A program made the position numbers and the translations under genes. Shown piece by piece: positions 1-64,000 of a stretch of DNA of 64,000 nt; the first letter of the stretch is position 1, and every line of letters begins with the position of its first letter. Source of the DNA: Catenuloplanes atrovinosus. Lineage in GTDB: Bacteria; Actinomycetota; Actinomycetes; Mycobacteriales; Micromonosporaceae. The stretch is from assembly GCF_031458235.1 (NCBI RefSeq), contig NZ_JAVDYB010000001.1:7589001-7653000 (forward strand). The letters are read 5' to 3'. The notes below the pieces were generated by a model. It had not been told where the DNA came from and ran no database searches. It saw nothing but the letters and a program-made list of their open reading frames with translations.

Positions 1-2
1 GG

Positions 3-605
3 CGCCGGCGGCTGCCCGACGTGCTGGCCGGGCTGCGCGCGGCGGCGGAGGCCGGGCTGACGCCTGTGAAGATCAATACGGTGCTGATGCGCGGCATCAA
101 CGACGACGAGGCACCCGCGCTGCTCGGGTTCGCCCTGGAGCACGGCTACGAGCTGCGGTTCATCGAGCAGATGCCGCTGGACGCGCAGCACGGCTGGGAC
201 CGGAGCACGATGGTCACCGCCGAGGAGATCCTGCGCGATCTGCGCGCCGCGTTCACGCTGCTGCCCGACCCGGTCGCGCGCGGCGGCGCGCCCGCGGAGA
301 CCTGGCTGGTCGACGGGCATCAGGCGCTCGGCGGCGGGCCCGCGCGGGTGGGCGTGATCGGCACCGTGACCCGCCCGTTCTGCGGCGACTGCGACCGGAC
401 CCGGCTGACCGCGGACGGTCAGGTGCGCGCGTGCCTGTTCGCCACCGAGGAGTCGGACCTGCGCGCCGCGCTGCGCTCCGGCGCCTCCGACGAGGACCTG
501 GCCGACCGGTGGCGGGTCGCGATGTGGGGCAAGCGGGCCGGGCACGGCATCGACGACCCGACGTTCCTGCAGCCGGCCCGCCCGATGTCGGCGATCGGGG
601 GCTGA
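3..605 (+). CDS. moaA: GTP 3',8-cyclase MoaA, C-terminal part (5' end outside window)
   Basis: Radical-SAM enzyme of the first step of molybdenum cofactor synthesis, which rearranges GTP to 3',8-cyclo-GTP together with MoaC. Only the last 200 residues are present; the radical-SAM CxxxCxxC motif would lie upstream of the window. Visible are the barrel strand [12 protein letters not shown], the IEQMPLD segment, and the C-terminal second-cluster signature [14 protein letters not shown] followed by RACLF, which holds the three cysteines of the GTP-binding [4Fe-4S] cluster. The protein ends in Gly-Gly, as MoaA proteins do. moaD starts 5 bases after its stop, so the two are co-transcribed. Confidence 0.95.
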
Positions 606-610
606 CCGGC

Positions 611-859
611 ATGAAGATCACCATGAGGTACTTCGCGGCGGCCCGCGCCGCGGCGGGCACCTCCGAGGAGACGCTCGACTCGCCGGCCGCGACGCTGGAC
701 GCGCTGCTGACCGAGCTGGCCGACCGCCACGGCGACCGGCTGGCATCGGTGTTCGCCCGGGCCAGCTACCTGGTCGACGGCGCCGCCTGGCGCGACCGCA
801 CGGCCGCCCTGCCCGCGGACCCGACGGTGGACGTGCTGCCGCCGTTCGCCGGGGGTTGA
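611..859 (+). CDS. moaD: MoaD/ThiS-family molybdopterin synthase small subunit
   Basis: Small beta-grasp sulfur carrier of 82 residues, normal for MoaD. The C-terminal Gly-Gly (ending PPFAGG) is the site that is adenylated and thiocarboxylated before sulfur is passed to cyclic pyranopterin in complex with MoaE. The fold signature MKITMRYFAAARAAAG at the start and DVLPPFAGG at the end are typical. ATG at 611 lies 5 bases after the moaA stop. Its partner moaE is about 17 kb away with moeA, mog and moaC, so the Moco genes are in two blocks split by the pilus locus. Confidence 0.93.
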   Translation: MKITMRYFAAARAAAGTSEETLDSPAATLDALLTELADRHGDRLASVFARASYLVDGAAWRDRTAALPADPTVDVLPPFAGG

Positions 860-914
860 GAAGCCGGATCACGTCACATTCCGGGCGTGGCGCCGCGCGG
901 ACGGCCGGCGGCGC

Positions 915-3900
915 GTGGCAGGATGCAGCGTGCCCCCGTTGAGCGCGACACCCTTCGACGGCACCACGGCCACGCCCACGTTCGTGGCGGACCTGCACAT
1001 CCACTCCAAGTACTCGCGCGCCTGCAGTCGTGATCTCAACATGCCGAACCTGGCGTGGTGGGCCCGGCGCAAGGGCGTGGCGCTGCTCGGCACGGGTGAC
1101 TTCACGCACCCCGCATGGTTCGACCACCTTCGTGAGACGCTGAAGCCCGCGGAGCCCGGCCTCTATCGGCTCGCGCCGGACGTCGAGGCGGACATCGCCC
1201 GGCGCCTGCCGCCGCGACTGTCGAGCGCGGCCGAGGCGAGTCCGATGCGCTACATGCTCTCGGTGGAGATCTCGACGATCTACAAGCGGGGCGACCGTAC
1301 GCGCAAGGTCCACCACCTGATCTACATGCCGGACCTGGACGCGGCGGCCCGGTTCAACGCCGCGCTGGGCCGGATCGGCAACCTCGGCTCGGACGGGCGG
1401 CCGATCCTCGGGCTGGACTCGCGCGACCTGCTGGAGATCGTGCTGGAGGCGAGCCCGGACGGCTACCTGGTGCCGGCGCACATCTGGACGCCGTGGTTCT
1501 CCGCGCTGGGCTCGAAGTCCGGCTTCGACGCGATCGCGGACTGCTACGCCGATCTCGCGCCGCACATCTTCGCGGTGGAGACCGGGCTCTCCTCGGACCC
1601 GGCGATGAACGGGCGGGTGAGCAGCCTCGACGCGTACCAACTGGTCTCGAACTCGGACGCGCACTCGCCGCCGGCGCTGGCCCGCGAGGCGACCGTGCTC
1701 TCCTCCGCGCTGGACTACTACTCGGTCCGGGAGGCGCTGCGCACCGGCGACGGGCTCGCCGGGACGATCGAGTTCTTCCCGGAGGAGGGCAAGTACCACG
1801 CGGACGGGCACCGGAACTGCGGGATCAACTGGGAGCCGTCCCGGTCCCGCGAGGCTGGCGGCATATGCCCGGAATGTGGCAAGGGTCTGACGATCGGCGT
1901 GCTGAGCCGGGTCGAGGATCTGGCCGACCGCGCGCCGGACGTCGCGCGGCCGAACGCCAAGCGGGTCACGCACCTGGTGCCACTGGCCGAGATCCTGGGT
2001 GAGATCAACGCGGTGGGCGCCCGGTCGAAGACCGTGGAGGGGCAGCTGCACTCGCTGATCGCGGCGCTCGGCTCCGAACTGGACATCCTGACCACGGTCC
2101 CGGTGGCGGACGTGACCGCGGCCGGCGGCGAGCTGATCGGCGAGGCGATCGCGCGGCTGCGCCGCGGTCAGGTGCACAGAATCCCGGGGTACGACGGGGA
2201 GTACGGGATCATCAAGCTGTTCGAGCCCGGTGAGCTGGGCTCCTCGGGCGGCGCAGCGCAGGCGGACACGCTGTTCGACCTCCCGGTGCCGCAGCAGCGG
2301 GTGCCGGCCCGGAAAACTCCGGCGAAGGCCGCGAAGAAGGCCGCCCCCGCACCCGAACCCGCCGCGGACCCGACCACGCCGCTGCTGGTCACGGCGTCGA
2401 GCCCGGCCGGCTCCGGCGACACGGCGGCCCGCCCGCGCCCGGCCCGTGGCGTCGCCTCGGTCCCGCAGAAGAAGCCGCAGGCCACGCCGCGGACCGCGCC
2501 GCCGCCGATCGCGCCGCCGCCGTCGCCGCACGAGCCGTTCGAGCCGATGCTCTCCGGCATGGAGGAGGTCGGCACCGGGCTGCTGGACCGGCTGGACGCG
2601 ATGCAGCGGGTGGCCGCGTCCGCGCCGTCCGGCCCGCTGCTGATCGTGGCCGGCCCGGGCACCGGCAAGACCCGCACGCTGACCCACCGGATCGCGTACC
2701 TGTGCGCGGAGCTCAACGTGTTTCCGGAGCAGTGCCTGGCGATCACGTTCACCCGGCGCGCCGCCGAGGAGATGCGCGAGCGGCTGGACGGGCTGCTCGG
2801 CCCGGTCGCGGAGGACGTCACGGTCTCCACGTTCCACTCGCTGGGCCTGCAGATCCTCCGGGAGAACGCGACCGCGGCCGGGCTGCCGGCGGACTTCCGG
2901 ATCGCGGACGACGCGGAGCGCGCCGCCGCGCGGGCCGAGGCCGGGGAGGACGACGCCGCGTACGCCAAGCTGCTGCGCGCGGACGGCCTGGTCGACCTGG
3001 ACGAGTTGGTCACGCTGCCGGTCGCGCTGCTGAGCGAGTCGAAGGCGCTGGTCGAGGAGTACCGCGCGCGCTGGCGGTGGATCTTCGTCGACGAGTACCA
3101 GGACGTGGACGCGGTGCAGTACGACCTGCTGCGCCTGCTCAGCCCGCCGGACGGCAACCTGTGCGCGATCGGCGACCCGGACCAGGCGATCTACTCGTTC
3201 CGTGGCGCGGACGTCGGCTACTTCCTGCGCTTCGCGCAGGACTTCACGGACGCCCGCACGGTACGGCTGACCCGCAACTACCGCTCGTCCGCGCCGATCC
3301 TGGCCGCGGCCGTGCAGTCGATCGCGCCCGCCTCGCTGGTGCGCGGCCGGCGGCTGGACCCGGCGCGGCTGGACCCGGAGGCGCCGCTGGTCGGGCGGTT
3401 CGCGGCCGGGTCCGCGGGCGAGGAGGCGGAGTTCGTCGCGCGGACCGTGGACGAGCTGGTCGGGGGCGTGTCGCACCGGTCGATGGACGCGGGCCGGGCG
3501 GACGGGCACACGTCGAACATCTCGTTCTCGGACATCGCGGTGCTCTACCGTACCGACGCGCAGTCCGGGCCGATCCTGGACGCGCTGCACCGGGCCGGCG
3601 TCCCGGTGCAGAAGCGCTCGCACAACCGGCTGCGGGACCGCGCCGGCGTCGCCGCGATCGCGCGCGAGCTGCGGCACCAGGACGGGCTGGGCGGCTCGGT
3701 CGCGGCCCGGGTGCGGCTGACCGGGCAGGTGCTGGCCGAGCGGTACGCGACGCCCACGCTGGACGCCGCCGCCACGGTCGAGCCGGCCGACATCTGGACC
3801 GCGGTGGAGATGCTGAAGCCGCTGGCGCTGCGCTGCGGCGACGACGTGCAGCGCTTCCTGGGCGAGATCGCGCTGGGCGCGGAGGTGGACACGCTGGACC

Positions 3901-4244
3901 CGCGCGCGGAGGCGGTCACGCTGCTGACGCTGCACGCCGCGAAGGGCCTGGAGTTCCCGGTGGTGTTCCTGGCCGGCTGCGAGGACGGGCTGCTGCCGAT
4001 GCGGTTCCCGGGTGAGCGACCGTCGTCCGAGGACGTCGACGAGGAGCGGCGGCTGTTCTTCGTGGGCCTCACCCGCGCCCAGGACCGGCTCTACCTGAGT
4101 CACGCCGCGCGACGCTTCCGGTACGGTGCGGAGCGGGACAGTGTGCCGACGCCGTTCCTGTCCGACATCGACGCCGGGCTGTTCGAGCGGCTCGGTGCCG
4201 CCGAACCGCGCAAACCGAAGGACCGTCAGCTACGCCTGCTCTAG
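915..4244 (+). CDS. EndoQ-like PHP endonuclease fused to UvrD/Rep (SF1A) helicase
   Basis: A 1109-residue fusion. Residues about 20-440 match the endonuclease Q family (TIGR00375-type PHP protein): DLHIHS (His28, His30), GTGDFTHP, SVEIS, KVHHLIYMP, VPAHIWTPWF and SNSDAHSP supply the PHP metal ligands, and HRNCGINW plus GICPECGKGLTIGVL (about 299-326) form the zinc site typical of EndoQ. Characterised EndoQ enzymes nick 5' of deaminated bases. A Pro/Ala/Lys-rich linker (about 445-550) leads to a full SF1 helicase: Walker A AGPGTGKT (about 579), TFTRRAAEEM, STFHSLG, DEYQD (about 725), GDPDQAIYSFRGAD, LTRNYRSS, TLHAAKGLEFPVV and VGLTRAQDRLYLSHA. All motifs look intact. The start is a GTG at 915; GTG 930 is also possible. 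The linked activities suggest repair of deaminated DNA; this role is inferred. Confidence 0.88.
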   Translation: MAGCSVPPLSATPFDGTTATPTFVADLHIHSKYSRACSRDLNMPNLAWWARRKGVALLGTGDFTHPAWFDHLRETLKPAEPGLYRLAPDVEADIARRLPPRLSSAAEASPMRYMLSVEISTIYKRGDRTRKVHHLIYMPDLDAAARFNAALGRIGNLGSDGRPILGLDSRDLLEIVLEASPDGYLVPAHIWTPWFSALGSKSGFDAIADCYADLAPHIFAVETGLSSDPAMNGRVSSLDAYQLVSNSDAHSPPALAREATVLSSALDYYSVREALRTGDGLAGTIEFFPEEGKYHADGHRNCGINWEPSRSREAGGICPECGKGLTIGVLSRVEDLADRAPDVARPNAKRVTHLVPLAEILGEINAVGARSKTVEGQLHSLIAALGSELDILTTVPVADVTAAGGELIGEAIARLRRGQVHRIPGYDGEYGIIKLFEPGELGSSGGAAQADTLFDLPVPQQRVPARKTPAKAAKKAAPAPEPAADPTTPLLVTASSPAGSGDTAARPRPARGVASVPQKKPQATPRTAPPPIAPPPSPHEPFEPMLSGMEEVGTGLLDRLDAMQRVAASAPSGPLLIVAGPGTGKTRTLTHRIAYLCAELNVFPEQCLAITFTRRAAEEMRERLDGLLGPVAEDVTVSTFHSLGLQILRENATAAGLPADFRIADDAERAAARAEAGEDDAAYAKLLRADGLVDLDELVTLPVALLSESKALVEEYRARWRWIFVDEYQDVDAVQYDLLRLLSPPDGNLCAIGDPDQAIYSFRGADVGYFLRFAQDFTDARTVRLTRNYRSSAPILAAAVQSIAPASLVRGRRLDPARLDPEAPLVGRFAAGSAGEEAEFVARTVDELVGGVSHRSMDAGRADGHTSNISFSDIAVLYRTDAQSGPILDALHRAGVPVQKRSHNRLRDRAGVAAIARELRHQDGLGGSVAARVRLTGQVLAERYATPTLDAAATVEPADIWTAVEMLKPLALRCGDDVQRFLGEIALGAEVDTLDPRAEAVTLLTLHAAKGLEFPVVFLAGCEDGLLPMRFPGERPSSEDVDEERRLFFVGLTRAQDRLYLSHAARRFRYGAERDSVPTPFLSDIDAGLFERLGAAEPRKPKDRQLRLL

Positions 4245-4329
4245 CCGCTCGGGTCGATCTCGAGTGGCCGAACGGCACGGTGTCGGGTAGCCGACCGCCA
4301 AACCCCGGCGGAGCGACCAGACTCCGCCC

Positions 4330-4953
4330 ATGGCCGTCACCGTCGTCTCCGCGTCCGGCGCCACGCTGACCCGGGTGGGGATCGCGGCGGCGTTCGAGGG
4401 TGCGCCCGACCTGCGGCTGGTCGGCGCCGCCGCGTCCGGCGCGGAGGCGCTGGCGCTGCTCGGCGCGCAGCGGCCGGACGTGGTGCTCCTCGACCTCGAC
4501 CTGACCGACGGCAACGGCCTCACCTGGGGTGCCGAGGTCCGGCGCAGCCACCCGGCGCTGGGCATCGTGCTGCTGGCCGCGCGCGACGACGACCTGCTGC
4601 TGCGCGCGCTGGAGGCGGGGATCTCCGCGTTCCTGCCGCGGACCGAGGAACTGGGCGCGATACTGGCCGCGGTCCGGCACGCGGCGGCGGCGCCGAGCTC
4701 GTTCACCGCACCCGACCTGGCCGGTGCGCTCAGCCGGCGGCGGCACTCCGCCACCGTGGTCAGCCCGCGCGAGCGCGAGGTGCTCAACCTGCTGCGCGAG
4801 GGCCTGACCGTGCCGCAGATCGCGACCGCGCTGGGCCTGAGCGAGTCGACCGTGAAGACGTACCTGGCCCGGATCTACGACAAGCTGGGCGTGACCGGAC
4901 GCGAGCAAGCCGTGATCGCGGCGACGGACCGCGGTTTGCTGGCCGGTCAGTAA
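4330..4953 (+). CDS. LuxR/NarL-family regulator with degenerate receiver domain
   Basis: 207 residues: a receiver-like domain (1-120) and a C-terminal LuxR helix-turn-helix (about 140-205; SPREREVLNLLREG, IATALGLSESTVKTYLARIYDKLGV). The phosphoacceptor position is present (Asp55 in VVLLDLDL), but the acidic pair after strand 1 is missing (MAVTVVSASGATL), the strand-4 Thr/Ser is Ala (VLLAA) and the strand-5 Lys is Arg (FLPRTEE). It is therefore probably not a standard phosphorylated receiver and may act without a kinase; none is adjacent. It lies tail to tail with the pilus locus and overlaps the small gene that follows by 7 bases, so a role in pilus control is possible but unproven. Confidence 0.85.
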   Translation: MAVTVVSASGATLTRVGIAAAFEGAPDLRLVGAAASGAEALALLGAQRPDVVLLDLDLTDGNGLTWGAEVRRSHPALGIVLLAARDDDLLLRALEAGISAFLPRTEELGAILAAVRHAAAAPSSFTAPDLAGALSRRRHSATVVSPREREVLNLLREGLTVPQIATALGLSESTVKTYLARIYDKLGVTGREQAVIAATDRGLLAGQ

Positions 4954-5192
4954 CCGCCCGAGCCGCCGCCGTCGGAGCCGCCACCCCAACCGCCGCCGTC
5001 GGAGCCGCCCCAGCCGCCGCCGTCGGAGTTCGAGTTCCCGGAGTCGCCGAACGCGGAGGCGCCGAAGATCCAGGACGACGAGTGGCGCCGGTCGTCGAGG
5101 GCCACGCCGGTGCGGCGGTGGCGGCCGATCCACCAGATGACCAGGAGCAGGAACAGAGCGGCCAGGACCGCGACGATGATGAAGGCATCCAT
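4947..5192 (-). CDS. Small single-pass membrane protein with Gly/Ser/Trp-rich tail
   Basis: 81 residues from the ATG at 5192 (a GTG at 5225 would add 11). One hydrophobic segment (about 2-21, AFIIVAVLAALFLLLVIWWIG) is followed by a basic stretch and a low-complexity tail of Gly-Gly-Gly-Trp-Gly and Ser-Asp-Gly-Gly-Gly units. I do not recognise a family. It lies 55 bases downstream of tadC on the same strand, so it may be the last gene of the pilus operon. Glycine-rich tails like this are also seen on unrelated actinobacterial small membrane proteins. Confidence 0.6.
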   Translation of the reverse strand: MDAFIIVAVLAALFLLLVIWWIGRHRRTGVALDDRRHSSSWIFGASAFGDSGNSNSDGGGWGGSDGGGWGGGSDGGGSGGY

Positions 5193-5247
5193 GGATCGAT
5201 TCTGGGCCGGCGCGCCGCCGGACACATCCGACCAAAGACATACAACG

Positions 5248-6201
5248 CTAGTTGGTGAAGGTATCGATGATCCGCAGTACGCCCGGGCCCAGAATGACCA
5301 CGAACAGCGCCGGGAACAGGCAGAACACCAGCGGGAACAGGATCTTGATCGGTACCTTGCGGGCGCGCTCCTCGGCGCGCTGCCGGCGCTTGACCCGCAT
5401 CTCGCGCGACTGCTCGCGCAGTACCGACGCGACCGGGATGCCCAGCTCGGTGGCCTGCACGATGGACATCATGGCGTTGCGCAGCTCCGGGATGGTGGTG
5501 CGGTCGGCCAGCGCGCGCAGCGCCTCCGCACGGCGCTTGCCCATCTGCATCTCCTGCAGCGCACGGGCCAACTCGCCGCTGAGCGGGCCCTCGATCCCGG
5601 CCGCCACCTGCATCAGCGCGGCGTCGAACCCGAGACCGGCCTCGACGCACAGCGTCAGCATGTCCAGCGTGTCCGGCAGCGTGTCCAGCAGCCGCTCCTG
5701 ACGGCGCTGCGCCGCGTTGAGCACCAGCAGGTAGGGCCCGCACAGCCCGATCAGGCCACCGGCCAGCGCGCACAGCACCGGCGTACCGATCGCGGAGAGG
5801 TCGCGGGCCGCCACGAGCCCGAGACCCAGAAGCGCACCGGCGGGTACGCCCACGACGACGCCCCAGCCCTGTGCTTCGAGGATGCGGGCCGGCGGCCAGT
5901 TCGGCGGGTTGCCGGCGTGGTCGAGCGCGCGCTGCAGCCAGCCCGCGGCCGCGTCCGGGGTGAGCCGGCTGGCCAGCAGCGTGACGGCGCGGCCGAGCGC
6001 GTTGCGGCCGTACGGCGCGGTCGACAGCGCGGTACGGCGGCCGTGCGCGGCGCCCGGCGCGTACACCGCGTTGATGTCGGCGAGCGCGCGGGCCAGCCCG
6101 CGACGGCCGGTGTCGCCCACGACCAGCGCCAGGAACAGGATGAGCAGCGCCGCGAAGATGACGGTGAGCCCGGCGCCGAGCACGATCAGGTCCACGGCCA
6201 C
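5248..6201 (-). CDS. tadC: Flp pilus assembly inner-membrane protein TadC (T2SS-F family)
   Basis: 317 residues, one of the two GspF-like platform proteins of the tad pilus machine. It has an N-terminal membrane helix (about 5-28), two central helices around 115-165, the cytoplasmic T2SSF domain (LPDTLDMLTLCVEAGLGFDAAL, EGPLSGELARALQEMQMG, RALADRTTIPELRNAM, QATELGIPVASVLREQS) and a C-terminal helix (KILFPLVFCLFPALFVVILG). It starts 1 base after the tadB stop, so the two are coupled and probably form the platform complex together. Confidence 0.92.
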   Translation of the reverse strand: MAVDLIVLGAGLTVIFAALLILFLALVVGDTGRRGLARALADINAVYAPGAAHGRRTALSTAPYGRNALGRAVTLLASRLTPDAAAGWLQRALDHAGNPPNWPPARILEAQGWGVVVGVPAGALLGLGLVAARDLSAIGTPVLCALAGGLIGLCGPYLLVLNAAQRRQERLLDTLPDTLDMLTLCVEAGLGFDAALMQVAAGIEGPLSGELARALQEMQMGKRRAEALRALADRTTIPELRNAMMSIVQATELGIPVASVLREQSREMRVKRRQRAEERARKVPIKILFPLVFCLFPALFVVILGPGVLRIIDTFTN

Positions 6202-6202
6202 C

Positions 6203-7185
6203 TCAGACCTCGACCCGGACGACGCGGGTGAGCCAGAAGCCGCCGAGCACGACCAGCACCACGCCGGCGAGCAGCAGCAGGATGCCGCGCGGGTCGGTGA
6301 GCAGCGGTGCCACGTACTCCCGGCGGGTCAGGAACATGAACGCGCCGAGCACGATCGGCAGCGCGAGCAGCACCCAGGCGGAGAGCCGGCCCTCCGCGGA
6401 GAGCGCGCGGACGTGGCCGCGCAGCAACTCGCGCTCGCGGATGGTGCTGATCGTGGTGCTCAGCACCTCGGCCAGGTTGCCACCGACCTCGCGCTGCACC
6501 CGGATCGCGATGACGGTCCAGGCCAGGTCCTTGTTGTTCATGCGCTTCGCGACCCGGTCCAGCGCCTCCTCCAACTCCATGCCGAGCCGGGCCTCCGCCA
6601 GCGCGCGGCTGAACTCGCCGGCCAGCGGGTCGACCGACTCACGGACCATGGCGTCCAGCGCCTGCTGGAGCGAGAATCCGGAGCGCAGCGAACCGATCAC
6701 CATCTGGATCGCGTCCGGCAGCGCGGCGGCGAACCGGTCGTCGCGGCGGCCCGCGAGGTGCCGGTGGAACAGCGCGGTGGCCAGCACGCCGAGGACCGCG
6801 CCGAGCGGAAAGCCGAGCGGGCCGAGCAGCAGCGTGAGGACGACCGCGAGCCCGAGCGCGACGCCGATCCGGACCAGCAGCCACTCGCTCGGCCGCAGCT
6901 TCAGGCCAGCCCGGTCGAGCTGCCGGGACATCCGCTCCTCCCAGCCGCGGGTGCGCACCACCTGCTCGGCGGCGGAGACCGCGACCCGGGCGAACGGGGA
7001 CGCGGACCGGGACGCGGCGGACCGGTCGGCGCGGCCCGCGGTCGCCAGCTCCTCCACCTGCGCCATCCGGCGGCGCCGCTCCACCAGGCCGAACATCGGC
7101 GAGAAGATGAGCAGGAAGATCGCCAGCAGCGCCAGGAACACCAGCACCGCCATCGCGATCCGGAACGCCGGCGTACCCGTCTCGA

Positions 7186-7189
<4 letters not shown>
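6203..7189 (-). CDS. tadB: Flp pilus assembly inner-membrane protein TadB (T2SS-F family)
   Basis: 328 residues. N-terminal membrane helix (about 10-32), a central pair of helices (about 105-140, LLVRIGVALGLAVVLTLLL), then the T2SSF domain (LPDAIQMVIGSLRSGFSLQQAL, PLAGEFSRALAEARLGMELEEAL, MNNKDLAWTVIAIRVQREVGG) and two C-terminal helices. Its ATG overlaps the cpaF stop by 4 bases (7186-7189), which implies translational coupling to the ATPase it is expected to contact. The paralogue TadC follows directly. Confidence 0.92.
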
Positions 7190-8688
<1,499 letters not shown>

Positions 8689-8740
8689 GCCGCCTCCACT
8701 TCGCTCTCATCTGGACTGAACCGCTCGGACATGGCGGATC

Positions 8741-9919
8741 TCACCTCTTTCCGCGGCGGGACAGCATGGACCTCAGGCCCTTGGGGGTGGCGACACCGGC
8801 GCCGATCCGGTGCGCGGCCAGGTCGCGGATCGCCTCGCTGACCGGGTGCGCCGGCGAGTCGAGCACGATCGGCACGCCCCGGTTGATGGAGATCGAGACG
8901 TCGCGGCTGGCCGGAATCTGCGTGGTGAGCGGAATCCGCAGCACGCGCTCGATGTCGGCCGGCGTCACGCCCAGCCGCGCGTCCGCCCGGTTCAGGACCA
9001 CCAGCCGGTTCTCCTTGCGGTAGTCGAGCACGTCGAACGTGTCGAGCAGGATTCGCAGGTTCTTGATCGCGGTCACCGCGGGCGTCGCGACCAGCAGGTA
9101 CTGGTGCGAGGAGTCGAGCGCGGCCAGCACGTGGTCGTTGAAGACCGGCGGGCTGTCCACCACCACGTAGTCGTACATGCCGCGGGCCAGGTAGAGCACC
9201 TCGCTCACCAGGTCCCGGCTGATCTGCTCGGCGATCGTCGGCACCACCGGGGCGAGCAGCACGTCCACGCCGGGGCAGTAGTTGGTGACCATGGTGCGCA
9301 GGCCGGTCTCGTCGATCCGGTCCGCCACCGGCACCACGTCCGCGATGGTGCGCTCCGGCGAGAGCTGCAGCATCAGCGCCACGTCGCCGAGCGTCAGGTC
9401 CAGGTCGATCAGGCAGACCCGCTTCTCGCCACTGCCGGCCAGCGCCACCGCCAGGTTCGCCGCCAGCATGGTCTTGCCGCAGCCGCCCTTGGCCGCGTAA
9501 ACCGTGATCACCTTGCCGTCCACCGCGTCGGCCCGGTCCGAGGTCTTCGCGTGCAGACCGCCGTGCATGCGGCGGGACAGGTCCTGCGAGCGCGCGCACG
9601 CGGCGAGGATGTTCGTCGGGTCGTTGACGTCCGCGACCTCGCGCACACCGGAGCGGATCGCCTCGGCCAGCACGTTCACCTCGAGCTGGTGGCGCAGCAG
9701 CACCACGCCGAGCGACGGCCGGGCCAGGCGCTGGCGGGCGGCCAGGCTCACCGCCTCGGGCAGCGGCGTGTTCGGCCCCATCAGCACCAGTTGCTCGTCC
9801 GGGTCCTCATTGAGCAGGGCGTAGACCTCGTCGAGGCTGGCGGCGGTGCGTACCACGCCGCCGACCAGCATGCCGAAGTGCTGGGCGGCCTGGCGGGACG
9901 GCTCGTACAGGATGGTCAC
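8741..9919 (-). CDS. cpaE: CpaE/TadZ-like pilus localisation ATPase (MinD/ParA fold)
   Basis: 392 residues. The first 125 form a receiver-like domain without clear phosphorylation motifs (MTILYEPSRQAAQHFGMLVG), as is normal for TadZ/CpaE. The deviant Walker A AKGGCGKTMLAANLAVAL (about 143), CLIDLDLTLGDVALML and YDYVVVDSPPVFNDHVLAAL mark a MinD/ParA-type ATPase. Proteins of this family place the tad machine in the cell. The gene lies 7 bases after cpaB and upstream of cpaF in one operon. Confidence 0.9.
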   Translation of the reverse strand: MTILYEPSRQAAQHFGMLVGGVVRTAASLDEVYALLNEDPDEQLVLMGPNTPLPEAVSLAARQRLARPSLGVVLLRHQLEVNVLAEAIRSGVREVADVNDPTNILAACARSQDLSRRMHGGLHAKTSDRADAVDGKVITVYAAKGGCGKTMLAANLAVALAGSGEKRVCLIDLDLTLGDVALMLQLSPERTIADVVPVADRIDETGLRTMVTNYCPGVDVLLAPVVPTIAEQISRDLVSEVLYLARGMYDYVVVDSPPVFNDHVLAALDSSHQYLLVATPAVTAIKNLRILLDTFDVLDYRKENRLVVLNRADARLGVTPADIERVLRIPLTTQIPASRDVSISINRGVPIVLDSPAHPVSEAIRDLAAHRIGAGVATPKGLRSMLSRRGKR

Positions 9920-9926
9920 GGCGACC

Positions 9927-10682
9927 TCACCCGAACACGTTGTTGTCGTCGACGCCGACGCCGGCCTGCACGTCCGACTCCTCGGTGAGCAGCGCCAGAT
10001 AGATCGCGCCCGCGTTCGCCGCCGTGATGATCTTTGCGGCCTCCACCGTGGACGCGGCCACCGTGACCAGCGTGGTCGGCTTCGCGTCCGGCGCGCCGTC
10101 CTGCGGCGTGATCGTGGTCTCGCCGGTGCCGTACTCGCCGACCGCGATCACCTCGATCCGGGGCAGCAGCACCGCGGTGCCGCGCACGCCCTCACCGCCG
10201 ATCGCCTTGCTGCCGTTCGCGGTCGCGGTGTACGACGCGAACAGCGCCACGTGCGCGCCCGGCCGCACGTACCCGGCCACCTGCTGCGCCATCGAGGCCT
10301 CGAAGCTGACCGCCACCTTGTCGCTCGGGATGGCCAGGCCGCTGGACGTCTCCGTCGCGTTCGCGAACATGCTGCGCAGCAGCAACTGGCCCGGTTGCAG
10401 CGTGGACGTGACCAGCTGTTTCTCCAGCTCGGGCGTGATCGAGGTGACCGCGCCCTCGGGCAGGCTGGCGGCCGGCATGCGGGTGGCGACCGCGAGCTGC
10501 CGGTCACGGATCACGGTGCCGGTGGTGCCGGTCGCGATGCGCTGCTGGGCGACCAGCACCTCGATAGCGCTGACGTCGTCGACCGCCCGGTCGTCGGCCC
10601 GGTTCACGTAGTAGAGCACCGCCGCGGTGCCGAGCACGGCCAGGACGATCGCCAGGAAGACGGCGAGGATACGACGAGACAT
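9927..10682 (-). CDS. cpaB: Flp pilus assembly protein CpaB/RcpC (SAF domain)
   Basis: 251 residues. An N-terminal signal/membrane anchor (RILAVFLAIVLAVLGTAAVLYYV) is followed by a SAF domain (VLVAQQRIATGTTGTVIRDRQLAVATRMPAASLPEGAVTS) and the RcpC domain (MAQQVAGYVRPGAHVALFASY, then the IEVIAVGEY strand region). CpaB is an extracytoplasmic part of the tad machine. The gene lies between tadG (24 bases upstream) and cpaE (7 bases downstream). Confidence 0.88.
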   Translation of the reverse strand: MSRRILAVFLAIVLAVLGTAAVLYYVNRADDRAVDDVSAIEVLVAQQRIATGTTGTVIRDRQLAVATRMPAASLPEGAVTSITPELEKQLVTSTLQPGQLLLRSMFANATETSSGLAIPSDKVAVSFEASMAQQVAGYVRPGAHVALFASYTATANGSKAIGGEGVRGTAVLLPRIEVIAVGEYGTGETTITPQDGAPDAKPTTLVTVAASTVEAAKIITAANAGAIYLALLTEESDVQAGVGVDDNNVFG

Positions 10683-10706
10683 GAAGGACGGTCCGTTTCT
10701 TGATCG

Positions 10707-11930
10707 TCAGCCGATGATTCGGATCGAGGAGGGGCCGGCCGCGCCGCCGCCCGCCGGGTCGTCGGTGAAGTAGCCGAAGAGACAGGAGCTCGTGAAGCCC
10801 CCGGTGGGCGCGCAGCGGGTCTGCCCGGTCAGCGTCGATCGCATGTTCCACCGGTCGTCCGGGCCCGGCCGGGCCGGCTTGCGGTCCGGCCAGCCCATCC
10901 GGTACCACCCGGTGACCACGAAACCGCGCACGCTCTCGACGTACGCCCGGCCGGTGCGGTCCGGCCGGTAGACGGCCACCGGCACCGGGGTCTTGCTCTC
11001 GACCAGTTCGTTCAGGCGTGGGAAGCAGCCCCGCGGCTTCGGCCGCCGGCGGGACTCGCCCCAGAACCGGTCGGCGTCACCGCCGCCGCCCTGGAGCGCG
11101 TGGACGCCCCCGACCGTGAACGACTCACTGCACGGCGCGGGGTCCGCACCGAGCACCTCGCCGGCGAAGCCGTCCGTCGCGTTGCTGCGACGTGGCCAGC
11201 CCGGGCTCCGGCAGTAGCCGTACGCGGGCGACCCCGGGCTGATCGAGCGGAACGGCAGCTTGACCTCCGCGTCGACGTCGGCCAGATGTCCGCCGCCCGT
11301 CGGGGCCGGTTGCCGGCCGTGGTCGTCGAGCGTCTTGCGCACCACGCAGTCCGACATGACCACCGGCAGCCCGCCGGTCACCGTGCTGACCGCCTGCCAG
11401 GTGGCGCGCGCGCACGCGCCCACCGTGACGCCGTCGGTGGCGGTCAGCGCACCGGCGAAGGCCGGCGGGAGCGCGGTGCTGCCGCCGGGACGCTCGGTCC
11501 GCACGCGTACCTCGATGTACTCGCCGGTGGCGGACGCGCTGCCCAGGCAGCGGGTCAGGTTGCCCGCCGGAGCGGGACACGAGTGGATCGGCCCGGGGCG
11601 GGACAGCGGGACGTCGATCCGCACGGCGCCGCAGACCGCGCTGATCTCGACCGCGGCGTCCTTCACGTTGTCCCCGGCGTACCGCCGGGCCTCGTCCAGC
11701 ATGTCGGGCGCGTTGCACTGGGCCCGGCGCAGCGCGCACACCTTGGCCACCGCGATGGCGGCCGCGTCCGCGGCGGTCTGGAGCTGCGCCCGCTCCGCGT
11801 AGATCAGCCCCACGTCCACGGTCAGCGCGCCCAGTGCGGAGACCGTGCCGCTGGCGAACAGCATGGCGACGAGGATGGCGACCGCGCCGCGGTCCCTCCG
11901 GCGCGATCGCCATCCGGTCAGGCGCGGCAT
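10707..11930 (-). CDS. tadG: TadG-like pseudopilin/pilus assembly protein
   Basis: 407 residues. The N-terminus has an Arg-rich leader and a prepilin-like cleavage context RDRGAVAILVAMLFASGTVSALG followed by VDVGLIYAERAQLQTAADAAAIAVAKV, the usual TadG_N signature. The rest is a long extracytoplasmic domain with several cysteines and no family I recognise. It overlaps tadE by 13 bases. In tad systems TadE, TadF and TadG are minor pseudopilins processed by the same peptidase as the major pilin. Confidence 0.82.
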   Translation of the reverse strand: MPRLTGWRSRRRDRGAVAILVAMLFASGTVSALGALTVDVGLIYAERAQLQTAADAAAIAVAKVCALRRAQCNAPDMLDEARRYAGDNVKDAAVEISAVCGAVRIDVPLSRPGPIHSCPAPAGNLTRCLGSASATGEYIEVRVRTERPGGSTALPPAFAGALTATDGVTVGACARATWQAVSTVTGGLPVVMSDCVVRKTLDDHGRQPAPTGGGHLADVDAEVKLPFRSISPGSPAYGYCRSPGWPRRSNATDGFAGEVLGADPAPCSESFTVGGVHALQGGGGDADRFWGESRRRPKPRGCFPRLNELVESKTPVPVAVYRPDRTGRAYVESVRGFVVTGWYRMGWPDRKPARPGPDDRWNMRSTLTGQTRCAPTGGFTSSCLFGYFTDDPAGGGAAGPSSIRIIG

Positions 11931-12334
11931 GGCATGACCGCCTTGGCAGCCAGCCGCAGGGGGGTGTCCACGGCCATGCCGGCCAGCATGGTGAGCGGCG
12001 TGACGAACTCGAAGCCGTACGCCACCTCGTACGTCGCCTCGTGGGTGCCGCCGACGGTGCAGTCACCGTCCGGGACGGCGATCCAGAGGCCGGGCTCGAG
12101 ATCCGTGCCGGGTGGGCCGCCCATCACCGTACCGGCGACCGCGTCGGCCTCCTCCTCGTCGACCAGCGTGAGCGCGCGTGCGCCCTCCCGGGCCGCCTCG
12201 GTGACCTTGATCTGCGCGTTCAGCATCCGGCCGAAATCGATCATGGCGAACACGACCATCAACAGCAGCGGGAGGACGAGCGCGGTCTCCACCGCCGTGG
12301 CGCCCCGATCGGCACGCCTCCCCCTGAGCCGCAT
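11918..12334 (-). CDS. tadE: TadE-family minor pseudopilin
   Basis: 138 residues from the ATG at 12334, which has an AAGG ribosome site 7 bases upstream; a GTG at 12358 would add 8 residues. The leader RADRG precedes ATAVETALVLPLLLMVVFAMIDFGRMLNA, the standard TadE hydrophobic segment with Glu at position 5 after the expected cleavage glycine. The C-terminal part is small and extracytoplasmic. It is encoded between the major pilin and tadG. Confidence 0.88.
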   Translation of the reverse strand: MRLRGRRADRGATAVETALVLPLLLMVVFAMIDFGRMLNAQIKVTEAAREGARALTLVDEEEADAVAGTVMGGPPGTDLEPGLWIAVPDGDCTVGGTHEATYEVAYGFEFVTPLTMLAGMAVDTPLRLAAKAVMPCRA

Positions 12335-12412
12335 GACTGCCTTCCGTCTCGTTCCCACTCGGCGTGTGCGGACCTCACGACCCGCCCCCGTACGGGCCGT
12401 GAGGTCACTCGC

Positions 12413-12643
12413 TTACGGCGCGCACTCGGCCGGCGCCGGGGCGTCCGGCGTGGCGATGCTGGTACAGGTGTCCCGGAACATGTCGCTCAGCAGGCTCTCG
12501 AGGGCGAACACCAGGACGGCGAGCACGGCCGCGACGCCCGCGATGATCAGTGCGTACTCGACCGCGGTCGCACCGCGGTCCCGTCGTGACGCGTTCAGCC
12601 GGTCGGCGACTAGCACCGCCGCCCGCAGGTAGAGGTTCAGCAT
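12413..12643 (-). CDS. flp: Flp/Fap-type major pilin
   Basis: 76 residues. The leader (MLNLYLRAAVLVADRLNASR) is followed by RDRG and the mature start ATAVEYALIIAGVAAVLAVLVF, the classical Flp motif with Glu-Tyr at positions 5-6 after the cleavage glycine. ATG at 12643 has a strong AAGGGGAG ribosome site; the upstream extension in the same frame is not supported. It is the first gene of the tad operon and probably the most highly expressed. The tail contains three cysteines (FRDTCTSIATPDAPAPAEC), unusual for a Flp pilin and possibly forming a disulfide. Confidence 0.9.
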   Translation of the reverse strand: MLNLYLRAAVLVADRLNASRRDRGATAVEYALIIAGVAAVLAVLVFALESLLSDMFRDTCTSIATPDAPAPAECAP

Positions 12644-13076
12644 TCTTCTCCCCTTGGTCTTCGGGTCGGGCCTGTCGTGGCGCGCCCGGCAGGCCGTGCC
12701 GGGTGCGCGCCGAGGGGTCGAGCCGGCGACCGGCTCGGCTGAGCTGGGTGGCCGTGGACCGGCCGAGTAACGACTCTGCCCGCCGCCTCCACCATGACTA
12801 GTCAGGTGAGCGGGCCGATGGAATGGCCAGCGTGGAGGCCGGATGTCGATGGGATGACATCCGCAGCCGACATGGGATGGGCCGTTCGGCCTACGCCAAA
12901 CCGAGCGAATGAGACATATCAACACCCGTGGATGGGTGGAACTTCCGATTTGCACGATGGCCGGCCACTCGTACCGGCGATGTCGGATAACCGATAGCCG
13001 AGCGGCGATTTATCACCGCTCGGACTATCGACATCAGCCGATCATCCGAGCGTACTGACCAGTGCATATGGTGATC
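12644..13076. promoter_or_regulatory. Spacer upstream of flp: probable tad promoter region
   Basis: 433 bases with no convincing gene, between the pilin start and the prepilin peptidase stop. The part 12780-13060 is clearly less GC-rich than its surroundings, as expected of a promoter for the minus-strand pilus operon. A hairpin with 8-bp perfect arms (CCGAGCGG at 12998-13005, CCGCTCGG at 13016-13023) lies just 3' of the prepilin peptidase gene and could end its transcript, although no T-run follows. I cannot assign -35 and -10 boxes with confidence. Confidence 0.45.
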
Positions 13077-13868
13077 TCAGCCGAACAGTGGCAGCCCGTG
13101 CCGGGCGATCACGACGGCGACCAGCGTGCCCGCCAGCAGCGCCGGGCCGAGCGGCAGATCCGTGCCGCGCCCGGCCCGGCCGGTGAGCAGCAGGACCAGC
13201 GCCACCGGCCCGTTGAGCAGGTGCGGGAGGAGCAGGCCGAGCACCACGGCCGGCCAGCCGAGCCAGCCCAGCATCAGGCCGAGCACGGCGGAGAGCTTGA
13301 CGTCGCCGAAGCCCAGGTTCGCGCCCGGGATCAGCGCGATCACCAGGTACACACCGAAGAGGACGAGCGCGCCGAGCAGCGCCCGGAGCAGCGGCGCGAA
13401 GGACCAGTCGAGCAGCGAGATCAACAGCAGCACGCCGCCGCCGAGCACGCCCGCGGCGCCGACCAGCGGGTCCGGCAGCCGCAGCACGGCCAGGTCGACG
13501 AACGCGAGCAGCACGCCGACCGCGGCGACCGCGAGGTATCCGGGCAGCGCCGGGTCGGGGCCGAACGCCCAGCCGAGCAGCGCGAACGTGGCGGCGCCGA
13601 CCACGGTCGTCAGCCACGGGCGAGGGCCCAGCCGGCGGCCGCAGCCCGGGCAGGACACGCGGACGCGTACCCACGAATCGATCGGGTGTCCGCAGTCCCC
13701 GCAGGCCGACCGGGGTGGTTCGCCGTACTCCACGGAGAGTCGCCAGGCCACCCGCGGCGTCAGGATTCCGATGATCGCGCCGAGCGCTGCCGTGATGACG
13801 ACGAGTGAGACGGACACCGCGCTGATCGTAGCCCGCCTGATCACGACACGGGTTGCCGACACTGGCAC
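13077..13868 (-). CDS. Prepilin peptidase (A24 family, TadV/CpaA-like)
   Basis: 263 residues (GTG start at 13868; later GTG codons are possible). Membrane aspartyl protease that should process Flp, TadE and TadG. The catalytic aspartates are in FVDLAVLRLPDPLV and in the GxGD-type motif GFGDVKLSAVLG. An N-terminal cytoplasmic loop has two CxxC pairs (SACGDCGHP, SCPGCGRRLG), resembling the zinc site of PilD-type bifunctional peptidases, although the methylase part is short. About seven membrane helices are visible. It is transcribed in the same direction as the tad operon, separated by the pilus promoter spacer. Confidence 0.88.
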   Translation of the reverse strand: MPVSATRVVIRRATISAVSVSLVVITAALGAIIGILTPRVAWRLSVEYGEPPRSACGDCGHPIDSWVRVRVSCPGCGRRLGPRPWLTTVVGAATFALLGWAFGPDPALPGYLAVAAVGVLLAFVDLAVLRLPDPLVGAAGVLGGGVLLLISLLDWSFAPLLRALLGALVLFGVYLVIALIPGANLGFGDVKLSAVLGLMLGWLGWPAVVLGLLLPHLLNGPVALVLLLTGRAGRGTDLPLGPALLAGTLVAVVIARHGLPLFG

Positions 13869-13978
13869 ACTTCCGGGAGGTGGGGGAGGGGCATGCCCCG
13901 GCTACGGTGACACAGGTCGCCGGGCCGGCGGCCCGACCCGCAGGTAGCTGACGCAGAAGCTCGGTAGGAGGCAGTGCC

Positions 13979-14755
13979 ATGTCGAACTACGGACCGCCCG
14001 GCGGGCCGTATCCCGGACGCGGCCGGGACCCCCAGGAGGAGCCGTACACCGAGCCGTCCGATCCATGGGGCGACTGGGGCCGGGACGAGAACGGCGACGG
14101 CGGCAACTTCGCCACCGGTTACGACCAGCAGCCGGGGTACGGGCGGGGCGGCTACGACCAGCAGCAGGGGTACGGCGGCGGTTACGACGTCACCGGCACC
14201 GGCTACGCGCAGCGTCCCGCCGAGGCCGCGCCCGGTGGCTGGTCCCCGGCGCCGCCCGTGCAGCCCACCCCACAGCCGCTGCCGCCGGCGCGCAAGGGTG
14301 GCGGCGGGATGATGATCCTGATCGGCGTCCTGGTCCTGCTCGTGCTGGCCGGCGGTGGCACCGCGTTCTACCTGCTGAACCAGTCACGCGAAGACATCGA
14401 CAACTCGGCCACCGACGACCCGACGCCGCAGCCGGCCGGCTCCGGCACCCCGGCGCCGACCACCGGTGGCGCCACCCCGGACCCCTCGGGCTCGGCCGCC
14501 GCGGTCAGCGACGCACGCGACGTCAAGAAGGGCGAGTGCGTCGAGAACGTCGGCGACGAGCGCAAGCCGGTGATGAAGATCGCCGACTGCGACGGCAAGA
14601 GCGTGTACGAGGTGCTCGCCCGCTTCGACGCACCGGCCACCGGTGAGGACGACGCGAAAAAGAAGTGCGAGGCCGTCGAGGGGTACACAAACTGGTACTT
14701 CTTCAACAGTCAGCTTGATTCCCTTGACTTCGTCCTTTGCCTGAAGCAGCGGTAG
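13979..14755 (+). CDS. Proline/glycine/tyrosine-rich single-pass membrane protein, LppU-like C-terminal domain
   Basis: 258 residues. A disordered Tyr/Gly/Gln-rich cytoplasmic N-terminus (1-105) is followed by one membrane helix (MMILIGVLVLLVLAGGGTAF), a Pro/Thr linker and a small extracytoplasmic domain with four cysteines (KKGECVENVG, IADCDGKSVYEVLARF, KKKCEAVEGY, DFVLCLKQR), likely two disulfides. It has a good GGAGG ribosome site. The next gene is a paralogue with the same layout. Such proteins are common in actinobacteria; their function is unknown to me. Confidence 0.75.
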   Translation: MSNYGPPGGPYPGRGRDPQEEPYTEPSDPWGDWGRDENGDGGNFATGYDQQPGYGRGGYDQQQGYGGGYDVTGTGYAQRPAEAAPGGWSPAPPVQPTPQPLPPARKGGGGMMILIGVLVLLVLAGGGTAFYLLNQSREDIDNSATDDPTPQPAGSGTPAPTTGGATPDPSGSAAAVSDARDVKKGECVENVGDERKPVMKIADCDGKSVYEVLARFDAPATGEDDAKKKCEAVEGYTNWYFFNSQLDSLDFVLCLKQR

Positions 14756-14821
14756 GGTCCCCAGCAGCGGGGACCTTGGTGAGGCTTCCTCGGTGCGCAG
14801 AAGAACAACCTAGGAGAGCCG

Positions 14822-15772
14822 ATGTCTAGCTACGGACCACCCCCCGGTCCCGGCCAGCACCCGGAGTACGACCCCAATAACCCCGCCGGTCAGTACCCGC
14901 CGCCGGCGCCGTACGGTCCCCCGTCCTACGGCACGCCGCCGCAGGGTGCGCAGGGCGACATACCCCCGCCCCCGCCGTACCCCACCTCCGGCGGGCCGAA
15001 CTTCGCCACCCCTCCGGTCTCCGGCCAGCCGAACTACGGCGCCCCGGTCTCCGGCCAGCCCGGTTACGGCGCGCCCGTCTCCGGCCAGCCCGGTTACGGT
15101 GCACCCGTGTCCGGCCAGCCCGGTTACGGCGCACCCGTCTCCGGCCAGCCCGGTTACGGGACGCCCGGCTACGGCGAGACGCCGCAGGCTCCCTACGCGG
15201 CGCCGTACGGCGACCCGAACATGGCGCAGCAGCCGCCGGTGCAGGGCTACGGCGCGCCCCTGCCCCCGCCCGGCCCGCAGCTGCAGGGCGGCTGGGCGCC
15301 CCCGCCGCAGCAGAAGAGCGGTGCCGGCAAGGTCGTCGGCATCATCGTCGGCGCGGTGGCCGTCTTCGCGCTGCTGATCTGCGGTGGCGTCTTCTTCGCG
15401 GCGCGGCAGGCCAGCGACACGATCGAGGACGCGCTGACGAACGTGCCGACCACGGTGCCGACGTTCCCGACCGAGGACCCGTTCCCGACCCCGACCGAGA
15501 CCGGCGGCGACGACGAGGCGGAGAACGTCCAGGTCGGCGACTGCATCGTCAACGACGGCACGGACGACAACGCGTCGATCCGCAAGGTGCCCTGCGCCAA
15601 GGACACCATGGAGGTCCTGATCCGGATCCCGTTCACGGACGACGGCGAGGAGGCGTGCAAGGACATCGAGGGCGCCGACTCCTGGTACATGTACACCTCG
15701 ACCGCGGTCGGCGGCGTGGGTGACTACGTGCTGTGCCTGAAGACGCTGACCGAGACGCCGCGTACCTCCTGA
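14822..15772 (+). CDS. Paralogous proline-rich single-pass membrane protein with decapeptide repeats
   Basis: 316 residues. Same layout as the preceding gene: disordered Pro/Gly/Tyr-rich N-terminus, membrane helix (VVGIIVGAVAVFALLICGGVFF), Thr/Pro linker and a four-cysteine domain (QVGDCIVND, RKVPCAKDTMEVLIRI, EEACKDIEGADSWYMY, DYVLCLKTL). Residues about 65-114 hold five tandem copies of a VSGQPGYGAP-like decapeptide encoded by 30-bp DNA repeats. An AGGAG ribosome site precedes the ATG. The pair probably arose by tandem duplication and is ended by the palindromic terminator that follows. Confidence 0.75.
   Translation: MSSYGPPPGPGQHPEYDPNNPAGQYPPPAPYGPPSYGTPPQGAQGDIPPPPPYPTSGGPNFATPPVSGQPNYGAPVSGQPGYGAPVSGQPGYGAPVSGQPGYGAPVSGQPGYGTPGYGETPQAPYAAPYGDPNMAQQPPVQGYGAPLPPPGPQLQGGWAPPPQQKSGAGKVVGIIVGAVAVFALLICGGVFFAARQASDTIEDALTNVPTTVPTFPTEDPFPTPTETGGDDEAENVQVGDCIVNDGTDDNASIRKVPCAKDTMEVLIRIPFTDDGEEACKDIEGADSWYMYTSTAVGGVGDYVLCLKTLTETPRTS
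15014..15163 (+). repeat. Five tandem 30-bp repeats inside a coding region
   Basis: Five near-identical 30-base units at 15014, 15044, 15074, 15104 and 15134 share the core TCCGGCCAGCC and GTTACGG. Each encodes a decapeptide of the VSGQPGYGAP type; the first unit has Asn in place of Gly. The period is a multiple of three, so copy number can change without a frameshift. No spacers are present, so this is not a CRISPR array. Confidence 0.95.
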
Positions 15773-15781
15773 TAGCCATTT

Positions 15782-15817
15782 ATAAGGCCGTCTAGCGATA
15801 TCGCTAGACGGCCTTAT
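15782..15817. terminator. Perfect 36-bp palindrome, probable intrinsic terminator
   Basis: The sequence is perfectly self-complementary around 15799/15800: arm ATAAGGCCGTCTAGCGAT is followed directly by its reverse complement. On the plus strand it is followed by TCTTTG, so it should fold into a very stable hairpin and stop transcription from the gene ending at 15772. A stem with no designed loop is unusual; the tip would open to a TATA tetraloop or larger. There is no minus-strand gene nearby that would use it in reverse. Confidence 0.85.
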
Positions 15818-15892
15818 TCTTTGTCAGACGCCGTATCGAGACATCTATCAGGGTCTAGCCTCTGCCCTAGACACCCCGATACGGTGCGATAC

Positions 15893-17095
15893 GTGGATCC
15901 GATCCGGAACCCCTACGCCCCCGGCGCCGGCCAGCGCCCGCCCGAGCTCGCCGGCCGGGACCGCGAGGTGGAGGCGTTCGAGGTGGTGCTGGAGCGGATC
16001 GCCCGCGGCCGCCCCGAGCGGAGCCTGGTCCTCACCGGACTCCGCGGCGTCGGCAAGACCGTGCTGCTCAACAGCCTTCGCTCGCAGGCGATCGGCCGAC
16101 TCTGGGGCACCGGCAAGATCGAGGCCCGCCCGGACACGTCGCTTCGCCGCCCGGTCTCCGCCGCGCTGCACATGGCCGTCCGCGAGCTGGCCGGCCGGCA
16201 CCGCGCGCCGGACCGCATCGACGACTTCCTCGGCGTGCTCAAGGCCTTCGCGCTGCGCTCCAACGACGACGGCGCCAAGCTCCGCGAGCGCTGGCAGCCC
16301 GGCATCGACGTGCCCGCCACCCGAGGCCGCGCCGACTCCGGCGACATCGAGATCGACCTGGTCGAGCTCTTCACGGACGCCGCCTCGATCGCCACCGACG
16401 TCGGCACCGGCATCGCGATCTTCATCGACGAGATGCAGGACCTGAACGCGGCCGACATCTCCGCGCTCTGCGCCGCCTGCCACGAACTCTCCCAGCTCGG
16501 CGGCCCGCTCATCGTGGTCGGGGCCGGCCTGCCGCACCTGCCCGCCGTCCTCTCCGCCGCGAAGTCCTACTCCGAGCGCCTCTTCCGCTACCAGCGCATC
16601 GACCGGCTCGACCGGATCGCCGCCGACCAGGCGCTCAACGCACCCGCGCTCCGCGAGCAGGTCGAATACGAGCAGAAGGCGCTCGACCTGCTCTACGAGA
16701 AGTCCGGCGGCTACCCCTACTTCGTCCAGGCCTACGGCAAGGCCACCTGGGACCACGCCCCACGCACCCCGATCACCGCCGAGGACGTGCGCGTCGCCGC
16801 CCCCGAGGCCGAGGCGGAACTGGCCGTGGGCTTCTTCGGCTCCCGCTTTGACCGCGCCACCCCCGCGGAACGCGACTACATGCGCGCGATGGCCTCGCTC
16901 TCACCGGACGACGACAGCCTTGACACGGCGGTGCCGACCTCGGACATCGCCCGCGCCCTGGGCCGCCGACCGGCCAGCCTGTCACCGGCGCGCGACGCCC
17001 TGATCAAGAAGGGCCTGATCTACTCGGGCGAACGCGGCACGGTCGCCTTCACGGTCCCGCACTTCGCCCGCTACCTGCGTACCCAACCGCTGTAA
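15893..17095 (+). CDS. AAA ATPase (orc1/cdc6-like or STAND-type ATP-binding protein)
   Basis: 400 residues from GTG 15893 (VDPIRNPYAPGAG); GTG 15884 is equally possible, and the longer frame from 15821 would start inside the terminator. Walker A LTGLRGVGKTVLLNSL (about 50), Walker B IAIFIDEMQDLNAADI and sensor-like IVVGAGLPHLPAVL indicate an ATPase of the AAA_16 type. The C-terminal 110 residues look like a winged helix (MASLSPDDDSLDTAVPTSDIARALG, LIKKGLIYSGERGTVAFTVPHFARYL). Proteins of this kind are frequent in actinomycetes as stand-alone genes; the target is unknown. A copy of the 3'-end repeat family follows. Confidence 0.82.
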   Translation: MDPIRNPYAPGAGQRPPELAGRDREVEAFEVVLERIARGRPERSLVLTGLRGVGKTVLLNSLRSQAIGRLWGTGKIEARPDTSLRRPVSAALHMAVRELAGRHRAPDRIDDFLGVLKAFALRSNDDGAKLRERWQPGIDVPATRGRADSGDIEIDLVELFTDAASIATDVGTGIAIFIDEMQDLNAADISALCAACHELSQLGGPLIVVGAGLPHLPAVLSAAKSYSERLFRYQRIDRLDRIAADQALNAPALREQVEYEQKALDLLYEKSGGYPYFVQAYGKATWDHAPRTPITAEDVRVAAPEAEAELAVGFFGSRFDRATPAERDYMRAMASLSPDDDSLDTAVPTSDIARALGRRPASLSPARDALIKKGLIYSGERGTVAFTVPHFARYLRTQPL

Positions 17096-17240
17096 AGATT
17101 TTCGATCTTTCCGCTCCCCGGCGTGGTCCGGTCTGCGAACGCTCCGCTGCCCCGGGGACCAACTCCCCCCGGGCAGCGTGGTCCGACCCGCACGCTCCCG
17201 CGGACACTGCGTCAACCCCGAAGACGGCCTCGGACCCCGA

Positions 17241-17330
17241 TCTTCCCACTCCCGGCGTGGTCCGGCCCGCATGCTCCCGCGGGCAAACCTCGCCGCGGGC
17301 TACGACTCCGCTGGCGCTCCGCTTCGCTCG
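17241..17330 (+). repeat. Diverged copy D of the interspersed 3'-end repeat
   Basis: Shares with the better copies the segment CCACTCCCGGCG, then CCGCATGCTCCCGCGGGCA and, after a diverged insert, CTGGCGCTCC. It lies 3' of the ATPase gene and in the same orientation as that gene, as do the other copies in the window. Weaker partial copies lie at about 17104-17210. Confidence 0.65.
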
Positions 17331-17445
17331 CGGCGTCGGAGCCGGTTGGGTGGGTGGCTGGGGAGAACACGCGGCGGCCGTCGCTGGTCGGGTCAGGTGA
17401 CGCGTCCGGCGTTTCCCGCCTGGAGGGTTGGGGCGGGGGGCTTGC

Positions 17446-17482
17446 CTGATCATCTTCCGGTTGTGCGGCTCAAGATGATCAG
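17446..17482. repeat. Inverted repeat with 11-bp perfect arms
   Basis: Arms CTGATCATCTT (17446-17456) and AAGATGATCAG (17472-17482), separated by 15 bases. It lies in a spacer with no gene nearby on either side for several hundred bases. No T-run follows on either strand, so a simple terminator is not obvious. Confidence 0.85.
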
Positions 17483-17515
17483 AACCTCCATGCGGCCTGA
17501 TTGATCACCTCACTT

Positions 17516-17566
17516 TGTGAGCCGCAGGCACGTTATTCGGGCTGAATTACGTGCCTGCGGCTCACA
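17516..17566. repeat. Inverted repeat with 18-bp perfect arms
   Basis: Arm TGTGAGCCGCAGGCACGT (17516-17533) pairs perfectly with 17549-17566; after one mismatch a further 4 bp pair (ATTC/GAAT), leaving a small loop. This is one of the longest perfect stems in the window and is not at a gene end. It could be a structured RNA, a protein-binding site or a relic of a mobile element. Confidence 0.9.
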
Positions 17567-17782
17567 TAGTCACAGTGGACGACCGACTCCCGGCCTTAAT
17601 ATCAGGAAATTTCGGGCGCTGCGCGCCCGACCGAACTCGGCACCACGTGCCCGGGCACCACGCGCCCGGGCACGGCTCGTCCAGCACGGCTCGTCCGGGA
17701 ACGGCCCATTCGGACGAGTCGTGTCCTGATACGTCCCGTTCGGGCGCGTCGGTGGGTGATGGCCGGTGGGTGCTGCGGGTGG

Positions 17783-18190
17783 CTAGGCGCAGTTGACCCA
17801 CTCGTCGGTGCCGTCGGTGAAGACCTGGCGCTTCCAGACCGGGATGCGGGCCTTCACCTCGTCGACCAGGCGGGCGCAGGCGGCGAACGCGGCCGCCCGG
17901 TGCGCGGTGCTCACGGCCGCGGCCAGCGCGACGTCGCCGATCTTCAGGGGGCCGTGGCGGTGGGAGACCGCGACCGCGTACACGTCCGGGTCGGCCAGGA
18001 TCTCTGCCGCCACCTCGCGCAGCACCGCTTCGGCGGAGGGATGCGCCTCGTACTCCAGCAGCTCGACGGAGCGGCCGTGATCGTGATCGCGGACCACGCC
18101 CGCGAACGAGACGACGGCCCCGGCGCGCACGTCGGCGACCGCGGCCTCGTGCGCGGCGATGTCGAGCACCTGGTCGGTAACGGTGATCAT
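17783..18190 (-). CDS. moaE: Molybdopterin synthase catalytic subunit MoaE
   Basis: 135 residues, usual length. Converts cyclic pyranopterin monophosphate to molybdopterin with sulfur from MoaD thiocarboxylate. Typical motifs: GAVVSFAGVVRDHDHGRSVELLEYEAHP, AVSHRHGPLKIGDVAL, AVSTAHRAAAFAACARLVDEVKARIPVWKRQVF with the catalytic Lys residues, and the end GTDEWVNC. Its ATG overlaps the moeA stop (18187-18190), so the two are translationally coupled. Confidence 0.96.
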   Translation of the reverse strand: MITVTDQVLDIAAHEAAVADVRAGAVVSFAGVVRDHDHGRSVELLEYEAHPSAEAVLREVAAEILADPDVYAVAVSHRHGPLKIGDVALAAAVSTAHRAAAFAACARLVDEVKARIPVWKRQVFTDGTDEWVNCA

Positions 18191-19422
18191 CGGCGTTCCC
18201 CGTTCAGGAGGGGCAGCGGTACCAGGTCGACGCGGGCGCCGGGCTCGCCGGACTCGCCGGGTGGGATGACGGCGAAGCCGGCCGCGCCGGCCAGGCCGCG
18301 CAGCATGGAGGAGCCGACGTGCGCCATCGGCCGGGCCATCCCGTCGCGGTCGACCCGCACCAGGGCCAGGTGGGTGTCCGTGCCCCGGCCGCGGATCGGG
18401 GCGCCCAGCGTCACCCGGGGCAGCTCCGGCCGCGCACGACCGGCGAGGCCCGCGAGCAGCGGCGCGACCAGCGACATCAGCGCCACGATCGCGGACTGCG
18501 GGTTACCGGGCAGGCCGGCCAGGAAGCGGTCCCGGCCGTCGGACCCGGGTACCCGCGCGACCAGCATCGGGAAGCCGGGCCGGACCGCGACCGTATTGAT
18601 CAGGTAGTCCCCGCCCAGCTCACGGAGCGCGGGGTGCAGGTGGTCGACCGGGCCGCGCATGGTGCCGCCGGTGGTGCAGACCAGGTCCGCCGTGTCCAGC
18701 GCCGCGCGGATCGCGTCGACGTGCGCCTCCAGCGTGTCCTTGACCGGGCCGTGCACGACCCCGGTGTCGACGGTCGCGCCGAGCCGGCGCAGCCAGGAGG
18801 GGAGCGCGGGCCCGAGCGCGTCCCGGACCAGGCCGCCGCCGGGCACGCCCTGGGTCAGCAGCTCGTCGCCGAAGACCAGGACCGCCCCGCGCGGGCGCCG
18901 CCGGACCGGCAGCTCGTCGTAGCCGCAGTGCGCCGCCAGGCCGATCACGCCCGGGTCGACCGCCGTGCCGGCCGGGAAGAGTTCCTCGCCGCGGGCCGCC
19001 TCGTCACCCGGGACGCGCCACTCCGGCTCGGCGCGCGGCGTGCCCTCGATCAGGCCGTCCGGGGTGGTGGTGGACTCCTCGGTGCGCAGGATCGCCTCGG
19101 TGCCGTCCGGGACCATGGCGCCGGTCGCGACCTCCATCGCCACGCCGCTCTCGTCCGGCAGCGGCGGCGCGACCGCACCGGCCAGCACGCGGCCGAGCAC
19201 CCGCCAGGGCGGGGTGCCGCGCACCGCGTACCCATCGATGCTGGACGTCGGAAACGCCGGCAGGTCGGTGAGGGTCACCAGCGGCTCGGCCAGCGTGCGG
19301 CCGTCCGCCTCAGCCAGCCCGACCCGCTCCGCACCGGTCACCGCGTCCCGGCCCGCCTCGAACGCGACCCGCTGCGCCTCGGCCCAGGCGATCGGCGTCG
19401 CGGGCCCGGTCTCTGCACTCAC
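18187..19422 (-). CDS. moeA: Molybdopterin molybdotransferase MoeA
   Basis: 411 residues from GTG 19422 (VSAETGPATPIAWAEAQ); the frame stays open further upstream but that part is low-complexity and unsupported. Inserts molybdate into adenylated molybdopterin. Motifs: DLPAFPTSSIDGYAVRG, VATGAMVPDGTEAILRTEE, GDELLTQG and LAGLPGNPQSAIVALM. The usual domain III sequence GGxSxGxxD is replaced by TTGGTMRGPVDHLHPAL, a divergent form. It overlaps moaE by 4 bases. Confidence 0.92.
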   Translation of the reverse strand: MSAETGPATPIAWAEAQRVAFEAGRDAVTGAERVGLAEADGRTLAEPLVTLTDLPAFPTSSIDGYAVRGTPPWRVLGRVLAGAVAPPLPDESGVAMEVATGAMVPDGTEAILRTEESTTTPDGLIEGTPRAEPEWRVPGDEAARGEELFPAGTAVDPGVIGLAAHCGYDELPVRRRPRGAVLVFGDELLTQGVPGGGLVRDALGPALPSWLRRLGATVDTGVVHGPVKDTLEAHVDAIRAALDTADLVCTTGGTMRGPVDHLHPALRELGGDYLINTVAVRPGFPMLVARVPGSDGRDRFLAGLPGNPQSAIVALMSLVAPLLAGLAGRARPELPRVTLGAPIRGRGTDTHLALVRVDRDGMARPMAHVGSSMLRGLAGAAGFAVIPPGESGEPGARVDLVPLPLLNGERR

Positions 19423-19730
19423 GGCACCGAGCCTATCCGCTACCGCCCCACTCGCCCTCCCGCGCACCTCCCCGCCCCGTGCCGTGCCGCGCGGCGCCGA
19501 CCACGGCACCACGTCTCGCCGCCCCCGGGCCAGGCCACGCGGCGGCCGGAGGTCTTCATGAGCGCGAGACCGAGCGGGCGTCGCCACCCCCGGGACGCGC
19601 CGCGGCGTGCGGAACGGCGAGCGGGCTGGGGTCTTGGCGTGCGGGAACGGCAGGGAGGAGCGCCAGCGACGACCGGTGCCCGCGGGAGCATGCGGGACCC
19701 GGGTCGCCGGGAGTGGGAAAGGGAAGAAGG
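19423..19730. other. Spacer between moeA and mog
   Basis: 308 bases without a supportable gene. It contains repeat copy C at 19630-19722 next to the mog stop and about 200 bases of GC-rich sequence leading to moeA, presumably with the moeA-moaE promoter. No clear promoter boxes can be named. Confidence 0.5.
19630..19722 (-). repeat. Copy C of the interspersed 3'-end repeat
   Basis: Read on the minus strand, the core 19696-19648 is identical to copies A and B over nearly 50 bases (CCGCATGCTCCCGCGGG, ACCGGTCGTCGCTGGCG, CTCCTCCCTGCCG). The similarity then continues as TCCCGC...GCCAAGAC as in copy A. The hairpin part before the core differs from A and B (CACTCCCGGCG as in copy D). It lies a few bases 3' of the mog stop and in the orientation of mog. 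Confidence 0.9.
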
Positions 19731-20201
19731 TCAGTGGTCGCCGCCGCGGAGTTGGTCGAGGGCGTGGGGGAGGAGGGGGGTGAGGACGGCGAGGCCGTCG
19801 CGGGCGCCGCCGGTGGAGCCGGGGAGGTTGACGATGAGGGTGCGGGTGGCGACGCCGGCGAGGCCGCGGGAGAGCGCGGCGGCGGGGACCTTGTCGCGGC
19901 TGTGAGCGCGGATGGCCTCGGCGATGCCGGGGATCTCGTAGTCGAGGATCGCGCGGGTGACGTCGGGGGTGCGGTCGGTGGGGGTGATGCCGGTGCCGCC
20001 GCTGGTCAGGACCAGGGAGACGCCGTCGGCCACCGCGGTGCGGAGGGCGTCGGCGACGGGTTCGCCGTCGGGGACGACGATCGGGTCGCCGACGTCGCAG
20101 CCGAGGTCGCGCAGGCCGGCGACGAGGATCGGGCCGCTGGTGTCGGCGTAGACGCCGGCGGCGGCGCGGTTGGAGGCGACGATGACGCGGGCGGTGATCA
20201 C
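19731..20201 (-). CDS. mog: Molybdenum cofactor adenylyltransferase (MogA/MoaB family)
   Basis: 156 residues from GTG 20201, which has a GAGGAG ribosome site and overlaps the moaC stop by 4 bases. Adenylates molybdopterin before metal insertion by MoeA. Motifs: [38 protein letters not shown] (the MoCF MPT-binding loop), [10 protein letters not shown] and [15 protein letters not shown]. The C-terminus lies directly before repeat copy C. Confidence 0.93.
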
Positions 20202-20689
20202 GGGCGCTCCTCGGGTCGCTGCCAGTCGCCGGTCTTGCCGCCGGTCTTGGTGAGTACGCGGACGTCGGAGATGACGGCGGCCGGGTCGACCGCCTTGATC
20301 ATGTCGATCAGCGTGAGGCCGGCGACCGTGACCGCGGTCAGCGCCTCCATCTCCACGCCGGTGCGGTCGGTGGTGCGGACCGTGGCGGTGATCTCCACGG
20401 TGGACTCGCCGGGCGCCAGGTCGAGCGTGACGCCGGTGAGCGCGATCGGGTGGCAGAGCGGCACCAGGTCGGGCGTGCGCTTGGCGCCCATGATGCCGGC
20501 GATCCGGGCGGTCGCCAGCGCGTCGCCCTTGGGCAGGCCGTCGCGGCGCAGCAGCGTGATCACCTCGGGTGTGGTGCGGACCACTCCGGCGGCCACGGCG
20601 GTACGAGTGGTTACCGACTTCGCGGACACGTCGACCATGCGGGCGGCGCCGCTGGAATCGACATGCGTCAGGTTTCGGGGATCGCTCAC
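20198..20689 (-). CDS. moaC: Cyclic pyranopterin monophosphate synthase MoaC
   Basis: 163 residues. Converts the MoaA product to cyclic pyranopterin monophosphate. Motifs: [60 protein letters not shown] with the active-site Lys/His region, [25 protein letters not shown] and the end [13 protein letters not shown]. First gene of the moaC-mog pair. Confidence 0.96.
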
Positions 20690-21213
20690 TCGGGCAGTTT
20701 ATGAGCACGGCTGGTGGCGCTGCCCAGGTGCGCGCCGTGACCGCCTTTCCACGCGCCCGGACGCGTTCACCCGACTCGAATTTGCGACACTGTCACTCGT
20801 TCGTGATCTGCCGTCAATTGTCGGGGACACCTACCCTGATCAGGGAATTCACGCCCCTCATGGGTACCGACGAGACGAGCGCGAAATGAATGCATTCCGT
20901 TGCCGAACGGTTTCTCTAAGTAATCAATAGCGTCTACTTTAGCATTTACCGAAACGAGAGACATTTCAATCTTTCGCAGTTTTCGCGTCGAATCTAGAGT
21001 CGTCCTCAGTCAGACACCGAGCAGGGTTTGACTGGGGGCCTTAAAGACAACGGCCGACAGACTTCTTGAAATACAAAACCGCACCGTCGAGACGAAGGGA
21101 TGACCACAATGCGCGGCACCGAGTGGCTCTGAACCGGAATCCGATCCAGAACTAGGCCGGCGGACACGTTCCCAGTAGGCTGACCGGTACGGTCCCCTGG
21201 AACGAGGCGTCAC
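20690..21213. other. AT-richer spacer upstream of the GGDEF-EAL gene
   Basis: 524 bases without a supportable gene. The part 20840-21110 is markedly AT-rich for this genome, for example AAGTAATCAATAGCGTC and TTAGCATTTACC near 20920-20950, and probably contains promoters or a small transfer remnant. A short hairpin CCGTT-GCCG-AACGG at 20897-20910 followed by TTTCTC could be a weak terminator. I see no recognisable riboswitch. Confidence 0.5.
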
Positions 21214-23733
21214 ATGGTCGAGGCGACTACCAGCCATCGGGCTGACCAGCTGCTACGGCAGCTGGTCAGCCTTTTCACGCTGGCGGCCGTTCCGATATTG
21301 ATCTGGGCGGCCTGGACCGCTCTCCGAAATTCCGATCTTCGCGAATGGTGGCTACCGCTCGTGGCCACCGCGATGATCGCCTTTACGTTCGATGTCGGCA
21401 CCTCGATGATCCGCATCCGGAGCGCGATCGTCTCGTACAACTGGTCCGAGACCGGCATTCTTTTGACCATCGCGTTTCTGCCACCGCATTGGGCGCTCTT
21501 GTGCCTGGCGGCCGGCACCGCGCTGCCGAAGTTCCGGCGGCGCATCCGGGCCGACAAGATCGCGTTCAACACCGCCAAGGCCGTGCTCACCGCCGCGCTC
21601 GCGCTGGGCGCCACCACGCTGATCTTCGGCCCGCCGCACGGCGACCGGCTACCGATCGCGGAGCAGCTCGTCGCGCTGGTCGTGGCCGGCGCGGTCCTGG
21701 TCGTGGCGGACGACCTGCTCGCCATGCCGGTGCTCGCGCTGGCCACCGGCGGCACGCTGCGCCAGCTCGTGCTCGGCGACTGGCCGATCCGCTCGCTCAC
21801 GCTGATCGTCAAGATCGGTGTCGCGCTCGCGGCGGCCGCCACCTGGCGCGTCGACCCGCCGTGGACGCTGATCGTCGCGGCCGTCGCCGTGATCGTCCAG
21901 CTGCTGTACGACAACCGCATGCGCACCCGTGAGGAGCGCAAGGCCTGGCAGCGGCTGGCCACCGTCACCGAGGCGCTGAACGAGGTGGAGCTCGCCCGCG
22001 TGCTGCACACCGCGGTCGTCCGCGCGGAGCCGCTGTTCTCCGCGGACGAGATCGAGGTGGAGATCGGCGGCCGGCTGGTGCGCGGGCGCGGCGAGCATGT
22101 GGTCTTCGACGGCGCGCCCGGCGACGCGCCCCAGCCGGAGCGGCAGGTGTTCGCGGTGCCGCTGGCCGGGTCCGGCGCCGGCGGCGAGATCGGCATGCTG
22201 CGGCTGCGGTTCCACTCACAGGTGCGGCTCTCCGAGCGCGAGCAGTACACGTTGCGCACGTTCGCGTCCGCGCTGTCCACCGCGATCCGCAACGCCACGG
22301 CGTACCAGGAACTGATGAGCGTGGCCGCCTCGCACGCCCAGGAGGCCACCCACGACCAGCTCACCGGTCTGCTCAACCGGCGCGCGCTGCTCGACCGCGG
22401 CGCCCGCCACCTGCAGGAGCCGCACAACGACGGGCTCACAGCGATGCTGCTGGTCGACCTCAACCACTTCAAGGAGGTCAACGACACGCTCGGGCACACC
22501 GCCGGGGACGAGGTGCTGACCGAGGTCGCCCGGCGGCTGGAGGCGGCGGCACACCCCGGCGACATCGTGGCCCGGCTCGGCGGCGACGAGTTCGCGGTGC
22601 TGCTGTGCGGCCTGTCCGCGCCCGCGGTCGCGGTGCACCGGGCCGAGGTGCTGCTCGACACGCTGCACCGCCCGTTCACGGCCGAGGGCATGCAGCTGCG
22701 CGTCGAGGCCAGCGGCGGCATCTCGGTCGCGCCCGGCCGCGGCGGCATGACCGAGCTGCTGCGCCGCGCCGACGTCGCCATGTACCAGGCGAAGCGGGGC
22801 GGCGAGCGGATAGCGACGTACAGCCGGGTCAAGGACACCGCGGACATCGCGCGGCTGGCGCTCGGCGGCGACCTCACCCGTGCGGTCGAGGAGGAGGAGT
22901 TCGCGGTCAACTTCCAGCCGATCCTCGACCTGGGCACCGGCCAGGTCGTCGCGGCCGAGGCGCTGTCCCGCTGGCACCACCCGGTCCGCGGTCACCTCGA
23001 CCCGCTGCGGTTCCTGGAGACGGTCGAGCGGTCCGGGCTGCTGCCCGCGTTCACCGATACGGTGCTGGAGAAGTCGCTCGGCGCGGTGAGCACGCTGCGC
23101 GAGGCCGGGTTCGACCTGCCGGTCGCGGTCAACGTGTCGCCGCGCAGCCTGCTCGACCCCGGCTTCCCGGCGCTGGTCGCGGCGCGGCTGGCCACCCACG
23201 ACGTGCCCGCGGACCGGCTGGTGCTGGAGCTGACCGAGACGCTCGCGCTCAGCCAGCTCGCCGTGGTCGACCGGGTGCTGCACGAGCTGCGCGACGCCGG
23301 CGTGCGCCTCGCGCTGGACGACTTCGGCACCGGGTACAGCTCGCTCGCCGCGGTGCCGCGCATCCCGGTCCAGGAGATCAAGATCGACCGGCGGTTCGTG
23401 TCCGCCATGGACGGCTCGCCCGAGGCCGCCGCGGTCGTCCGTGCCACGGTCGAGCTCGGGCGCAGCCTGGACCTGCTGGTCGTGGCCGAGGGCGTGGAGA
23501 GCCCGGCGCAGCGCAAGGCGCTCTGGGAGCTCGGCTGCGGCGCCGGTCAGGGACACCTGTTCGCCCGCGCGTTGCCGGTCGACTCGCTGCTGGCCGCGCT
23601 GCACCGCGGCTCCGGCGACCGGCCCGGCCACCTGGCGCCGTCGCTGCACGACACCGGCGCGGTGGTGCGGCTCTCCGCCACCCGCCGGGGAACCGGCCGC
23701 ACGGGCAGCCGTCTGCCACACTTGCCAGCGTGA
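21214..23733 (+). CDS. Membrane GAF-GGDEF-EAL protein (cyclic di-GMP synthesis/breakdown)
   Basis: 839 residues. N-terminal membrane domain with about six helices (15-230), a GAF-like region (about 245-370), a GGDEF domain (THDQLTGLLNRRALLDRG, LVDLNHFKEVNDTLGH, RLGGDEFAVLL about 453) and an EAL domain (FQPILDLGTGQVVAAEALSRWHHP, VNVSPRSLL, LELTETLAL, LDDFGTGYSSLAAVPRIPVQEIKIDRRFV, VVAEGVES). Both catalytic motifs look intact, so it may be bifunctional. The inhibitory RxxD site before GGDEF reads HPGD, which should weaken product inhibition. Its stop overlaps the start of the next gene (GTGA), so it heads a coupled four-gene run. Confidence 0.93.
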   Translation: MVEATTSHRADQLLRQLVSLFTLAAVPILIWAAWTALRNSDLREWWLPLVATAMIAFTFDVGTSMIRIRSAIVSYNWSETGILLTIAFLPPHWALLCLAAGTALPKFRRRIRADKIAFNTAKAVLTAALALGATTLIFGPPHGDRLPIAEQLVALVVAGAVLVVADDLLAMPVLALATGGTLRQLVLGDWPIRSLTLIVKIGVALAAAATWRVDPPWTLIVAAVAVIVQLLYDNRMRTREERKAWQRLATVTEALNEVELARVLHTAVVRAEPLFSADEIEVEIGGRLVRGRGEHVVFDGAPGDAPQPERQVFAVPLAGSGAGGEIGMLRLRFHSQVRLSEREQYTLRTFASALSTAIRNATAYQELMSVAASHAQEATHDQLTGLLNRRALLDRGARHLQEPHNDGLTAMLLVDLNHFKEVNDTLGHTAGDEVLTEVARRLEAAAHPGDIVARLGGDEFAVLLCGLSAPAVAVHRAEVLLDTLHRPFTAEGMQLRVEASGGISVAPGRGGMTELLRRADVAMYQAKRGGERIATYSRVKDTADIARLALGGDLTRAVEEEEFAVNFQPILDLGTGQVVAAEALSRWHHPVRGHLDPLRFLETVERSGLLPAFTDTVLEKSLGAVSTLREAGFDLPVAVNVSPRSLLDPGFPALVAARLATHDVPADRLVLELTETLALSQLAVVDRVLHELRDAGVRLALDDFGTGYSSLAAVPRIPVQEIKIDRRFVSAMDGSPEAAAVVRATVELGRSLDLLVVAEGVESPAQRKALWELGCGAGQGHLFARALPVDSLLAALHRGSGDRPGHLAPSLHDTGAVVRLSATRRGTGRTGSRLPHLPA

Positions 23734-25046
23734 TCACCGCCGCCCGGGTTTCGCGCGGGTGGCATGCGATCGATCGGTACGCCGGCGGGCTCGCGCTCGA
23801 CCTCGTCCTGTACGGCGCCTCCACCGTCTTCGCGCTGGTCACCGCCGTCGCGTCGACGCTGCCGTCACACCGCTCCTGGGGCCTGATCGCGGTCTGGGGG
23901 TACGCGGCGTGCGCGCTGCTCACGGCCGGACAGCTGCTCCGCCCGCGCCACGCCGGGCCGATGCACCGCGCCGCCGTCACCGCCGCCGCGTTCGCCGGCG
24001 TCACGGTGCTGCCGCTGATCGTGCTGGCCGGGCGGCGCGCCCCCGGCCCCGCCCATGCTCCGCAGCTCGCCCACGCGCAGGAGGAGGTGCTGGTCGTCGA
24101 GCAGGCCGGCGCCCGCCTGCTGCACACCGGCAGCCCGTACCTGGGCACGGACGCGATAGCCGGGCTCCCGGAGCCGGAGAGACTGCTCGGGTACGTGCCG
24201 TACCAGCCCGGCATGTCGCTGTTCGGCCTGCCCCGCGCGCTGGCCGGGGTCCACTGGTGGACCGACGCGCGCATCTGGTTCGCGCTGGTCACCACGATCG
24301 CGGTGCTGGCCGCCGCGCGCATCGCCGCCGGGTCGCTGCGCGTCGCGGTCACCCGCGCGCCGGCGATCCGCGCGCTGCAGGCCGTCGCCGCGCTGCCGAT
24401 CTGCGCGCTCACGCTCGCCACCGGCGGCGACGACCTGCCGGTCCTCGCGCTCTGCCTGCTCGCGCTCGCCTGCGTCGCGGCGCACCGGTTCGGCGCGGCC
24501 GGGCTCGCGGCCGGCGCGGCCGCCACGCTCAAGCTGTTCGCCTGGCCCGTCGTCATCGTGCTGGTGGTGCTGGCCGCCGCGCGCGGATACCGGCCCGCCA
24601 CCCTGTTCTGCGCCGGCGCCGCCGGAATCCCGCTGCTCACCGCGCTCCCGGAGTGGCTGTTCGCCGGGTCCGCGATGGTCGAGAACGTGCTGTGGTTCCC
24701 GCTCGGGTACGGCGTGGTCAGCAGCCCGGCCGGGTCGCACCTGCCCGGCTACCTGATCGCGCGCACGCTGCCGGGCGGGTCGTTCATCGCCGGAGCGCTG
24801 CTGTTCTGTGCCGGGCTCGCGATCGGGCTCCGGCTGCTGTCCCGGCCGCCGCGCAGCGCCGCTACGGCCGCCGCGGTGTGCGCGTTCGGGCTGCTCGTCG
24901 CGATCCTGCTGATGCCGTCCACCCGCTTCGGGTACCTGCTCTATCCGGCGGCGCTGCTGCTGTGGGTGCCGGTGCTGCGCGCGCGCGTCCGCATCCGCCC
25001 GCCGGGTCCCGGCCGGCCCGCCGTCGTCCCGGAGATGCTGCGATGA
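23730..25046 (+). CDS. Polytopic membrane protein, GT87/DUF2029-type glycosyltransferase-like
   Basis: 438 residues with about ten hydrophobic segments, GTG start inside the stop of the GGDEF-EAL gene (GTGA overlap). Features resemble the GT-C mannosyltransferase-like proteins of actinobacteria: QAGARLLHTGSPYLG, GYVPYQPGMSLFGLPRAL, TGGDDLPVLALCLLALA, AATLKLFAWPVVIVLV and LLMPSTRFGYLLYPAALLLW. A lipid-linked sugar donor is likely for the family; the acceptor is unknown. The tight coupling suggests that its product and c-di-GMP are used together. Confidence 0.72.
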   Translation: MITAARVSRGWHAIDRYAGGLALDLVLYGASTVFALVTAVASTLPSHRSWGLIAVWGYAACALLTAGQLLRPRHAGPMHRAAVTAAAFAGVTVLPLIVLAGRRAPGPAHAPQLAHAQEEVLVVEQAGARLLHTGSPYLGTDAIAGLPEPERLLGYVPYQPGMSLFGLPRALAGVHWWTDARIWFALVTTIAVLAAARIAAGSLRVAVTRAPAIRALQAVAALPICALTLATGGDDLPVLALCLLALACVAAHRFGAAGLAAGAAATLKLFAWPVVIVLVVLAAARGYRPATLFCAGAAGIPLLTALPEWLFAGSAMVENVLWFPLGYGVVSSPAGSHLPGYLIARTLPGGSFIAGALLFCAGLAIGLRLLSRPPRSAATAAAVCAFGLLVAILLMPSTRFGYLLYPAALLLWVPVLRARVRIRPPGPGRPAVVPEMLR

Positions 25047-25426
25047 GCGACCATCGGCCCGGCCGGCCGGTGATCGCGGTGGTGGCCGCCGGCGGCGCGC
25101 TCGGGGCGGTCGCGCGGTACGCCCTGACGGCCGCCTGGCCCGCGATCTGGACGACCGTGGCGGTCAACGTGATCGGGTGCCTGGCCATCGGCGTGCTCCT
25201 GGCGCGGATCGCGGACCGGCCGGGGGTGTCCCCGCTGCTGCGGCCGTTCCTGGCGACGGGCGTGCTCGGCGGCTTCACCACGTTCTCCGCGTTCACGGTG
25301 CAGACGCTCGACCTGGCGGACCGGCCGCCCGCCGCCGCTGCGTACGTGCTCGCCACGGTGGGCGGCTCGGTCGGCGCCGCCTGGCTCGGTGCCCGGCTGG
25401 GCCGCCGGCGCGCGGGGTCGGCATGA
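25043..25426 (+). CDS. crcB: Fluoride channel subunit CrcB/Fluc (first of pair)
   Basis: 127 residues, four membrane helices. Family motifs: VVAAGGALGAVARYAL, VNVIGCLAIGVLLARI with the pore Asn, and ATGVLGGFTTFSAFTVQTLDLAD with the Phe-rich, Na-binding TTFS region. ATG overlaps the preceding stop (ATGA). Single-domain CrcB proteins encoded as a pair often form an antiparallel heterodimer, and the next gene is the second subunit. No fluoride riboswitch is visible, because the gene is translated from within a longer operon. Confidence 0.92.
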   Translation: MSDHRPGRPVIAVVAAGGALGAVARYALTAAWPAIWTTVAVNVIGCLAIGVLLARIADRPGVSPLLRPFLATGVLGGFTTFSAFTVQTLDLADRPPAAAAYVLATVGGSVGAAWLGARLGRRRAGSA

Positions 25427-25773
25427 CCACATTGGGGTTGGTGCTGATCGGCGGCGCGGCCGGGGCCGTGGCGCGGCTGCTGCTCGACACGGCCGCCGCC
25501 GCCCGCCTCGGCCGGCGGCTGCCGTGGGGCATCCTGGCCGCGAACGTGCTCGGCTCGCTGCTGCTCGGCCTGCTGCACGGCAGCGCGCCGGGATGGGTGA
25601 TCGCGCTGGCCGGGAGCGGTTTCTGCGGCGCGCTCACCACCTGGTCCACGCTGGCGGCGGACACCGTGCGGCTGGCCGGGGAGCCGCCGCGCGCGCGTGG
25701 CGTACTCAATCTGGCATTGAACCTGGCTTTGGGCCTTTCCGCGGCCGCGCTGGGCGCATGGCTGGCGCCGTAG
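25423..25773 (+). CDS. crcB: Fluoride channel subunit CrcB/Fluc (second of pair)
   Basis: 116 residues, four short helices, ATG overlapping the stop of the first crcB (ATGA). Motifs: LIGGAAGAVARLLLD, AANVLGSLLLGLL with the pore Asn, and GSGFCGALTTWSTLAADTVRL, where the central TTFS-like stretch reads TTWS. It is expected to assemble with the first subunit for fluoride export. Confidence 0.9.
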   Translation: MTTLGLVLIGGAAGAVARLLLDTAAAARLGRRLPWGILAANVLGSLLLGLLHGSAPGWVIALAGSGFCGALTTWSTLAADTVRLAGEPPRARGVLNLALNLALGLSAAALGAWLAP

Positions 25774-25810
25774 GCACCCGGTTCGTGACCGGCCGGGGTA
25801 CCGTCGACCC

Positions 25811-26218
25811 ATGCAGATGACCTGTCCAAAGTGCCACGGCCAGATGCGGCAGTACGAACGCAGCGGCGTCACCATCGACCAGTGCACCGAGTGCCGAGGG
25901 ATCTTCCTCGACCGCGGTGAGCTGGAAAAACTCTTTGAGGCCGAGCAGAACTGGAGCCAGCGCAACCCGCAGGGCGCCCGCCCCGCGGCCGCTCCGCCGC
26001 CCCCGCCCGCCGGCTACCCGCCGGCCGCGCCCGGGCACGGTGGCGGTTACGCGCCTCCGCCTCCGCCTCCGGTGCAGCACGGCTACCCGGCCGCGACCCC
26101 GGCGTACGGGCACGGTGCCCCCGCCTACGGCCAGGGCGGGTACCACGGCCACTACCGGCACCACGGCCACCGCCGCAACAAGCGGCACCGCGGCTTCCTC
26201 GGCGAACTCTTCGACTAG
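25811..26218 (+). CDS. TFIIB-type zinc-ribbon protein with Pro/His-rich tail
   Basis: 135 residues. Residues 1-50 form a zf-TFIIB ribbon (MTCPKCHGQMRQY, VTIDQCTECRGIFLDRGELEKLFEAE) with two CxxC pairs. The rest is low-complexity: Ala/Pro, then Gly/Tyr/His (HGHYRHHGHRRNKRHRG) and an end FLGELFD. Such proteins are widespread in actinobacteria and their role is unknown. It converges on dnaB and shares a terminator with it. Confidence 0.85.
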   Translation: MQMTCPKCHGQMRQYERSGVTIDQCTECRGIFLDRGELEKLFEAEQNWSQRNPQGARPAAAPPPPPAGYPPAAPGHGGGYAPPPPPPVQHGYPAATPAYGHGAPAYGQGGYHGHYRHHGHRRNKRHRGFLGELFD

Positions 26219-26230
26219 GAACTGCGGTAG

Positions 26231-26263
26231 GTAGGGCCGCCGCGCTGCGGTAGGCGGCCCTAC
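26231..26263. terminator. Hairpin between convergent genes, overlapping the dnaB stop
   Basis: Perfect 11-bp arms GTAGGGCCGCC (26231-26241) and GGCGGCCCTAC (26253-26263) with an 11-base loop. It can serve both the zinc-ribbon gene and dnaB; the right arm contains the dnaB stop codon (26260-26262). No strong T-run on either side, as is common in actinobacteria. Confidence 0.75.
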
Positions 26264-28992
26264 ATCGCCATGTCCACGAACCGGGACAGGTGCAGCTGCG
26301 CCGCCACCGTGATCGTGTCCGTCGGCCCGTTACGGTGCTTCGCCACGATGAAGTCCGCCTCCCCCGCCCGCGGCGACTCCTTGTCGTAGTAGTCATCCCG
26401 GTGCAACAGAATCACCACGTCAGCGTCCTGCTCGATCGAGTTGTGGACCGCCACGCCGTCCGCGATGAAGTTGTGCAGCCCCAGGACGGTGGCGTCGTAC
26501 ACGTCCATGTCGCCGGCCGCGGTGATCGAGACGACCTCGTCCCACAGGACGTCGTTCGTCGCCAACAGGTCCAGCTCCGCGTCGTCGAGGACGTCGGCGA
26601 CCCTGGCCAGCCGTTCGCGGCCGGCGCCTCGCTTCGACATCGTGCTTCCGCTGAACCGGGTGTTCATCGCGGGGGCGAACTCGCGGTGGGAGATCTTCTT
26701 CTCGGTGAGGATCGACCTCACCCGGGTCCACACCTCCGCCGGCACGGTATCGACGTCCGGATCACTCCGGCCGCCTTCGAGGACGGCCAGCAGTTCGGCG
26801 CAGGCGATCCCTCGTAGGCCGTGCACGCCGATCTCGCGCAGGAACCTGAGCTGGTCGTCCCGGCCCGAGATGTCGAGGGTGTACTGCGGCCGATGCGCGC
26901 CGGCCGTCGCCACCCGGATGCGCCCGGAGATCCCGAACCTCAGGAGGAGGAGGGAGATCTCATCGAGCATCCGCCGGCTGGTCGCCGAGAAGTAGATCCG
27001 GCCACCGCGACCGTGCTTCGTGACCGTGACCGAGCCGTCGGTCGCCCATAGGTGTCGCAGGAAGAGGGCGATCTGCCTCTTCGGCAGGGACGCCACACCC
27101 GCGGGAATGAACTTCTCGTGGGATCGGAGGCCGAAGAGGCCGAGATCGTCGAGCCACGCCGCGATCGGATTCCGCTTGCCACGAGCCGGCCGGAACGGCG
27201 CGGGCAACCGCAATGCCACGACCCGGTTCGCCGGGTGCTCGTCGCGGACCGCGGTGATGCCGAAGTGTTCGGCGGCGTCGGTGACCGCCGTCAGGTTGGC
27301 CTCGTCCACGCTCGCGTACCGGATGGGCCGGCGGCGCCCGAAGGACCCGTCGCCCAGCAGGTGAGCGAGCATCACCACCTCGGCCTCCGGCCACGGCACG
27401 ATGTCCGCCGGAGGCGGCAGGTGCCGGGGAACGGCGATACGCGAGCCGACGGCGAGATCGCCCAGCGCCCGCCATCCGTCGATGGTCAGGAACGGGTGAT
27501 TCGCCGTCGCCTCGACCCGGCGTCCCGAAGCGAGTTGCAGACGGAACACCTCCTTGCGACCGCTGGGGAACGCGTGCGTCATGGTGGCCGGCACGTACTG
27601 GAGTCGGTCGTTCAGTGCCCAGACCGGCACGTTCCTGGCACCCGACGTCAACAGCTCGCCGATGGTGACCTGCTCGTTCGTGTCCGCCCTGATCACCCTT
27701 GTGCCGGCCGGCACGCAGCCGGACTCGCGCAAGTCGGACAATTGGGGCCGCTTGTCGGTGCGTTGCTCGGGGCCACGGTTCAGCTGGGAGACCGCGATGA
27801 CCGGCGCCTCGACCTCCTTGGCCAGCAGCTTCAGGCCACGGGACAGCTCGGCGACCTCCTGCTGACGGCTCTCGGTGCGGCCCGGCGAGGACATCAGCTG
27901 CAGATAGTCGACCACGATCAGCTTGAGGTCGTGCCGCTGCTTGAGCCGGCGCGCCTTCGCCCGGATCTCCATCAGGTTCATGCTCGGCGTGTCGTCCACG
28001 AACAGCGGCGCCTCGCTGATCTCGCCCATGCAGCGGGCCAGCTTCGTCCAGTCGTCGTCGGAGAGCTGGCCGGACCGCAACACGTGCAGCGGCACCCGCG
28101 CCTCGGCCGAGAGCAGTCGCATGACGATCTCGACCTTGCTCATCTCCAGCGAGAAGATCGCACTCGCGCAGTTCGCCCGAATGGCCGCGTTCCGCGCGAA
28201 GTCCATGCTCGCCGTGCTCTTTCCCAGGCCGGGGCGGCCGGCGACGATGATGAGCTGGCCGGCGTGGAGGCCGTTGAGGAGGCGGTCGAGGTCGGCGAAG
28301 CCGGTGGGGACGCCGGTCATGATGCCGGCGTTGGCGCCGATCGCCTCGATCTCGTCGAGGGTGGGCTGGAGCATCTCGCCGAGGCTGGCGAAGTCCTCGT
28401 TGACCCGCTTCTCGGTGATGTCGTAGACGGCCTGCTGTGCCAGGTCGACGATGTCGTCCACGTCACGCCCGCTGCCGGCGGCGGCGCCGTAGCCGAGCTG
28501 GACGATGCGGGTGCCGGCCTCAACCAGGCGGCGCAGGACGGCGCGCTCGGCCACGATGCGGGCGTAGTACGACGAGTTGGCGGCCGTGGGGACGCTGGCG
28601 ATCAGCGTGTGCAGGTAGGGCGCGCCGCCGATGCGGGCCAGGTCGCCGGCGTCGTTGAGCAGCGCGGCGACCGTGATGGCGTCGGCGGGCTCGCCGCGGC
28701 CGTAGAGGTCGGTGATGGCGTCGAAGATGGTGGCGTGGATGGGCCGGTAGAAATCGCCGGTCTTGAGGATCTCCACGACGTCGGCGACCGCGTCCTTGGA
28801 GAGCAGCATGCCGCCGAGCACGCACTGCTCGGCGGCCATGTCCTGGGGCGGGGTGCGGTCGAGGCCGCCGCCACCGCCCTCGCCGTCGCGGGGCGGGCCG
28901 TCGAACGAACGGTCCTTCTGGCGGCGCGGGCGCTCGCCCCCGGAGTCGTCGGGGGTGAACGAGCCGGGCCGCACGTCGTCGGTAATCGACAT
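26260..28992 (-). CDS. dnaB: Replicative DNA helicase DnaB, interrupted by an intein
   Basis: 910-residue precursor. After splicing out 426 residues the helicase is 484 residues, normal for DnaB. N-terminal domain (about 45-150, PPQDMAAEQCVLGGMLLSKDA), RecA-like domain with TGVPTGFADLDRLLNGL, Walker A VAGRPGLGKSTASMDF, FSLEMSKVEIVMRLL, Walker B LIVVDYLQLM, and VIAVSQLNRGPEQRTDKRPQLSDLRESG. The remaining motif SIEQDADVVILLHRDDYY and the end follow the intein. The insertion lies between DLRESG and SIEQDAD, the conserved site also used by mycobacterial and Synechocystis DnaB inteins. ATG 28992 has a GAGAGGGGGG ribosome site. Confidence 0.97.
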   Translation of the reverse strand: MSITDDVRPGSFTPDDSGGERPRRQKDRSFDGPPRDGEGGGGGLDRTPPQDMAAEQCVLGGMLLSKDAVADVVEILKTGDFYRPIHATIFDAITDLYGRGEPADAITVAALLNDAGDLARIGGAPYLHTLIASVPTAANSSYYARIVAERAVLRRLVEAGTRIVQLGYGAAAGSGRDVDDIVDLAQQAVYDITEKRVNEDFASLGEMLQPTLDEIEAIGANAGIMTGVPTGFADLDRLLNGLHAGQLIIVAGRPGLGKSTASMDFARNAAIRANCASAIFSLEMSKVEIVMRLLSAEARVPLHVLRSGQLSDDDWTKLARCMGEISEAPLFVDDTPSMNLMEIRAKARRLKQRHDLKLIVVDYLQLMSSPGRTESRQQEVAELSRGLKLLAKEVEAPVIAVSQLNRGPEQRTDKRPQLSDLRESGCVPAGTRVIRADTNEQVTIGELLTSGARNVPVWALNDRLQYVPATMTHAFPSGRKEVFRLQLASGRRVEATANHPFLTIDGWRALGDLAVGSRIAVPRHLPPPADIVPWPEAEVVMLAHLLGDGSFGRRRPIRYASVDEANLTAVTDAAEHFGITAVRDEHPANRVVALRLPAPFRPARGKRNPIAAWLDDLGLFGLRSHEKFIPAGVASLPKRQIALFLRHLWATDGSVTVTKHGRGGRIYFSATSRRMLDEISLLLLRFGISGRIRVATAGAHRPQYTLDISGRDDQLRFLREIGVHGLRGIACAELLAVLEGGRSDPDVDTVPAEVWTRVRSILTEKKISHREFAPAMNTRFSGSTMSKRGAGRERLARVADVLDDAELDLLATNDVLWDEVVSITAAGDMDVYDATVLGLHNFIADGVAVHNSIEQDADVVILLHRDDYYDKESPRAGEADFIVAKHRNGPTDTITVAAQLHLSRFVDMAM
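26440..27717 (-). mobile_element. DnaB intein with LAGLIDADG homing endonuclease
   Basis: 426 residues (precursor 426-851). Splicing motifs: Cys1 in CVPAGTRVIRAD (block A), VEATANHPFLTIDGW (block B, TxxH), VYDATVLGLHNFIADGVAVHN (blocks F and G, ending His-Asn), with Ser as the first residue after the intein. All residues needed for protein splicing are present. A DOD endonuclease lies in the middle: VMLAHLLGDGSFGRRRPIRYAS and FLRHLWATDGSVTVTKHG keep both catalytic Asp residues, so homing activity may be intact. Base composition is slightly lower in GC than the flanking exteins, in line with horizontal spread. Confidence 0.96.
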
Positions 28993-29378
28993 CGAGCCCC
29001 CCTCTCAGTCGAACATACGTACTATCCCGCATCGGGCGGGCGGCCGACAAGCGGAACGGCGCACACGCCTGCCGGTAGAGCGATCACACTACGAACCCCG
29101 AGGCCCGAGCCCCAAACGGGGCGGTGGACGAGCCTGGGTATTACCTGTGGACATCAGGACGCATGCTGTGCGCAGCCCTGTGGATAACTTGTGCAGAACT
29201 AAGTGGATCGCGTCACACAAACCGGCCTGAGCTGGGAAAACTTCCTCCCCAGCATGTGGAGGAAGGAAACCTTGTCCGGTTCTCGACGCACCGCGGGCCG
29301 ACGGTAGGCTCATCGCCGCGAGTTGATGTCCCTGGAACACGTATTGCGATCTGGTCTCGGAACGGTCACGCTCCATTG
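28993..29378. promoter_or_regulatory. Divergent promoter region of dnaB with two DnaA-box-like sequences
   Basis: 386 bases between dnaB (minus) and the downstream plus-strand gene. TGTGGATAA at 29179-29187 is a perfect DnaA box on the minus strand, and TGTGGACAT at 29146-29154 is an 8-of-9 match to the actinobacterial form. The interval is less GC-rich than coding DNA. DnaA control of dnaB is a plausible inference from the sites. Confidence 0.6.
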
Positions 29379-31262
29379 GTGGACTACGACGATCGGGATA
29401 CCAGCGGGCGGGCGCCGCGACAGCGGCGCCGCGCTGAGTCCTGGTCGGAAACCGGCGATTACGGCGACGAGCTGCCCGCTCCACGGGCGGCGGAGGAGTC
29501 GCAGCTCACCCGCTACACCAGCTATCCCGACCCGGCGACCACGGATTTCTACCAGCGCACCGGGGACACCGGCGTCGGCGACATCCCGCCGGTCCGCGGC
29601 AGCCGCGCGCGCAACCGCTGGCAGGCCAGCCGCGAGACGGAGGACTGGCAGCGGGACGCGGACGGCGGCGCCACCTACGGCCGGGTGAGCGAGAGCCTCA
29701 GCTACGAGGACGCGACCCCGGAGCGGCCGAGCTGGGCCGATCGGCGGTACGACACCGGCAGCTGGCGCAACGTCAGCGACACGGCGAGCTGGCGGCGCGG
29801 CTCGCGCGCCGAGCCGGAGGAGGAGACCGGCTACCGCGCCTATCAACCCGGCGGACGGTACGGCTACCGCCGCGACCCGGTCGAGGAGGACGCCGCTCCC
29901 CGCCGCCGGCCACCCGACGAGGGCGGCGGCTCATGGGGTCGCGACGCGGAGGAGGACACCTGGAACCGGCGCTCGGGCGCCGGTTCGTGGCGTCGGGTGA
30001 CGGAAACGCGCACCTGGGTGTCGGAGACCGGCAGCTGGGACCGGCCGGAGGTGCCCGCGCAGCGGCGCGCGCCGGAGCCGGTCGAGGAGGAGACCTGGAG
30101 CGGCCGGGCCACCCGGGAGGACACCGGCACCTGGGAGGCGCCGCGACCCACCCGGTCCGAGCGACGGCGCGCCGAACGCGCCGGTGAGCGGGCCGAGGCC
30201 GCCGAGGAGGCGCCGCGGCAGTACCAGCAGAGCGCTTGGCCGGACTGGAGCGACCCGACGATGGGCCCGGCCCGCACCCGTGGGCCGCGCCCCGACCCGG
30301 GACCGCCGGTGCCCCGCTCCGGCAACGCGCCGCAGCTGCCGCCGGAGGCGGTCCAGGAGCGGCCGGGGTGGCGCGCGGACGCCGCGGGCACCTCGGACAC
30401 GGGCACGTGGCGGCGGCGCCCGGAGAACGCGGATGACGGCGACTGGCGGGGTCCGCAGACGGTGTCGGACACCGGCACGTGGCGGCGCGGCGCGCAGCTG
30501 GACGGCACCCGGGGCCGGCGGGACCGGTCCGCGACCGAGGACACCGGCACCCGGGCCGGCGGCTACGGCTTCACCCGGGCGGAGCCGGGGGCGGGCCGGC
30601 CGCGCTACGCGGGCGAGACCGGCGAGGTGTCGCGCTATCCGCGCCGGCAGGAGACGGACACCAGCAGCTGGCAGCGTACGCCGGACGGGGTGATGTGGAC
30701 CGGCGCACCGGCCGCCGGCGCCGCGCCGGCGGCGGGCGTCTACCGGGCGTCTCGTCCGGTGCGTTCGTGGCAGGACGACACGTCGGCCGCGGAGCGGGAC
30801 TGGGCGGCCGGTCAGGCGACCACGGGGACGTACCCGGACGGTCTGGCCCGCCCGTCGTATGCGGACGCCGTGCCGGAGCAGCGCACGCCGCGTCGGGAGA
30901 TGTCCGCGGCGATGCGCCGCCGGGTGGCGGTCGAGGAGCTCGACGAGCTGGAGGAGGCGCCGCCCGGCGGCCCGCTGGCCGCGATCGGGTTCACCGTCTT
31001 CTGGTACTCGGTGCCGGTGCTGCTCTTCACGATCTTCACGCTGACGCAGGGTGCGGCGGAGCGGGCGCGGGCCGGTGCGACGCTGCTCGGCGCGGCGCCG
31101 CAGTTCGGCATCTCGCTGGCCGTGAGCATCGTGATCGCGTACCTGTTGCGCCTGGTCAGCGGCACCTGGAAGACCGCGAGCGTGGGCCTGGCCGCGGCCG
31201 TGATGGGCGGCGGCCTGGCGACCGTGCTGGTCTCCGCGATCAGCGGTCAGCCGATCGGCTGA
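29379..31262 (+). CDS. Large disordered membrane protein with repeated Asp-Thr-Gly-x-Trp motifs
   Basis: 627 residues if the GTG at 29379 (VDYDDRDTSGR) is used; the frame is open to 29124, but that part overlaps the DnaA-box spacer and looks non-coding. The first 500 residues are Arg/Glu/Asp/Gly-rich and contain about a dozen degenerate motifs such as YDTGSWRN, SDTASWRR, SETGSWDR, EDTGTWEA, SDTGTWRRR and TDTSSWQR. The C-terminal 110 residues hold three membrane helices (IGFTVFWYSVPVLLFTIFTL, FGISLAVSIVIAYLL, VGLAAAVMGGGLATVLVSAI). I do not recognise a family. It is convergent with rplI and divergent from dnaB. Confidence 0.7.
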   Translation: MDYDDRDTSGRAPRQRRRAESWSETGDYGDELPAPRAAEESQLTRYTSYPDPATTDFYQRTGDTGVGDIPPVRGSRARNRWQASRETEDWQRDADGGATYGRVSESLSYEDATPERPSWADRRYDTGSWRNVSDTASWRRGSRAEPEEETGYRAYQPGGRYGYRRDPVEEDAAPRRRPPDEGGGSWGRDAEEDTWNRRSGAGSWRRVTETRTWVSETGSWDRPEVPAQRRAPEPVEEETWSGRATREDTGTWEAPRPTRSERRRAERAGERAEAAEEAPRQYQQSAWPDWSDPTMGPARTRGPRPDPGPPVPRSGNAPQLPPEAVQERPGWRADAAGTSDTGTWRRRPENADDGDWRGPQTVSDTGTWRRGAQLDGTRGRRDRSATEDTGTRAGGYGFTRAEPGAGRPRYAGETGEVSRYPRRQETDTSSWQRTPDGVMWTGAPAAGAAPAAGVYRASRPVRSWQDDTSAAERDWAAGQATTGTYPDGLARPSYADAVPEQRTPRREMSAAMRRRVAVEELDELEEAPPGGPLAAIGFTVFWYSVPVLLFTIFTLTQGAAERARAGATLLGAAPQFGISLAVSIVIAYLLRLVSGTWKTASVGLAAAVMGGGLATVLVSAISGQPIG

Positions 31263-31282
31263 CCCGCACCAAAAACACGAAA

Positions 31283-31308
31283 CCCCGGGACGAGGGTACG
31301 TCCCGGGG
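31283..31308 (-). terminator. Intrinsic terminator of the rpsF-rplI operon
   Basis: Perfect 10-bp arms CCCCGGGACG (31283-31292) and CGTCCCGGGG (31299-31308), loop of 6. On the minus strand the hairpin is followed by TTTCGTGTTTTTGG, a good U-tract. It lies 20 bases 3' of the rplI stop and also just after the convergent plus-strand gene. Confidence 0.9.
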
Positions 31309-31328
31309 CTCCCGCGCTGGTGCGAGCG

Positions 31329-31781
31329 TTACTTGGTCGGCGTCACGTTCAGCGTGAACTTGGCCGTGACCTCGGGGTGCAGCTTGACCCCCACCGTGTA
31401 GGCACCGACCGACTTGATGTGGGCCGGGAGGTCGAGGCGGCGCCGGTCGATCGACGGGCCGCCGGCGGCCCTGATCGCGCCGACGACGTCCGCCGGGGTG
31501 ACCGAGCCGAAGAGGCGGCCGCCGGCGCCGGAACGGGCGCCGAGGCTGACCGTCTTCAGGCCCTCGATCGCGGCCTTCACCTCGTTCGCGTGCTCGAGAC
31601 CACGGATCTCGCGCGCCTGGCGGGCCCGGCGGATGACCGTGACCTGCTTCTCGGCGCCCTTGGTCCAGTTGATCGCGAAACCCTGCGGCAGGAGGTAGTT
31701 ACGGCCGTAGCCGTCCTTGACCTCCACGATGTCGCCGGGAGCGCCGAGGCCGGACACCTCCTGGGTCAGGATGATCTTCAT
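31329..31781 (-). CDS. rplI: 50S ribosomal protein bL9
   Basis: 150 residues, full length. N-terminal rRNA-binding domain ([36 protein letters not shown]), connecting helix and C-terminal domain ([41 protein letters not shown]). Last gene of the rpsF-ssb-rpsR-rplI operon, 14 bases after rpsR, with the terminator just downstream. Confidence 0.98.
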
Positions 31782-31795
31782 GTCCGTCCCCCCTC

Positions 31796-32035
31796 TCAGC
31801 GGGCCGTCGTCGTGTACGGCAGGAGCGCCATCTCGCGGGCGTTCTTGACCGCGCGGGCGATCTGACGCTGCTGCTGCGAGGTCACCCCGGTGACGCGGCG
31901 GGCACGGATCTTGCCGCGGTCGGAGATGAACTTGCGCAGCAGCGCGGTGTCCTTGTAGTCGATGTAGGTGATCCCCTCCTTGTCGAGCGGGTTCACCTTC
32001 TTCTTCGGCTTGCGCAGTGCCGCAGCCTTAGCCAT
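31796..32035 (-). CDS. rpsR: 30S ribosomal protein bS18
   Basis: 79 residues. Typical sequence: [64 protein letters not shown]. It lacks the N-terminal zinc-type cysteines found in some actinobacterial S18 copies, so it is the Cys-minus form that does not depend on zinc. It sits between ssb and rplI. Confidence 0.98.
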
Positions 32036-32053
32036 TGCTTGCTCCGTAACCTG

Positions 32054-32638
32054 TTAGAACGGGGGCTCGTCGTCGAAGTTGCCGCCGCCACCCGAACCGG
32101 AAGAGGCCGGACTCGCGGTCGCCCACGGGTCGGAGTAGTCGCCACCACCGCCGGAGTTGTTGCCTCCGCCGAAGTTGCCGCCGCCACCGGAGTTCCCTCC
32201 GCCGCCGAAGCCGCCACCGCCCCCGCCGCCGCCGTTGGAGGAGCCGAAGCCCCCACCACCGCCGCCGCCGGAGCGGGACATCTTCTGGACCTTCGCGGTC
32301 GCGTAGCGGAGCGAGGGGCCGACCTCGTCGACCTCCATCTCGATGACGGTGCGCTTCTCTCCCTCACGGGTCTCGTACGACCGCTGGCGCAGACGCCCCT
32401 GGACGATCACTCGAGAACCGCGCGTCAGCGACTCGGCGACGTTCTCCGCCGCCTGACGCCAGACGCTGCATTGGAGGAACAGTGGCTCGCCGTCCTTCCA
32501 CTCCCCGGACTGACGATCGAGAGTCCGGGGGGTCGACGCGACCGTGAACCTGGCGACTGCCGCACCCGAGGCGGTGAAGCGCAACTCTGGGTCATTGGTC
32601 AGATTGCCAACGACGGTGATGACTGTCTCTCCTGCCAT
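32054..32638 (-). CDS. ssb: Single-stranded DNA-binding protein
   Basis: 194 residues. OB fold in the first 115 ([92 protein letters not shown]), then a long Gly/Asn/Ser-rich linker, and the acidic tip FDDEPPF, the docking peptide for repair and replication partners. The poly-glycine linker is coded by a GC-rich low-complexity stretch (32130-32280). Between rpsF and rpsR, as usual. Confidence 0.98.
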
Positions 32639-32730
32639 GACCTTCTCCTACCACCGGGGTGATTTGGTGAGTCAGACTGCCACACGGGTGCGACAGAAAC
32701 CCCGGCGACGTTTCGGGTGGAGCCGGAAGA

Positions 32731-33021
32731 TCAGCGAACTTCCGGCCGGATGACCTTGGTGCGCAGCACGGACTCGTTGAGTCGCAGCTGGCGGTCCAGC
32801 TCGGCCACGGCCTCGGGCGTCGCCTGAAGGTCGATGACGGCGTAGATGCCCTCGGCCTTCTTCTCGATCTCGTACGACAGGCGCCGGCGGCCCCAGACGT
32901 CGAGCTTCTCCACCGAGCCACCCGCGGTACGGATCACGTTCAGGTACGTGTCGAGCGATGGGGCGACGGTGCGCTCCTCGAGACTGGCATCGAGGATCAC
33001 CATGATTTCGTAGTGACGCAA
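32731..33021 (-). CDS. rpsF: 30S ribosomal protein bS6
   Basis: 96 residues ([76 protein letters not shown]). The start codon is TTG at 33021, supported by a strong AGGAGGTGA ribosome site 7 bases upstream and by the conserved N-terminus. First gene of the operon. Confidence 0.97.
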
Positions 33022-33282
33022 GACGTACTCACCTCCTATGGGCTAGCGGTCACGGTCCTTCCGTGACAGGAGGTCTGCGTCGTTGCCGCGAGCGCGATGG
33101 GATTACCGGCCGCGGGCAACCTGACAAGGATAGCGGGGGCCCGGCGGCACGAATCAGCGGACCCCGATAGATCGACGACATGGAACCGCGGGGCGCGGGT
33201 CCGCTTTCCTGGGGTGGGACCTGGGGAGGAACGACCACACCGACGAGGTTGGACCGGCGCCCCGCGGGGCTTCGGAGCGGAC

Positions 33283-34131
33283 CTACACGTACCCGGCTCG
33301 GGCGGCCCGCTGAGCGATAATAGCCCGAATTGCCCCAGCTGACACGCCAATCACGCAAATTGTCGCGATTAGCGCCAGCAGGCCGACCGGGCCGCTCTCC
33401 TCGACCGGCCCCACGGACGCGACCGGCTCCGCCGCGACGCCCTCCGCGAGCACGGCCGGCGCGCCGGTGACGTCCCGGCCCAGCGGCGCGGCGAGCGGGT
33501 CCGGGAGCGCGGGCGGCGACGGGGCGGGCGGGGTCGCGACGCCGGGGACGTGGGCGCTCTCGGTCGTACCCACCGGCGTGTCGGCAACCGGCGCGGGGTC
33601 CGCGGCGGCCGGCGCGGACCGCCGATCGGCCGGCGTGGGCCGGCGTGTCGCGGCGTCCGGCGAGCGCGACCCGGGAGCGGGCGGCATCGCCACGGCCGGG
33701 GCCGGCTCCTCCGGCGCGGGCGGCGGCGCGGCGGGTGGCGGCGCCGCCGCGCGGGCCGCCGGGCGCACCGACACGCGCACGGACGCGGACTCCTCGGTGA
33801 GCACGCAGTTCGGCTTGAGCGCGACCGTGACCGGGCCGTGGTGGAACAGGACCTTGGCGGCCTCGCCCTTGCCGATCTCGCCCTGGGTGGCGCCGTCCAG
33901 CAGCAGTTTGGCCCGGTAGCCGGTCCGGTTGACCACCCGTAGGGTGGACTCGGCGGGCAGCGAGACCGTGCTCACGTTCGGCTTCGCGCCGCAGGTCACG
34001 CCGAGCAGCCCGCCGCCGCTGAAGACCACCTCCGCGCCGCTCTCCTCGGTGGCCCCCGCCGGGCCGCCGGCCAGCAGCGGCAACGCCGCCACCAGCGCGA
34101 CCAGCGACATGCGCGCGACACGGATCCGCAT
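33283..34131 (-). CDS. Secreted, C-terminally anchored envelope protein
   Basis: 282 residues. Signal peptide ([22 protein letters not shown]), a beta-rich domain of about 100 residues ([71 protein letters not shown]) with two cysteines that may form a disulfide, a long Pro/Ala linker, and a C-terminal helix ([25 protein letters not shown]). ATG 34131 with GGGAG upstream. The globular part looks cupredoxin-like but no copper ligands can be assigned. Function unknown. Confidence 0.72.
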
Positions 34132-34312
34132 CGGCAGACTCCCAGGCTGGTGTGAGGGCGGACGACAAAGTGGTGTAAAACACCCCTCGCCGAATTCATT
34201 CGCACAACGACAAGCAAGTGCTCGCGGTGACGGCGCTCCCCGGGCCGTGCGACGCCCGTTCAGGGGCGGGCAGGGGCGAATTCCGTCGGGGGTGCGACGT
34301 AGGCTGCCGGTC

Positions 34313-35089
34313 ATGCGAATCGGAGCCCACGTCGATCCGGCCGACCCGCTGGCCGCTGCCGCCGCCCGCGGCGCCGATGCCGTGCAGTTCTTCCTGACCG
34401 ACCCGCAGAGCTTTGCCACCCCCGAGCCGCGGGCCGACGCCGACGCGCTGCGCGCCTCCGACGTGCGGCTCTTCGTGCATGCGCCGTATCGGATCAACGT
34501 CGCCACCACGAACAACCGGATTCGCATCCCGAGCCGCAAGCTGCTGCTGGCGCACGCCCGCGCGGCCGCGGAGATCGGCGCGGCCGGGCTGATCGTCCAC
34601 GGTGGCCACGTCGGCGACGGTGACGACATCGCGACCGGGTTCGACAACTGGCGCAAGACCTTCGACTATGCGGCGAAGGAGGGCGGTTTCCCGCTGCCCG
34701 TCCTGATCGAGAACACGGCCGGCGGGGAGAACGCGTGCGCCCGCACGTTCGACGCGATCGCCCGGCTGTGGGACGCGGTCGGCCCGTTCGGCGCCGGCTT
34801 CTGCCTGGACACCTGCCACGCGCACGCCGGCGGTGAGCAGCTGATCGACGCGGTCGACCGGATCAAGGCGATCACCGGCCGGATCGACCTGGTGCACTGC
34901 AACGACTCGCGGGACGAGTTCGACTCCCGGCGGGACCGGCACGACAACCTCGGCCACGGCATGATCGACCCGGCGCTGCTGGTCGGCGTGGTCCGGGCGG
35001 CGGACGCGCCGGTGATCGTGGAGACTCCCGGTGGCGCCGACGGGCAGAGCGCCGACATCGCGTTCCTTCGCAACCAAATCGGCGACTAG
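34313..35089 (+). CDS. nfo: Endonuclease IV-type AP endonuclease (xylose isomerase-like TIM barrel)
   Basis: 258 residues. Cuts at abasic sites in base excision repair. The metal ligands of the family are in place: [73 protein letters not shown] and [10 protein letters not shown] 34313 starts the usual MRIGAHV. The family also includes uncharacterised actinobacterial paralogues, but the complete motif set supports a nuclease. Confidence 0.9.
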
Positions 35090-35136
35090 ACCGTCTCCAC
35101 CGGCGGGCACACGAGACCGTAAGGGGCAGTCGAGCG

Positions 35137-37098
35137 ATGAGTACGGACAAACCGCAGCTCACCGGCGATGGGCAGGGTGGCGCGGAGGCCGGGGCGCGCA
35201 AGCCGGAGGGGAGCGCCGCGTCGCTGCGCGCGGCCGCCCCCGGCGAGTCGGCCACTCCGGCCGCTCCGGCCGCCAGGCCGGCGGACCGGCCCGGGCAGAT
35301 GACCGTCATGACCGATCCGAACCGGGACCCCTTCGAGTCGTTCGGGCCGCCGCCGCCCGTGCAGCTCAGCCGGGTGGGGCGGATCCGGACCGCGGTCGCC
35401 CGCGCGCTGGTGCACGAGTGGACGTTCGCGATCCTCGCCGGCCTGCTCGCCGCCGTGGTCGTCACCTGGCCCACGCTGAGATACCCGCTGCACACGATCC
35501 CGCAGGACATCTGGGACCCGACGCTCCAGGCCTGGCAGATGGCCTGGTCCGGGCACATCCTGCTGACCGACCCGGCGCAGCTGTGGAACTCCAACACGTT
35601 CTATCCGAACGAGCTGAGCTTCGCGTTCTCCGACGCGCTGCTCGGGTACGCCCCGGCCGGCATGATCGGCGAGGGCCCGGTCGCCGCGGTGCTGCGGTAC
35701 AACATCATTTACGTGCTGGCGTACGCGCTGGTCTTCATCGGTGGGTACGCACTGGCTCGGCAGCTCGGCACCGGCCGGATCGCGGGCGCGGTCGCCGGCG
35801 CGGCACTGGCCCTGGCGCCGTGGCGCCTGCCCCAGGCCGGCCACCTGCACGTCATGTCCAGCGGCGGCATCATGCTCGCGCTGGCGATGCTGGCCCGCGG
35901 CCACGGCTACTCGCTGCGCCACGGATACCGGCCGGAGCGCCGCCACGCAGGGTGGGCGCTGGCCGGCTGGCTGGTCGCGGCGTGGCAGATCAGCCTCGGC
36001 TTCGGCATCGGGCTGCCGTTCGCGTACGTGCTCTTGCTGATCGTGCTGGTGTCCGCCGTGACGTACGCGGTGAAGCGGTTCCGGGTGTGGAAGGAGCCGA
36101 AGCCGTTCGGCTGGCGGCTGCTCGCGGCGGACGCGGCCGGCGGCCTGATCTTCGCCGCGGTCGGCGCGCTGCTCGCCATCCCGTACTTCCGGGTCTCCGA
36201 GATGTACCCGAACGCCAGGCGCAGCATCGCGGACATCGAGCTGTTCTCGCCGCCGCTCCGCAGCTTCTTCATCGCGCCCGCGGAGTCCGCGCTCTGGGGC
36301 GAGCTGCACACGGTGGCGCGCGACGCGCTGCCGTTCAAGCCGGAGATGACGCTGCTGCCCGGCTTCGCGCTGATCGGGCTCGCGGTCGCGGGCCTGTTCT
36401 TCTCGATCTGGACGGTACGGCAGCGCGCGCTGCTGGCGGCCGGCGTGCTGGTCAGCGGCGTGCTGTCGATGGGCACCGCGTTCTACGGCGGGACGTTCAC
36501 CTACGTGCCGCTGTTCGAGCACCTGCCGGGCTGGCAGGGCATCCGCACGCCGGGCCGGCTCGTGCTGTGGACCACCATCTTCCTGGCGCTGCTGGCCGCG
36601 GGCGCGGTCGCGGCGTACTCGCGGCGCGCCGTGGACTTCTCCCGCGAGCGGGTGCCGGCCCGGCCGGGCCCGCTGCTGCGCCTCGCCACGCTGCTGCCGC
36701 TGCTGGCGATCGTGCTGGAGGGTGCGAACCTCACGCCGCACCCGATCGTGCCGCAGCAGCCGCTGGCGATGCGCGCGGTCGACGGGCCGATGCTGGTGCT
36801 GCCCAGCGTGGGCGGCTGGGACCAGCACGTGATGCTCTGGTCCACCACCCGGTTCCAGGAGGTGACCAACGGCGGCAGCGGCTTCACGCCGACGAAGACC
36901 GACGAGATCCGCGCCGCGACGCAGTCGTTCCCCGACCAGACCAGCATCGACTACCTGCGCGGCATCGGCGTGCGGAACGTGGTGGTGATGCGCGAGTGGA
37001 TCGTCGGCACGGATCTGGAGGCGCGCGTCGACCTTCCCGTCGACTACCTCGGCATCACCCGCGAGGACATGGAGAACGCGGTGGTCTACCGCCTCTGA
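35137..37098 (+). CDS. Large polytopic membrane protein (GT-C glycosyltransferase-like)
   Basis: 653 residues. A disordered Ala/Pro-rich N-terminus (1-85) is followed by about eleven membrane helices and a C-terminal globular part (about 545-653). Loop residues TIPQDIWDPTLQAWQMAW near the first helix recall the early Asp-containing loop of GT-C enzymes, with QLWNSNTFYPNELSFAFSD next. The C-terminal end (DYLRGIGVRNVVVMREWIVG) is soluble-like. Likely transfers sugars from a polyprenyl carrier, but no acceptor can be named. Confidence 0.65.
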   Translation: MSTDKPQLTGDGQGGAEAGARKPEGSAASLRAAAPGESATPAAPAARPADRPGQMTVMTDPNRDPFESFGPPPPVQLSRVGRIRTAVARALVHEWTFAILAGLLAAVVVTWPTLRYPLHTIPQDIWDPTLQAWQMAWSGHILLTDPAQLWNSNTFYPNELSFAFSDALLGYAPAGMIGEGPVAAVLRYNIIYVLAYALVFIGGYALARQLGTGRIAGAVAGAALALAPWRLPQAGHLHVMSSGGIMLALAMLARGHGYSLRHGYRPERRHAGWALAGWLVAAWQISLGFGIGLPFAYVLLLIVLVSAVTYAVKRFRVWKEPKPFGWRLLAADAAGGLIFAAVGALLAIPYFRVSEMYPNARRSIADIELFSPPLRSFFIAPAESALWGELHTVARDALPFKPEMTLLPGFALIGLAVAGLFFSIWTVRQRALLAAGVLVSGVLSMGTAFYGGTFTYVPLFEHLPGWQGIRTPGRLVLWTTIFLALLAAGAVAAYSRRAVDFSRERVPARPGPLLRLATLLPLLAIVLEGANLTPHPIVPQQPLAMRAVDGPMLVLPSVGGWDQHVMLWSTTRFQEVTNGGSGFTPTKTDEIRAATQSFPDQTSIDYLRGIGVRNVVVMREWIVGTDLEARVDLPVDYLGITREDMENAVVYRL

Positions 37099-37111
37099 CC
37101 CACGCACGGAC

Positions 37112-37141
37112 GGCCCGGTTCGGCACTCGCCGGACCGGGCC
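37112..37141. terminator. Shared hairpin between two convergent genes
   Basis: Arms 37112-37124 (GGCCCGGTTCGGC) and 37129-37141 (GCCGGACCGGGCC) pair over 13 bp with one G-T wobble, loop ACTC. It lies between the stops of the plus-strand membrane protein (37098) and the minus-strand TusA-like gene (37157), so it can end both transcripts. Confidence 0.8.
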
Positions 37142-37156
37142 GGTTCACGTGGTACG

Positions 37157-37399
37157 TCAGCTCAGGCGGCGCACGTCGAAGGTGGACGGCGCGGGGGAAC
37201 CCAGGTACTCCTGCGACTTCATCCGGCACCAGGCGGGAATGTCGTTCGCCGCGGCCGGGTCGTCGGCCAGCACGCGGATCACCGCACCGGTGGGCAGCGC
37301 GGGGAGCCGCTTGGCGAGCGCGATCACCGGGAGCGGGCAGCGCCGGCCGAGGCAGTCGAGCACCTCGGCCGGCTCACCGTCACCGGCCGTCGTCGTCAC
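37157..37399 (-). CDS. TusA/SirA-family sulfur carrier protein
   Basis: 80 residues from GTG 37399. Contains the family motif EVLDCLGRRCPLPVIALAKRL with the Cys-Pro that carries sulfur, then VIRVLADDPAAANDIPAWCRMKSQEYLG. Overlaps the end of the upstream membrane protein gene by 20 bases, so it is coupled to it. A link with the Moco genes of the same region (also sulfur-dependent) is possible but not shown. Confidence 0.85.
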   Translation of the reverse strand: MTTTAGDGEPAEVLDCLGRRCPLPVIALAKRLPALPTGAVIRVLADDPAAANDIPAWCRMKSQEYLGSPAPSTFDVRRLS

Positions 37400-39194
37400 T
37401 CGCCCGCCGCTCACCGGCCGAAGCGTCGCCACGGGCCGAGCCGTCCTCGCCGGCCGAAGCGTCGCCACGGGCCGGGTCATCAGTGCCGGCCGGGTCATCA
37501 GTGCCGGCCGGACCGTCGGTGCCGGGCAGCCCCGACGAGGCGGAGGCCGGGCCGGGAGCGGTGGTCGACGCCGAGACGGGCGGCGGGCCGGACGCGGGCG
37601 CCGGGGTCCGGTCCTCGGCGCCGTCGTCCAGGTCGTCCAGGCGGTCGTCCGCGAGATAGGCGGTCGAGCCGCTCGCCGTACCGGCGCCGAGACCCGCGCC
37701 CGCCAGCGCCGGAACCGGCAGTACCGCCCCCTGGCCGCGCCCGAACCGGCTGATCACCCACGGCGCGTCCGGCGCGCCGTCGAGGACACCGCCGTCCGGG
37801 TCGTCGTCGTAGACCGTGCGCACCGGGTCCTCCTCCGGGTGCCGGATCTCCCGGATCACGAACCAGCAGAGCGCCGCCACCGTGACCAGCCGCAGCGTGG
37901 CCGCCAGCACGAACACGCCCTCCGGGAAGACCTGCTTGCCGGAGGCCCCCAGCAGTTCGCCGTAGAACGCCACGAAGTACAGCACCTCGGCCGCCTGCCA
38001 GGCGAGGAACGCGCCCCAGCGCGGCCGGGCCAGCACCGCGAGCGGCAGCAGCCAGAGCACGAACTGCTGCGACCACACCTTGTTGAAGATCAGGAACGCG
38101 GCCACCACCAGGAAGATCACCTGAGCGAGGCGGGGCCGCCGCGGCGCGGTCATGATCAGGAACGCGATGCCGAGGCAGGCCAGGCCGAACAGCGCGTAGC
38201 TGGTCCAGTTCAGCGCCGGGTCCACGTTGTCGCTGAACCACTGGAAGATGCCCTGCTCGCCGGGGATCAGCGGGGCGAGCTTGCCGTCCAGGTAGCGGCC
38301 GACGTACCAGAGGGTGCCCCAGTCGATCGGGCGTTCCGTGTTGAGCTCGAAGAACCGGTTCCACGACTCGCGCCAGAGCAGGAACACCGGCGCGTTGACC
38401 GCGAGCCAGGTGGCGGCGCCGGTGCCGAGCGCGACGAGCACCGGCCGGATCCGCCCGGCCCGCAGCCCGAGGATGAGCAGCGGCCCGAAGATGAACAGCG
38501 GCCAGAGTTTGGCCGCGGCACCGAGGCCGAGCAGCACGCCGGCCAGCACCGGTTTGCTCCGTGCCCAGGCGTAGAGCCCGGCCGCGGCGAGCCCGATCAC
38601 GAGGAAGTCCCAGTTCACGGTCGCGGTGACGAACAGCGCCGGTGCGAGCGCGAACAGCGCGGCGTCCCACGGGCGCCGGCGGCGCAGCGCGAGGATGACG
38701 GCCGCGGTGACGACCGCGAGCGCGGAGAGGACCAGCGCGTTCACGTCGTAGAACAGCGTGCCCTGGTTGATGCCCGGGTTCGCCTCGCCGTACGCGTGGA
38801 CCGGCAGGCCGAGCACGCCCATGAAGTAGCCGGTGACCACCGGGTACTCCACCGGGTGATCCCGGTAGGGGACCTTGCCCTCGTTGAGGCCTTCGGCGTA
38901 GTAGAGCGCGAGCACGTCCGTGTAGCAGAACCGGGTGTACTGCACATGGTTGTCCCAGGCGCCGTCGCGGCAGGGCGACTTCTGCACCCAGTGCAGCGCG
39001 AGCGTGAGACAGACCAGGGCCAGCACGATCCGGGTGGCGGTCCAGAACCGGGCGCCCTGTGGACCGCCGTGGCCGGAGGGCGCGGCGTGCTCGCCGAGCG
39101 GCCCGCCGATCGCCTCGGAGAGGCCACGGACGAACGGCTCCGACTGTCCGGGGTTGTCGACCCGCGGCTGCTGCTCGACGTTCATACGAGGCAT
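37380..39194 (-). CDS. GT87/DUF2029 membrane protein, homologue of mycobacterial Rv0051
   Basis: 604 residues from ATG 39194 (MPRMNVEQQ). About eleven membrane helices; features include GLNEGKVPYRDHPVEYPVVTGYFMG, TATVNWDFLVIGLAAAGL, GLGAAAKLWPLFIFGPLL and IFNKVWSQQFVLWLLPLAVL, all common in GT87-type mannosyltransferase-like proteins. The last 120 residues are disordered and end in near-perfect repeats of AGTDDP and ARGDASAGE. Position next to ponA matches Rv0050-Rv0051. Its 3' end overlaps the TusA-like gene. Confidence 0.8.
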   Translation of the reverse strand: MPRMNVEQQPRVDNPGQSEPFVRGLSEAIGGPLGEHAAPSGHGGPQGARFWTATRIVLALVCLTLALHWVQKSPCRDGAWDNHVQYTRFCYTDVLALYYAEGLNEGKVPYRDHPVEYPVVTGYFMGVLGLPVHAYGEANPGINQGTLFYDVNALVLSALAVVTAAVILALRRRRPWDAALFALAPALFVTATVNWDFLVIGLAAAGLYAWARSKPVLAGVLLGLGAAAKLWPLFIFGPLLILGLRAGRIRPVLVALGTGAATWLAVNAPVFLLWRESWNRFFELNTERPIDWGTLWYVGRYLDGKLAPLIPGEQGIFQWFSDNVDPALNWTSYALFGLACLGIAFLIMTAPRRPRLAQVIFLVVAAFLIFNKVWSQQFVLWLLPLAVLARPRWGAFLAWQAAEVLYFVAFYGELLGASGKQVFPEGVFVLAATLRLVTVAALCWFVIREIRHPEEDPVRTVYDDDPDGGVLDGAPDAPWVISRFGRGQGAVLPVPALAGAGLGAGTASGSTAYLADDRLDDLDDGAEDRTPAPASGPPPVSASTTAPGPASASSGLPGTDGPAGTDDPAGTDDPARGDASAGEDGSARGDASAGERRASDDDGR

Positions 39195-39260
39195 CTTGCC
39201 CCATGACGCTGAAGAACCGGACACGGCCTCGGCGGATCACCGCATCGACCACGAACGATT

Positions 39261-39295
39261 GAGGCCGGTACGCACACCAGGTGCGTACCGGCCTC
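39261..39295 (-). terminator. Intrinsic terminator downstream of ponA
   Basis: Perfect 15-bp arms GAGGCCGGTACGCAC (39261-39275) and GTGCGTACCGGCCTC (39281-39295), loop ACCAG; a further 5 bp pair outside with one wobble (CGATT/GATCG). One of the strongest stems in the window, 24 bases 3' of the ponA stop and upstream of the GT87 gene. Confidence 0.9.
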
Positions 39296-39318
39296 GATCG
39301 AGTCAGACGGATCGACCG

Positions 39319-42189
39319 TCAGTCGTCGTCGTCATCATTCCCCGGTAGCCCGGGGATTCCGTTGGTCGGATTCGGCGCCGGTGGCGTCGGGTTGCCACCG
39401 GGGTTGTTGCCGCCGTTGTTGTTACCGCCGTTGTTGTTGCCGCCGTTGTTCGGGTTGTTGCCGAACAGGCAGTTGAAGTCGAACGGCTGGCAGCTCGGGC
39501 TGGAGTTCGGGTTGTTGCCCGGGTTCGGGTTCTCCGGCGCCTTCGGTGCCGGCGAGACACCGTTGGCCAGCACGCTGGGGTCGCCGACGAAGCTGCCCTC
39601 GGGGAAGCTCTCGATCTCGTACTTCGCCGCCTTGTTCGCGGCGTTCATGAAGTCTTCCCAGATCTGGCCCGGCGTGTCACCGCCGTACATGTCGCTGCCG
39701 TCCGGGTCCTTGATCGCCGAGCGCGCACCCGAGGTACCGACCCAGACTCCGGCCGCTATCTGCGTGGTCGCGCCCAGATACCAGGCGTCACCGTTCGTGC
39801 CGCCCTCCTTGCCGAGTTCCCAGGTGCCGGACTTGGCGAACGCCGGCCGGTCGTTGGCCAGCGAGTGGTCGTTGCCGTCACTGGCGCCCGGGATCTTCTG
39901 GAGGACCTTGAGCATGCTGTCTATCTGCTCGGTGTCGAACTTCTTCTCCGGCTTGATCTGCTCGCCGTTGACCTTGACCCACTCGCCGTCCGCGCGCTTC
40001 TTCTCGACGCTGACCACGAAGTGCGCCTTGTTGTAGCTGCCCCGGTTGGCGAGCGTGGCGAGGCCGTTGACGTGCTCGATGACCTTCACCTTGTACTGGC
40101 CGAAGCCGACCTCGACGTCGAACTTGCTCGGCGCGACCGCGCTCGGCTCCACCTCGGCGAGGTTGATCACCTCGTCCTCGTCCGTCCACATGGTGCGGAT
40201 GCCGGCGTCCCGGGCGACGGCTACGACCTTCTCCGGGCCCATCTCCTTGGTCATCCAGTAGAACGGCACGTTGAACGAGTCGATCGTCATCTTCTCCAGC
40301 GAGCAGTACTTCGCACACGCCGGATCGTCACGGCCCGCGTTGGAGATCTCACGGCCGCCGCGCTCCTCGTCGACGTTCTTGGTCGAGTCCCAGTACGAGT
40401 CCATCGACATGCCTTCGCGCAGGCCGGCCGCGATCGTGTACATCTTGAACGTCGAGCCCGGGTTGTGACCGCCGTTGCCACCGCCGTAGTCGAAGCCCTG
40501 GCCGTCGTCACCGCCGTAGTAGGCGAGCACCTGGCCGTTGGTCGGGTCGATCGCGACCAGCGCGGCCTGGTGGTTCTCGTCCGTCTTGCTCATCGGCGAG
40601 GACTTGCTCTTGCGCGAGGCCGCGTCCTCCGCCGCCTTCTGCATGGCCGGGTTGATCGAGATCTTGATCCGGTACGGACGCTGCTGCCAGTCCGTTATGC
40701 CCATCTCTTCCAGCTCGGCCTTGACGTACTTGAGCACGTGACCGATCGGCTTGCTGTTCGCGCACTCCGACACGCAGCCGTCCGGGTTGTACTTGACCAG
40801 GCTCTTCTCCGGGTACTCCGCCTTCGCCCGATCCTCCGCGCTCAGCCAGCCCATCTCGACCATGTTGTCGAGCGTGTAGCCCCAGCGCTCCTTCGAGGCC
40901 TCGAGGTTGTAGTGCGGGTCGTAGCCCGCGTGACCACCCTTGATCGGCTCCGGCTGCTTGATCACGGCGGCGAGCACGGCGGCCTCGGACGCGGTGATCG
41001 CGTTCTTCTCGCCGGGCGGCGTGGTGACCGACTTGTTGAAGTACGCCTTGGCGGCCGCCTCGACGCCCTCCGCGCCCCGGCCGAACCAGATCGCGTTGAG
41101 GTACAGCGAGATGATCTGGTCCTTGTCGTACGTGTCCTCGATCTTGCGGGCCAGCAGCGCCTCGCGGATCTTCCGGTTGTAGTTGATGCCGGTCAGCTCC
41201 GCGGCGTGCCGCGCGTACTGCTGGGTGATCGTGGACGCGCCCTGGGTGTTGCCGCCGGAGATGTTGTTCCACGCGGCGCGGGCGATGCCCTTGAGGTCGA
41301 TGCCGGAGTGGTCGTAGAACTTCTTGTCCTCCGCGGCCGCGACCGCGTGCTTGACCAGCGGCGAGATCTTCTCGTCCGGCACCACGGTGCGGTTGTGCTC
41401 GCCGAGCTTGGTCAGCTCGGTGCCGTCCGCGTAGGCGACCGTGGAGATCTCCGGCTCGAACGTGTTGATGTCCGGGATGTCGTCGAAGGCGTAGGTCAGG
41501 CCCACGATGCTGACGCCGGCCAGCATGATGACGACGGCGAACGCCGCTATCGACCAGTTGGCGATCTTGCGGCGGCGCGCGCGCTTCGCGGCGTCCGGGC
41601 TCAGCGCGGCGGCGCCGCGGCGCCCGGGGCCGGTGCCGCCCGGTCCGGCCCCACCGGGGCCACCGGGGCCGGCCGGGGAGACGGGGCGAACGCTGGCGCG
41701 GCCCGGCACGGCCCGGCCGACCGGCGCGCCGCCGACCGCCGCACCGCCGACCGCGGCACCACCCACGGCGGCACCGCCGACCGCGGCGGCGCCCACGGAC
41801 GCGCGTCCCGGCACGGCCGGGCGCGCGGAGCCGACCGAGGCGGAACCGGAGCTGCCCGGCACCCGCGCGCCACCGACCGCGGCGCTGCCGCCGACCGAGG
41901 CACGCCCGGGCGCGCCACCGCTGACCGGGCTGCCCGGCACGCGGGCACCGCCGACCGCGGCGCTGCCGCCCACGGACGCTCGTGCGCTGGGGGGTCCGCC
42001 GGGCCGAGCGCTGCCGGAGGCACGCGGGGGCATGCTCCCTCCGGGGCGAGCGCCGTTACCCGGCCAGCCTCCCGAGCCGGCCGCGCCGCCGTAGCGGTCG
42101 TCGTCCGGCTCGCCGGAGCCCGGCATCCTGCCTCCGCCCGGACCGGAGGCCCGGCCATGCGGAGAACTGGGTTCGCCGTACGCGTTCAT
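39319..42189 (-). CDS. ponA: Bifunctional class A penicillin-binding protein (PBP1A-type)
   Basis: 956 residues. A 200-residue cytoplasmic tail of Gly/Ala/Pro/Ser-rich repeats (ASVGGSAAVGGARVPG, several AAVGG units) leads to one membrane helix (IANWSIAAFAVVIMLAGVSIVGL). Then GT51 glycosyltransferase (AAAEDKKFYDHSGIDLKG, GASTITQQYARHAAELTG, RKIEDTYDKDQIISLYLN, FGRGAEGVEAAAKAYF) and transpeptidase with GSTFKMYTI (SxxK), DSFNVPF (SxN) and AKSGTWELG in place of the usual KTG. The tail ends in Asn/Gly-rich repeats and five Asp. Context ino1-padR-DUF5318-ponA matches mycobacteria. Confidence 0.95.
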   Translation of the reverse strand: MNAYGEPSSPHGRASGPGGGRMPGSGEPDDDRYGGAAGSGGWPGNGARPGGSMPPRASGSARPGGPPSARASVGGSAAVGGARVPGSPVSGGAPGRASVGGSAAVGGARVPGSSGSASVGSARPAVPGRASVGAAAVGGAAVGGAAVGGAAVGGAPVGRAVPGRASVRPVSPAGPGGPGGAGPGGTGPGRRGAAALSPDAAKRARRRKIANWSIAAFAVVIMLAGVSIVGLTYAFDDIPDINTFEPEISTVAYADGTELTKLGEHNRTVVPDEKISPLVKHAVAAAEDKKFYDHSGIDLKGIARAAWNNISGGNTQGASTITQQYARHAAELTGINYNRKIREALLARKIEDTYDKDQIISLYLNAIWFGRGAEGVEAAAKAYFNKSVTTPPGEKNAITASEAAVLAAVIKQPEPIKGGHAGYDPHYNLEASKERWGYTLDNMVEMGWLSAEDRAKAEYPEKSLVKYNPDGCVSECANSKPIGHVLKYVKAELEEMGITDWQQRPYRIKISINPAMQKAAEDAASRKSKSSPMSKTDENHQAALVAIDPTNGQVLAYYGGDDGQGFDYGGGNGGHNPGSTFKMYTIAAGLREGMSMDSYWDSTKNVDEERGGREISNAGRDDPACAKYCSLEKMTIDSFNVPFYWMTKEMGPEKVVAVARDAGIRTMWTDEDEVINLAEVEPSAVAPSKFDVEVGFGQYKVKVIEHVNGLATLANRGSYNKAHFVVSVEKKRADGEWVKVNGEQIKPEKKFDTEQIDSMLKVLQKIPGASDGNDHSLANDRPAFAKSGTWELGKEGGTNGDAWYLGATTQIAAGVWVGTSGARSAIKDPDGSDMYGGDTPGQIWEDFMNAANKAAKYEIESFPEGSFVGDPSVLANGVSPAPKAPENPNPGNNPNSSPSCQPFDFNCLFGNNPNNGGNNNGGNNNGGNNPGGNPTPPAPNPTNGIPGLPGNDDDDD

Positions 42190-42383
42190 TCGTCACACCC
42201 TGCCGGTCGCGGTGGCGCGGATCGACGACCCTCGGGGGTGGTCGTGAGCTTCGCCACGAACGGACACTAGGGGCGCGGCGGTACAGACCGCGGCCCTTTC
42301 ACTTGACTTTGTAGCCGTTACATCCGGAATAAACGGACTTATCGGGCTAACGATCTCACGTGCGTCTGCGGCCCACGAGCGCG

Positions 42384-42803
42384 TCACCGTTCCGCTCCTC
42401 GCCGGTGACCGGCCCCGCCGGTGGTCTCGTCCGCCTCCAGGCCGTCGCGGCCCAGCAGGAACTGCTCCACCAGGTGGTTCCAGGAGCAGCCCTGGCACAC
42501 CTCCACCACGTACACCTGGAACTCACTCAGCGTCATCGCCAGCATCGGCAGCTCGGCCAGCTTCCGTGCCTGCCCGGCGGACTGCTTGAGCTCATCACCG
42601 TAGATGTAGTGCACGAGGGTGAGGTTCTCCCGGCGGCACATCGGACAGCGCTCCTCGGTCGGCTCGCCGTGGAATCGTGCCGCGTTCTTGAGGTAGGGCG
42701 AGGCATCACACACCTCGTGGACGCCCACCCTGCCCGAATGGACCTCACGCAGCACCGCTCGCCTCTGGAGCGAGTAGTCCACCACCTGCCGCTGCGTGCG
42801 CAC
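42384..42803 (-). CDS. DUF5318-family zinc-ribbon protein, Rv0049 homologue
   Basis: 139 residues from GTG 42803 (VRTQRQVVDYSLQRRAVLREV); a TTG at 42842 would add 13. Two CxxC pairs (RCPMCRRENLTLVHYIYGDELK and EVCQGCSWNHLVEQFLLG) suggest one zinc site. The family is found next to ponA in many actinobacteria; its role is unknown. Confidence 0.85.
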   Translation of the reverse strand: MRTQRQVVDYSLQRRAVLREVHSGRVGVHEVCDASPYLKNAARFHGEPTEERCPMCRRENLTLVHYIYGDELKQSAGQARKLAELPMLAMTLSEFQVYVVEVCQGCSWNHLVEQFLLGRDGLEADETTGGAGHRRGAER

Positions 42804-42927
42804 GGACTGAAGAGTAACGGCTCCCGGCCCAAGAGGCGACAACGCTCACTTTCCGTGACAGTCAGTGGCCGACACAAACGTTTAACGGCACATCGTTTGC
42901 GTCTCGGCCACCTGACGTTCTACGGTT

Positions 42928-42950
42928 CGATGTATCGGGCCGATACATCG
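42928..42950. promoter_or_regulatory. Perfect palindromic operator upstream of padR-ino1
   Basis: 23-base perfect palindrome around 42939: arm CGATGTATCGG, centre G, then its reverse complement. It lies 34 bases upstream of the padR start, in or next to the expected promoter. PadR-family proteins bind symmetric sites of the ATGTATC type, so autoregulation of padR and the following ino1 is a reasonable inference. Confidence 0.85.
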
Positions 42951-42983
42951 GGAGATCCAGAATCCCGAGAGAGAGGAGCGGCC

Positions 42984-43607
42984 GTGCTGGAGTTCGCCAT
43001 CCTCGGTCTGCTCTCCGAGTCGGCCATGCACGGCTACGAGTTGCGCAAGGAGCTGAGCACCAAGCTCGGCCCGATCCGCGCGGCGATCAGCTACGGCACC
43101 CTTTACCCGACGCTCAAGCGCCTGCAACTCGCCGGCTGGATCGCCCAGGCGGGCGAGACACCGGCGACGGCGGACGAGGTGCCGGCGCTGACCAGCCGCC
43201 GGGGCCGGATCGTCTACAAGATCACCGCCGAGGGCAAGGAGCGGTTCGCGGAGCTGATCGCGCACGCCGGCCCGGAGACGTACGACGACGCGAGCTTCAC
43301 CGTGCACTTCGCGTTCTTCGCCCGCACCGATCGCGCCACCCGGCTGCGCATCCTGGAGGGCCGCCGCCGGAAGGTCGAGGAGCGGCGCGAGGGCCTGCGC
43401 AACGTGCTGGCCCGGGCCACCGAGCGACTCGACGCGTACACGCTGGAGCTGCAGCGCCACGGCCTGGAGGCCTGTGAGCGCGAAGTGCGCTGGCTGGAGG
43501 AGCTCATCGCGAGCGAGCGATCCGGCCGCGCGCCGGGCCGTCCCGGCCCGACCGATCTCCCGCCCTCGACCGGCGACGCCGCCGGCGAGGAGCCGGGCAC
43601 GTCATGA
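42984..43607 (+). CDS. PadR-family transcriptional regulator
   Basis: 207 residues from GTG 42984 with GAGAGGAG ribosome site. N-terminal winged helix typical of PadR ([60 protein letters not shown]), then a long coiled-coil dimerisation helix ([54 protein letters not shown]). Upstream is the perfect palindrome, 43 bases downstream is ino1. Matches Rv0047c beside Rv0046c; probably represses its own operon. Confidence 0.92.
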
Positions 43608-43650
43608 CAGACGACCTGTCGTGCTGACCAAGAAGAAGGAGGCAAGCGGG

Positions 43651-44730
43651 ATGGGTTCCGTCCGCGTGGCCATCGTCGGCGTGGGTAACTGCGCCTCGTC
43701 CCTGGTCCAGGGTGTGGAGTACTACCGGGACGCCGACTCGAGCGACCGGGTCCCCGGTCTCATGCACGTCACGTTCGGTGACTACCACGTCTCCGACGTG
43801 ACGTTCGTCGCAGCGTTCGACGTGGACGCCAAGAAGGTCGGCCGTGACCTGGCCGAGGCGATCGTGGCGAGCGAGAACAACACGATCAAGCTGGCCGACG
43901 TGCCGCCGACCGGCGTGCAGGTGCAGCGCGGCCCGACCTTCGACGGTCTGGGCCAGTACTACCGAGAGATCATCGAGGAGTCGGACGAGGAGCCGGTGGA
44001 CGTGGCGCAGGCGCTGCGCGACGCCCGGGCCGACGTCGTCGTCGCCTACCTGCCGGTCGGCTCCGAGGAGGCGGCCAAGTTCTACGCGCAGGCCGCCATC
44101 GACGCCGGCTGCGCGTTCGTCAACGCGCTGCCGGTCTTCATCGCCTCCGACCCGGCGTGGGCGCAGCGGTTCACCGACGCGGGCCTGCCGATCGTCGGCG
44201 ACGACATCAAGAGCCAGGTCGGCGCCACCATCGTGCACCGCGCGCTGGCGAAGCTGTTCGAGGACCGCGGGGTCGAGCTGCTGCGCACGTACCAGCTGAA
44301 CTTCGGCGGCAACATGGACTTCATGAACATGCTGGAGCGCAACCGGCTGATCTCGAAGAAGATCTCGAAGACCCAGTCGGTCACGTCCCAGATCCCGCAC
44401 GAGATGGTCAAGAGCGACGTGCACATCGGCCCGTCCGATCACGTGCCGTGGCTCGACGACCGCAAGTGGGCGTACATCCGGCTGGAGGGCAAGGCGTTCG
44501 GCGACGTGCCGCTGAACGCGGAGCTCAAGCTCGAGGTCTGGGACTCGCCGAACTCGGCCGGCGTGATCATCGACGCGGTGCGCGCCGCCAAGATCGCGCT
44601 GGACCGGGGGATCGGCGGCCCGATCCTGTCCGCCTCGTCCTACTTCATGAAGTCGCCGCCGGTGCAGTACTCCGACCACGACGCGCACGCGGCCGTGGAC
44701 CGGTTCATCGCCGGCGAGATCGAGCGCTGA
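43651..44730 (+). CDS. ino1: Inositol-3-phosphate synthase
   Basis: 359 residues, standard for the actinobacterial enzyme. Converts glucose 6-phosphate to myo-inositol 1-phosphate with internal NAD cycling, for phosphatidylinositol and mycothiol. Motifs: [20 protein letters not shown] (Rossmann loop), [74 protein letters not shown] and [21 protein letters not shown] with AAGGAGG upstream. Co-transcribed with padR. Confidence 0.98.
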
Positions 44731-44741
44731 TCTCTCGCGGA

Positions 44742-44769
44742 AGGGCCGGGTCCGCGCGGGCCCGGCCCT
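44742..44769 (+). terminator. Intrinsic terminator after ino1
   Basis: Perfect 9-bp arms AGGGCCGGG (44742-44750) and CCCGGCCCT (44761-44769), loop of 10 with partial extra pairing. Followed by CTCCTTATATATAGG, so it ends the padR-ino1 transcript 12 bases after the stop. Confidence 0.85.
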
Positions 44770-44820
44770 CTCCTTATATATAGGTACGACCACGCCGGGT
44801 GATTCACCCGATCGGGGCGG

Positions 44821-45327
44821 TCAGGCGAGCCAGTCGCGTTGCAGCGCGATCCGTGCCTCGAGTTCCAGCAGAACCCGCTTGCGGGGGATCCCGCCGCCGA
44901 AGCCGACCATCTTGCCGCCCGCGCCGACCACGCGGTGGCACGGCACGATGACCGGGATCGGGTTGCGGTTGCAGGCGGTGCCGACCGCGCGGGCCGCGCC
45001 GGCGTCGCCCAGTCCGGTGGCGATCTCCCCATAGGTCACCATCTCGCCGTACGGGATGCGGGCGATCCGGTCCCACACCGCGCGCTCGAAGTCCGAGCCG
45101 CCGGAGACGGCCAGCGGCACCGTGAACGCGGTCAGCTCACCCGCGAAGTAGGCGCGCAGCTGCCCGATCGCCTCGTCGAGCAGCGCGTCCTCACCGCCGG
45201 TCCACGCGCGGGCGGCCGGGTGCCGGCCGAAGTGCACGCCGCCGACCGCGGCGGGGCCCGCGACGCCCGCGCGCTCGGCCGCCACGGACAGCTCGCCGAT
45301 CGGCGAGTCGATCACCATCCAGCGCAT
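44821..45327 (-). CDS. ogt: Methylated-DNA--protein-cysteine methyltransferase (Ogt/MGMT)
   Basis: 168 residues. Removes alkyl groups from O6-guanine by suicide transfer to cysteine. Active-site loop NPIPVIVPCHRVVGAGGKMVGFGGG with PCHRV, preceded by the helix-turn-helix YGEMVTYGEIATGLG and AARAVGTACNRN. N-terminal ribonuclease-like part is short but normal. ATG 45327. No Ada-type regulatory domain. Confidence 0.95.
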   Translation of the reverse strand: MRWMVIDSPIGELSVAAERAGVAGPAAVGGVHFGRHPAARAWTGGEDALLDEAIGQLRAYFAGELTAFTVPLAVSGGSDFERAVWDRIARIPYGEMVTYGEIATGLGDAGAARAVGTACNRNPIPVIVPCHRVVGAGGKMVGFGGGIPRKRVLLELEARIALQRDWLA

Positions 45328-45344
45328 GTCCCCATTGTCCCGCG

Positions 45345-46286
45345 TCAGCCGCGGGTGTATTCGATCTTGTAGAGGTCGCCGCTCTGCACCAGCCGGTCGT
45401 CGCCGCAGGTGTAGTCCGCCGTGTCGGAGGTGGCCAGGAACTCCTCGTCCTCCGCGGTCTGCTCGCCGTTGACGAAGATGACGAAGGTGGCCTCGGAGTC
45501 GACCGCGGTCAGCGCGATCCGGGCGTCGCGCGCCGTGTAGGTGTAGTTGACCTCGCCCTGAATCCGCAGCCGCACGGTCTGCCCGCTGACCGACCCGGTG
45601 TACTCCGTGCCGGTGCCGTAGTCGAACACGGCCGCACCGTCCTCGGAGAGGATGATCTTCGCGCCCTTCCCACCGGTCAGCTTGATCGTGCCGACGTTGG
45701 GGACCTCCAGGTCCTCGGTGTGCGTGGTCACGTTCCAGGTGCCGACCGTGCAGGAGTCTATGTCCGGGTTCACCGAGACGGTCGGGGTCGGCGTGCCGTC
45801 CGCGACCGGCGTGTCCTCCTGGTTGGTGCTCCAGACGGTGAGCCCGATGCAGCAGAGCAGCACCAGCACGACCGAGACCAGCGCGCCGATCAGGATGTTC
45901 AGGCCGCGCCGCCCCTTGTTCTGCGACGGTGGCGGCGTGTAGACGGGCGGGTACGCCTGCGGCTGCGCCGGGTACGAGGACGGCGGCTGATACGCCGGCG
46001 GCGTGTTCGGGTAACCGCCGCCGCTGGCCGGATAGCCCGCACCGCCGCTGGTCGGGTACGCCGGGGCGCCGCTGGTGTGCGGGCTGGGGTAGGCGTCGTA
46101 CCCGGAACCGCTGGTCGGCGACGGGTAACCGTTCGGCGGGGACTGGGGCTGCTGCGGGTAGCCGGGCGACGGATAGGGCGCCGGCGGTGCGGAGGTCACC
46201 TCGCCGGTGCCGCGGTAGTTGCCGCACTGCGTGCAGTTACCCGCCGCGTCGATCGTGCCGCCCCCACAGACCGCGCAGGGCCCCAT
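45345..46286 (-). CDS. Zinc-ribbon, proline-rich, single-pass membrane protein (paralogue 1)
   Basis: 313 residues. N-terminal zinc ribbon (MGPCAVCGGGTI, GNCTQCGNYRG), a disordered Pro/Tyr/Ser-rich stretch (30-125), a membrane helix (GLNILIGALVSVVLVLLCCIGLTVW) and an extracytoplasmic beta-rich domain (DSCTVGTWNVTTHTEDLEVPNVGTIKLTGGKGAKIILS) ending in YTCGDDRL...YKIEYTRG. The outer domain has the look of a small lipocalin-like barrel. The upstream gene is a paralogue. Confidence 0.75.
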   Translation of the reverse strand: MGPCAVCGGGTIDAAGNCTQCGNYRGTGEVTSAPPAPYPSPGYPQQPQSPPNGYPSPTSGSGYDAYPSPHTSGAPAYPTSGGAGYPASGGGYPNTPPAYQPPSSYPAQPQAYPPVYTPPPSQNKGRRGLNILIGALVSVVLVLLCCIGLTVWSTNQEDTPVADGTPTPTVSVNPDIDSCTVGTWNVTTHTEDLEVPNVGTIKLTGGKGAKIILSEDGAAVFDYGTGTEYTGSVSGQTVRLRIQGEVNYTYTARDARIALTAVDSEATFVIFVNGEQTAEDEEFLATSDTADYTCGDDRLVQSGDLYKIEYTRG

Positions 46287-46404
46287 GTCGCCTCCCGGCT
46301 TGCCGTCCCACCTTCAGACCCGACGCTAGCGGGTGCGATCCACTCGCCCCAATGGCCTCAACGGTCAGCGGATCTTACTCAACGAGCGATGTCGCGCCGC
46401 ACCG

Positions 46405-47430
46405 TCACTCGCCCCGGGTGAGCACCTCACGCTGCGCGTCCGGACCGGTCAGCGCGAGGTCGCTCGGGCCGCACTCGTAAGACCACTCGGTCAGCGAGGC
46501 CGGCCAGTCCGCCGGCGCGCCCGGCTCCGCCCCGTCCGGCGTGACCGTGAACGTGGCGTCGGACCGTGCCTCCGTCGCGGCCGTCACGCCGTCCGCGGCC
46601 CCGAACTCGAACGTCACCGTGCCGGCCACCGTGATCAGCGCGTCCCGGCCGTCCACGGTGGCGGCGTAGGAGGTCGCCTCGCCGTACTCGATCACGCCGG
46701 TGCCGTCCGCCCGGTAGGTGACGGCCGGGCCGACGCCGGTCAGCGTCACCTCGACCGTGCCGAGGTCGGGCAGCGCGACGAGTTCCCGCTGCTCGGCGAC
46801 GCGCCACGGCCCGACCAGGCACTCGTCCGCCACGGCCGCGGGCGACGGGGAGGCCGGCGAGGGGGAGGGCGACGGGGACGGCGACGTGGGCGCGGCCGCG
46901 ACCTGAGCCGGCGGCGGTCCGGTGAGCCGGTCGGCGGCCCGCGAGTCCGCGCCCGCGAACCGCACCACGACCGCACCGAACACGCCGGCCGCGACCACGC
47001 CGGCGACCGCCACCAGCACGACCGCGAGCGGGTGCGCCCGCTCGCTGCCGGCCAGCGCGGGGGAGGGCGCGTCGTACCCCATCACCGGCTCGGCCGGCCT
47101 GGGCGGCGGCGGGGGCGGGGGCGGGGGCGGAGCGGGGGTGCGCCACGAGGGCGGCTTCGGCACGCGGCGAGGACCGGCGGTGGCCCCGGGGACGACCGGC
47201 GTCCCCGAGACGGGCACACCGGACACGGGCGGGCCGGAGACCGGCGGCCCCGACACCGGCGGTGGCAGCGGCGTGGTCTCGGCCTCGTCACGCGGCGGCC
47301 CGGAAACGGGGCGATAAGCCGGATTCGTCGGGTAAGCCGGTGATTGCAGACGATCCCGGGACACGCCGCACCCGGCACACGTCCCGTCGGCCGTGACCGT
47401 CACCCCGCCACAGATGGCGCACGGTCGCAC
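46405..47430 (-). CDS. Zinc-ribbon, proline-rich, single-pass membrane protein (paralogue 2)
   Basis: 341 residues from GTG 47430, which has an AAGGAGG ribosome site. Same layout as its neighbour: zinc ribbon (RPCAICGGVTV, GTCAGCGVSRD), Pro-rich region with VSGPP repeats, membrane helix (LAVVLVAVAGVVAAGVFGAVVVRF), Ser/Pro linker, and an outer domain (DECLVGPWRVAEQRELVALPDLGTVEVTLTG, ITVAGTVTFEFGAA, YECGPSDLAL). The two Cys of the outer domain match those of paralogue 1, likely a disulfide. Function unknown. Confidence 0.75.
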   Translation of the reverse strand: MRPCAICGGVTVTADGTCAGCGVSRDRLQSPAYPTNPAYRPVSGPPRDEAETTPLPPPVSGPPVSGPPVSGVPVSGTPVVPGATAGPRRVPKPPSWRTPAPPPPPPPPPPRPAEPVMGYDAPSPALAGSERAHPLAVVLVAVAGVVAAGVFGAVVVRFAGADSRAADRLTGPPPAQVAAAPTSPSPSPSPSPASPSPAAVADECLVGPWRVAEQRELVALPDLGTVEVTLTGVGPAVTYRADGTGVIEYGEATSYAATVDGRDALITVAGTVTFEFGAADGVTAATEARSDATFTVTPDGAEPGAPADWPASLTEWSYECGPSDLALTGPDAQREVLTRGE

Positions 47431-47573
47431 TGCCCGGCCCTCCTTAGCCACCGACCCGGCCCTCCACGAAGGACCGAGCAGTGAACCTAACGGAACCCGC
47501 GCACCCCGCATAAGCGGTTGATCCGATCGAAATGAGTGAACGGATCGCCGAGTGGGACCTGTCCTAAAGGCCC

Positions 47574-49037
47574 CTAGAGCCCCTGCGCCCGGGCCCAGGC
47601 GCGCAACTCCGCCTCCGCCTCGTCGCGGGTCAGCGGGCCGCGCTCCAGGCGCAGCTCCTTGAGGTGCCGCCAGGCCTGCCCGACCAGCGGCCCCGGCGGC
47701 AGCCCGAGCAGCTCCATGATCGCGTTGCCGTCCAGGTCCGGGCGGACCCGCGCGAGGTCCTCCTCGGCCGCGATCCGGGCGATCCGCTCCTCCAGCGCGT
47801 CGTAGTCCGCCGCGAGTGCGGCCGCCTTGCGCCGGTTCCGGGTGGTGCAGTCGGAGCGGGTCAGCTTGTGCAGGCGGTCGAGCAGCGGGCCACCGTCGGT
47901 CACGTACCGGCGCACCGCGGAGTCGGTCCACTCGCCCCGGCCGTACCCGTAGAAGCGCAGGTGCAGCTCGACCAGGCGGGTCACGTCCGCGGTGACGTCC
48001 TTGGGGTAGCGCAGTGCCTTCATCCGCTGCCGCGTCATCCGCGCGCCGACCACCTCGTGGTGGTGGAAGCTGACCCGGCCGTCCGGGCCGACCGCCTTGG
48101 TGGCCGGCTTCCCGATGTCGTGCAGCAGCGCGGCCATCCGCAGCGTGAAGTCCGGCTCGCCGCCGCCCTCCAGCCGGATCGCGTTGCTGACCACGGTCAG
48201 CGTGTGCTCGTAGACGTCCTTGTGCTGCGCGTGCTCGTCGATGGCGAGCTTGAGGCCGGGCAGCTCCGGCAGGAAGCGGTCGGCCAGGCCGGTGTCGACC
48301 AGCAGGCGCAGCGCCGCGATCGGGTCCACGCCGACCATCAGCTTGGTGAACTCGTCGCGGATGCGCTCCGGGGTGATCCGGTCCAGTGACGGCGCCAGCT
48401 CGGTCATCGCGGCGACCACGGCCGGGTCGGGCGTGAACCGCAGTTTCGCCACGAACCGGGCGGCGCGCAGCATGCGCAGCGGGTCGTCACCGAACGACGA
48501 CTCCGGCGTGCCCGGCGTCCGGATCACGCGCGCGGCCAGGTCGGCCAGGCCGCCGTACGGATCGGTGAAGACGTGCCCCGGCAGGCTGACCGCCATCGCG
48601 TTGATCGTGAAGTCGCGCCGGACCAGGTCGTCGGCGAGGCTGGTGCCGTACTTCACCACGGGGTTGCGGCTGACGCCGTCGTAGGCCTCCGCGCGGAACG
48701 TGGTGATCTCCAGCCGCAGGCCGCCGCGCATCGCGCCGATCGTGCCGAACTCGCGCCCGGTCTCCCAGATGGCCTCGGCCCAGCCCTTGAGCACCGCGAG
48801 CGTCTCATCCGGCTGCGCGTCCGTGCAGAAGTCCAGGTCGTCGCCGAGGCGGCCGAGCAGCGCGTCGCGCACCGAGCCGCCGACCAGGTGCAGCTCGTGC
48901 CCGGCGTCGGCGAACCGGCGGCCGAGCTCGTCGGCGACGGGGGAGACGCGCAACAGCTCCGCGACGGCGTTGCGTTGCACGGCGGAGAGCTGGGCGCGCT
49001 GGTCGACCCCGACGGGGCCCTGGGACGTTTCAGACAT
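47574..49037 (-). CDS. cca: CCA tRNA nucleotidyltransferase
   Basis: 487 residues (M. tuberculosis PcnA-like). Adds or repairs the 3' CCA of tRNA. Head domain LHLVGGSVRDALLGRLGDDLDFCTDAQPDET with the catalytic DxD, RRDFTINAMAVSL, DPYGGLADL, DDPLRMLRAARFVAKL, then an HD domain (MAALLHDIGKPATKA, VSFHHHEVVGARMTRQRM, LVELHLRFYGY) and a C-terminal extension (ARVRPDLDGNAIMELLGLPPGPLVGQAW). ATG 49037. The frame continues far upstream, but this is antisense to the next genes and not coding. Divergent from the 338-residue gene, 84 bases apart. Confidence 0.96.
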   Translation of the reverse strand: MSETSQGPVGVDQRAQLSAVQRNAVAELLRVSPVADELGRRFADAGHELHLVGGSVRDALLGRLGDDLDFCTDAQPDETLAVLKGWAEAIWETGREFGTIGAMRGGLRLEITTFRAEAYDGVSRNPVVKYGTSLADDLVRRDFTINAMAVSLPGHVFTDPYGGLADLAARVIRTPGTPESSFGDDPLRMLRAARFVAKLRFTPDPAVVAAMTELAPSLDRITPERIRDEFTKLMVGVDPIAALRLLVDTGLADRFLPELPGLKLAIDEHAQHKDVYEHTLTVVSNAIRLEGGGEPDFTLRMAALLHDIGKPATKAVGPDGRVSFHHHEVVGARMTRQRMKALRYPKDVTADVTRLVELHLRFYGYGRGEWTDSAVRRYVTDGGPLLDRLHKLTRSDCTTRNRRKAAALAADYDALEERIARIAAEEDLARVRPDLDGNAIMELLGLPPGPLVGQAWRHLKELRLERGPLTRDEAEAELRAWARAQGL

Positions 49038-49121
49038 GGGACCGCCAGCGTATCGCCAGCCCGCACGCCCGCCGGACCCGACCGGCGCGCGCGGTCGCCC
49101 GGGAGGGCAGGATGGTGACCC

Positions 49122-50138
49122 ATGGCAGTTCCCGAGGCGCTGCGCGCGCTGGCCGGCCGGTCGTCGTTCTGGTCCGAGTGGTTCTTCCACAGCGAGGAGG
49201 AGGTCGAGCGTCCCGACCTGCTGATCACGTTCCCGGTCGCCGGCGGTTACCGGCTCCGGCTGGACCTGGACTTCGCACAGCCGTTCCACCTGCTGGAGCT
49301 GGCCGCGCCCGGGTCCGGCTCGCACGAGGGCGCGATGCTCGGCTGGGACGCGCCGGAGGACGGCCACCCGCACGTGCTGCGCTGGCCGGAGCTGGACCTG
49401 ATCGGTCGCGTGATCGCGATGGACGATCCCTCGCTGGCCCATCCCGGGCTGGTGGTCGCGCTGCTCAGCCGGTTCACGCCGGTCACGCTCGCGGACGACG
49501 TGCCGGTCGCCCGGGCGCTGTTCACGACCGCGTTCCGGGCGCTGCGCCCCGCGCCGCTGGAGGCGGGCCCGGAGCAGGAGCCGCTGCCGTTCTTCGCGGA
49601 GCCGCGCTGGTGGCCCGCGCCGGTGGATCCGGAGGCGCTCACCGACCGGGAGATCGACCGGCTGATGGCCGGCCGCGACGGGCGCCGCGCGGGCCTGGAC
49701 TGGCACCGGCACGACGGTCTCGGCTGGGTGGCGGTGCAGCGTGCGGAGCGCAACGAGCTCGGCTTCACGATCAAGAGCCTGCGCACCGGTACGGAGCCCT
49801 CCTTCCCCTACGCCGGACTGACCGAACTGCTCGACTCCGCCCGCCGGCGGCTGACCGCGGAGGTCTACGGCGCGCCCTGGTGCACGGCCGCCGCGGTGGT
49901 GCCGCTGGCCCGGCGGATCGTCCACGGCGGGGACCTCACGTCCGTACCGTCGCTGCTCGATGCCCTGGAGACGGCCGGTTGTGATCACCCGACCGTGCTG
50001 GACGCGCTGACCGAGCCGCTGGTCCCGGCGGAGGCCGCCTGGGTGATCGAGGAGATCGCCGGGGCCGCGCCCGGGACGCTGTTGCGCGAGGTCTGCGCGG
50101 GTGCGCCCGCGGACGCGGGAAGTGCTCGGGTTGACTAG
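49122..50138 (+). CDS. Uncharacterised protein of the pcnA-murJ interval
   Basis: 338 residues, no signal peptide or membrane helix. Acidic, Trp-rich (SSFWSEWFFHSEEEVERPDLLITF, AEPRWWPAPVDPEALTDREIDRLM), with the mid-part LDWHRHDGLGWVAVQRAERNELGFTIKSL. I do not recognise a domain. The position corresponds to the Rv3908-Rv3909 interval of mycobacteria, but this protein is not a MutT. Its stop is 57 bases before murJ, so they may be co-transcribed. Confidence 0.7.
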   Translation: MAVPEALRALAGRSSFWSEWFFHSEEEVERPDLLITFPVAGGYRLRLDLDFAQPFHLLELAAPGSGSHEGAMLGWDAPEDGHPHVLRWPELDLIGRVIAMDDPSLAHPGLVVALLSRFTPVTLADDVPVARALFTTAFRALRPAPLEAGPEQEPLPFFAEPRWWPAPVDPEALTDREIDRLMAGRDGRRAGLDWHRHDGLGWVAVQRAERNELGFTIKSLRTGTEPSFPYAGLTELLDSARRRLTAEVYGAPWCTAAAVVPLARRIVHGGDLTSVPSLLDALETAGCDHPTVLDALTEPLVPAEAAWVIEEIAGAAPGTLLREVCAGAPADAGSARVD

Positions 50139-50195
50139 GGTTCGTTCAACGCCGGTGGCACGCGGGTCCGCCGGGCGGGTCCGAGGGGATGCGAC

Positions 50196-51965
50196 ATGAC
50201 CGGCGGTCTGTACCGGAGCTCCAACGCAGGCCATCGCGACGGCCCCTACGGTGACGGGCAGGCGCCGCCGCTGATCGACGCGGAGGAGGCCCGGCTCACC
50301 GTCCCGGACACGGACACGCTGGGCGGCACCGGCGAGGTCCCGGGTGCGGAGCCGCCGTCGGGCGGCGGCAGCACGGCCGGCAACAGCCTGATCATGGCGG
50401 CGGGCAGCCTGGTCAGCCGCGGCACCGGCTTCCTGCGCACGGTGGTGCTCACGTCCGCGCTGGGCGCCGCGGTCGGCGACGCCTACACGACCGCGCAGAT
50501 CTTCCCCGGCCTGATCTACGAGTTCCTGCTCGGCGGCATCCTCTCCAGCGTGCTGCTGCCGCTGCTGGTCCGGCGGCGCAAGTCGGACCCGGACGGCGGC
50601 CAGGCGTTCACCCAGACGCTGCTCAGCCTCGCCGTGATCATGCTGGCCGTGGCCACCGTGATCGCGGTCGCCGCCGCCCCGCTGCTGACCATGATCTACG
50701 CGAGCGAGGAGTCCACCGGCGAGTACCGGGACCTGGTCACCAGCCTGTCCCACCTGATGCTGCCGATGATCTTCTTCACCGGCGTGTCCGCGCTGTTCAG
50801 CGCGGTGCTCAACACGCGCGGCCACTTCGCGGCGCCGATGTGGACGCCGATCCTGAACAACATCATCGTGATCGCCGCCGGCGGGGCGTACCTGGTGCTC
50901 TACGGCGCCTCGAAGATCGACCCGGGCGCGATGACCGCGGACCGGATCGCGATCATCGGCGGCGGCACGCTGCTCGGCATGGCGGTGCAGGCGGCCGGCC
51001 TGATCCCGGCGCTGCGCAAGGTCGGCTTCCGGTGGAAGTGGCGGTTCAACTTCGGCGACCTCGGGCTCCGCGAGCTGGGCAGGCTCGGCGCCTGGATGAT
51101 CTGCTACGTCGTGGTCAACCAGATCGGCCTGATCGTCGTGTTCAACCTGCTGAACCGCGCCGGTTCCCAGGGCGAGACCGGCCCGCTGATGTACAACAAC
51201 GTCTACCTGCTGCTGATGATGGCGCACGGGATCATCGCGGTCTCGATCATCACGGCGCTGATGCCGCGGATGAGCGCGGCGGCCGCGGACGGCCGCCTCA
51301 CCGACATCGCGGAGGACCTGTCCCGCGGCATGCGGACCGCCACCGCGGCGCTGGCCCCGGTCGCGGTGGTCTACGGCGTGCTGGCCGCGCCGATCATGGT
51401 CACGCTGTTCGGGCACGGCGCGATCGGCGCCGACGACGCGGCGGCCACCTCGATCGTGCTGATCAGCGCCAGCATCGCGCTGATCCCGTTCTCGGTCAGC
51501 CAGCTCTTCACGTTCGCCAACTACGCGATGTCCGAGAACCGGACCGCCGCGCTGGTCAACGTGCCGGTGGTGGCGGTCCGGATCGCGATCCACGTGGCCT
51601 GCTTCATGCTGCTCGACGCCCGGTGGGTCGCGGCCGGCCTGATGATCGGCAACGCGGTCTCGTACGTGGTCTCCGCCGCCATCTCCGCCACGGTGCTGCG
51701 CCGCCGGATCGGCGCGATCGGCATGCGCGACGTGGCCGGCTCGATCCTCAAGGTGATGGTCGCGGCCGCCGGCTCGATCGTGGTCGGCCTGCTCGTGATG
51801 AAATTGTTGCCGGGCGACGACACCCCGTCCCGGCTGGAGGCGTTCCTGAACCTGGTCGTCGGCGGTGCCGCTATCGGCGGTGCGTACCTGGGGCTCGCGC
51901 TGCTGCTGCGGGTACGGGAGATCACCCAGCTGCTGGACATGGTCAAGCGCCGGATCAGGCGGTAG
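50196..51965 (+). CDS. murJ: Lipid II flippase MurJ (MviN)
   Basis: 589 residues. After a disordered N-terminus (1-60) come the 14 membrane helices of the MVF family: NSLIMAAGSLVSRGTGFLRTVVLTSALG, AQIFPGLIYEFLLGGILSSVLLPLLVRR, LMLPMIFFTGVSALFSAVLNTRGHFAAPMWTPILNNI, ELGRLGAWMICYVVVNQIGLIVVFNLLN, MYNNVYLLLMMAHGIIAVSIITALMPRMSAAAADG, FTFANYAMSENRTAALVN. It ends after the last helix (KRRIRR), with no cytoplasmic kinase-like extension. In mycobacteria that extension is fused; here a separate gene carries it. Confidence 0.95.
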   Translation: MTGGLYRSSNAGHRDGPYGDGQAPPLIDAEEARLTVPDTDTLGGTGEVPGAEPPSGGGSTAGNSLIMAAGSLVSRGTGFLRTVVLTSALGAAVGDAYTTAQIFPGLIYEFLLGGILSSVLLPLLVRRRKSDPDGGQAFTQTLLSLAVIMLAVATVIAVAAAPLLTMIYASEESTGEYRDLVTSLSHLMLPMIFFTGVSALFSAVLNTRGHFAAPMWTPILNNIIVIAAGGAYLVLYGASKIDPGAMTADRIAIIGGGTLLGMAVQAAGLIPALRKVGFRWKWRFNFGDLGLRELGRLGAWMICYVVVNQIGLIVVFNLLNRAGSQGETGPLMYNNVYLLLMMAHGIIAVSIITALMPRMSAAAADGRLTDIAEDLSRGMRTATAALAPVAVVYGVLAAPIMVTLFGHGAIGADDAAATSIVLISASIALIPFSVSQLFTFANYAMSENRTAALVNVPVVAVRIAIHVACFMLLDARWVAAGLMIGNAVSYVVSAAISATVLRRRIGAIGMRDVAGSILKVMVAAAGSIVVGLLVMKLLPGDDTPSRLEAFLNLVVGGAAIGGAYLGLALLLRVREITQLLDMVKRRIRR

Positions 51966-52253
51966 TTTCAGCGGTCCACGCCCGGGATAAAGCAGTCGTC
52001 ACCCGATGGTTGTGGACACAGGCTTTGAGTAATCCCAGGTCGGGCCGCACAATCGTGGCAGGGTCCGGTCCGGCGCCGCCGATCACGGCGGCGTGGGGAC
52101 GGACGCTCCGGGAGTGCCCGCGGTCCAGGTAAGGTCGCTCTCGGCGGAAGCGGCGCGACGCCTACCCTTCGTGGGAGGATTGTCCGCAGCGGGTCAATCG
52201 ATCGATCACGGCGCATTGACGTGCGTGATGTTGTGATCACCGAGGGAGGACGG

Positions 52254-53810
52254 GTGACCCAGGTCGGCGAAGGTCGAGAGGCCGCCGAGGCGGTTCCGTC
52301 CGTGATGACCTTCGGTGAGCCCGCCGTCGGTGACGTCATGGCCGACCGTTACCAGTTGGAAGACCACGTCAACGACGACAGCGCCGGCCGGCAGATCTGG
52401 CGCGGCACCGACGTCATCCTGCGCAGGCCGGTCGCGGTCGTGCTGCGCTACCCCGGCGGCGAGTCCGCCACCGAGATGCTGCAGTCGGCCGTCGCGGCCA
52501 GCCGCGTCATCCACCCCAACCTGGCCGGCGTCTACGACGCGATCGACGAGGGCGAGCGGGCCTACGTCGTGCGCGAGTGGATCGACGGCCTGGCCCTGCG
52601 CGACCTGGTCACCGACTCCGGCCCGCTGGACGCGGCGCGCGCCATCGGGATCGCGCACGGCGTGGCCGACGCGGTCGCGGCCGTGCACGCCACCGGCATG
52701 GTCCACGGCAACGTGCACGCCGGCACCACGATGATCGGCACCGACGGCCGGGTCGTGCTGGCCGACGCCCGCACCGACGGCGACGACACGCCGGACAAGG
52801 ACGTGCGTGCGGTCGGCGGCGTCCTCTACTACGCGCTCACCGGGCACTGGCCGCACGCGGAGGCCGGCGCCTCCCGCCTGCCGGACGCGGTGCGTGACGG
52901 CTCCGGCACGATCGTGGCACCGCGCCAGGCGCGCGCCGGCGTGCCCGCCTACCTCGACGACCTCACCATGGACCTGCTGGATCCGAAGCTCGCGGTCCCC
53001 GCGTCCGACGTGCTGGCCGCCGAGCTGACCCGGCTCGACTCGGCCGCCGAGGAGCAGTACCTGGAGGAGGTCGGCCCGCTCCGGTTCACCGAGGGCGACG
53101 AGGCCAGCCCCGAGCAGCCCCAGAATGCCGCCCGCAAGATCGCTGTCGGCGTGGCGGCGCTGCTGGCCATCGCGGTCATCGGCCTGATGCTCGGCATCTC
53201 CGCGCTCGGCGGCGACGACCCCGGCGACCGGGACCCGGTGCAGGCCGGCGCGAGCCAGGGCACGGACGGGGGCGGCGGCGCCGCGCCCGGCGCGATCCCG
53301 AACCCGCAGCCGATCAAGCTGACGAAGGATCAGGTCCGCGTCGTCGACCCGGGACCTAACAGCACCGGTGACGACCGCGCCGACGCCGCGCTCGCGGTCG
53401 ACGGCGACGACGGCACCTCGTGGAACACGTCGACGTACAACACGCGCAAGTTCGGCAACCTCAAGCCGGGCATCGGCCTGCTGATCGACCTGGGCAGCCC
53501 GCGCCAGGTCTCCTCGGTCAAGGTGCAGCTGGGGGAGAAGGGCATCTCCGCGCAGTTGCTGACCGGCGACAGCGACCCGGCGGCCGGCAACACCGGCGCG
53601 TCGAACGACGTGTTGATGGGCTTCGACGAGCAGATCCGCACGACGTACTCGCAGATCGGCAAGGGCTTCGAGAACCACGACGCGCCCACACTGGCCTTCA
53701 TCGACGGCTTCGACCCGGACGCGAAGTACCAGTACCTGCTGGTGTGGTTCACGGAGCTGCCGGATTCGCGGAAGATCGTGGTCGATGAGATCACCGTCGA
53801 GGGGACCTGA
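52254..53810 (+). CDS. Pseudokinase with membrane helix and outer discoidin-like domain (detached MviN C-terminus)
   Basis: 518 residues from GTG 52254 (AGGGAGGA ribosome site). Residues 30-270 have a protein-kinase fold (YQLEDHVNDDSAGRQIWRGTDVILRRPVAVVLRY, AYVVREWIDGLALRDLV, AHGVADAVAAVHATGMVHGNVHAGTTM, VRAVGGVLYYALTGHWP) but the catalytic residues are missing: VAVVLR for VAxK, HGNVHAGTT for HRDLKPxN, LADARTD for DFG. Then a helix (AVGVAALLAIAVIGLMLGISALGG) and an outer domain with NF5/8-type features (DGDDGTSWNTSTYNT, LLIDLGSPRQVSSVKVQLG). In M. tuberculosis this unit is the C-terminus of MviN and, phosphorylated by PknB, recruits FhaA. Confidence 0.88.
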   Translation: MTQVGEGREAAEAVPSVMTFGEPAVGDVMADRYQLEDHVNDDSAGRQIWRGTDVILRRPVAVVLRYPGGESATEMLQSAVAASRVIHPNLAGVYDAIDEGERAYVVREWIDGLALRDLVTDSGPLDAARAIGIAHGVADAVAAVHATGMVHGNVHAGTTMIGTDGRVVLADARTDGDDTPDKDVRAVGGVLYYALTGHWPHAEAGASRLPDAVRDGSGTIVAPRQARAGVPAYLDDLTMDLLDPKLAVPASDVLAAELTRLDSAAEEQYLEEVGPLRFTEGDEASPEQPQNAARKIAVGVAALLAIAVIGLMLGISALGGDDPGDRDPVQAGASQGTDGGGGAAPGAIPNPQPIKLTKDQVRVVDPGPNSTGDDRADAALAVDGDDGTSWNTSTYNTRKFGNLKPGIGLLIDLGSPRQVSSVKVQLGEKGISAQLLTGDSDPAAGNTGASNDVLMGFDEQIRTTYSQIGKGFENHDAPTLAFIDGFDPDAKYQYLLVWFTELPDSRKIVVDEITVEGT

Positions 53811-54498
53811 CACCCCCGACGACGAGCTGCTCGCGGCTCACGTCGACGGTGACCCGGACGCGTTCGCCGAGCTGATCGGCCGGCATCGGGACCGGCTCTG
53901 GGCGGTCGCCGTGCGTACCATCGGCGACCGCGAGGAGGCCGCGGACGCGCTCCAGGAGGCGCTGCTCTCCGCGCACCGGGCCGCCGCGCGGTTCCGCGGC
54001 GACTCCGCGGTCACCACCTGGCTGCACCGGATCGTGGTCAACGCCTGCCTGGACCGCATCCGGCGCCTGCAGAACCACCGCACGGTCCCGCTCTCCATCC
54101 CGTCCGACGACGACCGCCCGGAGCGCGAGCCGGCCGCGCCGGTGATCGACCACGACACCGCGCTGGTGGTCCGGCAGGCCATCGACGAGCTGCCGATCGA
54201 GCAGCGGGCCGCGCTGATCCTGGTCGACGTGCAGGGCTACTCGGTCGCGGAGGCGGCGGCCGTGCTCGGCGTGGCCGAGGGGACCGTCAAGAGCCGGTGC
54301 GCTCGCGGACGGGCCAAGCTCGCGATCACGCTCGGGCACCTCCGGCCCGGCCGGTCTCGACGGGATAACGCGCCGGTCACGGAGAAGTCGAGCGATCCAG
54401 CTCACGCCGGGAACCCGGCGGACGCCGGGAACGTCTCATCGGAAGGTGCGCCGTCCCCGGGGCGTAACGCCCTGCGAGTGAAGGCGGAGGAACAGTGA
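53785..54498 (+). CDS. sigM: ECF sigma factor SigM-like
   Basis: 237 residues. Sigma region 2 (DAFAELIGRHRDRLWAVAVRTIGDREEAADALQEALLSAHRAAARF, STWLHRIVVNACLDRIRR near 85) and region 4 (DELPIEQRAALILVDVQGYSVAEAAAVLGVAEGTVKSRCARGRAKL). A Pro/Ala-rich C-terminal tail extends about 40 residues beyond region 4. ATG 53785 overlaps the pseudokinase stop by 26 bases. The anti-sigma gene overlaps its stop. Order matches Rv3911 sigM. Confidence 0.95.
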   Translation: MRSPSRGPDTPDDELLAAHVDGDPDAFAELIGRHRDRLWAVAVRTIGDREEAADALQEALLSAHRAAARFRGDSAVTTWLHRIVVNACLDRIRRLQNHRTVPLSIPSDDDRPEREPAAPVIDHDTALVVRQAIDELPIEQRAALILVDVQGYSVAEAAAVLGVAEGTVKSRCARGRAKLAITLGHLRPGRSRRDNAPVTEKSSDPAHAGNPADAGNVSSEGAPSPGRNALRVKAEEQ

Positions 54499-55370
54499 GC
54501 AGCTCGGACGCGTCGCTGACCGAGGCTCAGTGGGACCTCCTGGCCGACTACCTCGGCGGCGTACTGGACGGAGACCCGCGACACGACGAGGTCACCGCGC
54601 TCATCGCATCGGATTCGGAGTGGCGGGACGCGCACGCGGCGCTCGCCGACGCCACCGGCGCGGTCCACGACGACCTGCGCACGCTGGCCGAGGCGCCGGT
54701 CGGCCCGATGCCGGACGACGTGGCCGCCCGGCTGGACGCGGCACTGCGCGGGGAGGCCCTGGCGCCGGTGATCCCGCTCCGCCGGCGCCGATTCCCGCGC
54801 TGGGCCCTGCCCGCCACGATCGCGGCCGGCGTCCTGGCGTTCGCCGCGGTCGGCATCACCGGCCTGCTGAACGGCCTCGAGGTGAACAACGAGATCACCT
54901 CCTCCGCCGGCAGCGGCGCGGACGCTCCGGAGGCCGCGGCCGCGCCGCTGCCCTCCCATCAGGTCGTGGTCAGCGGCCGGGACTACACATCGGCGTCCGC
55001 GCGGTCGCTGGCCGAGCTGGTGGAGGAGCGCGGCGTCGCGGCGGCCGAGGGGCTGAGCAGCCCGCTGGCCGAGTCCGGCGGCAAGCCACCGGCGCCGATG
55101 CGCGACGACGCCGGCGGCGCGATCCCGCCGGTGCTGGCCCGGCTCACCGATCCGGAGGCGCTGAACCACTGCCTGGGCGCGATCGCGATCGAGCACGGCG
55201 TGGCCTCGCTGACCGCGCGGCTCATCGACTATGCCTCGTTCGAGGGCAGCCCCGGGCTGCTGGTGCTCTTCACGGACTCGGTCGGCCAGGACATGGTGTG
55301 GGTCGCCGGCCCGCAGTGCGGTGCCGACGGCATGCTTGCGGACACCCGGTATTCGGCGCCGGTAGGGTGA
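54495..55370 (+). CDS. Membrane anti-sigma factor paired with SigM
   Basis: 291 residues, GTG start overlapping the sigM stop (GTGA). Short N-terminal cytoplasmic domain (WDLLADYLGGVLDGDPRHDEVTALIASDSEWRDAHAALADA) resembling actinobacterial anti-sigma domains but without the HxxxCxxC zinc motif, one membrane helix (WALPATIAAGVLAFAAVGITGLL) and an outer domain with two cysteines (NHCLGAIAIEHG, GPQCGADGML) that may sense redox. Same position as Rv3912. Confidence 0.85.
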   Translation: MSSSDASLTEAQWDLLADYLGGVLDGDPRHDEVTALIASDSEWRDAHAALADATGAVHDDLRTLAEAPVGPMPDDVAARLDAALRGEALAPVIPLRRRRFPRWALPATIAAGVLAFAAVGITGLLNGLEVNNEITSSAGSGADAPEAAAAPLPSHQVVVSGRDYTSASARSLAELVEERGVAAAEGLSSPLAESGGKPPAPMRDDAGGAIPPVLARLTDPEALNHCLGAIAIEHGVASLTARLIDYASFEGSPGLLVLFTDSVGQDMVWVAGPQCGADGMLADTRYSAPVG

Positions 55371-55538
55371 GCAGGCAACACCTTCCGGGCCGCGCCCTGC
55401 CGACGTGAGCCGGCCCACCGGTGTACCGGACCGGGAATCCCGGTCCATGCGATGACGTTTCTGCTGGGGCGATCGCCGCCCAGCCCCGCCACCGGCCGGA
55501 CGGGCAGCGGTGCACACGAAGACACTGAGGAGTGGGCA

Positions 55539-56501
55539 GTGGACGAGGTCCGCAACCTGATCATCATCGGCTCGGGGCCGTCCGGCTACACGGCCGCGGT
55601 CTACGCCGCGCGCGCCAACCTGAAGCCGCTGGTCATCGAGGGTGTGCAGTCCGGCGGCGCGCTGATGACCACCACCGAGGTGGAAAACTTCCCGGGCTTC
55701 CCGGACGGCGTGATGGGTCCCGAGCTGATGGACTCCATGCGCAAGCAGGCGGAGCGGTTCGGCGCCGAGTTCATCACCGACGACGTCACCCGCGTCGAGC
55801 TCACCGGCACCACGGTCACCGAGCCGGGTGCGGAGGGCCTCAAGACCGTGTGGGTCGGCGACACCAGCTACTTCGCGCGTGCCGTGATTCTCTCCACCGG
55901 CTCGGCCTGGCGGCGGCTCGGCGTCCCCGGCGAGGAGGAGTTCCTCGGCCACGGCGTCTCGTCCTGCGCCACCTGTGACGGCTTCTTCTTCCGCAATCAC
56001 CACATCGTGGTGGTCGGCGGCGGCGACTCCGCCATGGAGGAGGCCACGTTCCTGACCCGGTTCGCGGAGACGGTCACCATCGTGCACCGCCGCGACTCGT
56101 TCCGGGCCAGCAAGATCATGGCGCAGCGCGCGATGGACAACCCGAAGATCAAGGTCGAGTGGAACAGCGCGGTCGAGGAGATCCTCGGCGCGGACGGCAA
56201 GGTCAGCGGCGTCCGCCTGCGGAACACGGTCTCCGGCGAGACCAAGACGCTGGACGTCACCGGCGTGTTCGTCGCGATCGGCCACATCCCGCGCAGCGAC
56301 CTCTTCAAGGACCAGGTCGCGATGAACGAGGAGGGCTACGTCACCGTCGACTCGCCCAGCACCCGGACCAACGTGCCGGGCGTCTTCGCGGCCGGCGACC
56401 TGGTCGACCACACGTACCGGCAGGCCATCACCGCGGCCGGCACCGGCTGCGCCGCGGCGCTCGACGCCGAGCGCTTCATCGCGTCGTTCGAAGAGATCTA
56501 G
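55539..56501 (+). CDS. trxB: Thioredoxin reductase
   Basis: 320 residues from GTG 55539 with GAGGAG upstream. NADPH- and FAD-dependent. Motifs: [19 protein letters not shown] (FAD), [26 protein letters not shown] (redox CATC), [20 protein letters not shown] (NADPH) and [31 protein letters not shown]. Followed 31 bases later by trxA. Confidence 0.98.
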
Positions 56502-56532
56502 AAACCCCCAGCCCCGAGGAGGCATCCGTCCC

Positions 56533-56847
56533 ATGGAGTCGGTCACCGACAAGACCTTCGTCAGCCAGGTTCTGCAGTCCGACAAGCCGGTGCTCGTCGA
56601 CTTCTGGGCCGAGTGGTGCGCGCCGTGCCGCAAGGTCACCCCGTTGCTCGAGGAGATCTCGAAGGAGATGGGCGACAAGGTCACCATCGTCAAGCTGAAC
56701 ATCGACGAGAACCCCGAGACCGCCATGGCGTACCGGGTGATGTCGGTGCCGACGCTCACGGTCTTCAAGGGCGGCCAGCCGGTGAAGTCGGTGGCCGGCG
56801 CGAAGCCCAAGGGCGCACTGATCAACCTGATCGAGTCCGCGCTGTAA
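56533..56847 (+). CDS. trxA: Thioredoxin
   Basis: 104 residues. DKPVLVDFWAEWCAPCRKVTPLLEEI gives the active site WCAPC (normally WCGPC; Ala in place of Gly is seen in actinobacteria), plus MSVPTLTVFKGGQPV with the cis-proline. Ends the sigM-trxB-trxA run before a terminator. Confidence 0.97.
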   Translation: MESVTDKTFVSQVLQSDKPVLVDFWAEWCAPCRKVTPLLEEISKEMGDKVTIVKLNIDENPETAMAYRVMSVPTLTVFKGGQPVKSVAGAKPKGALINLIESAL

Positions 56848-56862
56848 GACTCTTTCGCACCG

Positions 56863-56900
56863 AGAGCCCCGGTTCGTGCGCATCGCGGAGCCGGGGCTCT
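56863..56900 (+). terminator. Intrinsic terminator after trxA
   Basis: Perfect 10-bp arms AGAGCCCCGG (56863-56872) and CCGGGGCTCT (56891-56900), 18-base loop, then TTACTG. It lies 16 bases after the trxA stop and before the cwlM ribosome site. Confidence 0.85.
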
Positions 56901-56986
56901 TTACTGTGAGTGACGCGTCGGCGAAACGCGCGGCGACCGTGCGCCCGCGATACGCTCCGGTTCGAGTTTTTGAGGAGGTCGTTGCT

Positions 56987-58153
56987 GTGCGCCCGATCCG
57001 ACGTGGAGACCGTGGCCCCGCGGTGGCGGAGATCCGCTCGGTCCTGGCCCGCCTGGACCCGGCCTTCGCCGCGGACGAGGACCTCTTCGACGAGCACACC
57101 GACCGCGCGGTCCGCGCCTTCCAGCAGCGGCGCGGCCTCACCGTCGACGGCGAGGTCGACGAGGAGACCTGGCTCGCGCTCGACGCGGCCCGCTGGCGGC
57201 TCGGCTCCCGCGCGCTGTTCCACGCCATCCCGCACCCGCTGATCGGCGAGGACGTCCGCACGCTGCAGGAACGCCTGCTGGAGATGGGCTACGACGTGGG
57301 CCGGCCGGACGGCGTCTACGGCGCCCGCACCGCCAAGGCCGTCGGCCAGTTCCAGCGCGAGGTCGGCCTCTCACCCGACGGCTCGTTCGGCCCGCAGACC
57401 ATGCACGCGCTGCGCCGCCTCGGCCGCAAGGTCGTCGGCGGTCGCCCGCAGTGGCTGCGTGAGGCCGAGGCGTTCCGGCAGTCCGGCCCGCACCTGCTCG
57501 GCAAGACCGTGGTCATCGACCCCGGCCACGGCGGCCCCGACCCCGGCATCGTGGTGCCCGACGGCCCGCTGCGCTGGACCGAGTCCGAGCTCACCTTCGA
57601 CCTCGCCTCCCGCCTGGAGGGCCGCCTGGCCGGCGCCGGCATGCGCGTCCACCTCACCCGCGGCCCGTCACCCGCCGCGCGCATCCGCGACCGCGACCGC
57701 GCCCAGCTCGCCAACGACCTGCACGCCGACCTGCTGATCTCCATCCACATCGACGGCTACAAGACCCCCGAGGCCGACGGCGTCGCCACCTACCACTACG
57801 GCGACGGCACCTCCGACGGCGTCACCTCCACGGTCGCGGAGCGCCTGGCCGGCCTGGTTCAGCGCGAGATCGTCGCCCGCACCGGCCTGCGCAACTGCCA
57901 GACCCACGCCAAGACCTGGGACCTGCTGCGCCTGAGCCGCATGCCCGCCGTCCGCGTCGAACTCGGCTACCTGACCTCCCCGCGCGACCGCGACCGCCTC
58001 GTCGACCCGCTCTTCCGCGAACAGGCCATAGAGTCCATCGTGGCCGCGGTCCAGCGCATGTACTACCCCGTCGAACACGACGTCCCCACCGGCTCCATCG
58101 ACGTCCGCCAGCTTCGCACCGCGGTCGCCGCCGGCCTCCCGATCAAGGCCTGA
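56987..58153 (+). CDS. cwlM: Amidase_3 protein CwlM with two peptidoglycan-binding domains
   Basis: 388 residues from GTG 56987 (VRPIRRGDRGPAV), chosen for AGGAGG 8 bases upstream. Two PG_binding_1 repeats (about 5-75 and 85-155: FDEHTDRAVRAFQQRRGL, GARTAKAVGQFQREVGL) then an Amidase_3 domain (VVIDPGHGGPDPGIV, RWTESELTFDLASRLEGRL, DLLISIHIDGYKTPEADGVATYH, RVELGYLTSPRDRDRL). There is no signal peptide. In M. tuberculosis the homologue acts inside the cell as a regulator of MurA under PknB control rather than as a secreted hydrolase; the same is inferred here. Metal ligands His/Glu/His and catalytic Glu are present. Confidence 0.93.
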   Translation: MRPIRRGDRGPAVAEIRSVLARLDPAFAADEDLFDEHTDRAVRAFQQRRGLTVDGEVDEETWLALDAARWRLGSRALFHAIPHPLIGEDVRTLQERLLEMGYDVGRPDGVYGARTAKAVGQFQREVGLSPDGSFGPQTMHALRRLGRKVVGGRPQWLREAEAFRQSGPHLLGKTVVIDPGHGGPDPGIVVPDGPLRWTESELTFDLASRLEGRLAGAGMRVHLTRGPSPAARIRDRDRAQLANDLHADLLISIHIDGYKTPEADGVATYHYGDGTSDGVTSTVAERLAGLVQREIVARTGLRNCQTHAKTWDLLRLSRMPAVRVELGYLTSPRDRDRLVDPLFREQAIESIVAAVQRMYYPVEHDVPTGSIDVRQLRTAVAAGLPIKA

Positions 58154-58160
58154 ACCCCCT

Positions 58161-58240
58161 TTCCATTTGCCCGCTTCCGGCGGGTCCGGTTCCGCATGCT
58201 CCCGCGGGCACCGGTCGTCGCTGGCGCTCCTCCCTGCCGG
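58161..58240 (+). repeat. Copy A of the interspersed 3'-end repeat
   Basis: 80 bases, starting TTCCATTTGCCCGC and ending CTCCCTGCCGG, nearly identical to copy B on the other strand (about two differences). It lies 8 bases after the cwlM stop and in the same direction. Contains a hairpin CCCGC-TTCCG-GCGGG and the core CCGCATGCTCCCGCGGG. Similarity with copies B and C extends to about 58262 (GCCAAGACC). Confidence 0.95.
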
Positions 58241-58909
58241 TCCCGCCGTGCCAAGACCATCCGCACCGCCTTTGCTCTGCTTACCCGGGTACGGTGCTCG
58301 ACGGCCACGCGTGCCGGCCTCGCCAGCACATCGCAGCGGCGGTGAGCGTGACTCAGTAATTCGGCGCGACCGCGGTGCGGTGCTGTCGCTGCCCCGGGTC
58401 CTGTCCCGCTCCCAGTTCGCGCAGCTCACCCCGACCGGCGACTGGCACGGCGCGGTCGCTTCGCTCTGCTTACCTGGTCGAGAATCGCTGCTCGTTGGCC
58501 GGACACCCTACTGAGTTCGCCTCAGCAACGGTGCGCGTCGCGGTCGCCGAAGACCCACTTCTATGCCGATATTTCGGACTTCTGACGTCCGGGCTGGCCG
58601 CCGGTCGGCCACAGAACCGGGTTCTAGTTATCAGAGGCTGTGACTTTCGCCCGATACCTCGGCTTCCGTGCGCGCGGGTCGGAAAGGCCGGTGCCGGCCT
58701 CCGGTCCAGGGGGTTGCGCGCCTCGATCAAGCGCACGAGGGCCGACCGTGAGCACCCGCCTGCCGGCCGCCTCCGGAAGTCCGTCGCGGCTGCGGTGATC
58801 TCGCCGTCTATTGAGGGACGCTCACTGCCACGAGTACGTCCTGCGATATTGCCGCCACGAGCTGCTGGGAGCGCGGACTACAGCCGGGGTTGGTCTTGCG
58901 GCCACGGAG

Positions 58910-58989
58910 CCGGCAGGGAGGAGCGCCAGCGACGACCGGTGCCCGCGGGAGCATGCGGAACCGGACCCGCCGGAAGCGGGTGAATGGAA
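58910..58989 (-). repeat. Copy B of the interspersed 3'-end repeat
   Basis: 80 bases matching copy A over its full length on the minus strand, with the hairpin CCCGC-TTCCG-GCGGG and the shared core. Its first base lies about 9 bases after the stop of the minus-strand GNAT gene, in the same direction. A and B therefore face each other across the gene-free spacer. Confidence 0.95.
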
Positions 58990-58997
58990 AGAGGTTG

Positions 58998-59654
58998 TCA
59001 GGCCGTGGAGCTGGTGGCGGGCCGGACCGGGCGGAGCAGCGTCTCCGGGGTCATCGAGCCGAGGAGCTTTTCCAGGGCGTATTCGACGTCGGACTTCCAG
59101 GAGAGCGCGGTGCGCAGTTCCAGGCGGAGGCGTGGATAGCGGGGGTGCTGGCGGACCGTCTTGAAGCCGACGGAGAGGAAGAAGTCGACGGGGGCGACGC
59201 AGGCCTTGGCGTCGTCGTCGGCCTCGCCGAACTTGGCGTCGCCGAACGCCTCGATGGCCTTGATGCCGCGCTTGGTGAGGTCGCGGGCGACGCCTTGGAC
59301 CAGCATGCGGCCGAGGCCGCCGCCGGCGAACGCGGGGACGACGTGCGCGGTCATCAGCAGCGCGGCGTCGGCGGAGACCGGGGAGGTGGGGAACGCCATG
59401 GAGCGCGGGACGTAGGCGGGCGGCGCGAACATGACGAAGCCGGCCGGCATGCCGTCCACGTAGATCAGCTTGCCGCAGGAGCCCCACTCCAGCAGCGTCT
59501 GCGAGACCCAGGCCTCCTTCTCCAATTCGGGGGCGCCGTCGGCGCAGGCGCGCTCGGCGCTGACCGGGTCGAGTTCCCAGAAGACGCACTTGCGGCAGCC
59601 CCGGGGCAGGTCCTCGAGCGTGTCGAGAGTAAGGCTGACCAGGCGACGAGACAT
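58998..59654 (-). CDS. GNAT-family acetyltransferase
   Basis: 218 residues. RKCVFWELDPVSA near the start, LIYVDGMPAGFVMFAPP, AALLMTAHVVPAFAGGGLGRMLVQGVARDLTKRGIKAIEAFGDAKF (acetyl-CoA loop QxxGxG-like as GGGLGR) and VDFFLSVGFKTVRQHPRYPRLRLELRTAL. A pair of cysteines (RGCRKC) near the N-terminus. Position near cwlM and parB recalls Rv3916c. Substrate unknown. Confidence 0.88.
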   Translation of the reverse strand: MSRRLVSLTLDTLEDLPRGCRKCVFWELDPVSAERACADGAPELEKEAWVSQTLLEWGSCGKLIYVDGMPAGFVMFAPPAYVPRSMAFPTSPVSADAALLMTAHVVPAFAGGGLGRMLVQGVARDLTKRGIKAIEAFGDAKFGEADDDAKACVAPVDFFLSVGFKTVRQHPRYPRLRLELRTALSWKSDVEYALEKLLGSMTPETLLRPVRPATSSTA

Positions 59655-59849
59655 GGCTGCGAATCCCCCACGGTGCTTACGAACTCCCGCCGAGAATCGT
59701 ACGCCGGATTTTCAGCTCAGCGCGAAAGACGCGTGGTCCGGTCCGCCATGTGGACCGGCCGGTTATCCGAAGGCCGCCCGATCGGGCGAGGCATAGCATC
59801 GGTTCACCGGCGCCCGCGCTGGGTGCGCTCCCCTAAGAGTGAGGTGATC

Positions 59850-61154
59850 ATGTCCGGCACGACGCTCGACGATTACACCGATAGGTACGCCGCCCGTGTC
59901 GGGGGCATGACCGCTTCGGAGATCCGAGCTCTGTTCGCCGTCGCCAGCCGCCCCGAGGTGGTGTCGCTGGCCGGTGGGGCGCCGTACATCGCCGCGCTTC
60001 CGCTGGACGCGGTGGGGGAGATGCTGGGCCGGCTCGGCAGCGAGCGCGGCAGCAGCACGCTGCAGTACGGGATCGGTCAGGGCACGGTCGAGCTGCGCGA
60101 GCGGATCTGCGAGGTGATGGCGCTCTCCGGCATCGACGTCGGCTGCGGCGCCTCCCCGGACGACGTGGTGGTGACGGTCGGCGGCCAGCAGGCGATCGAC
60201 CTGGTCGCGCGGCTGTTCCTGGACCCGGGCGACGTGGTGCTGGCGGAGGGGCCGACCTACGTGGGCGCGCTCGGCGTGTTCCAGGCCGCGCAGGCGCAGG
60301 TGGTGCACGTGGCGATGGACGACGACGGGCTGATCCCGGCCGCGCTGGAGTCGGCGATCGCCGCGGTGCGGGCCTCGGGCCGGCGCGCGAAGTTCCTCTA
60401 CACGATCCCGACGTATCAGAACCCGACCGGCGTGACCATGTCGGAGGAGCGGCGCGAGCAGGTGCTGGACATCTGCGAGCGGGCCGGGCTGCTGGTGGTG
60501 GAGGACGACCCGTACGGCCAGCTGGGCTTCGACGGTGACGCGCCCCGGCCGCTGCGCGCGCGCCGGCGGAACGGCGTCTTCTACCTGAGCACGTTCTCCA
60601 AGACGTTCGCGCCGGGGCTGCGCGTCGGCTGGATTCTGGCGCCGCACGCGGTGCGCGACAAGCTGGTCATCGCCACCGAGGCGACCGTGCTCTGCCCGAG
60701 CGCGTTCGCGCAGGCCGCGGTCACGGAGTACCTGACCACGATGCCCTGGCGTCAGCAGCTGAAGGTGTACCGCGAGGTGTACCGGGAGCGCCGGGACGCG
60801 CTGCTCGACTCGCTGGAAGACCTCATGCCCGCGGGTACGACGTGGACGCGGCCGGCCGGCGGGCTGTTCGTCTGGGCGACGCTACCGGAGGGCCTCGACT
60901 CGAAGGCGATGGTGCCGCGCGCGGTCGCGGCCCGGGTGGCGTACGTGCCCGGCACCGGCTTCTACGCGGACGGCGGCGGCCAGGAGTTCATGCGGCTCAA
61001 CTTCTCCTTCCCGTCGCCGGAGCGGATCCGCGAGGGCGTGCGCCGGCTGTCCGGCGTGATGGAGGAGGAGATGGCGCTGCGCTCGGTCTTCGGCGCGCCG
61101 GCGCTGCGCCGCGGCCAGGGCAGGGCCGACGTGCCCGGTTCGCAATTGGCATGA
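59850..61154 (+). CDS. PLP-dependent aminotransferase, class I/II (2-aminoadipate/aromatic type)
   Basis: 434 residues. Fold type I: EVVSLAGGAPYIAALP, LQYGIGQGTVELRERI, VTVGGQQAIDLVARLFLDPGDVVLAEGPTY, YTIPTYQNPTGVTMSEERRE, VVEDDPYGQLGFDG, YLSTFSKTFAPGLRVGWI with the PLP lysine, and RPAGGLFVWATLPEGLDSKAM. It is like MocR aminotransferase domains but lacks the helix-turn-helix. Its stop overlaps the next start, so it is coupled to the ATP-grasp gene. Confidence 0.93.
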   Translation: MSGTTLDDYTDRYAARVGGMTASEIRALFAVASRPEVVSLAGGAPYIAALPLDAVGEMLGRLGSERGSSTLQYGIGQGTVELRERICEVMALSGIDVGCGASPDDVVVTVGGQQAIDLVARLFLDPGDVVLAEGPTYVGALGVFQAAQAQVVHVAMDDDGLIPAALESAIAAVRASGRRAKFLYTIPTYQNPTGVTMSEERREQVLDICERAGLLVVEDDPYGQLGFDGDAPRPLRARRRNGVFYLSTFSKTFAPGLRVGWILAPHAVRDKLVIATEATVLCPSAFAQAAVTEYLTTMPWRQQLKVYREVYRERRDALLDSLEDLMPAGTTWTRPAGGLFVWATLPEGLDSKAMVPRAVAARVAYVPGTGFYADGGGQEFMRLNFSFPSPERIREGVRRLSGVMEEEMALRSVFGAPALRRGQGRADVPGSQLA

Positions 61155-62116
61155 TCGACAGCATGTCGAACGATCTTCGTGTGCTGGTGCTCGCCGGCGG
61201 CCTCTCCTACGAGCGGGACGTCTCGCTCCGGTCGGGCCGCCGGGTCGCCGACGCGCTCCAGGCCGCCGGAGTGCAGACCGAGCTGCGGGACGCGGACGTG
61301 GCGCTGCTCCCCGGCCTGCGCGCGGACCCGCCGGACGCGGTCATCATCGCGCTGCACGGCGCCATCGGCGAGGATGGCTCGCTGCGTGGCGTGCTCGATC
61401 TGTTCGACGTGCCGTACATCGGATGCGACGCCCGCACCGCGCGCCTCGCCTGGGACAAGCCCTCCGCCAAGGCGGTGCTGCGCGAGGCCGGGATCAGCAC
61501 GCCGGACTGGGTGGCGCTGCCGCACGACCGCTTCTCCGAGCTGGGCGCGGTCGCGGTGCTGGACCGGATCGTGGAGCGGCTCGGCGTACCGCTGATGGTC
61601 AAGCCCGCCCAGGGCGGATCCGGCCTGGGCGCCTCCGTCGTCCGCGACGCCGCCGATCTGCCGGCCGCGATGGTCGGCTGCTTCTCGTACGACTCGACCG
61701 CGCTGGTCGAGCGGTACGTGCCGGGCGCGGACATCGCGGTCTCCGTGGTGGACCTGGGGGAGGGCCCGTTCGCGCTGCCGGCCGTGGAGATCGTGCCCCG
61801 GGACGGGGTGTACGACTACGCGGCGCGGTACACCGCCGGCGTGACCACGTGGCACACGCCGGCCCGGCTGTCGCCCGCGGTCACCGCGCAGGCGACCGCG
61901 ACGGCCGTGGCGGCGCACCAGGCGCTCGGCGTGCGGGACCTGTCCCGGGTGGATCTGATCGTGGACGCGGACGGTGTGCCGCACGTGCTCGAAGTGAGCG
62001 TGTCGCCCGGGATGACCGAGACGTCGCTGCTGCCACTCGCGGTGGCGGCTGCGGGGCTCGATCTCGGGAAGCTGCTGAGCGAGTTGGTGGAGCGGGCGGT
62101 CCGCCGGGGAGTTTGA
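61151..62116 (+). CDS. D-alanine--D-alanine ligase-like ATP-grasp enzyme with altered metal motif
   Basis: 321 residues from ATG 61151, which overlaps the aminotransferase stop; ATG 61163 is also possible. Family motifs: VLAGGLSYERDVSLRSGRRVADAL, LHGAIGEDGSLRGVLDLFDVPYIG, KPSAKAVLREAGI, MVKPAQGGSGLGASVVRD, RVDLIVDADGVPHVLEVSVSPGMTETSLLP. In D-Ala ligases the last motif has Glu-x-Asn before the Pro-Gly; here it is Glu-Val-Ser, so the metal-binding Asn is Ser. It may still be a ligase with different substrates. The coupled aminotransferase could supply its substrate. Confidence 0.85.
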   Translation: MIDSMSNDLRVLVLAGGLSYERDVSLRSGRRVADALQAAGVQTELRDADVALLPGLRADPPDAVIIALHGAIGEDGSLRGVLDLFDVPYIGCDARTARLAWDKPSAKAVLREAGISTPDWVALPHDRFSELGAVAVLDRIVERLGVPLMVKPAQGGSGLGASVVRDAADLPAAMVGCFSYDSTALVERYVPGADIAVSVVDLGEGPFALPAVEIVPRDGVYDYAARYTAGVTTWHTPARLSPAVTAQATATAVAAHQALGVRDLSRVDLIVDADGVPHVLEVSVSPGMTETSLLPLAVAAAGLDLGKLLSELVERAVRRGV

Positions 62117-62249
62117 CCGTTTTGCGAAGCGGTCATCACGGAATCTCGCTCGATCCGAAATCGCGAGAGAATGGCTCTGACAGAAGCGATCCGGGGTTTG
62201 GATCGCGTCGCACTGAGCCGGTAAGCCTGGGTTTTCGGGTCGCACCGAG

Positions 62250-62287
62250 GATGACGCCATCGCGTTCGATCACGCGATGGCGTCATC
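62250..62287. repeat. Inverted repeat with 15-bp perfect arms
   Basis: Arms GATGACGCCATCGCG (62250-62264) and CGCGATGGCGTCATC (62273-62287), 8-base loop. It lies about 130 bases after the stop of the ATP-grasp gene, rather far for a terminator, and without a T-run. The motif GTCATCACGG appears after this repeat and again near 62128. Confidence 0.9.
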
Positions 62288-62613
62288 ACGGTTCCGGGGA
62301 CGCCGCAGAGGTCGTAAGAGCCGCGACTGACGGGTCGCGGCCCGCTGCCCCGCCCGATTCCCCAAAGCCCATCGCCGCCACCAGTCGAGGCGCGCCGTGG
62401 GACGGCGCCTGACTGGGAGCCGCCGAGAGCGGCGCGGCACCACGGCCGCACACCAACCACAAGGGCACCGAGTTAGGCGATCACCCTTCCGCCCCTGACG
62501 CGATCGCGAGCGGATGAGGGATGAGGGGCCACTCCATGTCTGGAGAGGGCCGTCGCCGGGTGAAAGCGGTCCTGGTGGAGGTAGAACGAGGCGGGCTGGA
62601 CGGTACGCGGCAC

Positions 62614-62707
62614 CGACCGCGTACCTGGAACGGTAGTTCGAGGTTCGACCACGCACCTGGACGATGGGTCGATGTCCGACCACGCATCCGGACGATAGGT
62701 CGATGTC
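62614..62707. repeat. Three tandem copies of a 31-bp unit
   Basis: Units at 62646-62676 and 62677-62707 differ at only three positions (CGACCACGCA, GGACGAT, GGTCGATGTC shared). A degenerate first copy lies at 62614-62645 (CGACCGCGTACCTGGAACGG). The period of 31 is not a multiple of three, so this is unlikely to be coding. Confidence 0.85.
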
Positions 62708-62781
62708 CCCGGCGGCCTGCGCGGCGCCGGAGGGCGTTGCGTACCCCCTGCCGGAGGGTCTTGGTCGTTGGTCTTCGGGGA

Positions 62782-63582
62782 TCAGGCGTTGGTCGGGGTG
62801 GCGTCGCCGGCCGGGTCGGGGGATGCGGAGGCTGCCTGAGTCGCGGCGGCCTCGTCGTCGGGCTCCTCCAGCGCGGCGACCGAGCTGATCGGCTCGGCGG
62901 GCGTTGGTGCCGACGTGCCGTTGCTGTCCGACTCCCGCGTGGTGCCCGTGCCGGCGCCGATCTCGGTGTCGGTGTCACCGTCGGCGGAGAAGCTGGACGG
63001 CGCCTGCCACTGGATGTGCGGCGGCTCGGCCAGCGGGCGGCCACCGAATTCGGCGAGCCACGCGGCGACGAGCGCGAGGTTCTCCCGCCACTGCATCTCG
63101 GGGATCGGCGGAAGGATCGCGTCCCACAGGGAGAGGAACGTGCCGCGCAGCTGGAGCCGCCCGTACGGCCGCGCGAGGAACCACATGTGCAGGTGCGCGG
63201 AGCCGTCGCCCCAGCGGTTGACGTGCACGCGCGCGACGCCGTCCAATGAGCGGACGGCGCGCTCCAGCCGTACCGTCATCACGCCCAGCTCGGCCGCGAG
63301 CAGGTTCGGCAGGTCGCCCAGGTCGAGGTGGGAGCGGGACTCCAGAATCAGGACCATCGGCAGGCCGGACGGCTGATCCATGGCGCGGACCCGCCAGCGG
63401 TCGCTGACCCAGATGTACGCCTCATCGGGCGCGGCACACGCGACACAGTCGGCCGAGTCCTCGCCCTTACGCGACGGCTCGACCTCCACCGGGTCGTCGA
63501 TCTGCTTCACGCGGATGTCGCCCTCGAACGGGAACGACGGCCACTTCGTGAACTCAGGCACGGAGGAAGGGGTGTGGGGCAC
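62782..63582 (-). CDS. HIT-superfamily-like protein with acidic disordered tail
   Basis: 266 residues from GTG 63582. A cysteine pair (SADCVACAAPDEA), LPMVLILESRSHLDLGDLPNLLAAELGVMTVRLERAV, and HVNRWGDGSAHLHMWFLARPYGRLQLRG resemble a HIT fold with H-x-H; the third His of the HIT triad is Trp, so the nucleotide hydrolase function may be altered. The last 75 residues are Ala/Asp/Glu/Thr-rich. Similar proteins occur near parB in Micromonosporaceae. Function not established. Confidence 0.68.
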   Translation of the reverse strand: MPHTPSSVPEFTKWPSFPFEGDIRVKQIDDPVEVEPSRKGEDSADCVACAAPDEAYIWVSDRWRVRAMDQPSGLPMVLILESRSHLDLGDLPNLLAAELGVMTVRLERAVRSLDGVARVHVNRWGDGSAHLHMWFLARPYGRLQLRGTFLSLWDAILPPIPEMQWRENLALVAAWLAEFGGRPLAEPPHIQWQAPSSFSADGDTDTEIGAGTGTTRESDSNGTSAPTPAEPISSVAALEEPDDEAAATQAASASPDPAGDATPTNA

Positions 63583-63704
63583 GACGCTGACCCTAACGGG
63601 TTTGCCGCCCGATGTCCTTACTCCATTTCGGCTCCTCGCACGCCACTCATGGCCAGTGGCTGATCGGCCGTGGGTGGGCTGGTGGCGGTCGGGTGCGGTG
63701 CCTG

Positions 63705-63962
63705 TTGTCCACGGAGTTATCCACAGGCACTCCGCGCAGCCTGTGGATTACCAACCGGCATGCCCACCGCAGCGGAGGCGATCAAACACCCTGCGTGGGG
63801 CGGCCGCAGGGCGTTATCCACCGCCTTCATCCACAGGCCGACAGGCCGGTTGACGCGCTGTTTCACGTGAAACGGGGGGCCCTGTGGATAACTTCTGTGG
63901 ATAACTCGGAGGGGAGTGGATGGCGAGATGAGGCCAGGTTCTGGGTGCGCGGGTTTTCCACA
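63705..63962. promoter_or_regulatory. Cluster of eight DnaA-box-like 9-mers near the origin
   Basis: Plus strand: TTGTCCACG (63705), TTATCCACA (63717), TTATCCACC (63814), TCATCCACA (63827), TTTTCCACA (63954). Minus strand, read on plus as: TGTGGATTA (63742), TGTGGATAA (63883) and TGTGGATAA (63896). Three match TTATCCACA perfectly and the rest differ by one or two bases. The spacer 63583-64000 contains no gene within the window. It may be part of oriC or a DnaA-titration/regulatory site upstream of the par operon. Confidence 0.8.
63859..63874. promoter_or_regulatory. parS: parS centromere site (ParB-binding)
   Basis: TGTTTCACGTGAAACG matches the conserved parS 16-mer TGTTTCACGTGAAACA at 15 of 16 positions; only the last base differs. 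parS sites cluster around oriC in actinobacteria and are bound by ParB for chromosome segregation. It lies amid the DnaA boxes. Confidence 0.95.
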
Positions 63963-64000
63963 GGCCTTGGGTTTGCTGCTGATGCGGTCGGCGCTCGGGG

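Follow-up and report, generated by a model that had tools for sequence, protein, structure and literature searches.

A gene located at positions 915 to 4244 on the forward strand of the analyzed stretch of Catenuloplanes atrovinosus DNA (64,000 nucleotides, hereafter the window) encodes a protein in which an Endonuclease Q (EndoQ) domain is followed by an SF1A helicase and a C-terminal clamp-binding-type motif. EndoQ has previously been described as a stand-alone nickase, mainly archaeal; what is new here is a helicase clade that is dedicated and fused to EndoQ. No description of such a nickase-helicase-clamp tag design was found in the literature searched. We consider it probable that the protein is a clamp-tethered nick-and-peel enzyme for deaminated and abasic bases, and that it belongs to an old bacterial family as its representative in Micromonosporaceae.

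Architecture of the fusion protein

The open reading frame starts with GTG and codes for 1109 amino acids, the stop codon being included in the above coordinates. Its EndoQ half occurs once in the one-contig 8.9-Mb genome. The presence of an EndoQ-like nuclease and an SF1A helicase in one reading frame, as claimed in the first-pass annotation, was borne out by the sequence, Pfam, and structure matches. The flexible linker claimed to join the two halves was also recovered as a Pro/Ala-rich segment of residues 445 to 552 (positions 2247 to 2570, forward strand, as are all features below), which is predicted to be disordered (pLDDT <50). The protein architecture of that annotation therefore stands, but it mentioned neither the C-terminal clamp-type motif and a related motif of the linker nor the occurrence in many phyla. 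Residue conservation was evaluated in an alignment of 55 rows, consisting of the window protein and 54 fusions retained after redundancy reduction at 87% identity in the EndoQ half.

The N-terminal half has an EndoQ fold

The predicted structure of residues 21 to 444 (positions 975 to 2246) was superimposed on Pyrococcus EndoQ (PfuEndoQ, 5zb8_B) over 382 residues at 2.3 Å, with a VIA-align Z score of 44.4 and a sequence identity of 28-29%. This comparison, which had been suggested in the first-pass annotation, showed that the whole EndoQ fold, comprising the PHP domain, the zinc ribbon, and the C-terminal domain, is kept. A search of the PDB sequences with this half at E ≤10 returned three EndoQ entries (5zb8, E 2.9e-42; 7k31; 7k30), and the sole other match was a weak one to a release factor (E 0.19). 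An identity as a PHP phosphatase or a polymerase PHP domain was rejected, because neither was matched in the PDB, Pfam, and structure searches of this half; the EndoQ-like assignment made earlier was thus upheld. At the level of the predicted model, these results confirm that the N-terminal half adopts the Endonuclease Q fold. Pfam gave no PHP match and only a sub-threshold match to DUF3039, and the NCBIfam hypothetical equivalog TIGR00375 scored 144.7 bits, below its cut-off of 326.6.

In the alignment of PDB sequences, H133, H189, and D248 correspond to H84, H139, and D193 of PfuEndoQ, and G224 and S226 of the base pocket correspond to G169 and S171, while E118 was matched to E76 by eye. The roles of E76, H84, H139, G169, and S171 were taken from an excerpt of PMC8307549. 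All six of the window residues, that is, the catalytic E118, H133, H189, and D248 and the pocket residues G224 and S226, were invariant in 55/55 aligned fusions. The predicted zinc ribbon ligands are H299, C302, C318, and C321 (positions 1809 to 1877). The putative zinc site claimed earlier agrees with that of PfuEndoQ in its position and in three Cys residues (55/55), but the first ligand position, Cys in PfuEndoQ, is His here (His in 53 of the 55 rows, Cys in 2). His is also able to bind zinc.

The helicase half represents a reduced SF1A subfamily

The C-terminal half, residues 553 to 1097 (positions 2571 to 4205), matched the Pfam families UvrD-helicase (E 5.3e-64) and UvrD_C (E 3.6e-32), and its predicted structure matched that of Deinococcus radiodurans UvrD over 515 residues (Z 38.7). 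The SF1A core, consisting of Walker A, DExQ, NYRS, motifs V and VI, and the 1A/2A fold, is present. Walker A (motif I) is GPGTGKT at residues 580 to 586 (positions 2652 to 2672); K585 and T586, like the other helicase motif residues examined, were invariant in 55/55 fusions. The SF1 helicase motifs noted in the first-pass annotation are accordingly supported by Pfam, alignment, and structure.

On the other hand, its description of a "full" SF1A helicase is not appropriate, because the 1B and 2B regions are reduced. The spacing between Walker A and Walker B is 145 residues (fusion median, 166; ordinary UvrD, 190), and that between motifs IV and V is 217 residues (fusion median, 211; ordinary UvrD, 276), as judged from the 49 of 54 fusions and the 17 of 21 UvrDs in which these segment lengths were readable. 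In addition, the NCBIfam scores fell under the equivalog cut-offs of pcrA (379 versus 911 bits), uvrD (301 versus 1144 bits), and rep (286 versus 951 bits). In a quick tree of the helicases, a branch with an SH-aLRT value of 99 separated 32 fusions, a frame-broken member (L137), and a separately encoded partner (L146) from 21 ordinary UvrD/PcrA-type proteins. It is apparent that the fusion helicases group as a clade distinct from ordinary UvrD/PcrA and constitute a reduced subfamily, which is neither PcrA, UvrD, nor Rep proper.

Distribution of the fusion and pairing of its halves

A survey of domain architectures, also suggested in the first-pass annotation, revealed complete fusions in 90 of 109 relatives examined, and the named ones span ten phylum-level lineages. 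The 109 relatives are a similarity-ranked sample of a family in which stand-alone forms exist too, and among the 90 fusions are close relatives as well as at least one species represented by two entries (L057 and L103). The fusion is neither an artefact nor peculiar to the genome of the window. The recurrence of this design in many phyla hints at a compact DNA repair machine.

Among 298 genomes of the order to which the window belongs, 65 have both halves, 3 have EndoQ only, and 2 have the helicase only; in both of the helicase-only genomes the frame runs into a contig end. The distances between the EndoQ halves agreed with those between the helicase halves (Mantel r 0.885; maximum of 0.22 over 999 permutations). 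These results indicate that EndoQ and the helicase are a dedicated pairing, in which the helicase clade is accompanied by EndoQ wherever the contig permitted a look.

The occurrence is patchy: 7/396 in Actinomycetota (5/198, one of them weak, in an earlier survey of this phylum with TIGR00375), 6/251 in Chloroflexota, and 20/349 in Pseudomonadota. Stand-alone EndoQ relatives with no clamp motif and no helicase in the visible flanks accounted for 4 of the 6 matches in Chloroflexota and 7 of the 20 in Pseudomonadota, and some stand-alone relatives were also present in Actinomycetota. As such forms are frequent in Chloroflexota and Pseudomonadota, the helicase is not essential. A quick EndoQ tree, which contains many open forks and long branches for Pfu, L062, L181, L182, and L185, requires 8 changes of the fused label. 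The apparently separated pair of L137, labelled "split" in both trees and counted among the "8 without in-frame helicase", corresponds to one fusion gene with a frame break in a run of A; the frames of L059 and L074 are broken as well.

Clamp-binding-type motifs

The protein ends in the pentapeptide QLRLL (residues 1105 to 1109, positions 4227 to 4241), which lies in a low-confidence tail of the predicted structure. The consensus of beta-clamp-binding motifs is QL[S/D]LF or QxxLF (excerpt of PMC12309361). A relaxed pattern, Q[LMF]x[LF][LFIMV], in which L, I, M, or V is also permitted at the last position, was used here, and QLRLL is such a relaxed form. Exact matches to this pattern at the C-terminus (e.g., QLSLF, as in a Gastranaerophilales homologue, and QLRLL) were found in 84/90 complete fusions, and the other six have near variants or a motif no more than 17 residues from the end. 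Q1105 was invariant in 55/55 aligned fusions. None of the 21 ordinary UvrD paralogues ends in a clamp-type pentapeptide. In a second control, 4 of 2410 other closed frames of at least 200 amino acids in the same loci matched, and each of these is a fragment of a separated or frame-broken member; since this set includes non-coding frames, the 21 UvrDs are the fairer control. Many actinobacterial members end in L or I, not F, and their affinity for the clamp may therefore be lower.

A second motif occurs in the linker. LF[DEA] was found within the first 30 linker residues in 72/90 fusions, compared with 0.9% of shuffled linkers, and is of the Q-type in 35/90; Micromonospora relatives have QETLF or QDTLF. 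Judging from this pattern, ADTLF in the window protein (residues 450 to 454, positions 2262 to 2276) reads as a degenerate, worn second copy of the clamp-type motif. In L146 (Omnitrophota), in which the two halves are separate genes, EndoQ ends in QLTLF and the helicase encoded by the next gene ends in QMTLF; a terminator scan between the two genes scored none.

Thermococcus EndoQ (TkoEndoQ) binds PCNA via a C-terminal PIP box and is stimulated by it, and beta-clamp motifs have already been noted in bacterial EndoQ homologues (both from an excerpt of PMC4858679). A counterpart of this archaeal clamp link is present in the fused chain as a beta-clamp-type motif, located at the end remote from EndoQ. 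These motifs make the protein a candidate client of the beta sliding clamp.

Proposed mechanism and alternatives

In the reaction that we propose, the C-terminal QLRLL-type motif, perhaps with the linker motif, would first tether the enzyme to the beta clamp, either at the replication fork or behind it; the motif is seen in the sequence, and the binding is presumed from it. The EndoQ domain would then flip out the lesion, which may be uracil, hypoxanthine, xanthine, or an abasic residue, and nick the strand on the 5' side of it to leave a 3'-OH. The fold and active site for this step are present, and the nicking is predicted by analogy with PfuEndoQ, TkoEndoQ, and Bacillus pumilus EndoQ. SF1A helicases move 3' to 5'. 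The tethered helicase would load at the nick, move in this direction along the undamaged strand, and peel off the damaged strand as a 5' flap. Finally, a clamp-bound polymerase may extend the 3'-OH, a flap nuclease or exonuclease trim the flap, and ligase seal the nick. Such repair would be guided by the clamp, would need no glycosylase, and would have its helicase step integrated in the enzyme. The 2B subdomain auto-inhibits Rep, and the reduced 1B and 2B regions may make the motor less auto-inhibited.

Nicking and strand opening in one chain, as put forward in the first-pass annotation, is the most economical reading of the domains. Its term "self-contained route" is overstated, because polymerase, removal by a flap nuclease or exonuclease, and ligase would still be required and because the same genome has four UDG-family matches and one EndoV. 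Given these genes, the fusion enzyme may be a backup.

A helicase has appeared in earlier schemes. One of the two pathways in the 2015 EndoQ paper, in the portion available, has removal "by helicase activity" after cuts by EndoQ and EndoV, the helicase being unnamed there; the other published scheme uses strand displacement by polymerase and no helicase. A later review, as excerpted, also includes an unnamed helicase. The published helicase scheme requires two cuts, and the scheme proposed here requires one.

A more elaborate form of the model, which we advance only tentatively, is a two-handed machine: the linker and C-terminal motifs would let one chain bind the two protomers of the beta clamp dimer. 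Nicking, peeling, and hand-over of the 3'-OH would then be ordered on one ring without glycosylase, AP endonuclease, or MutS. It might then represent a general, unrecognised bacterial pathway, extending over the ten phylum-level lineages of the sample.

The order of events could instead be reversed, although we regard this as unlikely. The helicase would open the duplex, either at the fork or in the wake of RNA polymerase, and feed single strands to EndoQ scanning for uracil or hypoxanthine, so that the motor would serve the lesion search, not removal. PfuEndoQ cuts uracil and hypoxanthine better in single- than in double-stranded DNA, whereas abasic sites are cut best in duplex (excerpt of PMC11354406). 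The flexible linker of 100 residues would permit such a hand-over, but the separate helicase of L146 with its own clamp-type motif suits a sequential hand-over on the clamp at least equally. Furthermore, a nicked single-stranded template at the fork would be expected to break the chromosome.

It is less probable still that the nuclease has shifted to another lesion or structure, such as a mismatch, an oxidised base, a ribonucleotide, or a flap, with the helicase and clamp tail serving that pathway. The low identity to PfuEndoQ, the Cys-to-His change in the zinc ribbon, and the missed TIGR00375 cut-off would fit a shift, but the invariance of the base-pocket Gly and Ser and of the metal-binding Glu and His and the retention of the entire fold argue against it.

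A Gabija-like anti-phage role, directed against phage DNA that carries uracil, hypoxanthine, or another modification, appears very improbable. PADLOC GajB models matched the helicase half (best, 235 bits), but the NCBIfam pcrA model outscored them, and the GajB match reflects the shared UvrD class. Antiviral roles of bacterial EndoQ are raised in a review (PMC8307549, in excerpt); nevertheless, the gene was present in one copy per genome in 20/20 genomes, gave no matches among plasmid records, phage records, or viral contigs, groups with Micromonosporaceae in the EndoQ tree, and encodes a clamp-type motif. That two independent activities share the chain without mechanistic coupling, the fusion merely fixing their stoichiometry, is hardly credible: the linker is long and poorly conserved and the lobes have no fixed mutual arrangement in the model (pTM 0.55), but the dedicated helicase clade accompanies EndoQ and both partners bear clamp-type motifs where they are separate (L146).

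If the clamp-tethered nick-and-peel reading is true, many bacteria would own an unnoticed route for deaminated and abasic DNA that is organised by the clamp and needs no glycosylase; this route may have been overlooked because annotation shows a UvrD-type helicase alone. The fusion would also be a one-chain system in which to study the hand-over of nicking, unwinding, and resynthesis on a sliding clamp.

Comparison with known systems

The fusion agrees with PfuEndoQ (PF1551), TkoEndoQ (TK0887), and B. pumilus EndoQ in fold, active site, base pocket, and placement of the zinc ribbon, and likewise has a clamp-binding-type motif close to a C-terminus. Whereas PfuEndoQ and TkoEndoQ stand alone (424 and 421 amino acids, respectively), the window protein has a dedicated helicase fused behind the domain. 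Its clamp-type motif is at the end of the helicase, the linker contains a worn copy, and His occupies the first zinc ligand position. UvrD, PcrA, and Rep have the core motifs and overall fold of the fusion helicase, which differs from them in its separate clade, reduced 1B and 2B, missed equivalog cut-offs, and short C-terminus with a clamp-type motif.

Bacterial mismatch repair by MutL/MutH, UvrD, and the beta clamp is a parallel for the proposed scheme, since it likewise involves a nick, UvrD-class unwinding from the nick, and the clamp as organiser. However, its parts are separate proteins steered by MutS, whereas in the fusion a single chain is predicted to combine recognition of the lesion, nicking, unwinding, and the clamp-type motif. 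EndoMS/NucS is comparable as a repair endonuclease shared by Archaea and Actinobacteria; in Corynebacterium, its C-terminal region is a beta-clamp-binding segment required for full activity (excerpt of PMC8228993). Its nuclease differs from the EndoQ half, its substrates are mismatches and its products double-strand breaks (excerpt of PMC11551767), and we know of no helicase part in it.

Genomic context

Gabija consists of the GajA nuclease and the UvrD-like GajB helicase, which are separate proteins in a defence operon. The fusion resembles it in combining a nuclease with a UvrD-like helicase, but the nucleases are unrelated. A Gabija-type system was rejected because the nuclease is EndoQ, not GajA, and because the ten flanking genes, among which Pfam identified MoaA/ThiS, response regulator, and Flp/Tad pilus-type families, have no defence or mobile context. 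The fusion locus showed no sign of mobility, and a mobile element was rejected on the above searches of plasmid, phage, and viral records.

Regulation was examined with sequence patterns that we take to represent PafBC-type promoters and SOS boxes. PafBC-type control was rejected, as the exact pattern matched nowhere in 240 loci. SOS control was also rejected: the SOS-box pattern occurs 5 times in the window against a mean of 2.66 in shuffled sequences, and 17 of 100 shuffles reached 5, so that there is no excess.

When 31 diverse loci were compared, no neighbour family was common to more than three others; there is no conserved operon outside one family. Downstream, the response regulator and Tad-type genes were found again in three or four loci. 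The one neighbour of wide recurrence is the upstream moaA-type gene, which is present in 32/90 fusion loci, namely, those of 24 named Micromonosporaceae and 8 others of the same family as the window.

Fusion gene and domain structure

The EndoQ-helicase fusion gene (window positions 915 to 4244, + strand) is one uninterrupted reading frame that starts at GTG and spans 1109 codons, and represents the only EndoQ copy in the host genome (8.9 Mb, one contig). On an EndoQ tree, the window member groups with named Micromonosporaceae. A PDB sequence search with the N-terminal half matched the chains of PfuEndoQ (E of about 1e-42 to 1e-41), and the only other match within E 10 was a weak one to a release factor (E 0.19). 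An AlphaFold model based on a 55-sequence alignment (mean pLDDT 83.4) contained two well-folded lobes with a disordered linker (residues 445 to 552) between them and a low-confidence tail (1097 to 1109). In structure comparison of this model, the first lobe aligned with PfuEndoQ (5zb8_B; Z 44.4, 2.3 Å, 382 residues) and the second with D. radiodurans UvrD (Z 38.7, 515 residues). The first-pass annotation had called the N-terminal half EndoQ-like, and the comparison with 5zb8_B confirms this.

In PfuEndoQ, loss of the metal ligands Glu76, His84, and His139 kills the enzyme, and His139, Gly169, and Ser171 are described as a steric gate that keeps normal bases out (PMC8307549). The aligned positions H133, H189, G224, S226, and D248 were invariant in all 55 aligned fusions. 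E118 was likewise invariant (55/55) and was assigned to Glu76 by position because the sequence match to PDB left that stretch unaligned. The PDB variant sequence 7k31 has Asn at Pfu D193. The EndoQ zinc site, previously listed as present, retained three invariant Cys residues, but its fourth position was His in 53 of the 55 fusions.

The helicase half

The helicase residues K585, D726, E727, R790, and R1054 were conserved in 55/55 fusions. This half fell far short of the PcrA, UvrD, and Rep cut-offs of NCBIfam. The distance from Walker A to Walker B was 145 residues in the window protein, with a median of 166 in 49 fusions versus 190 in 17 ordinary UvrDs; that from motif IV to V was 217 residues, with 211 in fusions versus 276 in ordinary UvrDs. 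Since these segments are shorter, subdomains 1B and 2B are reduced, and the description "full SF1A helicase" holds for the motifs but not for the complete UvrD architecture. Loss of 2B relieves auto-inhibition in Rep. By likeness to Rep, the fusion helicase may be a more active motor.

In a quick tree of helicases, a branch with SH-aLRT 99 divided 21 ordinary UvrD/PcrA-type sequences from 32 fusions, from the Gastranaerophilales fusion L137 with its broken frame, and from the separate partner of the two-gene locus L146. EndoQ-half and helicase-half distances were correlated (r 0.885; maximum of 999 permutations, 0.22). In 298 genomes of the window's order (helicase at E <= 1e-60, EndoQ at E <= 1e-3), the fusion-type helicase was present in 67 and EndoQ in 68, and both occurred together in 65. 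Three genomes had EndoQ without the helicase (G311, G361, G368); in the two with the helicase without EndoQ (G204, G276), the frame reaches the contig end where EndoQ is expected. Six genomes with stand-alone EndoQ were examined for helicases: those fetched from G501, G502, G730, and G777 sit in the ordinary clade, G924 gave no match below 1e-10, and G505, whose best match was 1.8e-24, was left out of the tree.

Clamp-type motifs

The consensus clamp-binding motif is QL[S/D]LF or QxxLF (PMC12309361). TkoEndoQ binds PCNA via a C-terminal PIP box, one is predicted in PfuEndoQ, and beta-clamp motifs have been noted in bacterial EndoQ homologues (PMC4858679); a P. abyssi homologue (PMC3820547) is cited beside this PCNA link. 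An exact terminal Q[LMF]x[LF][LFIMV] was found in 84 of 90 complete fusions, most commonly as QLRLI (23), QLRLL (18), or QLSLF (10). The remaining six had QLSLL, QLTLF, QRTLF, or QLDLF at most 17 residues from the end, or terminal QPRLL or QQRLF. Q1105 was conserved in 55/55 aligned sequences although its nearest tail neighbours vary. As controls, the terminal motif occurred in 0/21 ordinary UvrDs and in 4/2410 other closed frames (>=200 aa, same loci), all four being separated or frame-broken members. At L146 (Omnitrophota), the EndoQ gene stops after DQLTLF and is followed, in the same orientation, by a gene with a new start (MNSEQQ...) that encodes a fusion-type helicase ending in QMTLF; in this one case, each separated part carries a clamp-type motif. 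These observations suggest clamp binding, against which counts the lack of such a terminal motif in those stand-alone relatives from Chloroflexota and Pseudomonadota whose ends were read.

The dipeptide LF with D, E, or A as its next residue was found at most 30 residues past the EndoQ fold in 72/90 fusions, versus 0.9% in shuffled linkers, and took a Q-type form in 35/90. This candidate second site is weaker evidence, because the window's own copy reads ADTLF.

Proposed order of steps

SF1A motors have 3'-to-5' polarity. EndoQ incision 5' of the lesion yields a 3'-OH and a 5'-phosphate (PMC4357722). After such a cut, a 3'-to-5' motor running along the intact strand would peel back the 5' end that bears the lesion, as its removal requires, and would leave a primer end for a polymerase on the clamp. 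The domains, residues, motifs, and linkage are observed, whereas activity, the order of events, and clamp binding are inferred. The main rival is that the helicase unwinds first and EndoQ nicks afterwards, which is favoured by the preference of PfuEndoQ for single strands for U and Hx. The 2015 EndoQ paper describes two pathways, polymerase strand displacement with Fen1 and removal "by helicase activity" after EndoQ and EndoV cuts, and a later review places a helicase with FEN1 (PMC8438529). The schemes in these two sources name no particular helicase, and the fusion could supply one. A full-text literature search on EndoQ/helicase/TIGR00375/COG1379/YqxK, with most subscription papers outside its range, found no paper recognisable as a description of the fusion; domain databases may list this architecture without remarking on it.

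Distribution

A scan of named genomes gave at least 584 confirmed relatives. The best 80 of these, an uneven sample ranked with a mixed Pfu/actinobacterial query, comprised 66 complete fusions and 9 contig-cut or frame-broken fusions; the other 5 loci, including L137 and L146, had no helicase in frame. A further 29 loci comprised 24 complete fusions, 3 stand-alone, and 2 incomplete; the combined 109 loci held 90 complete fusions, 8 without an in-frame helicase, and 11 incomplete. Records with complete fusions were labelled Actinomycetota, Myxococcota, Pseudomonadota, Chloroflexota, Gemmatimonadota, Binatota, Planctomycetota, Gastranaerophilales, Elusimicrobiota, and Verrucomicrobiota; as many records are metagenome bins, individual labels could be mistaken. 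The distribution is patchy: the gene was found in 7/396 Actinomycetota, 6/251 Chloroflexota (2 fused, 4 stand-alone), and 20/349 Pseudomonadota genomes (10 fusion-length frames, 7 stand-alone, 3 fragments or contig-cut).

Bins L099 and L105, labelled Myxococcales and Proteobacteria, hold copies near actinobacterial ones, reflecting binning error or transfer; L099 adjoins them on the EndoQ tree, and L105 shares 64% identity with the EndoQ half encoded in the window. Stand-alone relatives in Chloroflexota (L164-L167) and Pseudomonadota (L181-L185) share 42-52% identity with the window's domain on long branches; they lack a clamp motif, no helicase was seen in the flanks covered, and they possibly have a different function. 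Within genus g151 of the window's family, 2 of 7 genomes listed keep EndoQ, both stand-alone (L060, L061) with tails ending PTLFE and PELFD, resembling the linker motif; unlike most of the family, 0/7 had the fusion-type helicase. At L137, the frame is lost within about ten consecutive A where EndoQ meets the linker (6735-6765), through sequencing error, a real break, or a slippage site.

Cellular role and neighbourhood

The fusion was present in one copy per genome in 20/20 genomes, and plasmid, phage, and viral records searched for it gave no matches, which argues for chromosome upkeep rather than defence. The same genome holds four UDG-family matches, EndoV, and NucS; the proposed "self-contained repair route" would therefore be an additional route here, not the sole one. 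Just upstream on the + strand (21-856), the C-terminal end of a molybdenum cofactor protein of MoaA type is followed by a ThiS/MoaD-type protein; a moaA-type gene recurs upstream in 32/90 fusion loci, all from Micromonosporaceae or the window's family. Downstream, a LuxR-type response regulator (4330-4953, + strand) separates the fusion gene from a Flp/Tad pilus-type cluster on the - strand (5251-12358; two T2SSF, T2SSE ATPase, ParA-type, RcpC/CpaB, Tad- and TadE-like).
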